NCBI RefSeq assembly: GCF_007752535.1
Contig: NZ_CP036426.1
Span: 7,998,001 to 8,062,000, forward strand
DNA: 64,000 bases
Source: Tautonia plasticadhaerens
GTDB taxonomy: Bacteria > Planctomycetota > Planctomycetia > Isosphaerales > Isosphaeraceae
Reading direction: 5' to 3'
Part shown: one piece after another, positions 1 to 64,000 of the stretch
Position numbering within the stretch: position 1 is the stretch's first letter
Layout of the letters: each line of letters opens with the position of its first letter
Translations under genes and position numbers: made by a program
The notes under the pieces: generated by a model
Databases searched by the model: none
The model's input: the letters and a program-made list of their open reading frames with translations, nothing else
What the model was told of the DNA's origin: nothing

Positions 1-1318
1 GGTGCATGGCGTGGAGGATCTCCTCCTGGGTCGCCTCCAGCTTGCGGGCCATGACCAGCTCGGCGATCAGCTCGGTGGCGTTGGCGCCGATGATGTGGGC
101 GCCGAGGAGCTCCCCCAGCTCCTTGTCGAAGATCAGCTTGACGAACCCCTCCGGCTCGTCGGCCGCCACGGCCCGGCCGCTGGCGATGAAGGGGAACTTG
201 CCGATCCGGATGGGCCGGCCCGACTCCCTGGCCTGCTTCTCCGTCAGGCCGACGCTGGCCACGCCCGGCTCGGTGTAGGTGCAGCCGGGGACGTTGTCGT
301 AGTCGACCGTGCGGTCGGAGACGCCGCAGAGCCGCTCGACGCAGCAGGTCGCCTCGTGGTGGGCCACGTGGGCCAGCCAGGGGGGGCCGATCACGTCGCC
401 GACGGCATAGATGCTCGGCACGCTGGTGACGTAGCCGTCCTTGGGGTCGGCCTTGATGTGGCCCTTGAAGGTCTCGATCTTGACCCTGGACTCGTCCCAG
501 AGGCCCTGGATGTTCCCCTCGACGCCGATGGCGACGAGCATCACCTCGGCCTCGACCTGCTGCGTGCCCTTGGGGGTCTCGATCGTCGCCTTCACGCCGG
601 CATCGGTCTTCTCGACCTTGGCGGTCTTGGAGCCGGTGAGGACGGTCATCCCGCGCTTCTCGAAGCTCTTGCGGAGGGTCTGGGAGACCTCCTCGTCCTC
701 GATCGGCAGGAGGCGGTCGAGCATCTCGACGATCGTGACCTTGGTGCCGATCGCGTTGTAGAAGTAGGCGAATTCGCAGCCGATCGCCCCGGCGCCGACG
801 ATCAGCATCGACTTCGGCTGGGCCTGCGGGGCCATCGCCTCCTTCGACGAGATGATCGCCTTGCCGTCGAACGGGGCCCCGGGGAGGGCCTTCGGGTGGA
901 CGCCCGTGGCGAGGATGATCGAGTCGGCCGTGATCGTCTTGCCGTCGACCTGCACGGCGTTCGGGCCGACGACCTTGGCGGTCCCCTGCTGGTGGCCGAC
1001 CTTGTACTTGCGGAAGAGGCCCTCGATCCCCTTGTTCATCTTGGTGGTCACGTCTCGGCTGCGCTTGACCATCTGGGAGAAGTCCCAGCCGGCCTGCCCG
1101 GTGAAGCCGAAGCTCGGGCCGTGGTTGCTGATCAGCTCGACGACGTGGGCGTTGGTGAGCAGGGCCTTGGTCGGGATGCAGCCCCAGTTCAGGCAGATGC
1201 CGCCGAGCTTGTCCTGCTCGACGCAGAGGACCTTCTTGCCGAGCTGGGCGGCCCGGATGGCTCCGGCGTAGCCGGCGGGGCCGCCGCCGATGACGAGGAT
1301 CTCGTAGTCATTGGCCAT
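1..1318 (-). CDS. lpdA: Dihydrolipoyl dehydrogenase (E3), 3' end cut by window edge
   Basis: FAD-dependent E3 subunit of 2-oxoacid dehydrogenase complexes, reoxidising dihydrolipoamide on E2 with NAD+. The protein starts MANDYEILVIGGGPAGYAG, an FAD-binding GxGxxG-type fold, followed by the redox disulfide motif GGICLNWGCIPTK with Cys42 and Cys47. The readable part is 439 codons and stops inside the C-terminal dimerisation domain (ATQEEILHAMH), so roughly 25 residues, including the usual His-Pro-Thr active-site stretch, lie outside the window. The ATG at 1318 is the obvious start because the nucleotide-binding fold begins at residue 6. It lies downstream, on the same strand, of the E1 alpha/E1 beta/E2 genes at 5.2-8.8 kb, but a plus-strand gene pair separates it from them, so it must have its own promoter in 1319-1819. 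Confidence 0.95.
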   Translation of the reverse strand, partial: MANDYEILVIGGGPAGYAGAIRAAQLGKKVLCVEQDKLGGICLNWGCIPTKALLTNAHVVELISNHGPSFGFTGQAGWDFSQMVKRSRDVTTKMNKGIEGLFRKYKVGHQQGTAKVVGPNAVQVDGKTITADSIILATGVHPKALPGAPFDGKAIISSKEAMAPQAQPKSMLIVGAGAIGCEFAYFYNAIGTKVTIVEMLDRLLPIEDEEVSQTLRKSFEKRGMTVLTGSKTAKVEKTDAGVKATIETPKGTQQVEAEVMLVAIGVEGNIQGLWDESRVKIETFKGHIKADPKDGYVTSVPSIYAVGDVIGPPWLAHVAHHEATCCVERLCGVSDRTVDYDNVPGCTYTEPGVASVGLTEKQARESGRPIRIGKFPFIASGRAVAADEPEGFVKLIFDKELGELLGAHIIGANATELIAELVMARKLEATQEEILHAMH

Positions 1319-1819
1319 GAATGCACGTCTCAGTCGGTTCGGTGGGAGGTCGTTGATCGCGGGGAGGGGACGGGGGCCGATCGCCCCCTCCCCGTCGGCT
1401 CGGGCCGGGACGCGAGGCGGGGGTGGGGCGGGGCCGGCAGGCGCCGGGGATCGACGCTCGGGCCCCCGCGCCGCCCGCCGTCCTCGGGGCGATCGGCCGG
1501 GGGCCGCTCGATTCGTCTCAGTGCGCCGGGGCCGTGCGTCGCCTCCCCCCGGCCGCGTCCTCCCCTCCCATTGTGACGATCGGGGCCGCCGCCGTACAGA
1601 CGACGCCCCGTCCCGGCCGGAGGGCGGAGTCGTCCGTTCCCGGCGACGAGGCCGGGCGCCCGGATCGTGGACTACGCTTCAGGGAGTCGGGCGCCCCGGG
1701 CCGATTCGAGGCCCGACGTCCCCCCCGGGCGACATGGCCGGGCGGGGCCGCAAGGCCAGGCCGGGGCCCGTCGAGTTCCGTTCAATCACCCCCAGGAAGG
1801 GCGGCGACGCAGCCGACCG
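1319..1819. other. Gene-free divergent spacer between lpdA and the hlyD-like gene
   Basis: About 500 bases without a convincing gene. Open frames cross it on the plus strand, but their translations are Arg/Pro/Gly-rich composition artefacts. It should hold the promoters of the leftward E3 gene and the rightward HlyD/glycosyltransferase pair. I could not pick out a confident -35/-10 pair. A purine-rich AGGAAGG near 1794-1800 lies about 19 bases before the chosen start of the HlyD-like gene, too far for an ideal ribosome binding site. Confidence 0.5.
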
Positions 1820-3124
1820 ATGCCGATGGACGCGACCCGAATCCTCCTCGAACCGAGCCAGGCCCGGCCGACGACCCGGGAGTCGAGCCCGCCGAAGGCG
1901 ATCAGCCCGGCGTCGGCCCCCTCCCCGAGCGCCCCCCCCCGGGGCAGGGGGTGGAGCCGGCTGCTCCGCTGGTCGATCGGCGGGGCGATGCTCGCCGAGG
2001 CCGCCTACCTCGTCCTGCCGTCGGTCCTGTACCGGACCAGCGTCCAGGCCTCGGTGACGGCCCCGCTGGCGACCGTCCGGGTCTACCAGCCGGGCGTGGT
2101 CGTCGGGACCCCGCCGGAGGTCGGCGACCCGGTCTCGCCGGGACAGACGCTCTTCGAGGTGCGGGAGGGATCGCCGGACCTCCGACCCTCGGGGCAGATC
2201 GAGGCCGAGCGGGAGTCGGTCCGCCTGGCCGCCGACGCCCTGAGGGCCCAGCTCGACGAGCTGGACGCGCTGAAGGCCACGCTCGGGACGCACTTCGACG
2301 CCTACCGGGAGGCCCGGATCGGCCGGGCCGAGACGCTCCTGGCCGAGCAGGACTCCCAGGTCGCCGCGGCGGAGTCCCGGCTGGAGGAGGCGGAGTTCGA
2401 GTGCCGGGTGCACGGCCAACTGGCGAGCCGGGCCGCCTCGTCGGACGTCGAGCGGGCCCGGGCCGGGCTCGCCCTGGCCGTGGCGAGGGACGAGCTGGAG
2501 GTGGCCCGGCAGGCCCGGGAGCGGCAACGGCTCCAGCTCGACGCCGCCCGACGGGGCCTGTTCGTGGGGGAGGCCGACGGCGGGCAGGACCGGGTCGCGT
2601 CGTTGCAGCGTTGCGACGAGATCATGCTGCAGCAGGCCGGGCTCCGGGCCCGGCTCGGCGAGCTGGACGGCCGGCTCGTCGAGCTGGGGGCCCGGCTCGA
2701 CGCCGAGCGGGAGCACCTGGCCGACGGCCGACACGAGGTCGTCTCCCCGATCGGGGGCCTGGTCTGGTCCTCCTCCCTGGCGACGGGCGTCGAGGTCGAG
2801 CCGGGCGCGACGGCGGTCGAGGTCGTCGACCCGGCCCTCCTGGGCATCGAGGCGTTCTTCAAGGAGGCCGACGCGGGCCGGGTCCGGCCGGGGACGGCGG
2901 TCGAGGCCCGGCTCGTCGGCTCGACCCGGATCCTGCCCGGCCGGGTCGTCCGGGTGTCCGACCCCCGGGCGATCGACCCCAGGAGGATCGGCGGCGCCGA
3001 GCGTGACTCGGTCCCCCCCGGCACCTTCCGGGCGGTCGTCGAGCTGGAGGTGCAGCCCGAGTCGGGCGACCTGGCGGACCGGCATCACATCGGCGTGCCC
3101 GCGATCGTCTGGGTGCGGCGATGA
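1820..3124 (+). CDS. HlyD-family membrane-fusion/adaptor protein paired with a cellulose-synthase-like enzyme
   Basis: A 434-residue membrane-anchored adaptor. After a Pro/Ser-rich cytoplasmic stretch there is one hydrophobic segment at about residues 55-72 (IGGAMLAEAAYLVLPSV), then a biotinyl-lipoyl-like half (VTAPLATVRVYQPGVVVGTPPEVGDPVSPGQTLFEV). A long Ala/Glu/Arg-rich coiled-coil hairpin spans about 130-300, followed by the second lipoyl-like half (VVSPIGGLVWSS) and a beta-barrel-like C-terminus. This order is that of HlyD/EmrA/Alg44-type proteins. The gene ends 58 bases before the BcsA-like glycosyltransferase, so the two are probably co-transcribed and this protein may couple polymer synthesis to passage through the periplasm. 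The start is uncertain: ATGs at 1820 and 1826 are possible, and the open frame extends upstream. No outer-membrane channel gene is adjacent. Confidence 0.8.
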   Translation: MPMDATRILLEPSQARPTTRESSPPKAISPASAPSPSAPPRGRGWSRLLRWSIGGAMLAEAAYLVLPSVLYRTSVQASVTAPLATVRVYQPGVVVGTPPEVGDPVSPGQTLFEVREGSPDLRPSGQIEAERESVRLAADALRAQLDELDALKATLGTHFDAYREARIGRAETLLAEQDSQVAAAESRLEEAEFECRVHGQLASRAASSDVERARAGLALAVARDELEVARQARERQRLQLDAARRGLFVGEADGGQDRVASLQRCDEIMLQQAGLRARLGELDGRLVELGARLDAEREHLADGRHEVVSPIGGLVWSSSLATGVEVEPGATAVEVVDPALLGIEAFFKEADAGRVRPGTAVEARLVGSTRILPGRVVRVSDPRAIDPRRIGGAERDSVPPGTFRAVVELEVQPESGDLADRHHIGVPAIVWVRR

Positions 3125-3182
3125 GGGGCCGGAGCGGGCCGAGGGCCGCCGGGACGGGGTCCCCGATCGAGGGCCGACGACG

Positions 3183-5144
3183 ATGACGACGATGACACCG
3201 ATGCCCGGATCCGAGTGGGCGGCCGTCCTGCTGGTGATCGGGGTCTGCGTGGCGATCCTGCCTTCGCTGCCCCGTCAGCGGACTTGGGCCCGGTCCCTGG
3301 TCGTGGCGATGGGCATGCTCGTGGCCGCCCGGTACCTGGGCTGGCGGTTCTCCGAGACGGTCCGGCCGGCCGACCCGACGACCCGGGGAGGGCTCTGGAT
3401 CTGGTCCGTCTTCCTCTTCGAGCTGGCGGCGATCTTCAACTGCGCCGTCACGTATCTGATGCTGACCCGCACCAGCGACCACTCCGCCGAGGCTGACCGT
3501 CACGAATGGAGGCTCCGGCGGTCGTCCCCCTCCGCCCTGCCAAGGGTGGACGTGTTCCTCTGCACCTACAACGAGGGGATCGAGGTGCTGGAGGGGCCGA
3601 TCCTCGCCGCCCGGGGGCTGGACTACCCGAACTTCGACGTCTGGGTGCTCGACGACGGCCGACGCCCCTGGCTGCGCGACTTCTGCGAGGCGAAGGGGGT
3701 GGGCTACATCACCCGCCCCGACAACGCGCACGCCAAGGCCGGCAACATCAACCACGCCCTGGCGGTGACCGACGCCGAGCTGTTCGTGGTGCTCGACGCC
3801 GACTTCGCCCCCCGACGCGACTTGCTGATGCGGACGGTCGGCTTCTTCGAGGACCCGAAGGTCGCCATCGTCCAGCTGCCCCACCACTTCCTCAACGCCG
3901 ACATCTTCGAGATGAACCTGGGGCTGGGGGACCAGTCCCCCAACGAGCAGCGGCTGTTCTTCGACACGGTCCAGCCGAGCCGGGACGCCTGGGACTGCGC
4001 CTTCTGCTGCGGGTCGGCCAGCGTGCAGCGGCGGTCGGCCCTGGCGGAGATCGGCAACGTGCCGACGGGGTCGGTGACGGAGGACATCCTCTCCTCGCTG
4101 TTGCTGCTCCGGAAGGGCTACATCACCCGGTTCCTGAACGAGCCGCTGGCCTTCGGGCTGTCGCCGGAGAGCGTGAAGGGGATGTTCGTGCAGCGGCAGC
4201 GGTGGTGCCGGGGGGGGATCCAGCTGATGTTCCTGAAGGAGGGCGTGCTCGGGCCGGGCCTGACCCCGCTGCAACGGCTCTTCTTCTTCCCGATCGACTG
4301 GCTGGTGCAGACCCCCGTCCGGCTCTTCGGCGTGCTGGTGCCGATCGTCTACCTGTGGACGGGCCTCTCGCCGCTGGTGGGGGCCGACGTGTCGGAACTG
4401 ATCGACTACCAGCTCCCGGTGCTCGCCGCGCTGACGGGACCGATGATCTGGCTCTCCGGGGGGAGGTACCTGCCGCTGCTGTCGACGGGGTTCTCGCTCC
4501 TGTTGAGCTTCCGGCTGGTGCCGACGATCCTCTCGACCCTGATCAAGCCCTTCGGCGAGCCGTTCCGGGTGACCCCCAAGGGGAGCGGGGCCGGGCAGGG
4601 CGTGGACGGCTTCGCCCGGGGGCTGGCGCTCACCCTGCTAGGGCTGACGATGCTCGGCCTGCTCATCAATGCCCGGCCCGAGACCCAGGTCGTCTCCGAC
4701 CCGGAGCACCGGACGGCGGCCCTGTTCTTCTCGGCCGGGAACGCCTGCGCCCTGGTGCTGGCCATCCTGGCCGGCCGGGACCGGGGCCGACGGCGGACGG
4801 CCGAACGCTACCGGACCGACGCCCGGATCATCTGCGAGGGGGACAACGGGACCTGGGCCACGGCCGGCCTGCTCGACGTCTCCGTCGGCGGCGCCCGGCT
4901 CTCCTGGCCGGGCGACCGGGCCGCCCCGGACTCGCTCCGGCTGCACCCGAGCGGGGTGGACCCGATCCGGGCCGCGGTGGTCCGGGACGACGGCGACTGC
5001 CTCGGCATCCGGTTCGACCTGGCCGACGACCGGCAGCGGGACGCCGTGCTGCAGTGGATCTACTCCGTCGGCGTCGACGCGAAGCGGGCCCCCCTCTCCC
5101 CCGCCCGGCTCACCCGGCGGCTGGTAGCCCGATGCCTCGGGTGA
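3183..5144 (+). CDS. BcsA-like family 2 glycosyltransferase with C-terminal PilZ domain
   Basis: A 653-residue processive inner-membrane glycosyltransferase resembling bacterial cellulose synthase catalytic subunits. Two or more N-terminal membrane helices come first (residues about 10-85). The GT2 core carries the expected motifs in order: DDG at about 156, DAD at about 205 (VVLDADFAP), TED at about 300 (GSVTEDIL) and QRQRW at about 337. Further membrane helices follow, then a PilZ domain from about 538 to 635 with an RxxxR-like stretch (RRTAERYR) and DVSVGG, a DxSxxG motif, which implies activation by cyclic di-GMP. The start is one of three ATGs (3183, 3192, 3201) just downstream of the HlyD-like gene. 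No bcsB, bcsZ or bcsC gene is nearby, so the polymer could be cellulose or another beta-glucan or exopolysaccharide. It converges with the E2 gene 99 bases away. Confidence 0.9.
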   Translation: MTTMTPMPGSEWAAVLLVIGVCVAILPSLPRQRTWARSLVVAMGMLVAARYLGWRFSETVRPADPTTRGGLWIWSVFLFELAAIFNCAVTYLMLTRTSDHSAEADRHEWRLRRSSPSALPRVDVFLCTYNEGIEVLEGPILAARGLDYPNFDVWVLDDGRRPWLRDFCEAKGVGYITRPDNAHAKAGNINHALAVTDAELFVVLDADFAPRRDLLMRTVGFFEDPKVAIVQLPHHFLNADIFEMNLGLGDQSPNEQRLFFDTVQPSRDAWDCAFCCGSASVQRRSALAEIGNVPTGSVTEDILSSLLLLRKGYITRFLNEPLAFGLSPESVKGMFVQRQRWCRGGIQLMFLKEGVLGPGLTPLQRLFFFPIDWLVQTPVRLFGVLVPIVYLWTGLSPLVGADVSELIDYQLPVLAALTGPMIWLSGGRYLPLLSTGFSLLLSFRLVPTILSTLIKPFGEPFRVTPKGSGAGQGVDGFARGLALTLLGLTMLGLLINARPETQVVSDPEHRTAALFFSAGNACALVLAILAGRDRGRRRTAERYRTDARIICEGDNGTWATAGLLDVSVGGARLSWPGDRAAPDSLRLHPSGVDPIRAAVVRDDGDCLGIRFDLADDRQRDAVLQWIYSVGVDAKRAPLSPARLTRRLVARCLG

Positions 5145-5190
5145 CCGGGGGATCGCCCCGGGGCCGATCGAGGCACGGGGGGCGGGCCGG

Positions 5191-5210
5191 GGGGGGCGGG
5201 CCCGCCCCCC
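5191..5210. terminator. GC palindrome between convergent genes, possible bidirectional terminator
   Basis: A perfect 20-base palindrome (ten bases GGGGGGCGGG followed by the complement) lies in the 99-base gap between the convergent glycosyltransferase and E2 genes. The position fits a transcription barrier, but there is no T-run on either side and no loop beyond the central bases, so an intrinsic terminator is not certain. Confidence 0.35.
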
Positions 5211-5243
5211 TCGGCGATCGCGAGCCGGCGGGCCGACGCCGAC

Positions 5244-6617
5244 TCAGAGCAGCATCGACGCCGGCTCCTCGAGGAAGCCCTTGAGCGTGCGGACGAACTC
5301 GGCGGCCATGGCGCCGTCGACCGCCCGGTGGTCGGCGGTGAGGGTGACGGTCATGACCTGGCCGGCGACGAGCTGCCCGTCCTCGACGACCGGCCGGGGC
5401 TCGGTGGCGCCGACGGCGAGGATGCCGACCTCGGGCATGTTCAGGATGGCGTCGAACTGCTTGACGCCGTACATGCCGAGGTTGGAGATGGTGAAGGTCG
5501 AGCCCATCATCTGCTGGGGCGTCAGCGTGTTGCCCCGGGCGGCCTCGGCCAGGGCCAGGGTGCCCTGGCGGATCTCGACCAGGCCGAGCCGGTCGGCGTC
5601 CGGCAGCACGGGGACGATCAGGCCGCCGTCCAGGGCGACGGCGATGCCGACGTTGACCTGGCCGTGCAGGACCATGTGGTCGGCCTCGTAGGTCGCGTTC
5701 AGGCCGGGGTGCGCCCGGAGGGACATCGCCACGGCCTTGGTGACGAAGTCGCCGACGGAGAGCTTGACCTTCTGCTTGGAGAGCTGGGCGTTGAGCCGCT
5801 CCCGGAGGCTGACGATCTGGTCCATCCGGATGTCGGCCGTGACGTGGATCTCCGGGGCCGCCTGCTTCGCCTGGAGCATCCGCTGGGCGATCGTCTTGCG
5901 CATCCGGGAGTGCGGGACGCGTCGGGTCTCCCGCGCCGGACTGGCGGCGACGGGCATCTTCGGTGCGGTCCCGGCACCGCCGTCTCCCGAGGGGGCGGCG
6001 GCCGGGGCGGCTCCCCGGTTCTGGAGGAAGGCCTCGACGTCGCTGCGGATGATCCGGCCATTGGGGCCGGAGCCGTCGACCTGGGCGAGGTCGATCCCCT
6101 TGGACTCGGCGATCTTGCGGGCCAGCGGGCTGGACCGGATCCGGCCGCCGTGGGCGGCGGCGCCATTTCCGTTGCCGCCCTGCTGGCCGTTGGTCGCGGA
6201 GCCGGTGGAGTGGCCGTAGTCGGGCCCGCCGGAGGCCCCCTGGGCCCCTGCCCCCGGGGCGGCACCGGTCCCGGCCGCGGCACCGGCCGCGACCGGCTCT
6301 TCCTTCTTCTCGGCCGGGGCGGCCTCGGCCTTGGCGGAACCGCCCTTCATCTGCTCGGCGAGCTGGGAGGGGTCCTCCCCCTTCCCGGCCAGCACGAGCA
6401 CGCGCTGGCCGACGGCGACCTCGTCCCCCTCCTGCACGTCGAGCAGGGCGACGGTGCCGTCGTCGAACGACTCCATCGGCATGACGGCCTTGTCCGTCTG
6501 GATCTCGGCGAGGACGTCCCCCTCCTTGACCGGGTCGCCGACCTTGACGTTCCACTTCACGAGCTGCCCGCTCTCCATCGTCGGGCTGAGCTTGGCCATC
6601 GTCACTTCAACGGGCAT
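5244..6617 (-). CDS. pdhC: Pyruvate dehydrogenase E2, dihydrolipoamide acetyltransferase
   Basis: Core subunit of the pyruvate dehydrogenase complex, transferring the acetyl group from lipoamide to CoA. The 457-residue protein has one N-terminal lipoyl domain (residues 1-78, lipoylated Lys43 in QTDKAVM). A long Ala/Gly/Pro-rich linker follows, then a peripheral-subunit-binding domain (SPLARKIAESKGIDLAQVDG, with GPNGRI) and the catalytic domain ending with the HxxxDG motif DHRAVDG. The start MPVEVTMAKLSPTMESG matches E2 proteins exactly; an in-frame extension upstream is Pro/Thr-rich and unlikely. It follows the E1 beta gene by about 150 bases on the same strand. A single lipoyl domain with a heteromeric E1 is the alpha/beta-type PDH found in alphaproteobacteria and mitochondria. 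Confidence 0.96.
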   Translation of the reverse strand: MPVEVTMAKLSPTMESGQLVKWNVKVGDPVKEGDVLAEIQTDKAVMPMESFDDGTVALLDVQEGDEVAVGQRVLVLAGKGEDPSQLAEQMKGGSAKAEAAPAEKKEEPVAAGAAAGTGAAPGAGAQGASGGPDYGHSTGSATNGQQGGNGNGAAAHGGRIRSSPLARKIAESKGIDLAQVDGSGPNGRIIRSDVEAFLQNRGAAPAAAPSGDGGAGTAPKMPVAASPARETRRVPHSRMRKTIAQRMLQAKQAAPEIHVTADIRMDQIVSLRERLNAQLSKQKVKLSVGDFVTKAVAMSLRAHPGLNATYEADHMVLHGQVNVGIAVALDGGLIVPVLPDADRLGLVEIRQGTLALAEAARGNTLTPQQMMGSTFTISNLGMYGVKQFDAILNMPEVGILAVGATEPRPVVEDGQLVAGQVMTVTLTADHRAVDGAMAAEFVRTLKGFLEEPASMLL

Positions 6618-6765
6618 CGGTGTCGCTCCGGGGAGGCAGGCGGTCGGCGATGGGGTCGGGATGGGTCGAGGATTCAAGGCACGCGGCCCCCGGCAGTCGG
6701 CGAGGCGCTCGACCGCCGGGGGCCCCGGATGGATGGGTCGTCGGGCCGGGGCTCCCCGGCTCGGC

Positions 6766-7746
6766 TCAGCGATAGAGGACGCTGTTGACCGCCTCGACCA
6801 CCCGCTCCACGTTCGGCAGGATGTCGAGTTCGAGCGTGCGGTTGTAGGGGATCGGGGCGTCCTTGGCGGCGACCCGCTGGATGGGGGCGTCCAGCTCGTC
6901 GAAGGCGGCGCGGTAGATCCGGTCGGCGACCCCGGCGCCGATGCCGCAGTAGTACCAGTCCTCCTCGACGAACACGCAGCGGTTGGTCTTCGTGATCGAG
7001 GCGAGGATGGTGTCCATGTCCAGCGGGCGGAGGGTGCGGAGGTCGACGACCTCGACGCTGACGTCTTCCTCGGCCAGTTTGTCGGCGGCCTTGAGGCTGG
7101 TCATGACCGACCGGGAGTAGGTGAGGATCGTGACGTCGGAGCCTTCTCGCTTGACGTCGGCCTGGCCGATCGGGACGACGAAGTCGGGGTCGTCGGGGAC
7201 CTCGCCCTTGTCGCCGAGCAGGTTCTCGTGCTCGATGAAGATGACGGGGTCGTCGTCCCGGATGGCGGCCTTGAGCATCCCCTTGGCGTCGGCGGGGGTG
7301 CTGGGCATCATCACCTTCAGCCCGGGGAAGTGGGAGAAGAGCGCCTCGGGGCGGTGGGAGTGGGTGGCGCCGAGGTTGCCGGCGATCCCCGAGTTCCCCC
7401 GGAAGACGATCGGCACGCTGAACTGGCCGCCGGACATGTAGCGCATGTTCGCGGCGTTGTTGACCAATTGGTCGAAGGCGACGTAGCTGAAGCTGAAGGT
7501 CATGAACTCGATGATCGGCCGCAGCCCGACCATGGCGGCCCCGATGCCGATGCCGGCGAAGCCGTTCTCGGAGATCGGCGAGTCGACGATCCGGCGGGCG
7601 CCGAAGCGGTCGAGCATCCCCTGGCTGACCTTGTAGGCGCCCTGGTATTCGGCGACCTCCTCGCCCATGAGGAAGACGCGGTCGTCCCGCTCCATCTCCT
7701 CGGACATGGCCTGGTTCAGGGCCTCTCGGTACTGGATGACGGCCAT
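6766..7746 (-). CDS. pdhB: Pyruvate dehydrogenase E1 component, beta subunit
   Basis: Beta subunit (326 residues) of the thiamine-diphosphate-dependent E1 heterotetramer, which decarboxylates pyruvate and acetylates E2. Characteristic blocks are visible: MGEEVAEYQGAYKVSQGM, DSPISENGFAGIGIGAAMVG, the potassium/TPP region FDQLVNNAANMRYMSGGQ and GATHSHRPEA. The ATG at 7746 is chosen because AGGAG lies 11 bases upstream. A GTG at 7758 overlapping the stop of the preceding gene is possible but would place the ribosome site inside the start codon. It is separated from the E1 alpha gene by 8 bases, so translation of the two subunits is probably coupled. Confidence 0.96.
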   Translation of the reverse strand: MAVIQYREALNQAMSEEMERDDRVFLMGEEVAEYQGAYKVSQGMLDRFGARRIVDSPISENGFAGIGIGAAMVGLRPIIEFMTFSFSYVAFDQLVNNAANMRYMSGGQFSVPIVFRGNSGIAGNLGATHSHRPEALFSHFPGLKVMMPSTPADAKGMLKAAIRDDDPVIFIEHENLLGDKGEVPDDPDFVVPIGQADVKREGSDVTILTYSRSVMTSLKAADKLAEEDVSVEVVDLRTLRPLDMDTILASITKTNRCVFVEEDWYYCGIGAGVADRIYRAAFDELDAPIQRVAAKDAPIPYNRTLELDILPNVERVVEAVNSVLYR

Positions 7747-7754
7747 CGTCCGGG

Positions 7755-8768
7755 TCACTCCTGGGGGATGTGGGGGGAGACGGTGATGTCGGTGTAGATC
7801 TCGTCGAGGCCCGGCTCGGGGGCCTCCTCGGCGTGGGCGATGGCCTCGTCGATCAGCTCCTTGACCTCGGCCTGCATCAGTTCGAGGCCCTCGTCGTCGA
7901 CCCAGCCGCGCTCGCGAAGGACGACCTCGTACAGCGCGATCGGGTCGCGCTCGCGGGCCTTCTCCAGCTCCTCGGCGGTGCGGTACTTCATCGGGTCGCT
8001 CATCGAGTGGCCGCGGTAGCGGTAGGTCTTGGCCTCGATGAAGGTGGGCCCCTCGCCGGCCCGGGCGCGGTTGGCGGCCTCCAGGGTGGTCTCGGCCATG
8101 GCCTCGATGTCGTTGGCGTCCACGGCGACGCTGGCGGAGAAGCCGTAGGGGGGCCCGCCCCGCTGGGTCAGATCCAGCACCGCGGAATGGCGATGCAGGT
8201 GGGTGCCCATCGACATCAGGTTGTTCTCGACGACGTAGATGACCGGCAGCTTCCAGAGGCCGGCCATGTTGAAGGCCTCGTGCAGGGCCCCCTGGTCCAT
8301 GGCCCCGTCGCCGAAGAAGCAGATGGTGACCCGGTCGTCGCCCCGGTACTTGCTGGCGAAGGCCATGCCGGCGGCGAGGGGGATGTGGCTGCCGACGATG
8401 GCGTGCCCGCCCATGAAATTCCGATTGGCCTGGAAGAAGTGCATCGAGCCGCCCTTGCCCTTGGAGCAGCCCGAGGCCTTGCCGAGCATCTCGGCCATGC
8501 CGGCCCTCGGTTCCATCCCCCGGGCGAGGGCGTGGCCGTGGTCGCGGTAGGCGGTGATGACGTAGTCGTCCTCCCGGAGGACGCCGATGGAGCCGACGGC
8601 GCAGGCCTCCTGGCCGCTGTAGAGGTGGCAGAAGCCGCCGATCTTCTGGCGCTGGTAGAGCATGGCCGAGCGTTCTTCGAAGCGCCGGATCACCAGCATC
8701 TGGCGGAGCCAGTCGAGGGCCTGCTCGCGGTCGACGATGGGCTTGGCTTCGGTCTGCGCGTGGGCCAT
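7755..8768 (-). CDS. pdhA: Pyruvate dehydrogenase E1 component, alpha subunit
   Basis: Alpha subunit (337 residues) of the E1 heterotetramer, holding the thiamine diphosphate motif that starts GDGAMDQGALHEAFNMAGLW and ends in ENN. Further family blocks are RRFEERSAMLYQ, GFCHLYSGQEACAVG and the loop YRYRGHSMSDP that is phosphorylated in mitochondrial homologues. The start ATG at 8768 (MAHAQTEAKPIVDREQ) has AGGAG nine bases upstream; the open frame continues for 66 codons further but is composition-biased. First gene of the pdhA-pdhB-pdhC unit, so its promoter should lie in 8769-9165. Confidence 0.96.
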   Translation of the reverse strand: MAHAQTEAKPIVDREQALDWLRQMLVIRRFEERSAMLYQRQKIGGFCHLYSGQEACAVGSIGVLREDDYVITAYRDHGHALARGMEPRAGMAEMLGKASGCSKGKGGSMHFFQANRNFMGGHAIVGSHIPLAAGMAFASKYRGDDRVTICFFGDGAMDQGALHEAFNMAGLWKLPVIYVVENNLMSMGTHLHRHSAVLDLTQRGGPPYGFSASVAVDANDIEAMAETTLEAANRARAGEGPTFIEAKTYRYRGHSMSDPMKYRTAEELEKARERDPIALYEVVLRERGWVDDEGLELMQAEVKELIDEAIAHAEEAPEPGLDEIYTDITVSPHIPQE

Positions 8769-9165
8769 GTCTGCCAGCTCCTGCTCGGTCTCGGGTCCGG
8801 AGGATGATCGGGGCGAGGGGTCCGACGGCGGCGAGGGGGGGAGGGACGGCCCGGGCCCGGGGGCGGCCTCGGCCGGGGAGGCGGCCCGGCCGGCGGAGGG
8901 GGCCCGGCCGCGCAACGCCGGCCGGCGGCGGATGATCGATAGCAATACGCGAGCGATTCTACTCAATCGCGGGGCATCCCTGCCAGTCGAGGCGGCGGGT
9001 GCGTCGGTCGACCGGCGGTGCGGAACGCCCGCCCGGCCCCGGGCGAGAGGGCCGGGACCGGGGCCGGCCCCGGGCGATCGACGGGGCCGGCGGCGGGCCG
9101 ATTCGACGCGAGACGATGCGGTCCTCCGGAGGACCGGGCGATCGGCGAGGCGGGGGCCCCCTCGA
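8769..9165. other. Spacer between aconitase and the PDH operon, with an 18-base palindrome
   Basis: About 400 gene-free bases downstream of the aconitase gene and upstream of pdhA, both on the minus strand. At 9119-9136 there is a perfect 18-base palindrome (CGGTCCTCC and its complement), which could be part of the aconitase terminator or an operator. The only AT-richer stretch is 8935-8970. On the minus strand it contains TTGAGT (8961-8966) and TATCGA (8936-8941) separated by 19 bases, a weak candidate for the PDH promoter. Confidence 0.35.
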
Positions 9166-11988
<2,823 letters not shown>

Positions 11989-12146
11989 CGTGGGGCAACC
12001 TGTTCGAGGGGGACCATGCCGGGTCGTCCGGGGCACAAGTTCCCCCCATCATACCAATTCCGCCCCGTGGGCTCCCAGATCGGAGCCCCCCGGGCCCGTG
12101 GCGAGGCTCCCGGGGCCGGGGCCCCATGACTGGCCGATCGATCGGC

Positions 12147-12611
12147 TCAGGGGGAGTCGGCGTCGACGGTCGCGTCGGCGGAGGGGTCGTCGGATCCCGG
12201 ATCCCGGACGGCCCCCTCGGGGGCGGTGCCCAGCTCGGCGGCCTCGGCGGGGGAGGAGGAGGCGTCGACGGCGGCCCCCCGGGCGTTGGCGGCGCCGGCG
12301 GCCCCCCGGGCGTCGGTGTTCCCCTCCAGGCCGGGGAGGTCGACGTTGGGGGCGGGGGCGGAGACCTCGGCGTCGGGCATTTCGGGGTCGAGGTAGGTGC
12401 CGCTCGGCCGAGGGTCGCCGTCGTCCGTGGACGGAAGGCGCTCGAGCCCCGCCACCACTCCTGCCTCGTCTTGCGAGGCCCGTCCCGCATCTCTGAGCCC
12501 GGCGTCCTCCTGGCGTTGAGCGGCGTCCTTCCCGCAGCCGACGAGGGGTGAGGCGACGAGGAGCAGGGCGACGAGGAGCGTCGGCCGGGGGAGCGATTCG
12601 ATGGGCATCAT
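12147..12611 (-). CDS. Small putative lipoprotein
   Basis: A 154-residue protein with a lipoprotein signal: a basic/hydrophobic N-terminus (RPTLLVALLLVA) and lipobox LVGC, so Cys at about residue 25 would be lipidated. The rest is Ala/Asp/Glu/Pro-rich and probably disordered, without a recognisable domain. The start is one of two adjacent ATGs (12611 or 12608). It lies between aconitase and a secreted Gly/Tyr-rich protein on the same strand. Function unknown; it is supported by the signal sequence and by its compositional fit with exported planctomycete proteins rather than by homology. Confidence 0.6.
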   Translation of the reverse strand: MMPIESLPRPTLLVALLLVASPLVGCGKDAAQRQEDAGLRDAGRASQDEAGVVAGLERLPSTDDGDPRPSGTYLDPEMPDAEVSAPAPNVDLPGLEGNTDARGAAGAANARGAAVDASSSPAEAAELGTAPEGAVRDPGSDDPSADATVDADSP

Positions 12612-12731
12612 CGGCAGGGCCTCGCGAGCTGGGGCATCGGGGCGGTCGACCGCATCGGGGACCACGCCGATCCCCGGGGCCGTTGCCGGGGACTCAATGC
12701 ACCTCGCGCGCCGTGGAGCGGGGCGGATCGA

Positions 12732-13268
12732 TCAGTCGACCGGCCCGGCCCGGGGAGGCAGCTGGATCTGGAACCGGATCGGCTGTCCGGCCCTCCGGAG
12801 CAGCAGCTCATCCCTGGCCGCCTGCACCGCCAGGGGGGTCAGCCCGCTGGCGAAGTATGGGTTGGAATACGCGGCCCCGGCATAACCATACGGGCCGACG
12901 CCGTAGCCGCCGAAGGGACCGTCGGGGTAGGCGTAGTGAGAGGCCCGGCCGGTCGCCAGGGCGTTGTAGGCCAGGCCAGACCGAATGTCGGGCTGGTTCA
13001 GGACGGAAAAGGCGCCCGGGTAAATCCCATACCCGTGGCCGTATCCCGGGAAGCCGCCGAAGGGGGCACCCACCCCGTAGCCGACCCCGGCATAGGTCGG
13101 CCCGAATCCATAGCCGTAGCCGCCGAAGGGGGTGCCATAGCCGTACTCCCAACCGGGGGAGACGAGCCACTGGCCCCGGGCCGTCGAGTAGGCCGGGCCG
13201 AGCAGCGAAAGGGAGGCGATGAGGATCGACGGCGGGGCGAGACGGTCAATCCATCGGGAAATCATCAT
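12732..13268 (-). CDS. Secreted Gly/Tyr-rich protein
   Basis: A 178-residue exported protein. An N-terminal signal (SRWIDRLAPPSILIASLSLLG) is followed by about 60 residues dominated by Gly, Tyr, Phe and Pro in short motifs such as GYGYG, PFGGYG and GYGHGYG, then a more ordinary C-terminal part with a charged helix (LAVQAARDELLLRRAG). GGAG lies eight bases before the ATG at 13268. Gly/Tyr-rich segments of this kind are common in secreted structural or surface-coat proteins, but no family is recognised and the role is unknown. Confidence 0.65.
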   Translation of the reverse strand: MMISRWIDRLAPPSILIASLSLLGPAYSTARGQWLVSPGWEYGYGTPFGGYGYGFGPTYAGVGYGVGAPFGGFPGYGHGYGIYPGAFSVLNQPDIRSGLAYNALATGRASHYAYPDGPFGGYGVGPYGYAGAAYSNPYFASGLTPLAVQAARDELLLRRAGQPIRFQIQLPPRAGPVD

Positions 13269-13338
13269 GAGACGTGCTCCTGGTTGTCCCGACTCCGGCC
13301 GCCTCGCCACCGCTGCCCGTCCGAGCCGATCCGGTCGT

Positions 13339-14193
13339 TCAGCCGACGAACCGGACGTCGACCGGGCCGGGGACGAGGCCCAGCTCCTCGGCCCGCTTGA
13401 GCAGGGTGCGGACGGCCTCCCGACCCCGCTCGCCGTAGTCAACGGTCCACTCGTTGACGTACATGCCGACGAAGCGGTCGGCGAGCTTGGGGTCGAGCCC
13501 CCGGGCGTAGGTCAGGGCGTAGTCGAGCGCCTCCTGGCGGTGGTCCAGGGCGTACTGGATGCTCTGCTTGAGCAGGCGGGCGACGCGCTCGACGGTCTCC
13601 TGCCCCAGGTCCCGACGCACGACGTTGCCGCCCAGGGGGAGCGGGAGGCCGGTCTCGCCGTACCACCACTCGCCGAGGTCGGCGACCAGGTGGAGGTCGT
13701 GGTCGGGATAGTAGAGCTGGCCCTCGTGGATGATGAGGCCGACGTCGACCTTCCCCTCCAGGACCGCCGGGATGATCCGGTCGAACGGGACGACCTCGAC
13801 GGGCACGTCCTTGCCCAGGCAGATCTGGAGCGTGAGGTAGGCCGTCGTCAAGGTGCCGGGGACGGCGATCGTGGGCTTCCGCTCCCGGAGATCATCGAGC
13901 GTCATGGGCTCCCGGGCGATGAGCTTGGGGCCGTAGCGGTCCCCCATGCTGGAGCCGGAAGCGAGCAGGGCGTACCGGTCCGCCAGGTGGGAATAGGCGT
14001 GGATGCTGACGGCGGAGACCTCCAGCTCGCCCTCCAGGGCGCGTCTGTTGAGGGTCTCGATGTCCTCGAGCTGGTGGACGAAGTGCAGGTCGCCCGTGTC
14101 GAGCTTCTCGTGGGCCAGGGCGTAGAACATGAAGGCGTCGTCGGAGTCGGGGCTGTGTCCGACTCGGATCGTCCGCCGGCCTTCGGTACTCAT
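13339..14193 (-). CDS. MqnA/MqnD-family protein, probable 1,4-dihydroxy-6-naphthoate synthase
   Basis: A 284-residue periplasmic-binding-protein-like fold enzyme of the MqnA/MqnD family, acting in the futalosine route to menaquinone (MqnD converts cyclic de-hypoxanthinyl futalosine to 1,4-dihydroxy-6-naphthoate). It begins with the ligand-binding motif VGHSPDSDDAFMFYAL and has the typical middle blocks PTIAVPGTLTTAYLTLQI, VDVGLIIHEGQLYY and GLPLPLGGNVVRRDL. Length and N-terminal motif fit MqnD better than MqnA, although a substrate-binding protein of the same superfamily cannot be excluded. No other mqn gene lies in the window, so the pathway appears dispersed. Confidence 0.75.
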   Translation of the reverse strand: MSTEGRRTIRVGHSPDSDDAFMFYALAHEKLDTGDLHFVHQLEDIETLNRRALEGELEVSAVSIHAYSHLADRYALLASGSSMGDRYGPKLIAREPMTLDDLRERKPTIAVPGTLTTAYLTLQICLGKDVPVEVVPFDRIIPAVLEGKVDVGLIIHEGQLYYPDHDLHLVADLGEWWYGETGLPLPLGGNVVRRDLGQETVERVARLLKQSIQYALDHRQEALDYALTYARGLDPKLADRFVGMYVNEWTVDYGERGREAVRTLLKRAEELGLVPGPVDVRFVG

Positions 14194-14393
14194 GGGCTGC
14201 GGGGGCCTCGGGCGGGGCGTGGGGCGGGGTCAGGTTCGGTCCGGTCCAGTCCGGGGGATGGCAATCGGTCGATGCGGGTCGCAGGCGGTCGGCCGTCGAG
14301 GACGGTCGCGGCCATCCGCCCGGCCTTCACGCCCCCCCGATCGGTCGTTCGCCGTCGGCCGTCGGCCGTCCCATGACTCCTAAGAATAGACAA

Positions 14394-14441
14394 GGCCGCC
14401 CCCCCGGTCCACCCGGGGGGTGGAGGCCGGGGGCGGCGGCC
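14394..14441 (-). terminator. Probable intrinsic terminator of the ABC export operon
   Basis: On the minus strand, just after the stop of the last operon gene (14475), a long GC-rich hairpin forms. GGCCGCC at 14394-14400 pairs with GGCGGCC at 14435-14441, with the stem continuing inward through CCCCCGG and TCCACC. It is followed by the T-rich sequence CTTGTCTATTC. Stem and T-rich tail fit rho-independent termination. Confidence 0.55.
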
Positions 14442-14474
14442 TGGGGTCGATCGGGGGTGCCGATCGGCGCGGGA

Positions 14475-15983
14475 TCAGTCGGTCGTCGGCTCGGGGGCGG
14501 CGGCGGGCTCGTCGCCGAGGGGGCCGAGCATGTCGAGCGCGTCGAAGGGGTCGAGCATCGGGTCGAGCTCGGCCTCCTGGATCAGCTCGCCGAAGGGGAT
14601 CTGCTCGGGGTCCACCTCGCGCCCGGCCTGGCGGAGGGCCTCGGCGTAGCGGACGACCGTCTGCCCGGTGTCCTTGCGGTTCAGGTCGTCGTTGCGGTAG
14701 GTGGGGTAATCCTCCAGCAGCGACTCCCAGAGCTGCAGCCCCTCGAGGTAGAGGTCGGCGGCCTTGGGGAAGTCGGCGTTGAGGTAGGCGAGGTAGCCCT
14801 CGTAGAACAACTGCCGGGCGCGGACGCCGTCGGGCTGCATCTCGGCCCGGCAGCGCTCGACCCAGTAGCGGAAGTTATTCTGGTCGGCCCAGCGGGTGGT
14901 CCAGGCCATCTTGTTGTCGGTGAGGTTCTCGGCCTCCTCGGGCGTGACCTCGCGGATGTCCTTGTCCTCGTACCGGCTGAGCAGGTCGGCCCATTCCTGG
15001 GTGTTGGCCTTCAGCCGGGTGATCAACTCGGGGTCGAGGACGTCGCCGATGCGGATCGGCTGCGCGACCAGCTCCCCCTGGATGCGGAGGGCGTTGGGGG
15101 AGCGGAACTCGTACTCGCCGAACGTCAGCCACTCGTCCTCGGCCAGCTCCCACTCCCGGCGGGCCTTCTCGCCGAACTGGGCGGGCACGGCCACCTTGCT
15201 CCGCTTCTCCAGGGCCGCGGCGTAGCGGGTCTGGGCGTGGGCGGGCATGGTCCGGAAGGCCAGGTCGCCGGGGCGTCCCTTGCGGTTCTCGACCGGGTCG
15301 ACGAACTCGACCGGCGCCTCCAGCTCGGTGGCCAGGCGCTGATACTCGTCGGCCTTGTCCACGGCCAGCTCGAACCAGCCCCGGGCGACCTTGAAGTTGT
15401 CGTCGTAGGAGCGGTTGTCGATCGGGTCGGTCTGGAAGGCCTCGTCCTCGTCGTCGTGGAAGAGCTGGCGGAGGATGATCGCCTCGTCGGCGAAGCCGAG
15501 CTTGTGGTAGTAGGTCCAGGCGGTGTCCCAGACCAGGTCCGGGCTCTTGGGGTTGTTCTCGACCCCGTCCCGGAGGAAGTTGATGCCGTTCTTGATCCAG
15601 ACGTACTTGTCGGCCGGGTCGTCCCACTCGACCGAGACGTTGTACGCGAGGTTCCAGCCCTGGAAGGTCCAGATGGAGAGGAAGTGCGGCTGGAGCTTGG
15701 TGATGAAGTCGACCTTCGTCTTCAGCAGGTCCCACTCCTGGAGCCGCTGCAGCTCTTGGGCCTGCATCCAGAGGGCGTTGGCGACGACGCCGCGCGCCCC
15801 GCCGATCATCGCCAGCTTGAGCATGAAGCTGCCGGTGTCGACCTGGCCGACGGTCGCCTCCCCCAGGTCCCGCTCGGCCTTCTGGCGCTGCAGCCAGGAG
15901 CCGTAGGGGACCATCAGCGCGAAGATGCCGACGATCAGGGAGCCGTAGAGGATCTGCTTGGACCGGATCGAGAGCGTGCTCAT
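14475..15983 (-). CDS. Membrane-anchored partner protein of the ABC exporter
   Basis: A 502-residue protein with a single N-terminal membrane anchor (residues about 10-30, ILYGSLIVGIFALMVPYGSW) and a large extracytoplasmic helical domain rich in Trp, Tyr, Glu and Asp, probably TPR-like (for example FPKAADLYLEGLQLWESLL). Its ATG overlaps the stop of the permease gene by four bases (ATGA), which strongly implies translational coupling. No enzymatic motif is seen. The gene order ATPase-permease-this protein suggests it is a substrate-handling or structural partner of the transporter. The name is based on context; I do not recognise a characterised family. Confidence 0.8.
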   Translation of the reverse strand: MSTLSIRSKQILYGSLIVGIFALMVPYGSWLQRQKAERDLGEATVGQVDTGSFMLKLAMIGGARGVVANALWMQAQELQRLQEWDLLKTKVDFITKLQPHFLSIWTFQGWNLAYNVSVEWDDPADKYVWIKNGINFLRDGVENNPKSPDLVWDTAWTYYHKLGFADEAIILRQLFHDDEDEAFQTDPIDNRSYDDNFKVARGWFELAVDKADEYQRLATELEAPVEFVDPVENRKGRPGDLAFRTMPAHAQTRYAAALEKRSKVAVPAQFGEKARREWELAEDEWLTFGEYEFRSPNALRIQGELVAQPIRIGDVLDPELITRLKANTQEWADLLSRYEDKDIREVTPEEAENLTDNKMAWTTRWADQNNFRYWVERCRAEMQPDGVRARQLFYEGYLAYLNADFPKAADLYLEGLQLWESLLEDYPTYRNDDLNRKDTGQTVVRYAEALRQAGREVDPEQIPFGELIQEAELDPMLDPFDALDMLGPLGDEPAAAPEPTTD

Positions 15984-18781
15984 GCGGCCACCTCGCGGTT
16001 CTTCAGGATGAAATAGCCGGCGATCGAGAACGGCAGCGCGTAGGCCAGCGCCAGCAGCACGTTCGCCCCCAGCGTCGACCAGCGGATCGCGAAGCCGTCG
16101 GCCACGAGGTTCGACAGGTCCATGGCCGAGAAGTTGGGGACGATGAAGATGAGCAGCGACATGATCGGCACCACGATCGAGTCGAGCGACTTGGCCAGGA
16201 TCACGCCGAGCGTGGCGTCCAGCTCGCTCATCTGGTTCTGGTGCGAGATCATCCGGATCATCGACTCGAACGGCCCCCCGCCCACCATCTGGCCGGTGGC
16301 CAGCTGGTTGAGGATCGGGAAGAAGATCTCCCCGGCGGCGAAGAAGAAGACGGTGATCAGCAGCGCCACCGGCCAGCTCAAAAACGTGCCGGCCCAGACG
16401 CCGATGGCCGTCAGCACCATCGCCTGCAGCCAGATGCCGGCCAGGCCCCTCATGTAGTTGACCAGGAACGAGCCCTGGCTGGCGACGACGAACAGGTCCC
16501 CCTCGGCCATGCCGAGGTACTGGGTGGGGCTGAGGCACTGGACCTGGATCGTCAGGTAGCCCTGGCTGCCGACGAGCTTCTGCGCCGGGAAGGACCACTT
16601 GTTGGTGTAGTACTCCTTCACGTCGAAGGTGTCGCTGTAGACCAGGTCGCCGACCAGCGGGTTGGGCCCGCCGCCGAACTGGGAGGCCAGCGGGTCGATC
16701 AGCAGCGGCTGGGGCCGCGGGTCGCTGGGGAACATCGGGGCCTCGGTCGAGAACGGGTGCGCGACCTGGATCGAGGCGTAGACCGGCTCCCCGGGGCGGC
16801 CCTTGGTGGTCCGGTAGACGGTGAAGGTCATCTGCACGGGCACGTCGGGCGACCTCAGGTCGTCGGCCTCGGCCCGGAGCCGGGCGGCCTCGGCCTCGTC
16901 CTCGGCGGCGGCGGCCCGGTCGGTCAGCTCGACGTAGCGGCCGACCATCTCCTGGTGCTGGGCGGCCAGGCCGCCGATCTGCTCGTCCAGCCGGGCGACC
17001 CGGGCGTTGATCCGGGACAGCTCGCCGGGCTCGGCCCCCTGCTTGCCCGCCTCCTCCTCGGCCTTCTGGTAGGCGAGCTCGTAGATCTCGTTGGCCAAGT
17101 ACTCGATGGTGCCCCGCTCCAGCAGCAGGTCGACGGGGATCGGCTTGGAGACCATGGGGAAGGGCAGCCCCGGGCGGTTCGGGAACAGCCGGTCGACCGG
17201 GTGCGGGACGATCGGGCCGAAGAGCCAGCTCGCCTCGGCCTGGGTGGCCCCCTCGACGAAGCTGCGGATCTCCAGCTCCTGGCCGACGTCGATCCCCTTG
17301 ATCCGGGGCTCGCCGACCGAGTCGATGAACGTCAGGGAGCCGTCGACCGGCAGGCGGGCCGACATCCGGGTCTGCAGCTGGTCGAGCTGCGCCTCCAGCT
17401 GCTCGGCCTTGTTGGTCAGCCCGGCCTCCCGGGCCGCGGCCAGCTCCTCGCGGAGCTCGTCCACCCGGCCGCCGACGTTGCGGTCCAGGTAGATCAGGCT
17501 GATGCCCCCCAGGGCGAGGATCAGCACCGTGACCACCGCCATGAAGCCGAGCATCCGGCCCCAGACCACCTCCAGCCGGCGCACCGGCTTCGTGACGACC
17601 GTGTAGATCGTCTGGAACCGGATGTCGTTGGGCAGGGTGATCGGCGTCAGGATGGCGACCATCAGGGTCAGCAGGATCGACGAGAGCAGCATCAGCGTGC
17701 CGACGTACAGCCGGCTCAGCTCGGCCTCGCGCTGGGAGTCCGGCGGCTGGAGGAACCAGTGGGTGAAGGCCAGGATCAGCAGGAAGATCGCCAGCACGGC
17801 CCAGGGGATCCGGGTCTTGCGGAACGACTCCACCCAGCTGAATTTGCCCATCGCGTAGAGCCGACGCGGGCGGACCGAGGCCACTTCCCGGATCACCAGC
17901 TGGGCGATCCGGGCGAGGACCGCGAAGCCCATGAACGTCAGCGCCATCCGCACCGAGGTCAGCACCAGCGCCACCGTGCCGGCGGAGGTCAGCCCGCCGT
18001 CCGGGGTGACCACCGCGGTGTCGGGCGGGAATCCGAGCCCGGCGGCGAGGTACGGGATCGCCGACGCCGGCAGGCTCGCCGACAGCCCCACCGCCGCCAG
18101 CAGCGCCAGGTGGATGCCCAGCAGCACGACGAGGTCGCCGGTGCGGCGCTCGCGGCGGATCCCCGACCAGAGCAGCACCTCCAGCCAGGCGAGGCCGACC
18201 AGCAAGCAGATCATCCCCACCAGCGACGCCACCGCCACGCCCAGGACGTAGGCCTCCGGCATCTGCCCGGAGCCCTGCGCCACCCGGACGAACACGCAGC
18301 CGATGCCGACGATGATCGCCAGCAGGAGCGCCGCGTCCAGCGGCCGGGCCCCGCCGACGGTGAACGAGGCGGGCCGACGGCCCCGCAGCGAGGAGACCGC
18401 CCAGGCGCCGACCCAGCCCAGCAGGCCGGCCAGCGAGATGATCTTGATCCAGCTGAGGATCGGACCCCACCAGACCGGCGCCGTGCGGATCGGGTCGCCG
18501 ATCAACAGCACCCAGCTCTGCCAGGGGGCCAATTGCTCGGCCATCACGGCCGATTGCTGGACGACCGGCCCCCCGGCGGGCGGCGGGGCGGCGTCGCCAC
18601 CCCCGGCCGCGGGGGCCGGGGCGCCTCCGGGGGCCGCCGCGGCCGGGGTGTCGAGGGCAACCGGCGCGGCGGCGGCCGGCTGCGGGGACGGGGAGGCCGC
18701 CGGATCCGGCGAGGAGGCCTCGGGGGCCTGGTCGCCGGTCTGCGCCCAGCAGAGCAGCAGGAAGAGACTCAGCGCGGACAT
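15980..18781 (-). CDS. ABC-2 type transporter permease with a large coiled-coil exported region
   Basis: A 933-residue integral membrane protein. It opens with a signal-like hydrophobic stretch (MSALSLFLLLCWAQTG) and an Ala/Pro-rich linker, then about six membrane helices between residues 90 and 430 (for example AVLAIFLLILAFTHWFL and LGFMAVVTVLILALGGISLI). A long non-membrane region follows with two coiled coils (about 433-470 and 570-640) and beta-rich segments. Further helices occupy residues 780-933 and are typical of ABC-2 permeases (WLQAMVLTAIGVWAGTFL, LLITVFFFAAGEIFFPIL). At more than twice the size of a usual ABC-2 permease, it resembles GldG-like or MacB-like designs in which a large exported domain is built into the permease. 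It lies 173 bases after the ATPase gene and overlaps the next gene by four bases. Substrate unknown. Confidence 0.85.
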   Translation of the reverse strand: MSALSLFLLLCWAQTGDQAPEASSPDPAASPSPQPAAAAPVALDTPAAAAPGGAPAPAAGGGDAAPPPAGGPVVQQSAVMAEQLAPWQSWVLLIGDPIRTAPVWWGPILSWIKIISLAGLLGWVGAWAVSSLRGRRPASFTVGGARPLDAALLLAIIVGIGCVFVRVAQGSGQMPEAYVLGVAVASLVGMICLLVGLAWLEVLLWSGIRRERRTGDLVVLLGIHLALLAAVGLSASLPASAIPYLAAGLGFPPDTAVVTPDGGLTSAGTVALVLTSVRMALTFMGFAVLARIAQLVIREVASVRPRRLYAMGKFSWVESFRKTRIPWAVLAIFLLILAFTHWFLQPPDSQREAELSRLYVGTLMLLSSILLTLMVAILTPITLPNDIRFQTIYTVVTKPVRRLEVVWGRMLGFMAVVTVLILALGGISLIYLDRNVGGRVDELREELAAAREAGLTNKAEQLEAQLDQLQTRMSARLPVDGSLTFIDSVGEPRIKGIDVGQELEIRSFVEGATQAEASWLFGPIVPHPVDRLFPNRPGLPFPMVSKPIPVDLLLERGTIEYLANEIYELAYQKAEEEAGKQGAEPGELSRINARVARLDEQIGGLAAQHQEMVGRYVELTDRAAAAEDEAEAARLRAEADDLRSPDVPVQMTFTVYRTTKGRPGEPVYASIQVAHPFSTEAPMFPSDPRPQPLLIDPLASQFGGGPNPLVGDLVYSDTFDVKEYYTNKWSFPAQKLVGSQGYLTIQVQCLSPTQYLGMAEGDLFVVASQGSFLVNYMRGLAGIWLQAMVLTAIGVWAGTFLSWPVALLITVFFFAAGEIFFPILNQLATGQMVGGGPFESMIRMISHQNQMSELDATLGVILAKSLDSIVVPIMSLLIFIVPNFSAMDLSNLVADGFAIRWSTLGANVLLALAYALPFSIAGYFILKNREVAA

Positions 18782-18954
18782 CGCTGGGGGAGACTCCAGA
18801 AGCGGATGAGGACGGGATCAGGTCGAGGTCGGCCGTCGGAGCGATCGGGGGGCCCGGGTGCCGGATCGGTCGGTCGGTCGTCGGCCGGGATCGGCCGCTC
18901 CCCCGCCCGCGATCGGGCCTCTCGGCCCGGATCCGTCCCCCGGCCGCCCCCGAG

Positions 18955-19905
18955 TCAGGATGCCTTGCCGGCGGGGGTCGCCGCGGCCGAGCCGTCGCCG
19001 TCGCCGTCGGCGGGCATGCCCGGCCGATCGCCGACCCGACGGCGGCCCGGGTGCAGCTCGCTGTCCCGGACGATCCGCAGGAACAGCTCTTCCAGCGTGG
19101 TCGTCGGGTGGTCGACGGCCAGCAGCTCGCCGCCGTGGCGGCGGATGACGGCCTCGATCTCCGCGACGGCCGCCTCGGGCAGATCCCTGGTCTTGATCTG
19201 GGTGACGTCCTGCACGGTGAGCAGGTCTCTGACCTTCCCCAGCTCCTTCAGCTCGCCCCGGTGGAGGATGGCGATCCGGTCGCAGATGTCCTGCATGTCG
19301 GCCAGCAGGTGGCCGGAGAGCACCACCGTCTTGCCCCGGTCCTTCAGCTCCCGGATCCGGTCCTTGATCTCGGAGGTGCCGATCGGGTCGAGCCCGGAGG
19401 TCGGCTCGTCCAGCAGGATCAGCTCCGGGTCGTTGATCAGCGCCTGGGCCAGGCCGATCCGGCGCTGCATGCCCTTGGAGTACTCCCGGATCTGCCGGTG
19501 CTTGGCCGCCGAGAGGCCGACCATGTCGATCAGCTGGTCGACCCGCTTCTTCCGTTCGGCGTTGTCCAGCTTGAACAGCCGGCCGTAGAAGTGCAGCGTC
19601 TCCTCGGCGTTGAGGAACTTGTAGAGGTACGACTCCTCGGGCAGGTAGCCGATCCGCTCATTCTTTGCCACATTGGTGGCCGGCTCCCCCATCAGGAAGG
19701 CTTCCCCCTCGGTGGGGAAGAGCAGGCCCAGCAGCAGCTTGATCGTGGTGGTCTTGCCCGAGCCGTTGGGCCCGAGCAGGCCGAAGATCTCGCCGCGCCG
19801 GACCTGGAGGTCCAGGGCCTTGAGGGCCAGCACCTTGGGGCGCCCCCAGAAGTCGCGGTAGACCTTCGTCAGGTTCCGGGTCTCGAGGATCACGTCGGAG
19901 TTCAT
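18955..19905 (-). CDS. ABC transporter ATP-binding protein
   Basis: A 316-residue cytoplasmic ATPase of the ABC-2/CcmA type that energises the permease encoded next to it. Walker A is GPNGSGKTT (about 45-53), the signature is YSKGMQRR, Walker B is [13 protein letters not shown], and the H-loop is in SGHLLADM. After the roughly 240-residue nucleotide-binding domain there is a C-terminal extension with a small regulatory-type domain and a Gly/Asp-rich tail. First gene of the three-gene operon. The ATG at 19905 precedes a conventional N-terminus ([16 protein letters not shown]). Confidence 0.95.
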
Positions 19906-20440
19906 CGCAAGGCGCCCTGCTGCGAGGATCGGATGAGAGCGTCGGGATCCGCCCGACCCGTGGGGCCGAGGCGTCTCGCGGGACCGTTCGATTCGAGGCG
20001 ATTCGGCCCGAGTACGGGCCGGGGAGAGGACGGATCGGATGCAATCGGGACCGAACGGGGCCGGGAGCGGGTCGAGGAGTGTCGAGTCGATCGTCCCCCC
20101 CGGGCCATCGCGACGGATGGGCCGGGCCGCCGGTTCGGTCCCGGGCGCAGGGCCCGGATCCCGGCCGGAGCGTATTCTTGGGGGGAATCACGACTCCTAC
20201 GACGGAACCCGGCTCCCGGTTCGGTCGCCGAGGGAAACCGGAGTCGTCGACCGCGGCGGGGCGGCCGGCCCTCGGCACGAGGCGGGGGACGGCCGTCAAG
20301 CCCATCCGCCTCCCGGGCCACGGACGAACTCTAACATAATGACCCTCACGCCGTCCCGGCAATCCGCCTGCCCCCCGATCGGCCCGATCGGCACGCCGCC
20401 ACCCGGCTCGTGATCGACCAACCGCCGGAGGGCCGACCGA
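19906..20440. other. Gene-free spacer
   Basis: About 535 bases between the start of the ABC ATPase gene and the end of the HEAT-like gene, both on the minus strand. It should hold the ABC operon promoter. The frames that remain open are Arg/Pro/Gly-rich and lack a ribosome site or recognisable fold. I see no RNA gene or repeat. Confidence 0.4.
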
Positions 20441-21325
20441 TCACCGGGGGCGGCCGACCGCGAAGGGCCGGGTCGGCCCCCCGGCCCGGGACAGTGCCCG
20501 GGTGACCGGCCCGGCTCGGTCCCGGGAGGCGCCGAAGGGGGACACGGCCGGGGGAACCGGCGGGGGAGGCTCGGCCGGGGGGAGGATCTCGATCGGCCCG
20601 TCCGGCGGCGCCAGGGCCGGCGGCAGCAGGCCGGGCTGCGGCCCGGGGTCGACCGGATCCACCCCCCCCGGCAACGCAGGGGCCGGGGTCGACCACTCAG
20701 ATCGCTCCTCAAGCGGAAGCGAGAGGTCGAACGGTACGTCGCCGTGAATCCGGGGGCCTCGGGCCGGCGGCAGCACCTCGACCTCGACGTCGTACCCGGT
20801 CGGCACCGGCGAGGCGAACCCCGTCGGCTCGACCGGAGTGACCGGGCCGCAGATCGGGCAATCGGTCAGGCACCGGTCGTCGAGCCTGTCGAGCGCCCGG
20901 CGGGCCCATTTCCGGGTCGCGTGGTCTGGGTCGGAGTGGGCCGCCTGCCGGAGTGCCAGGTGGGCCATCCCGTCGCGGGGGGCGAGCCTGGCCAGCGTCT
21001 CGGCCGCCTCCTCGCGGACCTCCTCGTGACAGTCGCCGAGCATCGCGGAGGCCAGGGTCGGGGCCAGGTCGGGGTGGCACCGCCAGTCGAAGTCCCGGAG
21101 GTCGTGGGCGGCGTCGTCCCGCTCCTTCCAGCTCGGGTGCCGCTGCATCACGACCAGCAACCCCTGCACCTCCCGGTATTCGGAGAGGCACGACCGGCAG
21201 CACCCCGGCCCGTCGTAGCGGTGGTCGTCGCGGTCATGTTTCGCCTTCAGGCAGTCGAACAGACCCAGGCCGCCGACGGCAAGCTGGGCCGCCAGGACCG
21301 TCGAGCAGGCGATCGCGCCGGTCAT
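20441..21325 (-). CDS. Secreted HEAT-repeat-like protein with Cys clusters and Pro-rich tail
   Basis: A 294-residue protein with a hydrophobic N-terminus (MTGAIACSTVLAAQLAVGGLGLF) that may be a signal. A Cys-rich stretch (GPGCCRSCLSEY) comes next, then about 100 residues of paired helices with HEAT features (ERDDAAHDLRDFDWRCHPDL, CHEEVREEAAETLARLAP, DHATRKWARRALDRLDD). A second Cys group CLTDCPICG follows, and the last third is Pro-rich and disordered. HEAT modules usually mediate protein binding; the cysteines could bind metal or form disulfides outside the cytoplasm. No specific family is recognised. It is divergent from the large TPR gene with a 240-base intergenic region. Confidence 0.7.
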   Translation of the reverse strand: MTGAIACSTVLAAQLAVGGLGLFDCLKAKHDRDDHRYDGPGCCRSCLSEYREVQGLLVVMQRHPSWKERDDAAHDLRDFDWRCHPDLAPTLASAMLGDCHEEVREEAAETLARLAPRDGMAHLALRQAAHSDPDHATRKWARRALDRLDDRCLTDCPICGPVTPVEPTGFASPVPTGYDVEVEVLPPARGPRIHGDVPFDLSLPLEERSEWSTPAPALPGGVDPVDPGPQPGLLPPALAPPDGPIEILPPAEPPPPVPPAVSPFGASRDRAGPVTRALSRAGGPTRPFAVGRPR

Positions 21326-21565
21326 CGGTGTGCTCCTCGGACGAGGTCGTCCCGTCCCGGTCGGGGGTCGATCTCACGCCACAATCGACACGACCAATTT
21401 AACCCATTCATCCTACACTTTGCAAACACCCGAGAGAACCAATCCTTCCCCCCTCCCCGGCCCCGGGCGTCCCTCGGGGGGCCGGCGGGCCCGAGGGGAG
21501 GGCGGTCACGCAAATGAGGGAGAAAATGGCGAGCCGACACACTACGATCGAGAGGGACGTAGTTT
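21326..21565. promoter_or_regulatory. Divergent promoter region between HEAT-like and TPR genes
   Basis: This 240-base gap contains one of the few AT-rich patches of the window (about 21375-21440, with AATTTAACCCATTCATCC and TTTGCAAA), as expected for back-to-back promoters. I cannot assign exact -35/-10 boxes. AGAGGGA at 21551-21557 is a good ribosome binding site for the GTG at 21566. Confidence 0.4.
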
Positions 21566-24500
21566 GTGGATAGCCATGGCGTCAGCCCCGCACCCGAGCC
21601 GAGCCCGGCGCCCTGCCCGCTGATGAACGACCGAGACGCACGCACCCAGCCGGAGGACCGAGAGGTGGGACGATCGCGATCAAAACAGCGACTGAACGTC
21701 AAGGCGGTGATCGGGACGGCGATCGTCGTCCTGGTCCTCGTCGGCGGCGGCCTGCTGGCGGCCGGGGTCTTCCAGGACCGGGTACGTGACCAGGTGTTGA
21801 CGCAGTCTCGGGATCTGATCGAGGGGGACAACCCCGGGATGGCCCTGCGGCACCTGGAGCGCTTCCTCTCCAAGAATCCCGACGACGTCGAGGTGCTCGA
21901 CCGCTATGCGACGCTGCTCTCCGAGGCGGTGCTCCGGCGCGGCGACTTCGGCAGGATCGACCCGGCCATCGCCAGCAACGAGCGGCTGCTCCGGCTCGAC
22001 CCCGAGGGGGCCGTGGCCGAGGATCCGCAGCAGAACCGGCGCCGGCTGATCGAGCTGTATATCCTCCGGACCGAGCTGACCACCTCCGACTTCTCCCGAT
22101 TCAGCTTCCGGGAGGCCGACCAGAGGGTCGCCCTGGAGAGCCGCTACCAGGCGGCCGCGAACGTGGCCCGGGACCTGATCGCCCGGGGCGCCGACGACGC
22201 CGAGGCCCACCGCCTGCTGGCCATCGCCCAGGAGGGGGTCGCCGGCAAGGACGACGCGCGGCTGAGGGCCACGGCCGTCGAGTCCTACGAGAAGGCCCTG
22301 GCCCGGGATCCGGCCGACCGGGTCGCCGCCGAGCGGCTGGCGCGGGCTTACCGGGACCGGCTCGGACGGCCGGAGAAGGCCGATCAGGTGCTCGAGGAGC
22401 TGGCCAGGGCCGCCCCGGACTCGGCCGACTCCTGGCTGGCCGTCTACCGCCACTACGCCCATTCCAAGGCGCCGGGGAAGGCCACCGAGGCCCTGAACAA
22501 GGCCGTCGAGCTGGCCCCGGACGACACGGCCGTGGTCATGGCCGCCGCCACCGACGCCCTGGACCGCGGCGACGTCCCGGCGGCCCGGGGCCTGCTCGAT
22601 CGGCTCCCCGACCGCACCCGGGCCCTGCCCGAGGTCGAGCTGATGCGGGCCACCATCGACTTCCAGGAGCGGCAGACCGACGAGGCCATCGCCCGCCTCC
22701 GCGAGGGCCTCAAGAACGTCGGCGGCGCCAACGAGCGGTTGGTCCTCTACCTGGCCAACGCCCTGATCGAATCCGGCAACCTCGCCGAGGCCGCGCCGCT
22801 GGTCTCGCGCTACAAGGGGCTGGCCGGCTCGGAGTCGACCTACCTGTACCTGCTCGGCCTCTACCAGCAGAAGGCCGGGGAGCCCGCCAAGGCGATCGAT
22901 TCGTTCGACGGGGCCGAACGCGGGATCAACGAGGCGCTCAAGCCGAGGATGCTGGTCGCCCGGGGCCGCTGCAAGCTCATCCTCGGCCGGGGCAGTGATG
23001 CCATCCAGGACTTCCGGGCGGCCGTCGCCGCCGACCCCCGCTCGGCCCAGGCCCGGCTGGCGCTGGTCGACGCCCTGGCCAGGGGGGGCGTCGACCGCGC
23101 CCTGGTCGAGCTCCGCGAGGGGATCGCCTCCGCCCCCGAGTCCCCCGAGCTGCGTCGGGCGCTGCTCCAGATCCTGCTGGCGATCCAGGCCGCCCGGCCG
23201 GCCAATCAGCGTTCCTGGCTCGACTTCGACTCCGCCCTCCGCGACATCCGCGAGCAACCCGCCCTCGCCGACGACCCCGCCCTGACCGCCCTCCAGGCCC
23301 AGCGGGAGATGCTCGACGGCCGCACCGACGACGCGGTCGCCCTGCTGGAGACGGCCGTCGAGGCCCACCCCGACGCCTCGATCCTCTGGTCGACCTGGGT
23401 CGACACCCTGGTCCGGGCCGGCCGCCGCGCGGACGCCCTCTCGGTCCTGGAGCGGGCCTCCCGGCCCGAGGCCGCCGGCGACAGCGCCACCTACCGCGTC
23501 CTCCGCTCCCAATTGCTCACCCAGCTCGGCCGGGGCGGGGAGGCGATCGACCTGCTGGTCGCCGGGGCCTCCACCCTGCCGACCGACCAGCGGGCGCCGA
23601 TCCTCCAGGCCCTCGGCCGGATGCAGTCGGCCCGGGGCAAGCTCTCCGAGGCCCGCAACAGCTACCTCGCCTGGCAGCGGCTCCAGCCCGGCTCGGCCGC
23701 CCCGACCCTGGCCCTGCTGGAACTGGCCATCGACACCGGCAACACCGAGGAGGCCGAGGCGGCCCTCCGAGATCTCCGGGGCTCGTCGGAAGATCCCGGC
23801 CTGCCCTACCGCCTCGGCTACGCCGAATACCTGCTCCGGATCCCCGGAGGCGACCGCGGCGAACGCGCCAAGAAGGCCCTCGAGCAGCTCGAGCCGATCC
23901 TCGCCGAGGGCTCCCAGACCGCCAAGCTGCCCGCCGCCCTGCTGCTCCGGGGCCTGGCCTACCGCGAACAGGCCCGGCTCGAGGATGAGGGGCCGACGGC
24001 CGATGCCCTGCTCGGCAAGGCCCTGATCGACCTCCGGCAAGCCCGGGATTTGGGCGAGCGCAAGGCCACGGCGCCGATGATCGACGTGCTCGTGCAGCTC
24101 GACGACTTCGCCGCCATCGACGACCTCCCCCGGCTCACGTCGGGCGGGCTCGACCACGAGATCGACAAGCTCGCCACCGAGGCCTGCATCCGCCAGGGCA
24201 AGCTCGAACGCGCCGCCGACTACCTGGAGCGGACCACCCAGGCCGCCCCCAACACCCCGCAGTTCTCCGCCTGGCGGGTGACGGTGCTCGACCGGCTCGG
24301 CCAGACCCCGCAGGTCGAGCAAGCCCTGCTCGCCCAGGCCCGCAACCGAAAAGACGCCTCCGCCTGGATCAGCCTGATCCGCTACCAGGCCGCCCGGGGA
24401 CGCCGGGAGCAGGCCGAGGAGGCGATCGCCGAGATGAAGCGCACCGTCAAGGTCGACCCCCCCGAGCTGCTCGAGGCCCAGGTCCGGGAGGCCATCGGCG

Positions 24501-26023
24501 ACCGCCAGGCCGCCGGGCTCGCCTACGAGGCCGCCCTGGGGAAGCGGCCCGAGTCGCCCGACGTCCTGCTCGCCGCCGCCCGGTTCGACCAGACCGCCGG
24601 CCGGTTCGACCGGGCGCTGGAGCACGCCGAGAAGGCCCTCGCGGCCGACCCCTCCTCCCGGCCCGCCGCCCGGATGAAGGCCCTGCTGCTGGCCGAACGC
24701 GCCAAGGACGCCCCCTCCTGGCAACTCGCCTGGGACGCCCTCGGCCCCGAGCCCCCCGAGGCGGACGACCAGGCGCCCCAGGACCGCCTGGCCCGCGCCA
24801 TCCTGCTGGCCCGCCACCCCGAGGCCTCCCGACGCGAGGAGGCCGTCGGCCGCCTCGAGGCCCTCGTCGGCGACCAGCCCTCCGGCGACGTGCTCGCCGC
24901 CGCCGCCCGGGAGACCCTGGCCAAGCTCCTGCTCCAGCAGGACCAGCCCGAGCGCGCCGCCGAGGTCGCCGCGGTGACCGCCCTGAGCGCCACCAATCCC
25001 GCCGCCGTCGCCCTCTACGCCCAGGCCCTCCTCGCCGCCGAGCAGGTGGACGAGGCCGCCCGGCAGCTCGACCGCCTGGAGAACCTCGCCCCCAACTCCC
25101 CGGCCCTCACCGAGCTGGAGCTGAGGCTGGTCGAGGCCCGCGCCGAGGCCGGCTCCAAGGCCGAGGGGCTGGAGGCGGCCTACTTCGAGGCCGTCGAGCA
25201 GGCCGACGGCGACCCGACCGCCCGGGCCGTCGCCACCTTCCGCCGCCTGGTCCAGCTCGGCGAGCCCGCCGTCGAGGTCGCCGATCGCGTCGGCCGGGAC
25301 CTCGCCGGGCGCTTCCCCGAGCAGGCCTGGCTGCCCTCCCAGTGGCTCGCCTCCCGGGACGCCTACCCCGACGCCCTCGAACTGGCCGAGGCCGCCATCG
25401 CCTCCGAGGACCCCTCGGCCTCCTTCCAGGGCGCCCGGGCGGTGCTCACCGTGGTCGAGCGCTCCGGCGCCTCCCCCGACTCCATGGGCCGCGCCGAGGA
25501 GTTGATCGAGCGGGCCGCCGCCGCCGGCCCCCCCGCCAACCGGGCGATGCTCGGCATGTTCCGCCACTTCCAGGGCCGAATCGACCCGGCCCGCTTCCAG
25601 GACGAGATCCGGATTTACCGGGAGCTGCTGGGGAGCGAGCCCGACAACGTCATCTACCTCAACAACCTCGCCTGGGCCCTCGGCGAGTGCTCCGACCAGC
25701 CCGAGGAGGCCCTCGACCTGATCGACCGCGCCTTCCAGTCGCTGGGCACCCGCCTGCCCGAGCTGCTCGACACCCGGGGCGTGATCCTCGACCGGCTCGG
25801 CCGGCACGACGAGGCGGTCACCACGATCGAGGAGGCGCTGGAGGCCCAGCCCAACAAGGCCATCTACCACTTCCACCTCGCCCGGGCCCTCGACGCCGTC
25901 GGCCGCACCGAAGACGCCCGGGCCTCCCTCTCCCGGGCCCTCGAACTCGGCCTCACCGCCGACGACGTCGAGCCCACCGAGGTCGAGGACTTCGATCGCC
26001 TCAAGGCCCTCGAATCGACGTGA
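21566..26023 (+). CDS. Giant membrane-anchored TPR-repeat protein
   Basis: A 1,485-residue protein with one N-terminal membrane helix (about residues 47-68, AVIGTAIVVLVLVGGGLLAAG) and a C-terminal remainder made almost entirely of helix-turn-helix TPR-type repeats. Representative units are ALRHLERFLSKNPDDVEVLDRYA, and near the C-terminus YLNNLAWALGECSDQPEEAL and RLGRHDEAVTTIEEALEAQP. Such proteins act as extracytoplasmic scaffolds, similar in layout to the large TPR proteins of exosortase/PEP-CTERM and curli-like systems, but no sorting gene is nearby. The GTG at 21566 has a purine-rich ribosome site nine bases upstream; an ATG at 21623 (MNDRDARTQ) is the alternative start and would still keep the anchor. 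It converges with the monooxygenase-fusion gene. Confidence 0.85.
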   Translation: MDSHGVSPAPEPSPAPCPLMNDRDARTQPEDREVGRSRSKQRLNVKAVIGTAIVVLVLVGGGLLAAGVFQDRVRDQVLTQSRDLIEGDNPGMALRHLERFLSKNPDDVEVLDRYATLLSEAVLRRGDFGRIDPAIASNERLLRLDPEGAVAEDPQQNRRRLIELYILRTELTTSDFSRFSFREADQRVALESRYQAAANVARDLIARGADDAEAHRLLAIAQEGVAGKDDARLRATAVESYEKALARDPADRVAAERLARAYRDRLGRPEKADQVLEELARAAPDSADSWLAVYRHYAHSKAPGKATEALNKAVELAPDDTAVVMAAATDALDRGDVPAARGLLDRLPDRTRALPEVELMRATIDFQERQTDEAIARLREGLKNVGGANERLVLYLANALIESGNLAEAAPLVSRYKGLAGSESTYLYLLGLYQQKAGEPAKAIDSFDGAERGINEALKPRMLVARGRCKLILGRGSDAIQDFRAAVAADPRSAQARLALVDALARGGVDRALVELREGIASAPESPELRRALLQILLAIQAARPANQRSWLDFDSALRDIREQPALADDPALTALQAQREMLDGRTDDAVALLETAVEAHPDASILWSTWVDTLVRAGRRADALSVLERASRPEAAGDSATYRVLRSQLLTQLGRGGEAIDLLVAGASTLPTDQRAPILQALGRMQSARGKLSEARNSYLAWQRLQPGSAAPTLALLELAIDTGNTEEAEAALRDLRGSSEDPGLPYRLGYAEYLLRIPGGDRGERAKKALEQLEPILAEGSQTAKLPAALLLRGLAYREQARLEDEGPTADALLGKALIDLRQARDLGERKATAPMIDVLVQLDDFAAIDDLPRLTSGGLDHEIDKLATEACIRQGKLERAADYLERTTQAAPNTPQFSAWRVTVLDRLGQTPQVEQALLAQARNRKDASAWISLIRYQAARGRREQAEEAIAEMKRTVKVDPPELLEAQVREAIGDRQAAGLAYEAALGKRPESPDVLLAAARFDQTAGRFDRALEHAEKALAADPSSRPAARMKALLLAERAKDAPSWQLAWDALGPEPPEADDQAPQDRLARAILLARHPEASRREEAVGRLEALVGDQPSGDVLAAAARETLAKLLLQQDQPERAAEVAAVTALSATNPAAVALYAQALLAAEQVDEAARQLDRLENLAPNSPALTELELRLVEARAEAGSKAEGLEAAYFEAVEQADGDPTARAVATFRRLVQLGEPAVEVADRVGRDLAGRFPEQAWLPSQWLASRDAYPDALELAEAAIASEDPSASFQGARAVLTVVERSGASPDSMGRAEELIERAAAAGPPANRAMLGMFRHFQGRIDPARFQDEIRIYRELLGSEPDNVIYLNNLAWALGECSDQPEEALDLIDRAFQSLGTRLPELLDTRGVILDRLGRHDEAVTTIEEALEAQPNKAIYHFHLARALDAVGRTEDARASLSRALELGLTADDVEPTEVEDFDRLKALEST

Positions 26024-26037
26024 TCCCGCCCGACCCC

Positions 26038-26079
26038 GCCGACCCGACCGGGGCCCCTCGTCTTCCCGGTCGGGTCGGC
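26038..26079. terminator. Strong hairpin between convergent genes
   Basis: A perfect 15-base inverted repeat (26038-26052 and 26065-26079, arm GCCGACCCGACCGGG) with a 12-base loop lies in the 79-base gap between the convergent TPR and monooxygenase-fusion genes. Its position and strength suggest a shared bidirectional terminator, although no T-run follows on either strand. Confidence 0.5.
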
Positions 26080-26102
26080 CATCGCGCCCCCTGCGGCCCC
26101 GG

Positions 26103-27647
26103 TCAATCGCCCCCCGGCCCGGTCCGCTCCCGCAGCCGATCGGCCGCCTCGCCGAGTTCGCGGCGATCGAGGGCGCCGTCGCCGTCCTGATCGGCCCGGT
26201 CGAACCGCGGGGCGAGCCGATCTGGGACTTCCTCCCGGTCGACCCGGCCGTCTCCGTTTCGGTCGAGCCGATCGATCGCCGCCCGGCCGGGCCCCTCGGT
26301 GCCCCCTCGCCTCCCGAACCGGCCCAGGAGTCCCCGCAACCGGCCCCGGTCTCCGTTCCCGATCGCCAGGAGGCTGCCGCTCCCCCCGGACAGGTCGCCC
26401 CCGCGCTCGTCGGCCAGGACGTAGCCGAACAGCACCGTCCCCATCTCGTCGGTCGACTGCTCGCCGAAGGTCACGTCCACGGGCGGGTGGCTCGGGTTCC
26501 TCGGGTTGCCCTCCGAGTTGTCGTACACGAGCGTCACGTCGATCCGGGTCCCGGCCGGGATCCGGACCGGCTCTTCGAAGAAGTACCGGCCCTGCCAGTC
26601 GAAGTCCCAGTCCGGGATCCGGAACAGGTCGATCGCCGAGCCGTCGGGACGCGTCGCCACCGCCTCCATCGACTCGCAGATGTAGTGGGCATGGCCGCCG
26701 ACGCTGATCAGGTCGATGTCCCGGTCGATCGTCCGGGAGGCCCTCACGGTGTGCGCCTCGTCCCCCGCCTCGATCCGGCCGAGGGCGAACCTCCCGAACG
26801 CGGGGGGCACCTGGAACCCCCTCAGCCGCTTCGACGGCGGCCCCTCGGCCAGGTACAGGCCGATCGTCGCCTTCTCGTGCTCGACCTTCCCCGACGGGTG
26901 GAAATGCGTCTGCATCAGGAGGTCCGTCCCCGACGGCAGTGCCATGGCCAGGTCGTCCGGCAGGGGCTGGGGCCGGGTGCCCAGCACCCAGCCGCCGAGG
27001 CTCCCCCTGAGGTCGAGCAGCCGCATCCGCCGGAACCCCGGCCGGCCGTCCTCGCCGTCGAGCCGGCGGGCTCCCTCGCTGTCGGCGACGAAGAAGAGGG
27101 CGTGGTGCACCACCTCCCGGGCCGACGGCCTCAGCTCGACCGCCTTCACCCACCTGTCTTCGGGCAGATCCAGCCGGAAGACGAACGTCCGGAACTCGTC
27201 AGGCCCCCCGGCAGGGACCTCGAACGCCTCGTCCATCGTCACGACCAGGTCCGGATCCCCCAGCGTCCAGCCCTCGGGGAAGTCGGGCACCGCCGGCGTC
27301 CTCGACGGATCCCCCTCGGGCATCCCCCGCTCGACCCAGAGGCCGAGCAGGTCGACCTGCTCGGCGGTCAGCCCCCGCTCGTCCCTCAGCGGCAGGCACG
27401 AGGGGTCCGGGTGCCAGGGCGGCATCAGCCCGCTCGCGGCCACCTCGGCGATCGTCGCCCCCCGCGTGCGGGCATCCTCGTACGACCTCAGCGGGAACGG
27501 CGCCGGCTCCCCCGGCCGGTGGCACTCGGTGCAGTTTCCGAACAGGATCGGCGCGACGTGCTCGGCGAACGTGACGGGACCCGGGTCGTCCGGGTCGTCC
27601 GGCCCGATTGCCACCGCGAGGCCGAGGGCGATGAGTGCGATCGACAT
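26103..27647 (-). CDS. Exported cytochrome c / copper type II monooxygenase-like / EF-hand fusion
   Basis: A 514-residue exported protein with a short signal (MSIALIALGLAVAIG). It begins with a haem c module: CTECH, a CxxCH motif at about residues 39-43, followed by the MPPWHPDP stretch typical of planctomycete cytochrome-linked proteins. The middle, about 120-420, resembles peptidylglycine alpha-hydroxylating (copper type II, ascorbate-dependent) monooxygenases. It has the likely copper ligands VVHHALFF (HH), QTHFHPSGK (HxH) and GGHAHYIC (HxH). The C-terminus carries two EF-hand loops, DRNGDGRVDREE and DQDGDGALDRRE. The inferred role is periplasmic copper-dependent oxidation with electrons delivered through the attached haem; the substrate is unknown. 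It is divergent from the ceramidase-like gene. Confidence 0.85.
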   Translation of the reverse strand: MSIALIALGLAVAIGPDDPDDPGPVTFAEHVAPILFGNCTECHRPGEPAPFPLRSYEDARTRGATIAEVAASGLMPPWHPDPSCLPLRDERGLTAEQVDLLGLWVERGMPEGDPSRTPAVPDFPEGWTLGDPDLVVTMDEAFEVPAGGPDEFRTFVFRLDLPEDRWVKAVELRPSAREVVHHALFFVADSEGARRLDGEDGRPGFRRMRLLDLRGSLGGWVLGTRPQPLPDDLAMALPSGTDLLMQTHFHPSGKVEHEKATIGLYLAEGPPSKRLRGFQVPPAFGRFALGRIEAGDEAHTVRASRTIDRDIDLISVGGHAHYICESMEAVATRPDGSAIDLFRIPDWDFDWQGRYFFEEPVRIPAGTRIDVTLVYDNSEGNPRNPSHPPVDVTFGEQSTDEMGTVLFGYVLADERGGDLSGGSGSLLAIGNGDRGRLRGLLGRFGRRGGTEGPGRAAIDRLDRNGDGRVDREEVPDRLAPRFDRADQDGDGALDRRELGEAADRLRERTGPGGD

Positions 27648-27880
27648 GGCGAGGTGACGCTCCCCTTGATTCGGGTCGGAGGCTCGGACGGCGGCGAACC
27701 GGCGGGACGGCCCCCGGGGCGAAGCCCGCGCCGACGTCCCCGAGGGCTCGCCTCCCTACCCGATGGAACACCCCCGGTCCCCCCGGGTATCGTGCAGGCC
27801 GGCGGCGAGGGCGCGATCGAGGACGACGAGACGCCCCGCCCGCGGCCAATTGACCGGCACTCTCCCCCCGGAGCCCCCCG

Positions 27881-29281
27881 ATGAGCCCCATCGCCTTGCT
27901 CGCCCCGATCCTCTCCCTGCTGTTCCCGAGCCACCGTCCCGGGCCCCCCGAAGGGCCCGAGGTCCTCGTCGGCGTGGCCCGGGTCGACGTGACGCCCGAG
28001 GGGCCGATCCGCCTGACCGGCTACGGGAACCGAGCGACCGAGTCGGACGGCGTCACGCATCCGCTCTGGGCCAAGGCCCTCGCGATCGGCGGCGACGAGG
28101 GGGAGGGCCCGGCCGTCCTGATCACCGTCGACAACCTCGGCATCTCCGACGCGATCACCTCCGAGATCGCCGATCGCCTGGCGGACGCCACCGGGCTCCC
28201 CCGGGATCGGCTGGCGATCTGCGCCTCGCACACGCATTCGGCCCCGGCCCTGACCGACGTCGCCCCGTTCATCTTCGCCGAGGCCCCGCCCCAAGACCAG
28301 CAGGCCCGCATCGACCGCTACACCGCCCGCCTGACCGACCAGCTCGCCGAGGTCGCCCGGGCCGCCCTGGAAGCCCGGCGGCCGGGGCACCTGAGCTGGG
28401 CCGTCGGCTCGGTCGGCTTCGCCGCCAACCGCCGCGTGCTCAGGGACGGCACCTGGTCCGGCTTCGGCGTCTCGCCCGACGCCCCGGTCGACCACTCCCT
28501 CCCCGTCCTCCGGGTTGCCGACCCCGACGGCACCACCCGGGCCGTGCTCGCATCCTACGCCTGCCACTGCACCACCCTAAGCGGCGACTTCAACGCCATC
28601 TGCGGCGACTGGGCCGGGTTCGCCCAGGAGGACATCGAGCGCGACCACCCCGGCGCCGTCGCCCTCATCGCCATCGGCTGCGGCGCCGACGCCAACCCCG
28701 AGCCCCGCGGCGAACTGTCCCAGGCCAAGGCCCACGGCCGATCCCTCGCCCGGGCCGTCTCCTCGGTCCTGAAGCGACCCATGACGCCGATCAGCGGGGT
28801 TACGCGGGCCGGGCTGGCCCGGGTCGACCTCCCCTTCGCCGACCTCCCCTCCCGCGCCGACTGGGAGGTGAAGGCCGGGTTGGAGGACCAGGAAGGCCGA
28901 CGCGCCCGGTCCATGCTCGCCCTCCTCGACCGGGGTGACGCGATCCCGACCGCCCTGGAGGGCTACCCCGTGCAGGTCTGGGCTTTCGGCGACGACCTGG
29001 CGATGGTCTTCCTGGCCGGCGAGGTCGTGGTCGACTACGCCGTGCACCTCCGCCGCGTCGCCGACCCGGCCCGCCTCTGGATCAACGCCTACAGCAATGA
29101 TGCCCCCTGCTACATCGCTTCCGACCGCCTGCTCGGCGAGGGCGGCTACGAGGTCGACAGCTCGATGATCTACTACGGCCAGCCCACCCGGTTCGCCCCC
29201 GGCGTGGAGGGCCGGGTGGTCGACGCCGTCCTCGAGCTGATACCCGCCGCCTTCCGGGCCGAGCCCGGGGGAGAACGCTGA
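27881..29281 (+). CDS. Neutral/alkaline ceramidase-like hydrolase
   Basis: A 466-residue protein of the neutral/alkaline non-lysosomal ceramidase N-terminal domain family. It has a hydrophobic N-terminus (IALLAPILSLLF) suggesting export, the opening motif VGVARVDVTPEGPIRLTGYG and the zinc-ligand-type block CASHTHSAPAL. Further family blocks are YACHCTTLSGDFNAICGDW and a C-terminal block AYSNDAPCYIASDRLLGEGGYE. It is shorter than classical ceramidases (about 640-700 residues) and lacks their C-terminal immunoglobulin-like domain, as in many planctomycete members whose substrates have not been established. It converges with the following secreted protein with only 19 bases between. Confidence 0.88.
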   Translation: MSPIALLAPILSLLFPSHRPGPPEGPEVLVGVARVDVTPEGPIRLTGYGNRATESDGVTHPLWAKALAIGGDEGEGPAVLITVDNLGISDAITSEIADRLADATGLPRDRLAICASHTHSAPALTDVAPFIFAEAPPQDQQARIDRYTARLTDQLAEVARAALEARRPGHLSWAVGSVGFAANRRVLRDGTWSGFGVSPDAPVDHSLPVLRVADPDGTTRAVLASYACHCTTLSGDFNAICGDWAGFAQEDIERDHPGAVALIAIGCGADANPEPRGELSQAKAHGRSLARAVSSVLKRPMTPISGVTRAGLARVDLPFADLPSRADWEVKAGLEDQEGRRARSMLALLDRGDAIPTALEGYPVQVWAFGDDLAMVFLAGEVVVDYAVHLRRVADPARLWINAYSNDAPCYIASDRLLGEGGYEVDSSMIYYGQPTRFAPGVEGRVVDAVLELIPAAFRAEPGGER

Positions 29282-29300
29282 TCGATCGGGCCTCGACCCG

Positions 29301-31178
29301 TCACGGGAACAGCGGCTGCCGCTCCGGCCCCGGCCGCCGCCAGACCCGGCAGATCGGCCCGCCGACGCGCCGATAGCCCTCCCCCGGCTCGTCGCCCTCG
29401 GTCGCGTAATGGACGTGACCCGAGTCGTGCCGGTACTCGAAGAGCGGCGCGGTGCCGGGGGGAGGGTCGGCGAGATCGGCCGGGAGGGCGTGGAAGATTG
29501 GCTCGGGGTCGTCCGGCCCGCCGATCCGGATCATGCCCTGGTCGCCCACCAGTCGCTCGGCGATCGGCACCGTGCCCTCGGCCTCCCGATCGAGGGCGAA
29601 GAAGGCGATCGACTGCTCGGCGGGCCTCCCGTCCGGCCCCGGACGCAGCCTCGCGTCGCCCATCCGGTAGACGGCGACCGGCAGGTTCAGCCGGGGATCG
29701 TCCAGGTCGAGGCGGTACATGATCTGGTTGTAGTCGTAGCGCGGCGTCGGCGTCCGTGTCCCGGAGAACGTGTGCGTATACGTCCCCTCGAAGTAGATCC
29801 GGCGGCCGCCGTCGGCGTCGAACAGGTGGTGGTGTTTCGGGTTGTAGAAGCTGTAGTCGTCGTGCGTGACGACCTTGCGGGCGAAGGCCCAAGGGCCGAG
29901 CGGCGAGTCGGCCTCGGCGTACCAGACTTCACCCAGGGACGAGCTGCCAAAGAGCTGCGTGGTGATCATCACCCATCGGCCCCGGTGCTCGTTCCGGTTC
30001 ACCGTGCCGGCATGGGCGAAGACAGGCTCGCCCGTCTCGATATCGCGGAGGTTGAGCAAGCCCTCCCCCTCCCCCAGCGTGCCGGCCTCGATCAGTTCCG
30101 CCTGCCGTTTCGGGCCGAGGGCCGTCGCCCCGTCCCGCCATCGGTAGACGGGCCTCCCCCCGGCGTCCCGCTCGACCCGAGGGCCATCCCCATCCGATTC
30201 GAGGCATGTGAAGGCCTGATAGCGCGACGGGTCGGCCATCGCGCCGGGGTCGGCCGGGACCCGGACGAGCGGATAGGGCGTGGCGAAGTAGACCCACGGC
30301 TCGTCGCCGACCCGGAAGGCATGCCCGTCCGGGTGCAGCGTGTCGAGCCCCGGGAAGGCGTCGACCCGCTCGAACCGCCCGGCCTCGTCGTCGAACACGC
30401 AGAGCCCGCGTTCGTACGTCTCCAGCGGCGGCTTGATCTTCGCATAGCCGGCGTAGAGCCGATCGCTCCCCTCGGCGTCGGGCAGGACCACGAACCCGGA
30501 CAGCCAGGTCGGCCCGTCGCCGGGCATCCGGGCCATCTCCCGGGAGAATCCGTTTTCATCGACGAAGTAGTCCAGGTCGATCCCGATGCCCGGGTCGAGG
30601 CCCCCCTCCGAGGGCAGCCCCGAGGTCGCCCCCGACATGTGGAAATTCCCCAGCGGGTAGGCCGGTCGGCTGGTGTCCCCCCAGAACCACCAGAGCTTGC
30701 CGCGATACGGGACGGTGAAGACGCTATCCTGGCCGAACACCTTGCCCGCCATCAGCGGTTCCTCGATCGGCGCCTCGCGGCCGAGCCGGACGGTGTCGGC
30801 GTAGATCCCGCCCCCGGTGACCCGGTAGAGCCGTTCGGCGACGTTGACCCTCGGCAATTCCAGCCTCGCCGCCCCCCCCGGCTCGACCCTCAGCCGCACT
30901 CCCCGGTAGCCGAAGCCGTCGGCCGGGTATTCGTATCCGTGGCTTGAGACGTGGAAATAGACCTCCTGCCCCATCAGCTCCGGCGCATCGATCGCCGCGA
31001 GCCCGGCGCTGTCGGTGTCGTATCGCAGGTTGTGGACCGTCCTCAGCTCGACCATCGGGACGCCCCGCCCGGTCTCCGCGTCCACCACCTCCACGGCGAA
31101 CGGCTCGCCCCGCTGGACCGCGGGCGGGGCGGGGGCGATCAGGAACAGCAGCGAGGGAATCAGGGCCGCGTGGCTCAT
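29301..31178 (-). CDS. Large secreted protein, propeller-like (DUF4185-like)
   Basis: A 625-residue protein with a signal peptide (HAALIPSLLFLIAPAPPAVQ). An N-terminal beta-sandwich-like part (about 25-110) recalls carboxypeptidase-regulatory modules (VEVVDAETGRGVPMVELRT). The large C-terminal part contains repeated beta/Trp motifs: KLWWFWGDTSRPAYPLG, YAGYAKIKPPLETYERG and FYNPKHHHLFDADGGRRIYF. The WFWGDT motif and blade-like spacing resemble DUF4185 and GH43-like five-bladed propellers, but catalytic carboxylates cannot be assigned. Function unknown. It is not in an obvious operon. Confidence 0.75.
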   Translation of the reverse strand: MSHAALIPSLLFLIAPAPPAVQRGEPFAVEVVDAETGRGVPMVELRTVHNLRYDTDSAGLAAIDAPELMGQEVYFHVSSHGYEYPADGFGYRGVRLRVEPGGAARLELPRVNVAERLYRVTGGGIYADTVRLGREAPIEEPLMAGKVFGQDSVFTVPYRGKLWWFWGDTSRPAYPLGNFHMSGATSGLPSEGGLDPGIGIDLDYFVDENGFSREMARMPGDGPTWLSGFVVLPDAEGSDRLYAGYAKIKPPLETYERGLCVFDDEAGRFERVDAFPGLDTLHPDGHAFRVGDEPWVYFATPYPLVRVPADPGAMADPSRYQAFTCLESDGDGPRVERDAGGRPVYRWRDGATALGPKRQAELIEAGTLGEGEGLLNLRDIETGEPVFAHAGTVNRNEHRGRWVMITTQLFGSSSLGEVWYAEADSPLGPWAFARKVVTHDDYSFYNPKHHHLFDADGGRRIYFEGTYTHTFSGTRTPTPRYDYNQIMYRLDLDDPRLNLPVAVYRMGDARLRPGPDGRPAEQSIAFFALDREAEGTVPIAERLVGDQGMIRIGGPDDPEPIFHALPADLADPPPGTAPLFEYRHDSGHVHYATEGDEPGEGYRRVGGPICRVWRRPGPERQPLFP

Positions 31179-31416
31179 GCGTCATCCTGTGGGTGCTGGG
31201 AGTCGAGCGAGGCCGTCGAGGGCCCGGCGAGTTTGCCGCCCCCCCCGCCCGACGTGGGAATCATCGGGATGCGTGCCGGCGTGGTGTCGGCGTCATCTCC
31301 TGGATCGGTGCCCGGGCCGACGGGCGGGGGCCGACCGCTGGCCCGGGTACCGCGACGGGATCGAGCTGCCGGGATCGTGCGCCGACCGGGCGACCCGACC
31401 GGCGGGTCGTGCCACC

Positions 31417-31863
31417 TCATGCCCCGTCCCGGGTCGGTCCCGGCCCCGGCCGATGCGAGTCGCGGCGGAGCCACTGGATCCGGACGTGGATGTTCCAGAC
31501 GGGGTCGCCCTTGGCCTCCCGGCCGCAGTCGACCGCCCAGCCGAAGAACCTGGACAGCCTCTCGACGGCGACCCCGGCGCCCTCGTCCAGCCGGACCGAC
31601 CCGAGGCGTTCGAGATCCCCCCGGATCTCGAACGATCGCGACAACGCCGGCTCGACCGGGAAATCCAATTCGAGGAGGTCGGTGAGCGCCGGCACGTCCC
31701 CTCGCCATCCCTCCCGCCGGAGCTGGGCGGCGAGCTCCCGCCAGTGGTCCGGGAGGACTGTCTCCCCGAACCCATATGCCGACCAGTCGTCCGACGGCGT
31801 TCCTCCCGGCCGTCGGATGCGACGCTCGGAGCCGATCCGGCAGAAAATCACGCCCCCTGGCAT
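31417..31863 (-). CDS. Hypothetical protein
   Basis: A 148-residue soluble protein beginning MPGGVIFCRIGSERRIRRPG, with AGAGGGA a few bases before the ATG at 31863. An upstream in-frame ATG exists at 31992 but lacks a ribosome site. It contains a DDWSAYGFGETVLPDHWREL stretch and Trp-containing segments near the C-terminus (SRFFGWAVDCGREA, VWNIHVRIQWLRR). No signal peptide, membrane segment or known motif. I do not recognise a family; coding potential is supported by the ribosome site and by amino acid composition unlike the surrounding artefact frames. Confidence 0.55.
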   Translation of the reverse strand: MPGGVIFCRIGSERRIRRPGGTPSDDWSAYGFGETVLPDHWRELAAQLRREGWRGDVPALTDLLELDFPVEPALSRSFEIRGDLERLGSVRLDEGAGVAVERLSRFFGWAVDCGREAKGDPVWNIHVRIQWLRRDSHRPGPGPTRDGA

Positions 31864-32283
31864 GGTCCCTCTGCGGGGGAGTCCCGCCCTCCGATCGGTT
31901 TCGGAGCCACTTCGGCCCCCCCGGGCAACCCCGCCGACGTCCCGGAGGTTGCGGGCATCGTACCATTTTACCCCGGGCGAACGGCGTCCCATCCCACGTC
32001 GGGGGGGTGATCTCCCTCGACGGACCGGGAGGATCGGACTTCACGCGCCCAAGCACGCCGACGGTCGGGCGAGGAGCCCCGGTCGTCTACGCGGGGGGAT
32101 CGCCAGAGGTCGAGCCCCCGGGGGTGCCGCCCCCGGGCGACCCCGGAGTCGGAAACGACCTCGGGGGAAATACCGGTCATGGTACCCCTCCTCGGGCGGG
32201 ACGGGCCCGATCCCTCGGGTCGACGAACCGGCCTCCGGGCCGGGAAGGGCGGGCACGACGCCGAACGCCGGCGCCGGGCCCCG
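31864..32283. other. Gene-free spacer
   Basis: About 420 bases between the hypothetical gene and the nitrilase gene. Includes an AT-richer spot near 31955-31975 (CGTACCATTTTACCCC) that could be the promoter of the hypothetical gene. No RNA gene, repeat or convincing small open frame is seen. Confidence 0.35.
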
Positions 32284-33297
32284 TCAGCCTTCGTTGCCCC
32301 CCTCACCCTCGCGACCCTGCGACCCCGCGAGGGGCCCTCCTGCCGGGGGCGGCGGATCGAAGGTCCCCAGCTCGGCCTCGCAGGCCACCGGCTTGGGCCG
32401 GGTGTCGACGAGCAGGCGGAACACGTCGGGCCGGGCATAGTGGCCGACGGCGTCGAAGTCGTACTTGGCCCGGGGGATGAGCGACAGGTCGAGGTCGGCG
32501 GCGAGGATGCACGGGCCGTCGAAGTCCGGCCCGGCCAGGACCCGGCCCAGCGGGTCGACGATGCACGAGCCCCCCCCGCAGAGGACGGCGTCGGGGGCGA
32601 GGTCCCCCTCGATCGGGTAGTCGTCCGGATAGTCCGACCGCCGGGCGAACTGGTTGCACGAGAGGACGAAGCAGCGCCCCTCCAGGGCGATGTGCCGCAT
32701 GGTGGCCGTCCAGGACTCCCTCGCGTCGGCGGTGGGGGCGATGTAGAGCTGGATGCCTTGCGCATAGAGGTGCATACGCAAGAGGGGCATGTAGTTCTCC
32801 CAGCAGATCGCCGCCCCGATCCGGCCGAGCGGGGTGTCGATCACCGGCAGGGTCGAGCCGTCCCCGAAGCCCCAGACCAACCGCTCGGCCGCCGTGGGCA
32901 TGAGCTTGCGGTGCTTGCCGAGCAACTCGCCGCCCGGCCCGAAGAACAGGACGGCGCAGTAGAGCGTGCCGCCGTCGCGCTCGACCACGCCGACGGCGAG
33001 GTGGACCGAGGCCGCCTTCGCCGCCCCGCCGATCGCCGAGCAGGCCGGGCCGGGCACGTCGACCGACGCCTCCCAGTAGCGTCGATACCAGTCCCTCCCC
33101 TCGGGGGTCCGCCAGCCGACCCGGGCGCCGAAGTCCAGCCCTCGGGGGTAGGCCGGGACGAACGCCTCGGGGAAGACGACAAGACTCGCCCCGTTGGCGG
33201 ACGCCTCGATCGCCAGCGACCGGAGGAGGTCGATGGCACCGTCCCGGTCGAACGCCGGGGGGGCGGCCTGCACCACGGCGGCCCGGATCACCGACAT
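32284..33297 (-). CDS. Nitrilase
   Basis: A 337-residue carbon-nitrogen hydrolase of the nitrilase branch, converting nitriles to carboxylic acids and ammonia. The catalytic triad is present: Glu44 in VVFPEAFVPAYPRG, Lys131 in GKHRKLMPT and Cys165 in GAAICWENYMPL; CWEN is diagnostic of nitrilases rather than amidases. The length agrees with aliphatic or aryl nitrilases (about 320-360). The C-terminal tail is Gly/Pro/Glu-rich. It ends 37 bases downstream of the desaturase gene on the same strand, so the two may share a transcript, though no metabolic link is evident. Confidence 0.92.
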   Translation of the reverse strand: MSVIRAAVVQAAPPAFDRDGAIDLLRSLAIEASANGASLVVFPEAFVPAYPRGLDFGARVGWRTPEGRDWYRRYWEASVDVPGPACSAIGGAAKAASVHLAVGVVERDGGTLYCAVLFFGPGGELLGKHRKLMPTAAERLVWGFGDGSTLPVIDTPLGRIGAAICWENYMPLLRMHLYAQGIQLYIAPTADARESWTATMRHIALEGRCFVLSCNQFARRSDYPDDYPIEGDLAPDAVLCGGGSCIVDPLGRVLAGPDFDGPCILAADLDLSLIPRAKYDFDAVGHYARPDVFRLLVDTRPKPVACEAELGTFDPPPPAGGPLAGSQGREGEGGNEG

Positions 33298-33334
33298 CGT
33301 CGCCTCCTCCTCCCCAAGGCGGGTGGACCGGGGA

Positions 33335-34444
33335 TCAGGCGGCCTCCGCCCTGATCGGCCGCCAGTCGGCGTCGACCGCCCCCCCCTCGGCCAAGGGGCC
33401 CGACACGGGCGAGGAGAGCAGGTCGAGCAGCGAAGGCCCGCCCGTCCCCCTCCTCCGGAAGAAGTAACCCTGGCAGACCACCACCCGATCCCGGTAGGGC
33501 GCCCACCGGCCGAGGGTCGCGTGGGCCTCGGGCAACCGATGATGAGGAATGCTCATGAACAGGTGATGCGTCAGGTGGAAATCCTGTCCGTAGGGGAAGA
33601 CGCAGAACCGAAGGAGCGGGTGGACCCGGAAGACCCGTGAGTTCGTCAGGTCGCCGGCATCGGGGGCGTTGGCGTGGTGGGCGACCTCTCGGAGTTGCAT
33701 CAGCATCGGATAGAAGGTCAGGAGGGGGAGCACCCAGAAGAGGAAGAACACCGGCCAGGCGCCGGCCAGGTGCACCGCCGCCAGGACCGCCAGCCAGTAT
33801 GCCCCCCGCATCCGCCTCGCCACCGACGTCCGGTAGGCCGCCGAAGGCACACCCGAATCCGCCGGGGGCCCCAGGTTCGCCGCCTTCGCCCGGCCGATCA
33901 GGTAGCCGATCACGGCCGGAGGCCAAAGCGCCCGCAGGACGTACCGCCGCCAGAACCCCAGCTTCGGGATCGGGAACCGGTGCGGCTCCGGGTGATTCAG
34001 GCGGATCAGGTCCGAGTCACGTTCCGGGTCGTTGACGTGCCGGTGATGGCCCCAGTGGGCGGCCCGGTAGCGCTGGGTGATCGCCACGAGGGGGAACATC
34101 AGCAGCAGGTCGCCGGCCAGCTCGTTCGCCAGCCGGTTTCGGAACAGGACGAAGTGGCTCGCCTCGTGCGCCAACCCCGAGATCCGGTGCTGCACCACCG
34201 CCACCCCGGACGCCACGAGGAGCGCGATCGCCACGAAGCCCGGCCCCCCGACCCTCCCGGCCGACCACGCCGAGACCGCCGTCGCCCCCCCCGCCAGCAG
34301 CAGGGCGAGCAGGGCGTAATCCCGGCCGATGCAGGCCAGGTTGGTCCGGTCGTCCGGCCGGGAGAGGGCCAGCAACGCCCGCCGGGCCTGGTCCCATGAC
34401 AGGTCGGCCTCAAGACCGGGATTGGTGTCGGCGTCGGTACCCAT
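33335..34444 (-). CDS. Membrane fatty acid desaturase
   Basis: A 369-residue integral membrane di-iron enzyme introducing double bonds into acyl chains. Three histidine boxes are visible: HEASH at about 92-96, HWGHHRH at about 130-136 and HLTHHLF at about 292-298; an additional HH lies in EVAHHANAP. Hydrophobic segments flank these boxes in the order expected for the family (LLALLLAGGATAVSAW, FVAIALLVASGVAVV, YWLAVLAAVHLAGAWPVFFLFWVLPLL). With the GT21-like enzyme upstream, it suggests a small membrane-lipid group. The substrate class (acyl-lipid, sphingolipid or carotenoid-type) cannot be decided from sequence alone. Confidence 0.9.
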   Translation of the reverse strand: MGTDADTNPGLEADLSWDQARRALLALSRPDDRTNLACIGRDYALLALLLAGGATAVSAWSAGRVGGPGFVAIALLVASGVAVVQHRISGLAHEASHFVLFRNRLANELAGDLLLMFPLVAITQRYRAAHWGHHRHVNDPERDSDLIRLNHPEPHRFPIPKLGFWRRYVLRALWPPAVIGYLIGRAKAANLGPPADSGVPSAAYRTSVARRMRGAYWLAVLAAVHLAGAWPVFFLFWVLPLLTFYPMLMQLREVAHHANAPDAGDLTNSRVFRVHPLLRFCVFPYGQDFHLTHHLFMSIPHHRLPEAHATLGRWAPYRDRVVVCQGYFFRRRGTGGPSLLDLLSSPVSGPLAEGGAVDADWRPIRAEAA

Positions 34445-34619
34445 GGTCGATCCCGGGGTGCGGGCGGGGCGGATCGGGCGGGGCCGGCCTTACCGCCCGG
34501 CGTCGGGCGAAGGGTCCCAAAGTCGACCCCGAATCCTCATCGCTGGATTCGACCGACCGGCCCGACCCCGTCCACCCGATCGCCCCGGCCGGGTCGCCCC
34601 CGGTTCGGGCTGTGCCGTC

Positions 34620-34814
34620 TCAGCGGGCCGTACCGCCACCACCTCCCGAGTCCTCCCCCCTCGCCCGTTGCTCCTCAACGGCCGGGGCCTCGACGCGTGC
34701 CTTGCCGTCCTCGGCCCCGGGAGACTCGTCGTTGGCCCCGTGCATCACCGGTTTGGGGCCGAAGATCTTGTCGAAATTCGGGAAGCCATACTTGCGGACG
34801 ATCGGGCCACTCAT
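34620..34814 (-). CDS. Small conserved protein MSGPIVRKYGFP type
   Basis: A 64-residue protein beginning MSGPIVRKYGFPNFDKIFG and ending in a Glu/Gly/Ala-rich disordered tail. AGGAG lies 13 bases upstream of the ATG at 34814. The front 25 residues look constrained (basic, aromatic, Gly-Pro turns) while the tail looks free. From memory, short proteins with this opening occur repeatedly in planctomycetes, but their role is not known. It sits between the GT21-like gene (91 bases upstream on the same strand) and the desaturase gene. Confidence 0.65.
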   Translation of the reverse strand: MSGPIVRKYGFPNFDKIFGPKPVMHGANDESPGAEDGKARVEAPAVEEQRARGEDSGGGGGTAR

Positions 34815-34904
34815 GGTCGGAGATGTCTCCTCGGGATCTTGCGATGCGAACCGCGAACGCCCGTTGAGGTCGCCCCACCGCACCGGGGTGGGGCGATCGA
34901 CGGC

Positions 34905-36137
34905 TCAGGAGCCCCGGGGCATCGGGCCGTGGGGGCCCCGGGAGCGGAGGCGGCGGATGTTGCGGACCCGCTGGTGGACCTGCCTGGGCACCCTCGCCAC
35001 CCTCAGGCGGGTGAACCGGCCGATGATCAACCGGTTGCCCCGCCAGATGACCCGGGGGTTGATCAGGGCGTCGAACCAGATCGGCATCAGGAACAGGTCC
35101 TTGATCGGGCTCAGGGCCAGGGCCTTCCAGCCGGGGGTCTCCCCCCTCAGCAGCTTCGACTGCGCCGCGTCCCGGAACACCCCCAGGCCGATCAACGCCA
35201 GCAGGCCGCCCCAGGCGACCCCCGAATCGTCCGAGAACGCCCAGGCCAGGCCCACCGTCGAGAGGTTGGCCAGCGGCTCGATCGCGAAGAGCGGCCCGGC
35301 CATCTGCCGGCGGATCTTGAACCAGCGCGAGTGGCGGTTCAGGAACCAGCGGAGGCCCCGGTCGCTGTTGACGTTCTCGATCACGTGGTGGCTCAGGCGG
35401 ATCGAGTAGCCGGCCCGCCGGACCCTCAGGCCGATCGCCTGGTCCTCGGCCAGCAGGTTCCGCACCGAGGCGAACCCGCCGATCGCCTCCAGCACCCGCA
35501 CCGGCAGCAGCATCGACTTGCCGACCACGCAGGTCAGCCCCATCGCGTTGCCCCAGGCCACGTTGCCGGCCACGAACCCGTTGAGCTGCAGGTTCTCCAA
35601 CGCCGCGCCGAAGGTCCGCTCGCCGACCCCGGTGAAGATGTTCGTCACCAGCCCGACCCCCGGCTCGCCGAGGTAGCAGGCCGTCTCCCGGAGGTACTCC
35701 GGCCTCACGCGGACGTTGGAGTCGCTGATCAGGATGACGTCGTGCCTGCGGAAGCGGTCCATCATCGCCAGGCTCTCGACCTTCGGGTTCAGGCCGAAGG
35801 CGGAGCAGCCGACGATCAGCTCGGCGTCCCGCCCGGGGAACTCGGCGAGCAGGCGGCGGACGACCTCGATCGCCGGGTCCAGGGGGTCGGCCACGCAGAA
35901 GAGCAGCTGGTATTCGGGGTAATCCAGCCGGAAGAAGCTGCGCAGGTTCTCCTCCAGGCCCTCGTCCAGCCCCTTGAGCGGCTTGTAGATCGAGACCGCC
36001 GGCGTGTAATCGGCCAGGTGCCGACGGCGCCCCCGTCGGGTCATCAGCAGCAGGGCGACCGCCGGGACGACCGTCGTGAACACGGCCACGCTCGCCGCCC
36101 CGATCAGCAACAGGCTACCGCCGCTCAGGTCTATCAT
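34905..36137 (-). CDS. Ceramide glucosyltransferase-like GT21 enzyme (HpnI-like)
   Basis: A 410-residue membrane glycosyltransferase of the ceramide-glucosyltransferase/HpnI group. An N-terminal helix (LLIGAASVAVFTTVVPAVALLL) is followed by a GT-A domain with YKPLKGLDEGLEENL, the aspartates in ISDSNVRV and LLAEDQAIG, and the (Q/R)xxRW-type motif RHSRW. C-terminal hydrophobic segments follow. HpnI adds N-acetylglucosamine to bacteriohopanetetrol and eukaryotic homologues glucosylate ceramide; which acceptor is used here is open. No hopanoid gene is adjacent, but a desaturase and a ceramidase-like gene lie within 9 kb, making a glycolipid role plausible. Confidence 0.85.
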   Translation of the reverse strand: MIDLSGGSLLLIGAASVAVFTTVVPAVALLLMTRRGRRRHLADYTPAVSIYKPLKGLDEGLEENLRSFFRLDYPEYQLLFCVADPLDPAIEVVRRLLAEFPGRDAELIVGCSAFGLNPKVESLAMMDRFRRHDVILISDSNVRVRPEYLRETACYLGEPGVGLVTNIFTGVGERTFGAALENLQLNGFVAGNVAWGNAMGLTCVVGKSMLLPVRVLEAIGGFASVRNLLAEDQAIGLRVRRAGYSIRLSHHVIENVNSDRGLRWFLNRHSRWFKIRRQMAGPLFAIEPLANLSTVGLAWAFSDDSGVAWGGLLALIGLGVFRDAAQSKLLRGETPGWKALALSPIKDLFLMPIWFDALINPRVIWRGNRLIIGRFTRLRVARVPRQVHQRVRNIRRLRSRGPHGPMPRGS

Positions 36138-36272
36138 GATCGGCCGATCCTTGGCGGGCCTCGCCGCCGACGGTGCAGGGAAGGAAGGGGAAGGGGCTCG
36201 GGCCCCGTGGCGAGCGTCGCCACCCGATCGTCCGACCGCTCCAATCCGATCCGATCCGCCCGCCTCGTCAGT

Positions 36273-36731
36273 CTAGTCCTCGGGCGTATACCGCAGCTCC
36301 ATCGGCGACTGGCAGCACGGGCAGGGCTGGTCGTAGCGGACGCTGATCGTGCAAATGTCGCAGTAGTACTCGGGCGTCCGCAGCTCGCCGGACCCATCCT
36401 CGACCCGCGCCGAGACGACCTGCAAGTAGGGCAGGCCCTCCATCGTCCTCGCCACCAGCTCGGCCGGCCGGTCGCGGAGCCGATCGTCCTCGAAGAACGC
36501 CCGGCTCCCCACGTTATACAGCAGCGGGACGACCCCCCCGCCCTCCTTGCGCAGCACCACCTGGCCCTCGATCGGCCCCTGCTGCTCCGGCACCCCGAAC
36601 GAGCCGAGCACCTCGACCAGCCGCACCACCTCGCCGCGCAGGGTCACGGTCTCCGGCCCCCCCCCGGCCACCTCATCGGCCGGGATCGGGGACAGGGCGA
36701 CGACCAGGGCGGGGACAATCCATGCGATCAT
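36273..36731 (-). CDS. Exported protein with C-terminal zinc-ribbon-like motif
   Basis: A 152-residue protein with an N-terminal signal-like helix (MIAWIVPALVVALSPIPADE), a beta-rich middle (TLRGEVVRLVEVLG, EGQVVLRKEGGGVVPLLYN) and a C-terminal Cys cluster: CDIC, ten residues, then CPCC. This pattern resembles a zinc ribbon or rubredoxin-like knuckle, which is unusual after an export signal. The ATG at 36731 is chosen because the hydrophobic segment begins there. No family is recognised; metal binding is inferred from the cysteine spacing. Confidence 0.65.
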   Translation of the reverse strand: MIAWIVPALVVALSPIPADEVAGGGPETVTLRGEVVRLVEVLGSFGVPEQQGPIEGQVVLRKEGGGVVPLLYNVGSRAFFEDDRLRDRPAELVARTMEGLPYLQVVSARVEDGSGELRTPEYYCDICTISVRYDQPCPCCQSPMELRYTPED

Positions 36732-37307
36732 GCCGATCTCACCAGGCAAGTGGGATCTCCGGGTGACTCCCCCAATCATATCGGACGGGCGGGCGCCGGC
36801 AACCGAAAATCATCCCAATCGGGGGCCGTTCGCGGGGGGCAAGTCCCCGGACCCCGCCGCCCCCGGGGAGGGGGTGGTCGTCGGCCGCAGCAAGACGTGC
36901 TGATCCCGATGCCCGAGTCCTGCCGCCCCTCCTAGATCCCGGGGAAGACGGGGCACGGGACCGGGCCCCCGATCTCGCGGCGGCAAGCATCGGGCTCCGA
37001 CCCCCACATCCCCCCCGTCGGCAGATCCCGCCCCGGTCGCCCGCCCGCACACGATCGATGTCCCGGATGGCCCGGTCCTGGTCGAACTCCCGGACCAGCG
37101 TGGGGAGAAACAACGGGCCTCCTCGCCGCCGAATCCGGCCTCCCCCGGAGGTGTTGCCGGGCTCTTCGACGAGACGGCGGCCGATTTCCGATCGATACGC
37201 CCGCCCCGAAAAACGAGGACGCCCAGGCTCCGGGGCAGATCCCCGAGGCCTGGGCGGGAGTGACGGTCGATCTCGGTCAGAAGGACGGGCCGGCGAATCG
37301 GCGGCGC
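36732..37307. other. Gene-free spacer containing a terminator
   Basis: About 575 bases between the secreted repeat-protein gene and the zinc-ribbon gene, both on the minus strand. Apart from the terminator at 37209-37255 no gene, RNA or repeat is convincing; the open frames are Arg/Gly/Pro-rich. Confidence 0.4.
37209..37255 (-). terminator. Probable intrinsic terminator of the repeat-protein gene
   Basis: On the minus strand, about 50 bases after the stop codon, GCCCAGGC (37248-37255 complement) pairs with its partner at 37221-37228. The stem is extended by CCCCG/CGGGG around a five-base loop. A run of five T follows seven bases after the stem (37209-37213). Confidence 0.5.
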
Positions 37308-37865
37308 TCAATACTGGCCGGCGGCCTTAGCCGGGGCGGACGGGGCACCCTGCGGCGCGCCCTTGGCCGGCGTGGCCGGGTAGCCCTGGGGGGCCGACTT
37401 GCCCGGGGCCTGCGGGGCGGCGGCCGGGGCCGACTTGCCCGGGGCCTGCGGGGCGGCGGCCGGGTAGCCCTGGGGGGCCGACTTGCCCGGGGCCTGCGGG
37501 GCGGCGGCCGGGGCCGACTTGCCCGGGGCCTGCGGGGCGGCGGCCGGGTAGCCCTGGGGGGCCGACTTGCCCGGGGCCTGCGGGGCGGCGGCCGGGGCCG
37601 ACTTGCCCGGGGCCTGCGGGGCGGCGGCCGGGGCCGACTTGCCCGGGGCCTGCGGGGCGGCGGCCGGGTAGCCCTGGGGGGCCGACTTGCCCGGGGCCTG
37701 CGGGGCGGCGGCCGGGGCCGACTTGCCCGGGGCCTGCGGCATGGGGGCGACCTTACCCGGGGCCTGGGCGGTCGGCATCTGCTTCGACTGGGCGTCGGCC
37801 GACGAGGCGAACAGGCCCATCACCGCGGCCGCGGCCGCGGCGCCAACAATTCGACGGACGAACAT
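37308..37865 (-). CDS. Secreted low-complexity protein with PQAPGKSAP repeats
   Basis: A 185-residue exported protein. The signal peptide (RRIVGAAAAAAVMGLFASSADA) probably ends before Gln26. The mature part is almost wholly nine tandem copies of PQAPGKSAP, each followed by AAA or QGYPAAA, giving 12- and 16-residue units in the order short, long, short, short, long, short, long, short, long. A tail (PAKGAPQGAPSAPAKAAGQY) closes it. One Lys per unit gives a regularly spaced positive charge on an extended Pro/Ala chain, suggesting a cell-wall or polymer-binding spacer. No known family. The ATG at 37865 directly precedes the signal; an upstream in-frame ATG is less likely. Confidence 0.75.
   Translation of the reverse strand: MFVRRIVGAAAAAAVMGLFASSADAQSKQMPTAQAPGKVAPMPQAPGKSAPAAAPQAPGKSAPQGYPAAAPQAPGKSAPAAAPQAPGKSAPAAAPQAPGKSAPQGYPAAAPQAPGKSAPAAAPQAPGKSAPQGYPAAAPQAPGKSAPAAAPQAPGKSAPQGYPATPAKGAPQGAPSAPAKAAGQY
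37371..37739. repeat. Tandem 36/48-base coding repeats
   Basis: Nine in-frame units of 36 or 48 bases encode the PQAPGKSAP repeats of the secreted protein. The copies are almost identical at nucleotide level, implying recent expansion or homogenisation. The copy number may be variable or mis-assembled in short-read data. Confidence 0.85.
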
Positions 37866-38290
37866 CGCTGCACGCTCCTCGGGTTCTCGTGATCGTGAAT
37901 CGTTCACCCCGGGCCCGAAACGCCGCTCGCCACGACCCCGGGCCGAGGTCTGCTCCAGTATATAACTTCTAGAGTTTGGGCGATCCAGTGATTTTGCAAA
38001 ATTTCAGGACTATCGGTCGAATTGTCCGGATCTACGCTAAACGTTCGATCAGGAAATCTGGCGAATCTCCATCAACCCATCCGACCCAGTCGTCCTGGCG
38101 GGTGCCCCGGGCCATCCGGGTTAGGTAATTCCTGCCGGCTATAGTGACTGCCGACGGCGATCGATCCGATAGTAATGAGGACGGGCCGTCCTTGAGACGC
38201 CCCCCCTGTCTCCTGCAACGACCGTACCCGGTCGAGGTCGCATCGCTGATCGTTCCTTGGCAATCCGATCGATGCTCAGGCCGGCCTTAC

Positions 38291-38349
38291 CTCGGGAATG
38301 CCCGAGGGCGTGCCCCCGGCCTCCGCAACCCCGGCGGCACGCCCTCGGG
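38291..38349. other. Overlapping, mutually exclusive hairpins
   Basis: CTCGGG (38291-38296) can pair with CCCGAG (38301-38306) across a four-base loop. The same CCCGAG begins a perfect 14-base arm CCCGAGGGCGTGCC (38301-38314) that pairs with GGCACGCCCTCGGG (38336-38349). The two stems cannot form together, the geometry seen in attenuators and small structured RNAs. No nearby start codon or T-run tells which strand is used. Confidence 0.45.
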
Positions 38350-38456
38350 GACAGCCCTCCCCCGTTCGCCCTCCTTCGCACGCCCCCACCCGCCTCGACC
38401 GGATGTCGTGTCGGCCAGACGCGTCATCCGGGCGGAACGACACCGGCCGACGCGTC

Positions 38457-38550
38457 CGCGCGGAGCGAACCCAATCGAGATCCCGCAACTCGTTACTAGA
38501 TCGAGGAAATCGTCGGTTCACCCCCGGCGCACCGCGGCGCACCGGCCCCC
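38457..38550. repeat. Diverged intergenic direct repeat, copy 1
   Basis: Starts with CCGCGCGGAGCGAACCCA and ends with a duplicated GGCGCACCG-type block. It aligns without gaps over 94 bases to a second copy 226 bases downstream (38683-38776); the outer parts are nearly identical and the centre is diverged. Confidence 0.6.
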
Positions 38551-38682
38551 GACCGGCCCCGCCCCCGCTCCGAAGACCTCGACGGCCCGATGGCCCAAGG
38601 AGGGTGTCGCCGTTCCCGAAATCGACCCCGCGAAGTTCAAGTCGGGCCGCCCACGCGGTAGCCGGGGGAGGCCGGAATGGCG

Positions 38683-38776
38683 CCGCGCGGAGCGAACCCA
38701 TTTCAAATCCCACAACATGTTTCGCCACAAGGAAAACGGCGAAATCAAGCCCGGCGCACCGGGGCGCACCGAGCCC
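38683..38776. repeat. Diverged intergenic direct repeat, copy 2
   Basis: Same 18-base opening CCGCGCGGAGCGAACCCA and the same closing pair of GGCGCACCG blocks as copy 1, with a diverged, AT-richer centre (ATTTCAAATCCCACAACATG). It ends about 100 bases before the stop of the secreted-protein gene at 38873. Confidence 0.6.
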
Positions 38777-38872
38777 GTCCCGGTCCTGGATCGCCTTGGT
38801 CTTACGGCCCCCCGGGGGCCCGGCTCGGGTCAGGTGAGCGGCACGAGGCCGGAGGGACCCCGGGGCCGCCGG

Positions 38873-39607
38873 TCAGGGAACGCCGACCGAGGGGGAGGGG
38901 GCCGAGCCGAACGACGAGGACGGGCCGCCGATGCCGGGGGCGGGGGCCGAGCCGAACGAGCCCAGCCCGGTCCCGCCGAAGGGGGAGGGGGTGGCGGGGA
39001 CGACCGGGGCGATCCCTGTCCCGAGGTTCGACCGGTAGTTGTACGACGGCGACGCCTGGTTCAGCAGCGGGATGCCCGAGGCGGGCACGGCCTGGCCGGG
39101 CTGGAGGCTGAAGCTCGGGTTGTTGATAATTCCGGCGGCCGAGCTGGCGCCGACCCTGGGGATCCCGCCCAGCCCGAGGTCCCTGCGGTTCTGGAGGCTG
39201 TAAGTCAGGGTCTGGTCGTAGACGACCGTGGCCCCGGTGCCGGGATCGTAGGCGACCGACTCCAGGCCCCCCCGGGCGTTGGTATAGGTGTAGAGCCTCG
39301 TGCCGCCGAGGGCCGCCGACGGGGGGAGCGTCACCGGGGCGCCGAAGGTGGGCACCCGGGCCGAGAGGACCCCGGTCGAACCGGGGAGGGCCCCTTCCAC
39401 CATGCCCAGGGGCACGGGGACGGGCACGCCCGTGTTCAGCAAGGATCCGGCGGCCGGGGCGGGCATCCCGGGTCGGGTGGCCCCGGCGAGGACCCGGGGG
39501 GGCCTCGGGGCGGGCTCGGCCGCCCTCGACTGGGGGGGCGCGAAGCCCTGGGCCGCTGCCGGCCCGGCGATCAGGACCCAGAGCGGCAGGAACAGGAGCC
39601 GTCGCAT
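38873..39607 (-). CDS. Secreted low-complexity protein
   Basis: A 244-residue protein with a clear signal peptide (MRRLLFLPLWVLIAGPAAAQ, cleavage after AAA or AAQ). The mature chain is Pro/Gly/Ser/Ala-rich with a short more structured middle (LYTYTNARGGLESVAYDPGT, TVVYDQTLTYSLQNRRDLG) and a Ser/Gly/Pro-rich C-terminus (PFGGTGLGSFGSAPAPG). No recognisable domain. It has no evident operon partner: the SulP gene lies 141 bases downstream in genome order on the same strand but is upstream in transcription. Confidence 0.7.
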   Translation of the reverse strand: MRRLLFLPLWVLIAGPAAAQGFAPPQSRAAEPAPRPPRVLAGATRPGMPAPAAGSLLNTGVPVPVPLGMVEGALPGSTGVLSARVPTFGAPVTLPPSAALGGTRLYTYTNARGGLESVAYDPGTGATVVYDQTLTYSLQNRRDLGLGGIPRVGASSAAGIINNPSFSLQPGQAVPASGIPLLNQASPSYNYRSNLGTGIAPVVPATPSPFGGTGLGSFGSAPAPGIGGPSSSFGSAPSPSVGVP

Positions 39608-39748
39608 GGGGGATCCTCCGGTCCGAGGTGCCGGATCGGCCCGTCCCCCGACCCGGGCACTGCCGCGTCGGATCGGGGCAGGTCGATCCCTTTCATCGTA
39701 GGGGCAGCTCCCCCGGAAGTCGACGAAAACCCGGGAACGGCGAGGGGA

Positions 39749-41665
39749 TCAGTCCGAGTCCGGGACCCCCTCCCGGCCGCTCAGCGCGGCCTCGGGGGCC
39801 GGGCCCGGCACGCCGGCCCCCGGCGTGTCCCGGCCCATCCGCCGGCTCGACTGCTCGATCACCCGGCAGCGGCCCTCCCCCCGGCAGCGGTCGCAGAGGT
39901 GCTCACCCCGGAGCCGCTCCCCGGCCCGCCGGAGCGCCTCGGGCAGGTCGGGGAGGATCTCGCACTCCCGGAGGTGTTTCAGCTCCCCCTGGGTGAAGCT
40001 CTCCAGGCGTCGGCGGACCTCCGGCGTCGGCCGGGCGAACAGGACCGCCGTCCCCTGCGCCTGGAGGTCCTCGATCGACTCCTCCAGGATTTCCGCCGCG
40101 GTGAAGTCGATCATCGAGACCTCGGCCAGGTCCAGGATCACGCAGCGGTAACCGTCGAGGCGGGAGACCATGCTCCTGAGGTGGAAGCCGGAGGCGAAGA
40201 ACATCGGCCCGCCGACCCGGAGCAGCATGACCTGCGGGCACCGGCCGGAGGTCTCGGGGTCCCCCGGCCCGTCCCCCGCCCCCAGGCCGGCGACCGGCAT
40301 CGGCTGCAGCTCGATCTTCGACATCTCGTAGATCACGTAGAAGACCGCCGCGATCAGCCCGACCGGCACGCCGACGATCAGGTCGGTCATCACGATCGCC
40401 CCGACCGTCACGAGGTAGACCGCCGCCTCGGCCCGGTTGCCGTGCCAGAGCGTGCCGAGGAGCCGGATCTCGACCATCCTCGTCGCCACCGCCACCAGCA
40501 CCCCGGCCAGGGCGGCGATCGGGATCCGCCCGACCGTCTCCGCCAGGGTGAGCATCATCACCAGGATCATCCCGGCGTGGAGGATCGCCGAGGCCCGGGT
40601 CCGGGCCCCCGACTGGATGTTCGTCGCCGACCGGGCGATCACCCCCGTCACCGGGATCCCGGCGAAGACGGCCGACGCCACGTTGCCGAACCCCTGGCCG
40701 ACCAGCTCCTGGTCGTTGTCGACCTTCGAGTCCCGCGACATCGCCCCCACGACCGAGGCCGACAGCAGGCTCTCGATCGAGGCCAGCACGTAGATTGTCA
40801 GGGCCGCCAGCATCAGCTCATTCCAGTGCTCCCAGGGGATCGACGGGATCGTCGGCCTCGGGAACGACCGGGGAAGCTCGCCGAGCAGGGCGACCCGCTC
40901 CGGCCCCCAGCCGAAGGCGATCGGCAGCAGCGTGGCCGCCGCCACCGCGATCAGGGGGGTCGGCAGCTTCCGGGACACCTTCGGCAGCCCGACCATCAGG
41001 CCCGCCGCCGTCAGGCCGACCAGGACCGAGCGCCATTCCGTCCGCTCGATTTGACGGAAGGTCTCGAACAGCAAGCCGATGGCGCCCCCCTCCTCGTCGT
41101 GGGTCACGTCATAACCGAGCACCTTCGGCAATTGAGTGCAGAGGATGGTGATCCCGATCCCCGAGAGGAAGCCCGCCACCACCGGGCGGGGGATGAACTG
41201 CATGATCCGTCCGATCCGGAAGTACCCGGTCAGCACCTGGAAGATGCCAGCCAGCAGGGTCGCCGCCACGATCATCGTCAGACCGTAGTTCGGGCCCAGG
41301 CCCTCCTCCTCGCCGAACCGGTTCCAGACGGCGATGATCTCGTAGACCAGGAACGTCATCGCCGCCGCCGGCCCGGAGACCTGCAGCCGACAGCCGCCGA
41401 ACAGCGCCACCGCGATGCCGCCGACGATCGCGGTCACCAGGCCGACCTCCGGCGCCACCCCCGAGGCGTTGGCGATCGCCAGCGACAGCGGCAAGGCCAC
41501 CAGGGCGACCGCGATGGCGGCCAGGAAGTCGGGGAGCAGGTTCGAGGGGCGGGCCATCATCCGCCACTCGCCCAGCAGGTATCTCGCCTGCACACCGAGG
41601 TCGAGCCGCATCCGGCCCTCGGCCGACCCGTTGGGACCGGGTCCGTCCTTCGATTCCAGAGACAT
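39749..41665 (-). CDS. SulP-family anion transporter with STAS domain
   Basis: A 638-residue inner-membrane transporter of the SulP (SLC26) family, importing sulfate, bicarbonate or related anions. About a dozen hydrophobic segments start with LPDFLAAIAVALVALPLSLAI, with the family motif LFGGCRLQVSGPAAAMT, followed by a C-terminal STAS domain (about 450-560, CVILDLAEVSMIDFTAAEIL). After the STAS domain there is an extra tail with a Cys cluster CDRCRGEGRC. The ATG at 41665 has GGAG ten bases upstream and is preferred to an ATG at 41698. The anion cannot be deduced; with no carbonic anhydrase or sulfate-assimilation gene nearby, context does not help. Confidence 0.9.
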   Translation of the reverse strand: MSLESKDGPGPNGSAEGRMRLDLGVQARYLLGEWRMMARPSNLLPDFLAAIAVALVALPLSLAIANASGVAPEVGLVTAIVGGIAVALFGGCRLQVSGPAAAMTFLVYEIIAVWNRFGEEEGLGPNYGLTMIVAATLLAGIFQVLTGYFRIGRIMQFIPRPVVAGFLSGIGITILCTQLPKVLGYDVTHDEEGGAIGLLFETFRQIERTEWRSVLVGLTAAGLMVGLPKVSRKLPTPLIAVAAATLLPIAFGWGPERVALLGELPRSFPRPTIPSIPWEHWNELMLAALTIYVLASIESLLSASVVGAMSRDSKVDNDQELVGQGFGNVASAVFAGIPVTGVIARSATNIQSGARTRASAILHAGMILVMMLTLAETVGRIPIAALAGVLVAVATRMVEIRLLGTLWHGNRAEAAVYLVTVGAIVMTDLIVGVPVGLIAAVFYVIYEMSKIELQPMPVAGLGAGDGPGDPETSGRCPQVMLLRVGGPMFFASGFHLRSMVSRLDGYRCVILDLAEVSMIDFTAAEILEESIEDLQAQGTAVLFARPTPEVRRRLESFTQGELKHLRECEILPDLPEALRRAGERLRGEHLCDRCRGEGRCRVIEQSSRRMGRDTPGAGVPGPAPEAALSGREGVPDSD

Positions 41666-41802
41666 GGGGGGATCGCTCCGGGGCAAACGGGAAGACATGC
41701 GACGGCCGATGTCCGGACCGCGACCGGCCGCCCCCCCGATCGGGGGACATCGGCGGCCTCGAGGCCGGATCGGGGCTCTTCGAGATCGGGGCCGTCGCGG
41801 CC

Positions 41803-42216
41803 CTAGCAGCGATGGGACTGGAACATCAGGCAGACCCCCCGGCCTCCCGTCGGCCGACGCCCGAAGGGCCCGCCGGCGCCCGCCCGGCGGTCCCGGAGGT
41901 CGGGCCCCGGGGCGGCCCCGCCGATGGACCAGGCCCGGTCGCCTCCGGCGGCGTCGCCGACGGCCCGCGGGCCCTTACCCCGGCCTTCGAGCGACTCCTC
42001 CGACTCGGAGGGCCTCGACGAATCTTCCTCGGGCGGGTTGATCGGCGGCCGGGTTTCCCGGGCCGGGCCGTCGGGCCGCAGGACCTCGACTAGCGCAGCC
42101 TGGGATGCCGACGGCGGCGGGGCCGTCTCGAGCTGGTCGAGCGCGAGGACGAGCGTCAGCAAGATCGCCCATCGCACCGCCCCGCCTCTCCTGGGCGTTC
42201 CCGAGCCCCCGAACAT
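41803..42216 (-). CDS. Small hypothetical membrane/secreted protein
   Basis: A 137-residue open frame starting MFGGSGTPRRGGAVRWAILL, with a well placed ribosome site (AAGGGGGA eight bases before the ATG at 42216). It has one N-terminal hydrophobic segment (AVRWAILLTLVLALDQL), then a charged Glu/Arg/Gly-rich chain ending LMFQSHRC. It lies between RbfA and the SulP gene on the same strand. No family is recognised; the C-terminal half could be composition-driven, so support rests on the ribosome site and membrane segment. Confidence 0.45.
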   Translation of the reverse strand: MFGGSGTPRRGGAVRWAILLTLVLALDQLETAPPPSASQAALVEVLRPDGPARETRPPINPPEEDSSRPSESEESLEGRGKGPRAVGDAAGGDRAWSIGGAAPGPDLRDRRAGAGGPFGRRPTGGRGVCLMFQSHRC

Positions 42217-42410
42217 CCCGGCGTCCCCCTTACAGGTCGAGCGCCCGCCGCCCCCGAGGCCCCCGGTTCCGGGCCTCGGGACTTGGGGCGTCCCCGGCAC
42301 AACGCTATGGGAAACGGCTCGTCGGGTCAACCGCCTTCGATCGATCGGGGGCCGGCCCGGCCTCCCTCGCCGGGGGCCACGCCCCCGGCCTCGCCCTCCC
42401 CGATCGCCGA

Positions 42411-42863
42411 TCAGGGCGGCGAGGCCCCCGCCGGCGCCACGGGGGGAGGGCCGGGGCGGGCGACCTGGTAGACCAGGGTCGGCGTCTTGCGGCGGGTGAT
42501 CGCCGCGGCCACCTCCGTCCGGATGTGCGCGGAGGCCGCCCCGAGGTGCTGCATGACCTGCAGCGGGTCGATCTCCACGTTCGAGGCGAAAGGCCCGACC
42601 GTCACCAGCAGCCTCGACTCGTCCGGCGCCGGCTCGACCGCCAGGACGCAGAGGTTCCGCAGCACGTCGTCGTCCAGGTCGCCGAGGATCACCTGCTCGA
42701 CGGTCCGCTGGACCTGCGAGCAGAGCTGCATCGTCTTGCGGTCGTTCCTCGGCGCCGGGCGGCCGGCCCCGGGGGCGAAGACGCGACGGGGGTCCACCGG
42801 GCCGTCGGAGGGCCCCCGGCCCCCGGCCGTGCGGCCTCGGGATGCTCTCTTGCGCGAGGACAT
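42411..42863 (-). CDS. rbfA: Ribosome-binding factor A
   Basis: A 150-residue protein with the KH-like RbfA core: RKTMQLCSQVQRTVEQVILG, LCVLAVEPAPDESRLLVTV and the C-terminal IRTEVAAAITRRKTPTLVYQV, matching the family pattern that ends in R-x-x-P-x-L. RbfA binds the 30S subunit and assists late maturation of the 16S rRNA 5' end. There is a basic N-terminal extension and a Pro/Ala tail. AGAGGGAA lies seven bases before the ATG at 42863. Unlike in many bacteria it is not next to infB, nusA or truB here. Confidence 0.75.
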   Translation of the reverse strand: MSSRKRASRGRTAGGRGPSDGPVDPRRVFAPGAGRPAPRNDRKTMQLCSQVQRTVEQVILGDLDDDVLRNLCVLAVEPAPDESRLLVTVGPFASNVEIDPLQVMQHLGAASAHIRTEVAAAITRRKTPTLVYQVARPGPPPVAPAGASPP

Positions 42864-43077
42864 GGTCGTTCCCTCTCGCGGTTCGGACGGCCGGGATCGG
42901 CTCGGCTCGATTCGCCGCCGGTGGAGGAGGACGGTCGGCTCGGGGCCCGGCCCGGTCGGCGAGGCCGATCGGGGCTCGAGGTCGTCCGGCGATCCGGTGC
43001 CATGGCGGGCCGATCGGGTTCGGGGAGGTCGGTCCCCAGGCCATCATAGCCCACCCGGGGGCCCGATCAAGCCGCGA

Positions 43078-44691
43078 TCAGCCCCCGGCCCCCCCCGGCA
43101 GCATGGCCCGGATCGCCTCCAGGCGGTCGGCCTCCTCCGGCGTCTTGTCCGACCGCCAGCGGAGGATCCTCGGGAACCGCACCGCCACCCCCGACTTGTG
43201 CCGGGTCGACCGCTGGATCCCCTCGAACGCCAGCTCGAAGACGAGCTCGGGCGTCACCGTCCGGACCGGGCCGAACTTCTCGACCATGTGCCTGCGGATC
43301 CAGGCGTCGACCCTGCGGATCTCCTCGTCGGTCAGGCCCGAGTACGCCTTGGCGAAGGGGACGAGGTTGCCCGACTCGTCCCAGACGCTGAACGTGTAGT
43401 CCGTGTAAAGGCTCGCCCGCTTGCCGCTGCCCCGCTGGGCGGCGGTGAGCACGGCATCCACCGTGATCGGGGCGATCTTCCACTTCCACCAATCTCCCCG
43501 GACCCGGCCGACCTGATAGATCGAGTCCAGCCGCTTGAGCATCAGCCCCTCCGCCAGGTTGTCCCGGCTGGACGCCCGATGCTCGGCCAGGTCGGCCCAG
43601 GAGGCCCCCTGCACCGTCGGCGAGAGGATCAGCCGGCCGGGCACGTTCGTGGCCGCCACCAGGTCCGCCAGCCTCGCCCTCCGGTCCCGGAGCGGCCGGG
43701 ATCGGAGGTCCTCCCCGCCGTCTTCCAGCAGGTCGAAGGCGAAGAGGGCGACGGGGACTTCGGCCAAGAGCTTCTTGCCCACCGTCTTCCGGCCGATCCT
43801 CCGCTGGAGCTGGGCGAACGGCCGCACCTCGTCGTCCCGGTAGACCAGGATCTCGCCGTCGATCGCGGTCCCCTCCGGCAGCATCGGCCCGAGCCCGGCC
43901 AGCTCGGGGTAGCGTTCGGTGACTAGCTCCTCGCCCCGGGTCCAGAGGAATGTCTCGCCCCCCCTCCGGATGAGCTGGCAGCGGATGCCGTCCCACTTCC
44001 ACTCGGCCTGCCAGCCGACCGGATCCCCCAGCGCCTGGGGCATGTCCCCCGCCTCGTCGATGGGGTGGGCCAGGCAGAATGGGTACGGCCGGCTGAGGTC
44101 CGCGTCGGCGGAGTCGGGATGGATCAACGCCCGGTAGAAGTCGGCCGACGGGGTCCAGTTCCCCATCAGGCGATGCGCCACCGCCCCCGGCTCCAGGCCG
44201 CCGGCCTTCGCCAGAGCCCGGGTCACCAGCTGGGCCGAGACGCCGACCCGGAACTGCCCGCTGATCAGCTTGTTCCAGACGAACCGCTGGGTGCGGTCCA
44301 TCTCGGCCCAGGCGTCGAGCAGGAGGCGACGCTGGTCCTCCTCGTCCCGGTCCCGGAGCGTCAGCAAGAGCCCCTCGACCCACTCCGCCAGTGGCCGGTC
44401 GCTCGACCGCTCCGCCTCCGGCAGCAGCAGGGCGATCGCCTCGGCCGAGTCGCCGACCGCGTCGTAGCACTCGCCGAGCAGCCAGTCCGGGATCCCCGCC
44501 TCGGCCGCCGCCCACTCCCTCAGCTTCTTCGACGGGACCGCCTGCCTCGGCTTCCGGCCGACCAGGAAGTAGACCGCCCAGCTCGCGTCGGCCGGGTCGG
44601 CCTCGGCGAAATACCGGACCAGGGCCTCGACCTTGGCGTTGGTCCCGGTCGTCTCATCCAGCGCGGCGAACAGGTCGGCGAAGGCGTTCAT
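43078..44691 (-). CDS. ATP-dependent DNA ligase of the ligase-exonuclease repair group
   Basis: A 537-residue ATP-dependent DNA ligase. The N-terminal part (1-200) is a helical DNA-binding domain (MNAFADLFAALDETTGTNAKVEALVRYF). The nucleotidyltransferase domain carries the adenylated Lys232 in EWKWDGIRCQ, with further motifs DGEILVY, LFAFDLLE, EGLMLKR and WWKWK. The OB-fold domain follows (about 410-530). The layout matches the bacterial ligase encoded with a dedicated exonuclease, Lhr-type helicase and phosphoesterase in DNA-repair operons. Here the cognate exonuclease lies about 8.4 kb away at 53103-54146. The ATG at 44691 starts the typical N-terminus. Confidence 0.93.
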   Translation of the reverse strand: MNAFADLFAALDETTGTNAKVEALVRYFAEADPADASWAVYFLVGRKPRQAVPSKKLREWAAAEAGIPDWLLGECYDAVGDSAEAIALLLPEAERSSDRPLAEWVEGLLLTLRDRDEEDQRRLLLDAWAEMDRTQRFVWNKLISGQFRVGVSAQLVTRALAKAGGLEPGAVAHRLMGNWTPSADFYRALIHPDSADADLSRPYPFCLAHPIDEAGDMPQALGDPVGWQAEWKWDGIRCQLIRRGGETFLWTRGEELVTERYPELAGLGPMLPEGTAIDGEILVYRDDEVRPFAQLQRRIGRKTVGKKLLAEVPVALFAFDLLEDGGEDLRSRPLRDRRARLADLVAATNVPGRLILSPTVQGASWADLAEHRASSRDNLAEGLMLKRLDSIYQVGRVRGDWWKWKIAPITVDAVLTAAQRGSGKRASLYTDYTFSVWDESGNLVPFAKAYSGLTDEEIRRVDAWIRRHMVEKFGPVRTVTPELVFELAFEGIQRSTRHKSGVAVRFPRILRWRSDKTPEEADRLEAIRAMLPGGAGG

Positions 44692-44794
44692 GCGATCAAG
44701 TCCGGGGGAGTGTCGGCGGTCGACCGGGAGCCCGGGGGGCGACCCCACGCGGATCATCGCGACGGCGACCCGCACGAGGGGGCGACCTCGGCCG

Positions 44795-46258
44795 TCAGAA
44801 CGACCCGAACGCCGAGCCCAGGATGAGGACCACGACCAGGGCGAGGATCGTGCTCACCTTCACAGTCATGATCATGTCGAAATAGCTCTCCCGGTGGGTC
44901 AGCCTGCTGACCTGGAGCACCGTGAGGACCGTCCCGTTGTGGGGCAAGGCGTCGAGCGTGCCGGCGCTGATCGTGGACACGCGATGCAGCAGCGAAGGGG
45001 CGATGCCCTGCTCGCCGGCGAGTCGCATGTAGGTCTCCCCGAGGGCGTCCAGCGCGATCGCCATCCCCCCGGACGCCGAGCCGGTCATCGCGGCCAGCGT
45101 GTTCATCGAGACGGTGAGCGAGATCAGCGGCCCCCCCTGGATCGACAGGACCGCGTCCCGGACCGCCCCGAAGGCGGGCAGCGCCGCCACCACGGCGCCG
45201 AAGCCGACGAGGCTGCCGACCGTCATCACGGGCAAGACCGAGGAATTGGCCCCGGAATCCATGCTCACACGCAAGGATTCCAGGCGTCGGGAGTTCAGGA
45301 GGACGAGGGTGAGGCTCCCCGCCGCCAGCGCCAGGGCAACCGACCAGATCCCGGCCAGGGCACCGATCGAGGTCCCCCCCCACGCCTCCCCGGCCAGGTA
45401 CGAGAAATCGAGCCGGAGGAGCACGACCAGCGACATCAGGAAGTTCATGACGATGACCACGACGAGGGGCAGGATGGCGAGGACCGTGGGAGGTCCGCCC
45501 TCGCTCTGGCCGCCGAGGCGGATCTCGGCCGGGTCGAAGTCGCCCGTCGCCGTCGCATGCTCCCGGATCCGCTCGTCGAGGGCCGGGGCGGCCGCCGAAC
45601 CGCCGCCGAAGCCCTCGCCCGCCCTCCGAGCCGCCGCCTCGGCGCGATTGAGCCACCACATGCCGAACGCCAGCGTGACGATCGCCGCGATGATCCCCAG
45701 CCCGGGGGCCGCGAAGGGCGTGGTGCCGAAGTAGGGCATGGGGATGGCGTTGTTGATCGAGGGCGACCCCGGGAGGGCCGACATGGTGTACGTGAACGCC
45801 CCGAGGCAGATGGTCGCCGGCATCAGCCGTCGCGGGATGTCCGCGGCCCGGAACAGTTCCTGCGCCATGGGGACGAGCACGAAGAAGGCGACGAAGACGC
45901 TCACGCCGCCATAGGTGACCACGGTCGACGCGATCACGACGGAGAGCATCGCGCGTCGAGTCCCCAGGCGTCCGGTCAGGAATCGCGCGATCGAGGCGAT
46001 CGAGCCGCTGTCATCCATCAGCTTGCCGAACAGGCCGCCGAGCAGGAACAGGGGGAACCACTGCGCGACGAAGCGGGACGCGCCTCCCATGAACGTCTGC
46101 GTCCAGTGCGCCAGGAGCGGCTCTCCCGACAGGGCCGCGGCCAGCATCGCGGCCGCCGGCGCCACCAGCAGCACGCTCCATCCCCGATAGGACAGCCCCA
46201 TCAGCAGGGCCAGCGCGAGCAGGATTCCGAGCAGTCCCACGGTCCTGACCTCCCTCAT
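44795..46258 (-). CDS. GntP-family permease
   Basis: A 487-residue inner-membrane transporter of the gluconate/citrate (GntP) family with about 12 hydrophobic segments. It opens VGLLGILLALALLMGLSYRG and has the family features SVFVAFFVLVPMAQELF, GAFTYTMSALPGSPSINNAIP and GSASGGMAIALDALGE. A hydrophilic loop of about 50 residues (Ala/Gly-rich, 215-265) joins the two halves. The family moves sugar acids or carboxylates in symport with protons. No gluconate kinase or dehydratase is nearby, so the substrate is unknown. It is divergent from the topoisomerase A gene with 323 bases between. Confidence 0.88.
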   Translation of the reverse strand: MREVRTVGLLGILLALALLMGLSYRGWSVLLVAPAAAMLAAALSGEPLLAHWTQTFMGGASRFVAQWFPLFLLGGLFGKLMDDSGSIASIARFLTGRLGTRRAMLSVVIASTVVTYGGVSVFVAFFVLVPMAQELFRAADIPRRLMPATICLGAFTYTMSALPGSPSINNAIPMPYFGTTPFAAPGLGIIAAIVTLAFGMWWLNRAEAAARRAGEGFGGGSAAAPALDERIREHATATGDFDPAEIRLGGQSEGGPPTVLAILPLVVVIVMNFLMSLVVLLRLDFSYLAGEAWGGTSIGALAGIWSVALALAAGSLTLVLLNSRRLESLRVSMDSGANSSVLPVMTVGSLVGFGAVVAALPAFGAVRDAVLSIQGGPLISLTVSMNTLAAMTGSASGGMAIALDALGETYMRLAGEQGIAPSLLHRVSTISAGTLDALPHNGTVLTVLQVSRLTHRESYFDMIMTVKVSTILALVVVLILGSAFGSF

Positions 46259-46581
46259 CGAATCGACCCGCCGGGATGGGCATCGCCCTCGAGGACGCCT
46301 CGGCGCCGGGTCTCGGGCGGACCGGTCCCCTCGGGTCGTGGGCCGGGCCGGGCCGGCACCAGACTACCTCACGCCGATCGGCGTGTCTCGGACTTCGGCC
46401 GGGGGCCGCTCCGCCGGCCGAGCCCGCCGGGGCATGGTCGGGGACCGCGCCCGCCGAAACGGTCCATTCGTACACTAAATTCAATTGCACTGGCCGGACG
46501 ACCGTATTATCGTAAAGTACGAGACCGAATGGAGGGACCGGCGGGCCGGGCGTGCCCGATCGTCCGAGCACGAGGCGTGAT
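46259..46581. other. Divergent spacer upstream of the topoisomerase operon
   Basis: 323 bases between the GntP-type permease and topoisomerase A genes. The half nearer the permease is GC-rich without features; the half nearer the topoisomerase gene is AT-rich (46465-46520) and contains the candidate promoter at 46485-46513. Confidence 0.45.
46485..46513 (+). promoter_or_regulatory. Candidate sigma-70-type promoter for the topoisomerase operon
   Basis: TTGCAC at 46485-46490 matches the -35 consensus at five of six positions, and TATCGT at 46508-46513 is a weak -10 box 17 bases further on. An overlapping TATTAT (46505-46510) is closer to consensus but at a short spacing. It lies in an AT-rich patch about 70 bases before the start codon. 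Confidence 0.4.
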
Positions 46582-49047
<2,466 letters not shown>

Positions 49048-49073
49048 GGCCCGATCCCGCCCAGGGGGATGAC

Positions 49074-49352
49074 ATGGACGACCCGAGCCGAGGCGGCCCG
49101 CCCTCCCCGAACCGGGGGCGGGCCGCCCGACGCCATCAACGCTCCCGGATGATCGAACGGGCCCGCCGCTGCCTGAAGTTCACGGGCATCCCCGACCCGG
49201 ACCGCGAGGCCTTCGCCCTCAGGAATCACGACCACCTGGCCTCCTGCTCCTGCTGGATGTGCGGCAACCCCCGCCGCCACCTCGGCGAGCCGACGATCCA
49301 GGAGCGGCGGGGCGACGACGCCCGGGCACCCGACCTCGGGGCGGATTGCTGA
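49074..49352 (+). CDS. Small CxCxxC protein between the topoisomerase genes
   Basis: A 92-residue protein starting MDDPSRGGPPSPNRGRAA (an internal ATG at 49149, MIERARRCLKF, is an alternative start). The C-terminal half contains FALRNHDHLASCSCWMCGNPRRHLGE, where CSCWMC followed by GNPRR looks like a zinc knuckle with a basic tail. Small proteins with a CSCxMCGNPR core recur in several phyla and are uncharacterised. It begins 26 bases after the A subunit gene and ends 45 bases before the B subunit gene, on the same strand, so it is probably co-transcribed with both. Confidence 0.7.
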   Translation: MDDPSRGGPPSPNRGRAARRHQRSRMIERARRCLKFTGIPDPDREAFALRNHDHLASCSCWMCGNPRRHLGEPTIQERRGDDARAPDLGADC

Positions 49353-49397
49353 CGTACTGCCGGGACCGGACGCGACCCGACGAGGATAGGAAAACGC

Positions 49398-51314
<1,917 letters not shown>

Positions 51315-51323
51315 TGGGGAGTC

Positions 51324-51353
51324 GGCGTCCCGGGCCCGGAAGTCCGGGACGCC
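51324..51353. terminator. Hairpin between convergent genes
   Basis: A perfect 10-base inverted repeat GGCGTCCCGG (51324-51333) and CCGGGACGCC (51344-51353) with a 10-base loop lies in the 53-base gap between the topoisomerase B gene and the convergent Tat-protein gene. Probable shared terminator; no T-run. Confidence 0.45.
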
Positions 51354-51367
51354 ACTCGCCCCCCAAT

Positions 51368-52942
51368 TCAGGCGTCGATCAATTCGCACGCCTCGGCATA
51401 GCCCGGCGCGGGGCGGCCGAACTCGCTGGCGGTGACTCGGGCCAGCGCGACGAGCTGTCGCCACCGGAAGGCGGGGCGGGTGGAGGCGAACTCCTCCCGG
51501 GTGGTGCGGTAGTACTTCTCGGCGTGCAGGGCACCGTCCTCGCTGACGGCGTAGCCGAGCAGCAGGTTGAAGATCGGTTCGGGGTCGGCGGAGGTCTCGC
51601 CGAGGCGGTGGACCAGGGCGGCGGCCAGGGCCTGCTCGTTGCCCCGGACGGCGGCGTCGAGCTCGCCGAGGAGCGAGCCTTGATCGGCCGATCGGATCGA
51701 GCCGAGTTCCTCGGGGCGGGGGTACGGCTCCCAGGCCAGGAAGTCGCCGCCGCGGTTCACGCGGTCGAGGGCGACCTGATAGGCGCCGAGGATCAGGCAG
51801 GCGCAGGTGTTCCTCGGGTTCGAGGCGGCCGCCATGTTCCGCCAGGCATTGGCCGAGTCGCAGGCATGGACGCCGATGGAGTCGCCGTGGACGCTGCCCA
51901 GTGGCTTGCCGGGCTGGACCTCGCGCTCGGTCCGGCCGGCGTCCCGGAGGACGAGCTGGTTGGCGGCCAGGGCGATGGCCTCGCCGATCGCGCCGGGGGC
52001 CATCCCCTCGGCGATCGCGGCGGCGGCGGCCTCGGCGGCGGCCTCAGGGGTGGCCTCGAAGATCGTCCGGCTGAGATGGTCGACCCAGGCATCGTCCGGC
52101 TGGCGGTCGCCGATCGGTCGGCCTTCTAGCGTGTACTGGTCCATCAGGCGGGGGAGGATCACCCGGGGGCGGTCGGTCTCCTCGGTGTGCTGCCATTCTC
52201 GCTCGCTGACCACGCAGTAGCGCACCGACTGGCGGAGCAGCGTGTGCGCCTGCTCCTGGCCGATGATGCCGAGCAGGTCCCAGGCCCGGTAGGGGAGCAC
52301 CGTGCGGTGGACCTCGGTGTTGTCCTGGACGGCGTAGAGCAGGTCGTTGAACGCCTGGTCGGCACTCCCCTGGGCGAGCGTCGCGAAGGTGGCCTCTGCA
52401 CCCTCCATGTCCTTCGTCCGGACCGCGTCTCGCAGGGCCTCGCCGCCCGATCGGCCCTCGGGCAGGCAGCAGAGCGGCTCGACGGGGCGCAGGGTCTGGA
52501 GTTCGGTCTTGCCCGAGTCGTGAATACGGCTCGTGTTGCGGTACAGGACCTTCAAGACCGGCAAGGCTCGGCGACCTTCGGGGAGTTCCCGGCTCATCTG
52601 ATAGGCCGGGGCCAGGGCCATCATCGTGTGGTAGCCGATGTAGTCCTCGCCGCCGAAGGTGCGGGCGTTGGCGAAGGCTGCCGCCGCGACGAGGTCCCGG
52701 ATCGGGGTCCCGCCCTGGAGCCGGTCGACCAGCGCCGGCAGGAGGCGGTCGGACGGCGTCTCCTGCATCAGCGCGACCAGCGGGTCGAGCGGGCCGAAGG
52801 CGAGGCGATCGCCGCCGTCCTCCGATCCGAAGCGGGCCGCGAACCCCATGTCGGCCGCCATGCCGCTGCCCAGGGTGGCCACGAGCGCCCCCCGGCCCAC
52901 GTCGGCGAGGAACCCTCTTCGCGTGCGATGAGGAATCAGCAT
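51368..52942 (-). CDS. Tat-exported protein of unknown function
   Basis: A 524-residue protein with a twin-arginine signal (HRTRRGFLADVGRGALVATLG), so it is folded before export. The mature part is mostly helical and contains distinctive blocks such as GEDYIGYHTMMALAPAYQMS, LPYRAWDLLGIIGQEQAHTLLRQS, GDSIGVHACDSANAWRNMA and LVALARVTASEF. Several His and Cys residues (GYHTMM, QAHTLL, VHACDS, NTCACL) could bind a cofactor, consistent with use of the Tat route. The N-terminal two-thirds looks like a helical-repeat or alpha/alpha fold. I do not recognise a characterised family, although similar Tat-exported proteins occur in planctomycete genomes. Confidence 0.8.
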   Translation of the reverse strand: MLIPHRTRRGFLADVGRGALVATLGSGMAADMGFAARFGSEDGGDRLAFGPLDPLVALMQETPSDRLLPALVDRLQGGTPIRDLVAAAAFANARTFGGEDYIGYHTMMALAPAYQMSRELPEGRRALPVLKVLYRNTSRIHDSGKTELQTLRPVEPLCCLPEGRSGGEALRDAVRTKDMEGAEATFATLAQGSADQAFNDLLYAVQDNTEVHRTVLPYRAWDLLGIIGQEQAHTLLRQSVRYCVVSEREWQHTEETDRPRVILPRLMDQYTLEGRPIGDRQPDDAWVDHLSRTIFEATPEAAAEAAAAAIAEGMAPGAIGEAIALAANQLVLRDAGRTEREVQPGKPLGSVHGDSIGVHACDSANAWRNMAAASNPRNTCACLILGAYQVALDRVNRGGDFLAWEPYPRPEELGSIRSADQGSLLGELDAAVRGNEQALAAALVHRLGETSADPEPIFNLLLGYAVSEDGALHAEKYYRTTREEFASTRPAFRWRQLVALARVTASEFGRPAPGYAEACELIDA

Positions 52943-53102
52943 CCCCGTTCTCCCCGCGAGGGAGGGAACCGGAGCCGGACGCAGTGCCCTCGCTCGCCGC
53001 GCCCGGCCGTCGAAATCGAGGGATATGGAAGCGTTTCCCTCTCGCGGTTGTACCCCGGATCGCCGAGGGGGACAAGGGACCAGGGGAGCGATCGGCGGGA
53101 GG

Positions 53103-54146
53103 TCAACCGGCCTCTTCGGCCGAACCGTCTTCCGGCTCGGCGGAGGCGTCCTCCTCGCCGACGAACCGGGTGGCGACGACGTGGGCGTCGGTCCCGTGCT
53201 CGCGGAGCCAGCGGACGAGCACGGCGGAATAGCCGTGCGTGGCCCAGACGGTCTCGGCCCCGGTGGCGGCGATGGCGTCGAGCAGGCCGGGCCAGTCGGC
53301 GTGGTCGGAGAGGACGAAGCCGCGGTCGACGGCCCGTCTGCGCCGGGTGCCCCGGATCGTCATCCAGCCGGAGGCGAACGCGGAGGACGAGGGCCCGAAC
53401 TTCCGGGCCCAGGGCGTCCCGTGGGCCGAGGGGGGGGCGACGACGATCCCCCGCGCCCAGGCCGATCGGTTCGAGGCGGTGCCAGCGTAGCTCGTCGGCG
53501 GCAGGGGGATGCCGGTGGCCCGGTAGGCGGCGTTGAGCTTCTCGACGGCGCCGTGGCAGAAGATCGGGCCGATCGAGGGGTCCAGGCCCGAGAGCAGCCG
53601 CTGGGCCTTGCCCAGGGCGTAGCTGAACAGAAGGCTGACCTTGCCGGAGTCGGCGTTGCTGCGCCACCAGGCGTTCACGGAATCGAACACGTCCCGCTGG
53701 CTCGGCCAGCGATAGATCGGCAGGGCGAACGTCGATTCGGTGATGAAGACGTGGCAGCGCACCGGGTCGAACGGGACGCAGGTCGCGTCGGGCCCGACCT
53801 TGTAGTCCCCCGAGACGACCCAGACGGCCCCCCGGTGCTCGACCCGCACCTGGGCCGACCCCAGGATGTGCCCCGCCGGGTGGAGCGAGACGCGGACCCC
53901 ATTGATCTCGACCGGATCGCCGTACCCGGCGGCCTCAATCATCGGCTCATCGCCGACCCGGACCCGGAGCACCCCGGCCCCGTCCCGGGCGGTCAGGTAT
54001 CGTCTCGACCCCCAACGGGCATGATCGGAATGCGCATGGGTGATCACCGCCCGATCGACCGGACACCACGGGTCGATGAAGAAGTCGCCGGCCTCGCAGT
54101 AGAGGCCGGCGTCGGTCAGGCGGAGTACGGGATCGGATCGGGTCAT
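53103..54146 (-). CDS. Ligase-associated DNA exonuclease (metallo-beta-lactamase fold)
   Basis: A 347-residue beta-CASP/metallo-beta-lactamase nuclease of the type encoded with ATP-dependent DNA ligases. The metal-binding motif HAHSDHARWG (HxHxDH) occurs at about 30-39. HPAGHILGSAQV, VSGDYKVG, LLFSYALGKAQRLLS and the C-terminal SDHADW with WATHGYSAVLVRWL complete the family pattern. It is expected to trim DNA ends before sealing. Its ligase partner is at 43078-44691, separated by the permease, topoisomerase operon and Tat-protein gene. The ATG at 54146 starts MTRSDPVLRLTDAGLYCEAG. The Lhr-type helicase and phosphoesterase of the full four-gene set are not in this window. Confidence 0.92.
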   Translation of the reverse strand: MTRSDPVLRLTDAGLYCEAGDFFIDPWCPVDRAVITHAHSDHARWGSRRYLTARDGAGVLRVRVGDEPMIEAAGYGDPVEINGVRVSLHPAGHILGSAQVRVEHRGAVWVVSGDYKVGPDATCVPFDPVRCHVFITESTFALPIYRWPSQRDVFDSVNAWWRSNADSGKVSLLFSYALGKAQRLLSGLDPSIGPIFCHGAVEKLNAAYRATGIPLPPTSYAGTASNRSAWARGIVVAPPSAHGTPWARKFGPSSSAFASGWMTIRGTRRRRAVDRGFVLSDHADWPGLLDAIAATGAETVWATHGYSAVLVRWLREHGTDAHVVATRFVGEEDASAEPEDGSAEEAG

Positions 54147-54320
54147 CTGGGCGATCCGCCGAGAAACGGGCAAGAGATGGGCCCCGGAGGATTGCGGATG
54201 GCGGGCGATTCGCCGCCGACGCCCGTCCCGGGAGACGGGGGCTGATGGCCCCGAGATCGGCGAGTCGCGGTCATCCACTCGCCATCCATCGTTCGTCATC
54301 CGCTCCCGAGCCGGGTCTCC

Positions 54321-55229
54321 TCAGTCCTCCACCAGCGAGAAAGTGGCGGTGGATTCGGCGACGGAGGTCAGCTCCTGGTCCATCACCCGGGCGACCACGC
54401 TCAGGGTCTGCGTGACCTCGGAGGATCGGAGCAGCCCGGCGGAGGTGTCGAAGGCGTAGGAGCCGCGGCCCTCCTGCTCCTGGACGGTGAGCTCGAAGGG
54501 GGAGTCCGGGGCGGCCTCCAGGGAATCGATGGTCATGGCCACGTCGATCGTCGCCGTCTCGCCGTCGTCGCCCCCCTCGATGCCCCGGAACGTGAACGCG
54601 TTGTCCAGCGTCATCGTGCCCTGGGGGGTAGGCAGCTCGACCTTCCGGGCCCAGGTGGCACCCTCCTCGATCGGCTCCTGGGGGAAGACGAGGGTCGACT
54701 GGCCGATCAGCCCCTTCATCCCCTCGGGCGACGCCAGGTTCTGCAAGGCCTGGGCGGCGGGGCCGGCGTCCTTGAGGCGCTGGATCAGCTCGTCGGGCAC
54801 CTCGACCTCTCGCACCTCGCCCCGGGGGGTCATCACCAGGACGACCGGCACGCCAACCAGCGCGTCGACCACCGGCTCCAGCATCGCCGCCTGTCCCTCG
54901 GCCGGGGCGTCGTCGGAAGAGTCGTAGGAGAACGTGAGGAACTGCGACTCCAGCGCGACTCGCATCCGGTCGATCGTCTGGACCAAACGGGCGGCTCCCT
55001 CGTCCTCGACCGATTCGACCTCCCAGGTCATCTCGACCGTCTGGAAGATCGACATCTTCACTTCCTGCTCCATGACCACCGCCGTGTTGATGGTCGTCTG
55101 CTCGAGCCTGTAGCGGTGGGAGTCCCCCTCGGCGAACTTCCACCTCAGGGTCTCCGCGCCCCGGGAGGCCGAGCCGGTCAGGGCGAGGGCGATCGACGCC
55201 AGGGCGATCGGGACGAGGCGACGGTCCAT
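54321..55229 (-). CDS. Exported DUF6263-like protein
   Basis: A 302-residue protein with a signal peptide (MDRRLVPIALASIALALTGSASRGAE). The mature part is beta-rich, opening LRWKFAEGDSHRYRLEQTT and containing MTWEVESVEDEGAARLVQTI, ALVGVPVVLVMTPRGEVREV and EGATWARKVELPTPQGTMTL. This layout, a secreted beta-sandwich that starts with a (K/R)F-x-x-G-x-x-Y stretch, is that of DUF6263-type proteins, which have no established function. It lies upstream of the exonuclease gene on the same strand (about 175 bases) and 144 bases after the methyltransferase gene. Confidence 0.8.
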   Translation of the reverse strand: MDRRLVPIALASIALALTGSASRGAETLRWKFAEGDSHRYRLEQTTINTAVVMEQEVKMSIFQTVEMTWEVESVEDEGAARLVQTIDRMRVALESQFLTFSYDSSDDAPAEGQAAMLEPVVDALVGVPVVLVMTPRGEVREVEVPDELIQRLKDAGPAAQALQNLASPEGMKGLIGQSTLVFPQEPIEEGATWARKVELPTPQGTMTLDNAFTFRGIEGGDDGETATIDVAMTIDSLEAAPDSPFELTVQEQEGRGSYAFDTSAGLLRSSEVTQTLSVVARVMDQELTSVAESTATFSLVED

Positions 55230-55373
55230 CGGGTGCTCCGGGTCGGGTGCGGGTCGCGGGCCTCGGGCCGAGGCTCCTGCCGTCGAAACCGACGGCAACA
55301 ATCGGGAGCCGGTCGGGCGACTCGACCACAGTCTGACCGCCCCGCCCCGGCCTGGCAAGACGACCCGCCCGGC

Positions 55374-56576
55374 TCACCCACTCGCCCTCGACGCCCGGCG
55401 GGCGAGCACCGCCCGGGACGGCCCCGATCTGCCGCCGCCGACCAGCAGCAGAGTCGCCGACCCCGACCCCTTCGGCCTGAGCTGCGCCCTCAGCGACTCC
55501 GGCCGGATCTCCAGCCCCCGGACCTTAATCTCCAGCGTCCCGATCCCCCGTTCCAGCACGACCCGGCGCATCGCCTTCACGTCGACCGGCAGCTCCTCCA
55601 CCACCTCGAACGCCGCCAGGAACGGCGAGTCGACCCGATCGGGGCCGGTCAGGAAGTCGACCGCGTCGTGGATCCGGCCCAGGCCGTGCGCCTCGGCGAA
55701 CGCGTCGACCAGGCCGGAGCGCAGCAAGGCCGGATCGGGGTCGAAGGCCCACGCCTCCAGCGGCCGGGCCGGGGCGTAGCCGCCGGGGGGGCCGTCGAGG
55801 TCGGTCCAGGTCACGCCCTCGGGGAGCCTGGTCGCGCGACGACGGCAGGTGACGAGGCCTCCGAACCAGGCGGTCGCCTCCCTGGCCTCGCCGCCGAGGC
55901 TGACCAGCTCGACCTCGAACCGATCCCCGTAGAAATGGGCGTCGAAGTCGCTCGCGGGGCCGAGCTTGATCGCCCCGCCGGGGCAGGAGCGGGCCGTCCT
56001 GAGCATGAAGTCCGTGCCGGGGTGGTAGTCGGCGAGCATCTGGGCCGCCCGCCTCGTCCCCTCGACGCGCCGGTCGGGATCGACGTGGACGAGGGCACCC
56101 CCGGGGATCGGGAACCGCTCGGCGTCGGCCACGACCGCCGACACGCGATCGTCGACCCCGTAGGCCGCCGCGTTCCAGAGCGTCCGTCTCGCCATCCCCT
56201 CGTCCCGATCAACGGCGATCACCCGGTCGGCGACGGACCCTTGCGCGATTGCATCGCCGCCGACGCCGCAGCAGAGGTCGACGACCAGGCCCGCCCCCCG
56301 GAACCGCCCGGCCTTGTGCCGGGCGACGGGCTCGGCGGTCGCCTGCTCGACGCCGAGCGGGTCGAGCCACATCCGGTCGGCCCGCTCGAACTTCGCCTTC
56401 CCCTTGCGCCGTGCCTCGACCAGGTGGACCGCCGCCGTCACCACCTCGCCGGGCGCCCGGTCTCGCCACCGGACCATCTCCGCCGGCCCGGGGCGAGGGT
56501 TGGCCTGGACCTCACCGAGCAGGGTTTGGCCGTCTTCGGTGGTCAGGAGGAAGGCTTCGGCGTCGGCGGGGGTCAT
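55374..56576 (-). CDS. Class I SAM-dependent methyltransferase with THUMP-like domain
   Basis: A 400-residue predicted RNA or tRNA-type methyltransferase. The SAM site is VVDLCCGVGGDAIA with the acidic ribose-binding residues in IAVDRDEGMARR, followed by VVADAERFP and VHVDPDRRVEGTRR, which are typical of the family. The C-terminal third (about 290-385: FEVVEELPVDVKAMRRVVLE, GTLEIKVRGLEI, AQLRPKGSG) fits a THUMP-like/ferredoxin-like domain seen in these proteins. The ATG at 56576 (MTPADAEAFLLTTEDGQ) is chosen; the frame stays open 115 codons further through the inverted repeat but that part is artefact. Specific target unknown. Confidence 0.85.
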   Translation of the reverse strand: MTPADAEAFLLTTEDGQTLLGEVQANPRPGPAEMVRWRDRAPGEVVTAAVHLVEARRKGKAKFERADRMWLDPLGVEQATAEPVARHKAGRFRGAGLVVDLCCGVGGDAIAQGSVADRVIAVDRDEGMARRTLWNAAAYGVDDRVSAVVADAERFPIPGGALVHVDPDRRVEGTRRAAQMLADYHPGTDFMLRTARSCPGGAIKLGPASDFDAHFYGDRFEVELVSLGGEAREATAWFGGLVTCRRRATRLPEGVTWTDLDGPPGGYAPARPLEAWAFDPDPALLRSGLVDAFAEAHGLGRIHDAVDFLTGPDRVDSPFLAAFEVVEELPVDVKAMRRVVLERGIGTLEIKVRGLEIRPESLRAQLRPKGSGSATLLLVGGGRSGPSRAVLARRASRASG

Positions 56577-56907
56577 GGGGTCGATCCTGCGAGGGGGGAG
56601 GGGAGGGGACCTGACGCAGAGGCGTGGGGTCGCGGCGAAGAGAAGAAAACCCGGTTCCCTTTCCCCCTCTTCTCTCGCGCCTTCGCGGCCCTGCGTGAGG
56701 TCCCCTCCCCTTCCCCCCTCAAAGCGGCTCTGACAAATCGCGTCCGATCCCCTAGAATAACGAATCTCGCCCGCCCCCACCGCGACGCCGACGGAGGAGA
56801 CCCCGCGACGTGTCCGCGATCGCCCCCCCCCCCCGCCCCGACGCCGGCCCTCCCCCGAGCTGCCCCCCCCGCCCCCGAGGGCGAAGGAGCCGCTGGCGAT
56901 CGGGTCG
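56577..56907. other. Divergent spacer with long inverted repeat and poly-C tracts
   Basis: 331 bases between the methyltransferase (leftward) and dihydrouridine synthase (rightward) genes. It contains the 130-base inverted repeat at 56591-56720, an AT-rich spot at about 56750-56770 (CCCTAGAATAACGAATC) that may be a promoter, GGAGGAG near 56793 followed by a GTG at 56810, and a run of 12 C at 56823-56834. Confidence 0.5.
56591..56720. repeat. 130-base imperfect inverted repeat (REP/MITE-like)
   Basis: The left arm begins GAGGGGGGAGGGGAGGGGAC and the right arm ends with its complement at 56720. Both arms contain a CTGACGCAG/CTGCGTGAG box and a GCGAAGAGAAG-type box, so arms of about 55-60 bases pair imperfectly around a short centre near 56650-56660. 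Boxes of the ACGCAGAGGCG type recur as dispersed repeats in many genomes. No transposase is present. Confidence 0.7.
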
Positions 56908-57930
56908 GTGACGGTCCCCACCTGCTTCTTCCTCTCCCCGCTGGCCGGCTACACGGCGCTCGCCTATCGCCAGACCGTCCGGGAGCTGGGCGGCCTGGGC
57001 CTGGCGACGACGGATCTCGTCAACGCCCGGTCGCTCATCGAACGTCGGCCGAAGTCGTTCGAGCTGGCCGCGACTAGCCCCGAGGACCAGCCGGCGTCGA
57101 TCCAGATCTACGGCGCCACGACCTGGGAGATGATCGAGGCCACGAAGATCGTCGCCGACCTCGGCCCGTCGATCATCGACATCAACATGGGGTGCCCCGT
57201 CCGCAAGGTGGTGAAGTCCGGCGGCGGCTCGGCCCTGATGTGCGACGGCGACGGCGCGAGGAAGCTCGTCGGCGCGGTGGTCGAGCAATCGCCGGTCCCG
57301 GTGACGGTCAAGATGCGCCTCGGCTGGGACCAGCAGAACCCGACCGCCCCGGAGCTGGCCCGCCTGTTCGAGTCGATCGGCGTGGCCGCCGTGATCGTCC
57401 ACGGCCGGACCCGGGCCCAGGGCTTCAGCGGCATGGTCGACCGATCGGGGATCGCCCGGGTGGTGGAGGCGGTCGACCGGATGCCGGTCATCGGCAACGG
57501 CGACATCCGCACCATCGTCGACGCCGAGGCCATGTTCCGGGAGACCGGCTGCGCGGCCATCTCCATCGGCCGGGGTTCGCTCTCCAATCCCTTCGTCTTC
57601 CGACAGCTCCAGCACTGGGCCGAGCACGGCACCGCCGGCCCCGAGCCCTCGTTCGAGGACCGGATCGCGGTGATGGAACGCCACTTCCACCGCCTCGCCG
57701 AGACCCGAGGCGAGCACCTGGCCTGCCTCCAGTTCCGCAAGGTCCTGAAGTGGTACAGCTACGCCATCCGGCCGCCGAAGGAGCTGTACCTCCGCCTGGT
57801 CAACCTCCCCAGCCGGGCCACGTTCGATGCCGTCGTCTCCGAAATGCGGGCCGCCGGGCCCTGCGCCCCCCTGCCCTCCCAGTTCGAGCCCCGGGTCCCC
57901 ACGCCCAAGGGGCCGATCGACAAGTGGTGA
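56908..57930 (+). CDS. dus: tRNA-dihydrouridine synthase
   Basis: FMN-dependent enzyme (340 residues as drawn) reducing uridines in tRNA D-loops. Signature blocks are LSPLAGYTALAYR, QIYGATTWEMIEATKIVADL, IDINMGCPVRKVVKSGGGSA (with the catalytic Cys), VTVKMRLGW, VIVHGRTRAQGFSG and VIGNGDIRT, closest to the DusB type. The GTG at 56908 is only the first in-frame start. The frame continues upstream without a stop as KEPLAIGS before VTVPTCFF, which matches the usual family N-terminus, so the protein probably starts further upstream. A GTG at 56810 with GGAGGAG before it is in another frame and would join only if the C12 tract had one more or two fewer C. Confidence 0.9.
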   Translation: MTVPTCFFLSPLAGYTALAYRQTVRELGGLGLATTDLVNARSLIERRPKSFELAATSPEDQPASIQIYGATTWEMIEATKIVADLGPSIIDINMGCPVRKVVKSGGGSALMCDGDGARKLVGAVVEQSPVPVTVKMRLGWDQQNPTAPELARLFESIGVAAVIVHGRTRAQGFSGMVDRSGIARVVEAVDRMPVIGNGDIRTIVDAEAMFRETGCAAISIGRGSLSNPFVFRQLQHWAEHGTAGPEPSFEDRIAVMERHFHRLAETRGEHLACLQFRKVLKWYSYAIRPPKELYLRLVNLPSRATFDAVVSEMRAAGPCAPLPSQFEPRVPTPKGPIDKW

Positions 57931-58026
57931 GCCTCGATCGGCCCGGCACTGCCGGAAAAATGGATTGATCCTCCCCCGGCCCGGCATTACACCGAGGACA
58001 CCCCGCGTCAGGGAGGATCGCGACCC

Positions 58027-59676
58027 GTGCCCCGGACCATCAACGGCGAGGCCCACCGGCACCTCCGCACCCTCTTCGGGGGCGGTGCGGCCGGGGGCCT
58101 CTCGGACGGCCAGCTGCTGGAGCGGTTCAACGCCCGGGACGGCCCCGGGGCCGAGCGGGCGTTCGCGGAGCTGGTCGGGCGGCACGGGCCGATGGTCCTC
58201 CGCTTGGCCCGCTCCATCCTCCGAGACCGGGACGCCGCCGAGGACGCCTTCCAGGCCGCCTTCCTCGCCCTGGCCCGCCGGGCCGGCTCGCTCTGGGTCC
58301 GCGACTCGATCGGCCCGTGGCTGAACGCCGTGACCGTCCGGCTCTCAACCCGGATGCGCTCCGACCGCGCCCGTCGCCGACTCCTCGACGAGCGGGCCGC
58401 GAGCCGGTCGTCAACCTCCAACGAACCGGGCGAGGCGGACGACCTCGGCGCCGCCCTGCACGAGGAAATCGCTCGCCTGCCCGACCGCCACCGCCTGCCG
58501 ATCGTCCTTTGCCTGGTCGAGGGCCTCACCCACGACGAGGCCGCCCGACGCCTGGACTGGCCGGTCGGCACCGTCCGCAGCCGACTGGCCCGGGGCCGCG
58601 ATCGCCTCCGTGACCGGCTCGCTCGGCGTGGGATCTCGCCCTCGGCGATCCCGATCGGCCTGGGGATCAGGCGATCGGCCCCCGAGGTGGTCCACGCCTC
58701 GCTCCGGGCCGCGACCGTCCGGGCGGCGGTGTCCGCAACGCATGGCGGCCTGATCGCGGCGGCCGGGGCGGTCCCGGCCGGCACGATCGCCGCGGTGATT
58801 GCCGTCCTCAGGGAGATGACCATGATTCAGCGCACCTTGCTCGTCGTCGGCCTCGTCGCCTCGGGAGTCCTCGCGGCCGAGGCCTCGCGCTCGGCCCAGT
58901 CGAGGTCGGAGCTGCCCCCGACAACTAACCCTCCGCCGGAATCGTCGACCCCGTCGCTCGAGAGTGAGTCAGAGTCGATCACCCGGGTCTATTCGGTTGG
59001 CGACCTGATCTTCATCCCCCACGCGGAGCGGATCCTCTCCTTAAAGGAGGACGGCACATCCGTCGCGACAGTCTCCCCGGGCCTGGCCAGCTTCGGCCCG
59101 CTCATCGACCTCCTCACGTCAACCGTCGCCCCCGGGACCTGGACCGTCGGTGAACCTCGAAGCGGAGATGGATCGACCGTGACGGATCGCTCGATCACGC
59201 CCTTCCACCTGAACCTCAGCCTAATCGTCCGCCATTCGCCCGAGGTCCACGAACAGGTCGTCGAGCGACTCCGGCAGCTCCGCCGGATCGTCGGGCCGCT
59301 CGCCGGGGTCGGAGAGGAGGTCGAGGAACATCGGCCAGTGCCGGTGCCGGGCGGCCTGGGGCAAACTCGCGGGCCGAGCAATCCCGACCAATCCCCCCTG
59401 GCCAGGCCCAACCGACCTGAAGGCGGCCTCGCCCCGTCGGAATCGTCCGAGACAACCGAGTCGCCCCGAGCGAGGCTCTCGACGGACGGGACTCTGCTCG
59501 AATCGCCATTCGGACTCGTGCCTTCCGCGCGCTCATCCGGCCGAACGACCACCGATCAGGCCGACCGCATTGAAGCCCTTGAGCAGAAACTCGACGCGAT
59601 CCTTGAGGAACTCCGCTCAATCCGGGCCGAGGGCGACCGGCTCGACCTCGAACCCCTCGACGGGCCTGGATCGTGA
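58027..59676 (+). CDS. ECF sigma factor fused to a membrane anchor and exported domain
   Basis: A 549-residue protein. Residues 1-200 are an ECF-type sigma-70 factor: region 2 in FAELVGRHGPMVLRLARSIL and RDAAEDAFQAAFLALARRAG, region 4 with the helix-turn-helix GLTHDEAARRLDWPVGTVRS. Hydrophobic segments follow at about 240-262 and 266-285 (RTLLVVGLVASGVLAAEA). Beyond them is a domain with VYSVGDLIFIP, LIDLLTSTVAPGTWTV and NLSLIVRHSPEVHEQVVERL, a module found in many planctomycete exported proteins and reminiscent of secretin-type N-domains. The C-terminus ends in a coiled coil (IEALEQKLDAILEELRSIR). The GTG at 58027 has GGGAGG about 10 bases upstream. No separate anti-sigma gene is adjacent, so regulation is probably built into the protein. 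Confidence 0.85.
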   Translation: MPRTINGEAHRHLRTLFGGGAAGGLSDGQLLERFNARDGPGAERAFAELVGRHGPMVLRLARSILRDRDAAEDAFQAAFLALARRAGSLWVRDSIGPWLNAVTVRLSTRMRSDRARRRLLDERAASRSSTSNEPGEADDLGAALHEEIARLPDRHRLPIVLCLVEGLTHDEAARRLDWPVGTVRSRLARGRDRLRDRLARRGISPSAIPIGLGIRRSAPEVVHASLRAATVRAAVSATHGGLIAAAGAVPAGTIAAVIAVLREMTMIQRTLLVVGLVASGVLAAEASRSAQSRSELPPTTNPPPESSTPSLESESESITRVYSVGDLIFIPHAERILSLKEDGTSVATVSPGLASFGPLIDLLTSTVAPGTWTVGEPRSGDGSTVTDRSITPFHLNLSLIVRHSPEVHEQVVERLRQLRRIVGPLAGVGEEVEEHRPVPVPGGLGQTRGPSNPDQSPLARPNRPEGGLAPSESSETTESPRARLSTDGTLLESPFGLVPSARSSGRTTTDQADRIEALEQKLDAILEELRSIRAEGDRLDLEPLDGPGS

Positions 59677-59703
59677 GGCGAGGCCGACGAGGTTCCGGGC
59701 CCG

Positions 59704-59738
59704 GGCATCCGGGAGGATGCCGACGGGTCGGCCCGTCG
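59704..59738. terminator. Two tandem hairpins between convergent genes
   Basis: GGCATCC/GGATGCC (59704-59721, four-base loop) is followed directly by CGACGGG/CCCGTCG (59721-59738, four-base loop). They lie in the 135-base gap between the convergent sigma-fusion and ASPIC/UnbV genes and may terminate both transcripts. No T-run. Confidence 0.4.
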
Positions 59739-59811
59739 CCCGACACGTGACCGATTCGCTCGGGATCGGGACGAGGACCGTTCGATGGGCAATGGATCGG
59801 CGAACGCGGGA

Positions 59812-62763
59812 CTAATCGGAGGGAGTCGACCAACCCTCCAGGGGCCGTGCCACCGATTCACCCTCGACGAGCCGATACGCCGCGTCGGGCCTTAGGTCGT
59901 CGAAGCGGTCGACCCGGCCGCCGGGCCATCGGACCTCGACCGACACGGGCTCGCCTGCCGGCACCGGGCCGAGCCCGACGTGCACGCGGCCGTCGTTGGC
60001 GGACAGGAAGCTGCCGCCGCCGAGGCGGTGGCGGGCCTGGGTCCGGCCCGAGGCCGACACCCGGACCCGGGCGCCCACGGCGTCCCGGTTCGATCGCGTC
60101 CCCTCCAACTTCAGCGTCAGATATCGGCCGGCCGACCCCGCGCCATCCGTCGTGCCGAGGTTCCGCAGGAACGCCAGGGGGCCGGCCTGGGAGAGGATCA
60201 ACACGTCCTGCCATCCGTCGTTGTCCAGGTCGCCGACCGCCAGCCCGCGCGCCACGCGCTCGACCGACCAGCATTGGCCGGCGCGATCGGACACCTCGGC
60301 CAGCCGGCCGTCCCCCATGCCGAGGAACAGCTGCGCGGGCATCGCGTATGGGGTGCCGGGGCGGAAGTCGTTGACGTGGCCGTTGGCCTGGGCCACGTCG
60401 AGCCGGCCGTCGTTGTTGGCGTCGAGCAGCGCCAGGCCGAAGCCGAGGACGAACCGGGTCGGGGCGGCGAGGCCGAGGTCGCCGGAGGCGTAGGCGAACT
60501 GGCCGCCGCCGAGGTTCCGGAAGGCGGAGGTCGATTCGCCGTAGAAGTTCGTCACCAGCAGCTCGGGCCGTTCGTCGCCGTCCAGGTCGCCGCAGGCCAC
60601 CCCCATGCCGGCCTGGTAGCCCCCGTCGGCGTTTGAGCCCACCCCGGCCAGCTCGCCCACCTGCTCGAACCGGAAGCCGCCGAGGTTGCAGAACAGCAGG
60701 TCGGCGGTCATGTCGTTGGCGACGTAGAGGTCGATCCGATCGTCGCCGTCCAGGTCGGCCGCGACGACCCCCAGCCCCCGGCCGTCGGGGTCGACGATCC
60801 CGGCCTGCTCCGTCACGTCGACGAACCGGCCCCCGTCGTTGCGGAAGACGCGGTCGGGCTCGGACTCGAAGCGCCGGGGGACGCAGTACATGAACCGGCC
60901 CGGGGAGTTGGGGTCCGGGCAGGGGGCGTCGGTCTCGGGATCCCAGCGCACGTACTGGCAGACGTAGAGGTCCAGGTCGCCGTCGTCGTCCAGGTCGGCG
61001 AAGGCGGCCGAGGTCGGCCAGCCCCGATCCCCCCCCAGCCCGGCCTCCTCGGTGGCGTCGGCGAAGGTGCCGTCCCCCTCGTTCCGATAGAGCGCATACG
61101 ACCGCCACCGGGTGACGAACAGGTCCGGGTCGCCGTCGTCGTCAAAATCGCCCACGGCGACGCCGTGGCCGAACCCCCGGGGGAAGCCGGAGATGCCGGA
61201 GGCGTCGGTCACGTCCTCGAAGGTGCCCTCGCCGAGGTTGCGGAACAGGCGATCCCCCCCCCCGGCCGACGCGGAGCCTCCCGGGAACCGACCGCCCTGG
61301 ACGCAGTAGACATCGACCCAACCGTCGCCGTCGTAGTCGAGCAGGCCGAGGCCGCCCCCCATCGTCTCGGGGAGCCGACGCTCGGGGGTCTGGTCGTTCT
61401 CGTAGACGAACGCCAGGCCCGAAGTCGCCGCCTCGTCCCGGAAGCTCGGGATCGGGGGGAGGTCGCCCGGTGAGCCGACGGGCGAGGGCGAGTCGGCCGG
61501 GCGGGCCCCGGGGATGAGGTCGGCGAGGGTCGTCCCGGCGCCGGGGGTCGACGGCCCGGGGAGGCTGCGAAGGCGGTCGAGCGCCGCCCGGGCGTCGAGG
61601 TCTCCGGGGTCGTCCAGGACCCGGATCGTCCACCAGCCCTCGGCCTCGAACCGTCGGCCGAGCGACTCGGCCAGTCGGGCCAGCTCGGCCGAGGGGGGAG
61701 GCCCGCCGGCCGCGAGGGCCCCCATGAGCTTGGCGTATTCATCCTTGAGCCGGTCGATCTCGGCCTTCCGCTCCCGGAGCCGGGAGCGGCGGTCGTCACC
61801 GGCGCCGGGCCGGGCGGCGAGGTCCGCCAGGCGTCCCCAGGCGGCGGCGTCGCCGGGCTCCAGCTCGACCCGACGCTCCAGCGCCGCTCGCTCGGCCTCG
61901 GCGTCCCCCCGGATCGAGGCGAGTCGGGCCCCGATCGAGGCGCCCCGGGGCGAGTCGACCCGATCGGCGGGGATGCCCGCCAGCACCCGATCCGCCTCCC
62001 CGGGACGCCCGGCGACCAGGGCCCATTCGAGCCGGGCGAGCAGCACGTCGGGGTCGTCGGGGCGGCGTGCCTCGCAGCGGTCGAGCCAGGAGTCGGCCTC
62101 GTCGAGCCGGCCGGAGCGTCGGGCGAGGTCGGCCAGGCCGAGCCAGACACGGTCGTCCCCCGGGGCCTCGCGGTAATGACGATCGAGCCGCTCCCGGACG
62201 GCGGCGATCGGCAGCGGCTGCGTCTCGGCCAGCCAATGCGACCGGAGGATCTCGGCCGAAGCCCTCGGCCCCCGGTCCCGGGCCGTCCGCCACTGGCGCT
62301 CGAACCAGTGGGGCAACCGGTCGGACCGGCCGGAGAACAGCAGGAGCTGCTGGGTCATCCGGATCGCCTCGGCGCCGACCTCGTCCCGACGGCCGGCGAT
62401 CGCGTCGAGGCTCCGCTCGGCCTCGGCGAGCCGGCCATGCTCCAGGGCCAGCCGGGCGCGATCGAGGGCCGCCCGGGGTCCGAGGCCGGAATCCTCGGGG
62501 ACCAGGGCCCAGGCGTCGAGCGCGGCCTCGACGTCCCCGAGGTTCGCCTCGCAGGCCCCGAGGCGGTAGGCCACGTCGGCCCGATCCGGCCGACGATCGA
62601 GGAGCGCGGCCAGGAGGCCCCGGGCCTCCTCGAATCGGCCGGCGGCCATCGCCCGCCCCGCCGCCTCGGACGCGGCCGCATCCCTGCGGTCCCCGATCAC
62701 CCAGGCCATCCCCAGGCCGATCGCGGCGGCCATCGGGAGCAGCAAAATCACTCTCGGTCGCAT
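59812..62763 (-). CDS. Exported TPR / FG-GAP / ASPIC-UnbV protein
   Basis: A 983-residue protein with an N-terminal signal or anchor ([20 protein letters not shown]). About residues 30-420 are helical TPR-type repeats ([39 protein letters not shown]). A large FG-GAP/VCBS-type propeller follows with seven Asp-rich calcium-loop motifs, among them [44 protein letters not shown] and [11 protein letters not shown]. The C-terminal ASPIC/UnbV domain (about 880-980) includes [32 protein letters not shown] and VRWPGGRVD. This architecture is very frequent in planctomycetes and implies a secreted or surface protein of unknown role. ATGs at 62763, 62775 and 62787 are all possible starts. Confidence 0.88.
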
Positions 62764-62840
62764 GATTCCGGCCATGGGACGTGGCATCGGGGCCCCCGGA
62801 TCGGTCGGCCGAACGATCGTCGGGGCGAGGCGGGATGCGA

Positions 62841-62874
62841 GAAAAGGCCCCGCCCGGATCGTCGGGCGGGGCCT
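62841..62874 (-). terminator. Intrinsic terminator of the DUF1559 gene
   Basis: On the minus strand a perfect 12-base stem (AGGCCCCGCCCG at 62863-62874 complement, partner at 62845-62856) with a six-base loop is followed immediately by TTTTC. This is the clearest rho-independent terminator in the window, 28 bases after the stop codon. Confidence 0.8.
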
Positions 62875-62901
62875 CCCCATGGTACGGGATCGGCGAGCCG
62901 A

Positions 62902-63990
62902 TCAGAACTGGTCGGCGCTGATGACCTCGCCGCCCTGCCGGGTGCCGAGGGCCCAGTAGGTGGGCATGGCGATGGTGCTCTTGAGGAACCTCACGCTGCC
63001 GTCGCCGAGCAGGAAGTTGGCCCCGCCGGGGTGGCCGCTGGTAGCGTTGACGATGTTGGAGTGGTCGGCGGAGTACGTGCCGCAAGGCTCGCAGCCGAAG
63101 CGGCACTGGCCCCACTGGTGCTGGGTCGAATTGGGTGGGACGATCGTGTTGAACAGGGTCATCGCGTCGGCGCCCCAGGCCCAGTAGTAGCCCCGGTTGC
63201 TGGCCAGGCCCTGGCCGGGGGCCGCGGTCTGCCAGCGGGTGGTGCAGGCCTGCAGGTTGCTCAGGGTCGTGGGGACGTCCTGGTTGGCGTCGTAGTGGCC
63301 GACCAGTCCGTCCTTGTTAGCTCCGGTGACGTAGGCCCTCCGGAGGTCCTCACCGCTGCCGACGAGCCCCTCGCTGAAGGCGATGGTGTTCGACGAGCCA
63401 TCGGCGATGCTCTGGATGCCATAAGATGTGGCGTAGTAGAACAACCCGGTGCTCCGACCGCCCGGCCTCTGGCAATTGTTGTGGTCGTGGTTGTTGGACG
63501 TGTTCGTGCTCGTCCCCGTACTGGCGTAGTAGTTGTTGAAGAACTGCCGGCCGGCGTTGCCGTCGGAGGGGCAGAGGAAGGTGGCGAGCCGGGTGTTGGT
63601 CAGGGTGCTGTTGAAGGGGTACGACGGCCAGGAGATCGGGTCGAAGTTAAAATTGATGGCGTCGTAGAGCGGCTGGCCCTCGATGTAGCCGAGCAGCATC
63701 GCGTGGGGACTCCAGCCCATCCAGTTGATGCAGGTTCTCGGGCCGTCCTGAAGGTTGTAGGGGTTGTCGGTGGCCGTGGCGCCCAGCGGGAAGGTCCCGT
63801 GGGCGCTGTGGTAGTTGTGCATCGCCAGGCCGATCTGCTTGAGGTTGTTGGTGCACTGGGCGCGGCGGGCGGCCTCCCGGGCGCTCTGCACGGCCGGCAG
63901 CAAGAGGGCGATGAGCACGCCGATGATGGCGATGACGACCAGCAGCTCGATCAACGTGAAGCCGCGGGCCCGTCGCTTGAGAGTTCTCAC
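62902..63990 (-). CDS. DUF1559 protein with prepilin-type N-terminus
   Basis: A 362-residue planctomycete-type DUF1559 protein. The N-terminus is a type IV pilin-like signal: basic RRARG, then [20 protein letters not shown], with prepilin peptidase cleavage expected between Gly and Phe. Family features follow: [60 protein letters not shown] and the C-terminal H-x9-DG motif ([12 protein letters not shown]). Such proteins occur in tens to hundreds of copies in planctomycete genomes and are thought to be pseudopilin-like surface or secretion components. The start is a GTG at 63990, ten bases from the window edge; a start further upstream cannot be excluded. Confidence 0.92.
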
Positions 63991-64000
63991 GGATTCGTCT

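Follow-up and report, generated by a model that had tools for sequence, protein, structure and literature searches.

A conserved putative internal start signal in planctomycete genes joining an ECF sigma factor to a membrane segment and an envelope domain

The locus and its long open reading frame

The window, which is the whole 64,000-nucleotide stretch of Tautonia plasticadhaerens DNA that was analysed, carries on its forward strand at 58027–59676 an open reading frame (ORF) of 549 amino acids that opens with GTG (Table 1). Pfam analysis of the encoded protein identified the sigma factor domains Sigma70_r2 (E = 3.3e-8) and Sigma70_r4_2 (E = 2e-13) and no other domain above cut-offs. With regions 2 and 4 present and regions 1.1 and 3 absent, the protein is of ECF type, and its TIGR02937 score is 68.7 bits against a cut-off of 42.9. 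The gene lies between a dihydrouridine synthase gene (Dus; 56908–57930, +) and a gene for an FG-GAP/UnbV_ASPIC protein (59812–62880, −), so there is no anti-sigma gene alongside it, as a first-pass annotation of this DNA had remarked. Relatives with the same layout and uninterrupted frames are present in genomes G002 (54% identity) and G003 (56% identity), and the fused layout is therefore no assembly artefact. The dus neighbour is found beside both of these relatives and the UnbV_ASPIC neighbour in the G003 stretch only. The genome of the window (G000) also encodes M50 (site-2-type) proteases and has 95 DUF1559/SBP_bac_10 matches, one of which is inside the window at 62902–63990 (−).

Table 1. 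Features of the sigma factor gene, in positions of the window
Feature	Position	Strand	Basis or remark
Shine-Dalgarno (SD) sequence of the sigma ORF, AGGGAGGA	58010..58017	+	nine bases 5' of the GTG
Long ORF: sigma factor, linker, membrane segment, predicted extracytoplasmic part	58027..59676	+	549 amino acids; full-length orthologues in G002 and G003
Sigma-70 region 2, residues 49–116	58171..58374	+	Pfam; residue 61 is Ala
Sigma-70 region 4, residues 143–194	58453..58608	+	Pfam; includes the family Cys162
Internal SD-like AGGGAG	58810..58815	+	its GGAG is 6 nt 5' of ATG 58822; family-wide enrichment
Proposed nested ORF from ATG 58822 (Met266), 284 amino acids, N-terminus MIQRTLLVVGLVASGVLAAEAS	58822..59676	+	Met column and SD conserved; mRNA predicted to be weakly folded
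Hydrophobic core (residues 270–284) of the predicted membrane segment or signal-peptide h-region	58834..58878	+	hydropathy; AlphaFold2
Secretin N1-like domain, residues 316–425	58972..59301	+	alignment with secretins; AlphaFold2; VIA-align
C-terminal long helix, probable coiled coil, residues 508–538	59548..59640	+	AlphaFold2

A planctomycete family of fused sigma factors

Matches to the family of this protein were found in all 40 genomes searched, and the genome of the window alone has 90 ECF-type matches above the family cut-off. From these 90, 37 frames over the cut-off with an open frame of at least 420 amino acids were taken (shorter frames were left out), of which 27 have the fused layout and 10 unfused frames were dropped. 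A further 81 loci of other Isosphaeraceae were chosen by eye among the matches listed outside this genome, and 80 of them were fetched. Together with the window protein these form a first set of 108 members, or 107 without L160, which was dropped because a contig end truncates it. The second set consists of 40 of the 87 matches in G035, the genome of another family. The third set, from named genomes, comprises 41 of 80 loci, with genomes recognised in the first set excluded and L421 dropped for an early frame end; it is only partly independent, because Singulisphaera acidiphila is close to a Singulisphaera genome of the first set.

Common to the members are regions 2 and 4, a linker and a membrane segment, beyond which they diverge. 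Among the 28 members from the genome of the window, the downstream part features CarboxypepD_reg in eight, Big_1 in four, AhpC-TSA in three, HlyD in two, SLBB/Poly_export in one and other domains besides, while that of the window protein has no Pfam domain. Judged by these assignments, the downstream domains of the 27 paralogues are mostly of envelope type. The first-pass annotation had proposed a search for the same architecture elsewhere; this showed that the window protein is no oddity and that, by sequence, the fused sigma-membrane-envelope layout is that of a large planctomycete family with interchangeable envelope domains, near the published group ECF57. A family cysteine is found at column 61 in 101 of 108 members and at column 162 in 107, and the window protein and its closest relatives in G002 and G003 have Ala at residue 61 (58207–58209 in the window) and retain the region 4 cysteine. 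The frame is open from the sigma regions to the C-terminus in nearly all relatives, with one stop among the matches listed. Inspection by eye recognised no transporter gene downstream of the HlyD-type members L077 and L085, and indicated that one family member, L288, is disrupted 3' of the membrane segment, apparently by a transposase insertion.

Kyte-Doolittle analysis of the window protein gave two hydrophobic stretches, residues 242–260 (2.17) and 266–284 (1.76), and an insertion scale gave 2.03 and 2.52, neither of which is favourable. Within the window protein the first stretch has the higher hydropathy, and the second is singled out by the family: a hydropathy peak of at least 1.6 is present in the second stretch of 101 of 107 members and in the first stretch of 20. 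AlphaFold2 predicted residues 251–291 of the full protein (mean pLDDT 72, pTM 0.46) as a single helix without a hairpin. A two-segment hairpin that would return the C-terminal part to the inside was rejected on the basis of the family hydropathy and this single helix. In 73 of 107 members the residues preceding the segment include more Lys and Arg than those following it, and in 12 fewer; downstream of the segment, 88 of 107 have an A-x-A motif by a crude pattern match. The topology is therefore predicted, as most likely, to be one segment with the sigma part inside and the C-terminal part outside; the Lys/Arg bias and the envelope-type domains of the paralogues both point to the extracytoplasmic location that had been proposed for the latter. 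The membrane region had been placed at residues 240–285, and a segment is indeed present, as one segment near 270–290 and not across the whole span.

Residues 316–425 align with a 1386-amino acid secretin of the same genome (L100), within the stretch between its STN and Secretin domains as assigned by Pfam, and in this alignment (A1) identity to the row of the window protein is 30–46%. This domain is found in 30 of the 40 genomes, mainly in long frames of secretin length (of which L100 alone was scanned with Pfam), and also in sigma-type frames of 507–589 amino acids in eight genomes. The AlphaFold2 model of the domain has a pLDDT of 85, and the first 19 rows of a VIA-align comparison were all secretin structures (Z 6.3–8.0, where a Z below 8 can mean a common arrangement), with the first non-secretin at rank 20. 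Foldseek returned no match to the domain in the PDB at E ≤ 0.001, and the domain profile had a single match among the sequences of solved structures, which was set aside at E = 0.89. We call residues 316–425 secretin N1-like. The likeness to the planctomycete secretin (L100:2662-6822) and others of its kind is one of sequence alignment, while a likeness to the N1 domains of GspD, XcpQ, EscC and PilQ is suggested by the predicted fold; unlike in secretins, the domain of the window protein is separated from a pore and attached to a sigma factor. The presence of this domain in the 1386-amino acid secretin agrees with the earlier statement that it otherwise belongs to exported planctomycete proteins, and Pfam, hydropathy and the secretin alignment together bear out a single chain of sigma regions 2 and 4, a membrane segment and an exported-type domain. 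A C-terminal coiled coil had also been described: residues 508–538 are a confident helix in the AlphaFold2 model, and the coiled coil itself is probable. In one locus, L112 (the same place as L010), a sigma fusion apparently carries the secretin N1-like domain twice in tandem.

A putative start signal within the sigma frame

From the end of region 4 to the C-terminal part, no residue is better conserved than Met264, which 83 of 108 members have; 28 have Met266. The numbers of SD sequences expected at these positions were obtained from 200 codon shuffles that preserve the protein sequence. An SD precedes Met264 in 58 of 83 members (21.9 ± 3.1 expected) and Met266 in 25 of 28 (7.1 ± 1.9 expected), and neither count was reached in any of the 200 shuffles; at the control Met56 in region 2 an SD was found in 10 of 94 (11.7 expected). 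A scan of residues 30–330 peaked above all at 262 (69 of 107 against 25.4, z 13.6), with a lesser maximum at region 4 column 185 (29 of 108 against 19.6, z 5.1). The position of the SD follows the register of the methionine, as a far SD is found in 47 of 55 members with Met264 only and a near SD in all nine with Met266 only, and six of the nine members without Met at 263–266 lack an SD. In the window the spacing to ATG 58822 is within the normal range, and another ATG, at 58816 (Met264), lies 5' of it and overlaps the SD end. In the commoner Met264 register the spacing from SD to ATG is 11–13 nt, compared with 6–10 nt at true starts, which argues against a start there.

The association between SD and ATG recurred in all three sets. 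Among the Isosphaeraceae, an SD accompanies an ATG at 262–267 in 89 of 99 members (37.3 ± 3.4 expected) and is found in none of the seven that lack a start codon, nor in the one with GTG/TTG only. In G035 the counts are 17 of 23 with ATG (7.1 ± 1.6 expected), 4 of 6 with GTG/TTG only (2.1 expected) and 1 of 11 without a start codon (1.2 expected), and in the named-genome set they are 26 of 33 (8.5 ± 2.0 expected), 0 of 1 and 0 of 6, respectively. After near-duplicate rows had been dropped, and with expectations drawn from regional codon usage, the SD was present in 83 of 93 (35.4 ± 3.5 expected). Counted over a fixed stretch, the motif is present in 113 of 122 members with ATG and in 8 of 25 without. 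Members with ATG encode Gly259 by GGA in 41 of 47 cases and those without in none of three, whereas GGA makes up 13.4% of all Gly codons. In 71 of 93 members the mRNA from −30 to +24 at the internal ATG is predicted to fold more weakly than codon-shuffled versions of itself (p = 2.4e-10), and the sigma gene of the window likewise folds less than its shuffles at the outer start (z 1.7) and at the inner one (z 1.95). For comparison, 26 of 30 true starts of DUF1559 genes in the genome of the window have an SD. Kinase genes of the same genome served as a control; in 24 of 30 loci the kinase domain is followed by a membrane segment, which the other six lack. Among the 24, no SD enrichment was seen (z −1.1 to 0.8) and an ATG lies near the segment in one, and the internal signal is therefore not general to membrane segments. 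Two of the kinase matches (G000:C4:43876-44688 and G000:C4:74006-74818) have equal scores on one small contig and are probably a recent duplication.

These comparisons suggest a point that the first-pass annotation had not raised, namely that an SD and a Met codon at the start of the membrane segment are conserved inside the sigma ORF across more than 100 related genes; judged by synonymous codon choice, this internal start codon and ribosome-binding signal are kept by selection. The conservation has exceptions. A start codon is missing in 7 of 107 Isosphaeraceae members and in 11 of 40 G035 members; the latter (L242, L247, L252, L255, L258, L262, L272, L274, L276, L279 and L280) have a membrane segment and no start codon at 262–267, and look like the same architecture without a nested start. 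A tree of 147 members requires at least 13 changes of ATG and at least 17 of SD, and phylogenetically independent pairs, of which there are only seven, were too few (4.0 concordant, 0.1 opposite and 2.9 undecided; median p = 0.125).

Frameshifting at the SD-like stretch was considered and judged unlikely. Nearby stops in the +1 frame were found in 83 of 99 members (77.1 ± 2.8 expected) and stops in the −1 frame in 4 (9.9 expected); the former being slightly above expectation and the latter below it, there is no conserved early stop. Three members are interrupted further upstream and have an open frame from the internal Met onward: L282 (TGA at the end of region 4), L287 (TAA) and L289 (a change of frame). 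They were not taken as a sign that the nested ORF lives alone, because it was the sigma region that led to them and the lesions may stem from errors in sequencing; alternatively, they could reflect loss of the sigma factor with the exported part kept.

Readings of the signal and comparison with known systems

We favour the view, probable though well short of certain, that this is a two-product gene encoding a membrane-tethered sigma factor and, from ATG 58822, a separate exported domain of 284 amino acids. Translation from GTG 58027 would give a long form, consisting of the ECF-type sigma factor, one N-in/C-out inner-membrane segment, and the N1-like domain and helix outside. Translation from the internal SD and ATG (58810–58824) would give a short form without the sigma factor, in which the same segment would serve as an N-terminal signal peptide or anchor for the outside domain. 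The internal signal implies such separate synthesis of the exported part; the uninterrupted frame in almost every relative listed suggests that cells produce and use the long form, and retention of the SD and ATG suggests the same of the short form. The two forms would have one sensor or envelope domain in common, and the simplest use, and the likely logic, would be for the long form to report on the envelope protein supplied by the short form, either on its state or on its amount. This might be achieved by co-assembly of both forms or by competition for one partner, and the sigma factor might be activated by proteolysis, by a change of shape or by local action at the membrane. The first-pass annotation had described a tethered sigma factor that needs no separate anti-sigma factor, which is compatible with the layout and with the absence of an anti-sigma gene, and had not noticed the internal start signal.

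Should translation begin at the internal starts, a large number of planctomycete sigma genes would each encode an exported protein that present annotation overlooks. The arrangement would also offer a possible answer to how sigma factors without anti-sigma genes are wired to the envelope, and would be unusual in that a single frame encodes both a transcription factor and an exported protein which this factor may monitor. More tentatively, and with slightly less than even confidence, we extend this proposal to planctomycetes at large: each such ECF gene, of which some genomes have dozens, would yield an envelope protein alone and a sigma-bearing copy of it as a built-in reporter on the export, folding, assembly or amount of that protein, so that a swap of the outer domain would rewire sensing.

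Three other explanations were weighed. The SD-like stretch might be a translational pause that aids insertion of the membrane segment and starts nothing, to which we give very little credence. Its place just 5' of the membrane segment in all sets and the long spacing of the Met264 register, atypical for a start, would suit a pause, but the SD depends on the ATG and moves two codons with it, the 24 kinase membrane segments have no enrichment at any offset, and weak mRNA folding around the ATG suits a start. Less credible still is that the SD and ATG are unused remains of an ancient fusion between a sigma gene and a downstream gene for an exported protein. ATGA, the usual overlap of coupled genes, is found at column 264 in 31 members and the segment resembles a signal peptide, both of which are in keeping with such an origin. 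An unused signal should have decayed, however, whereas members that are only ~40–55% identical retain the SD through rare codons, and codon shuffles that preserve the protein fail to reproduce it.

The remaining explanation, in line with the first-pass annotation and in our view unlikely, is a single product: a sigma factor tethered to the membrane, with its own outside domain in place of a separate anti-sigma factor, and released by regulated proteolysis, the internal signal being irrelevant. The layout and the lack of an anti-sigma neighbour favour it, as do the M50 proteases encoded in the genome, the published precedent of IutY and the predicted cases ECF48, ECF52 and ECF53 (PMC8999054). 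Detergent-soluble fractions of Tuwongella immobilis contained some of its ECF sigma factors (PMC8567305), which also speaks for this explanation; the finding agrees with membrane contact and does not separate long from short forms. A single product leaves unaccounted for an SD that synonymous codon choice preserves, that accompanies the ATG and that disappears where the ATG does, and Pfam detects neither a zinc finger nor any other anti-sigma domain in the stretch from region 4 to the segment.

The closest published group is ECF57, planctomycete ECF sigma factors with C-terminal extensions, exemplified by WP_015250107.1 of S. acidiphila (PMC8999054), a species whose members belong to our third set. 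The likeness lies in the ECF-type sigma factor, the long C-terminal extension and the planctomycete hosts, and the conserved cysteines described for ECF57 in regions 2 and 4 correspond to family columns 61 and 162. As described there, a WD40-type extension is prevalent in ECF57 without being universal. The family as a whole has the two-cysteine mark, but the window protein, with Ala61 and Cys162, lacks it and has a secretin N1-like domain and, by Pfam, no WD40; without a region 2 cysteine and WD40, it is set apart from ECF57 by the described marks. Switching of ECF57 is presented as protein interaction, and the description of the group in that source mentions no internal start (PMC8999054). 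No report of internal starts in sigma/membrane fusions was found in the literature searched, a search that most subscription papers lay outside.

The fused sigma/anti-sigma factors IutY (ECF243), ECF48, ECF52 and ECF53 likewise combine a sigma factor, a membrane segment (predicted in our case) and an outside domain in a single chain. They differ, as described in the same source, in having an anti-sigma domain before the membrane segment, whereas residues 200–549 of the window protein match no zinc-finger or other anti-sigma Pfam family up to E = 1. According to that description, activation through Prc/RseP is known for IutY only (PMC8999054).

The proposed internal start has counterparts among genes that yield two products in one frame, such as cas8b, within which Cas11b is encoded (PMC11899642), two-polypeptide endolysins (PMC9430671) and the ClpB isoforms (PMC6168691). 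In the accounts of these systems, a same-frame internal start yields the C-terminal part alone, as proposed here from sequence. Their products are described as subunits of enzymes or complexes, whereas the planctomycete genes would pair a transcription factor with an exported protein, and would do so in many members per genome.
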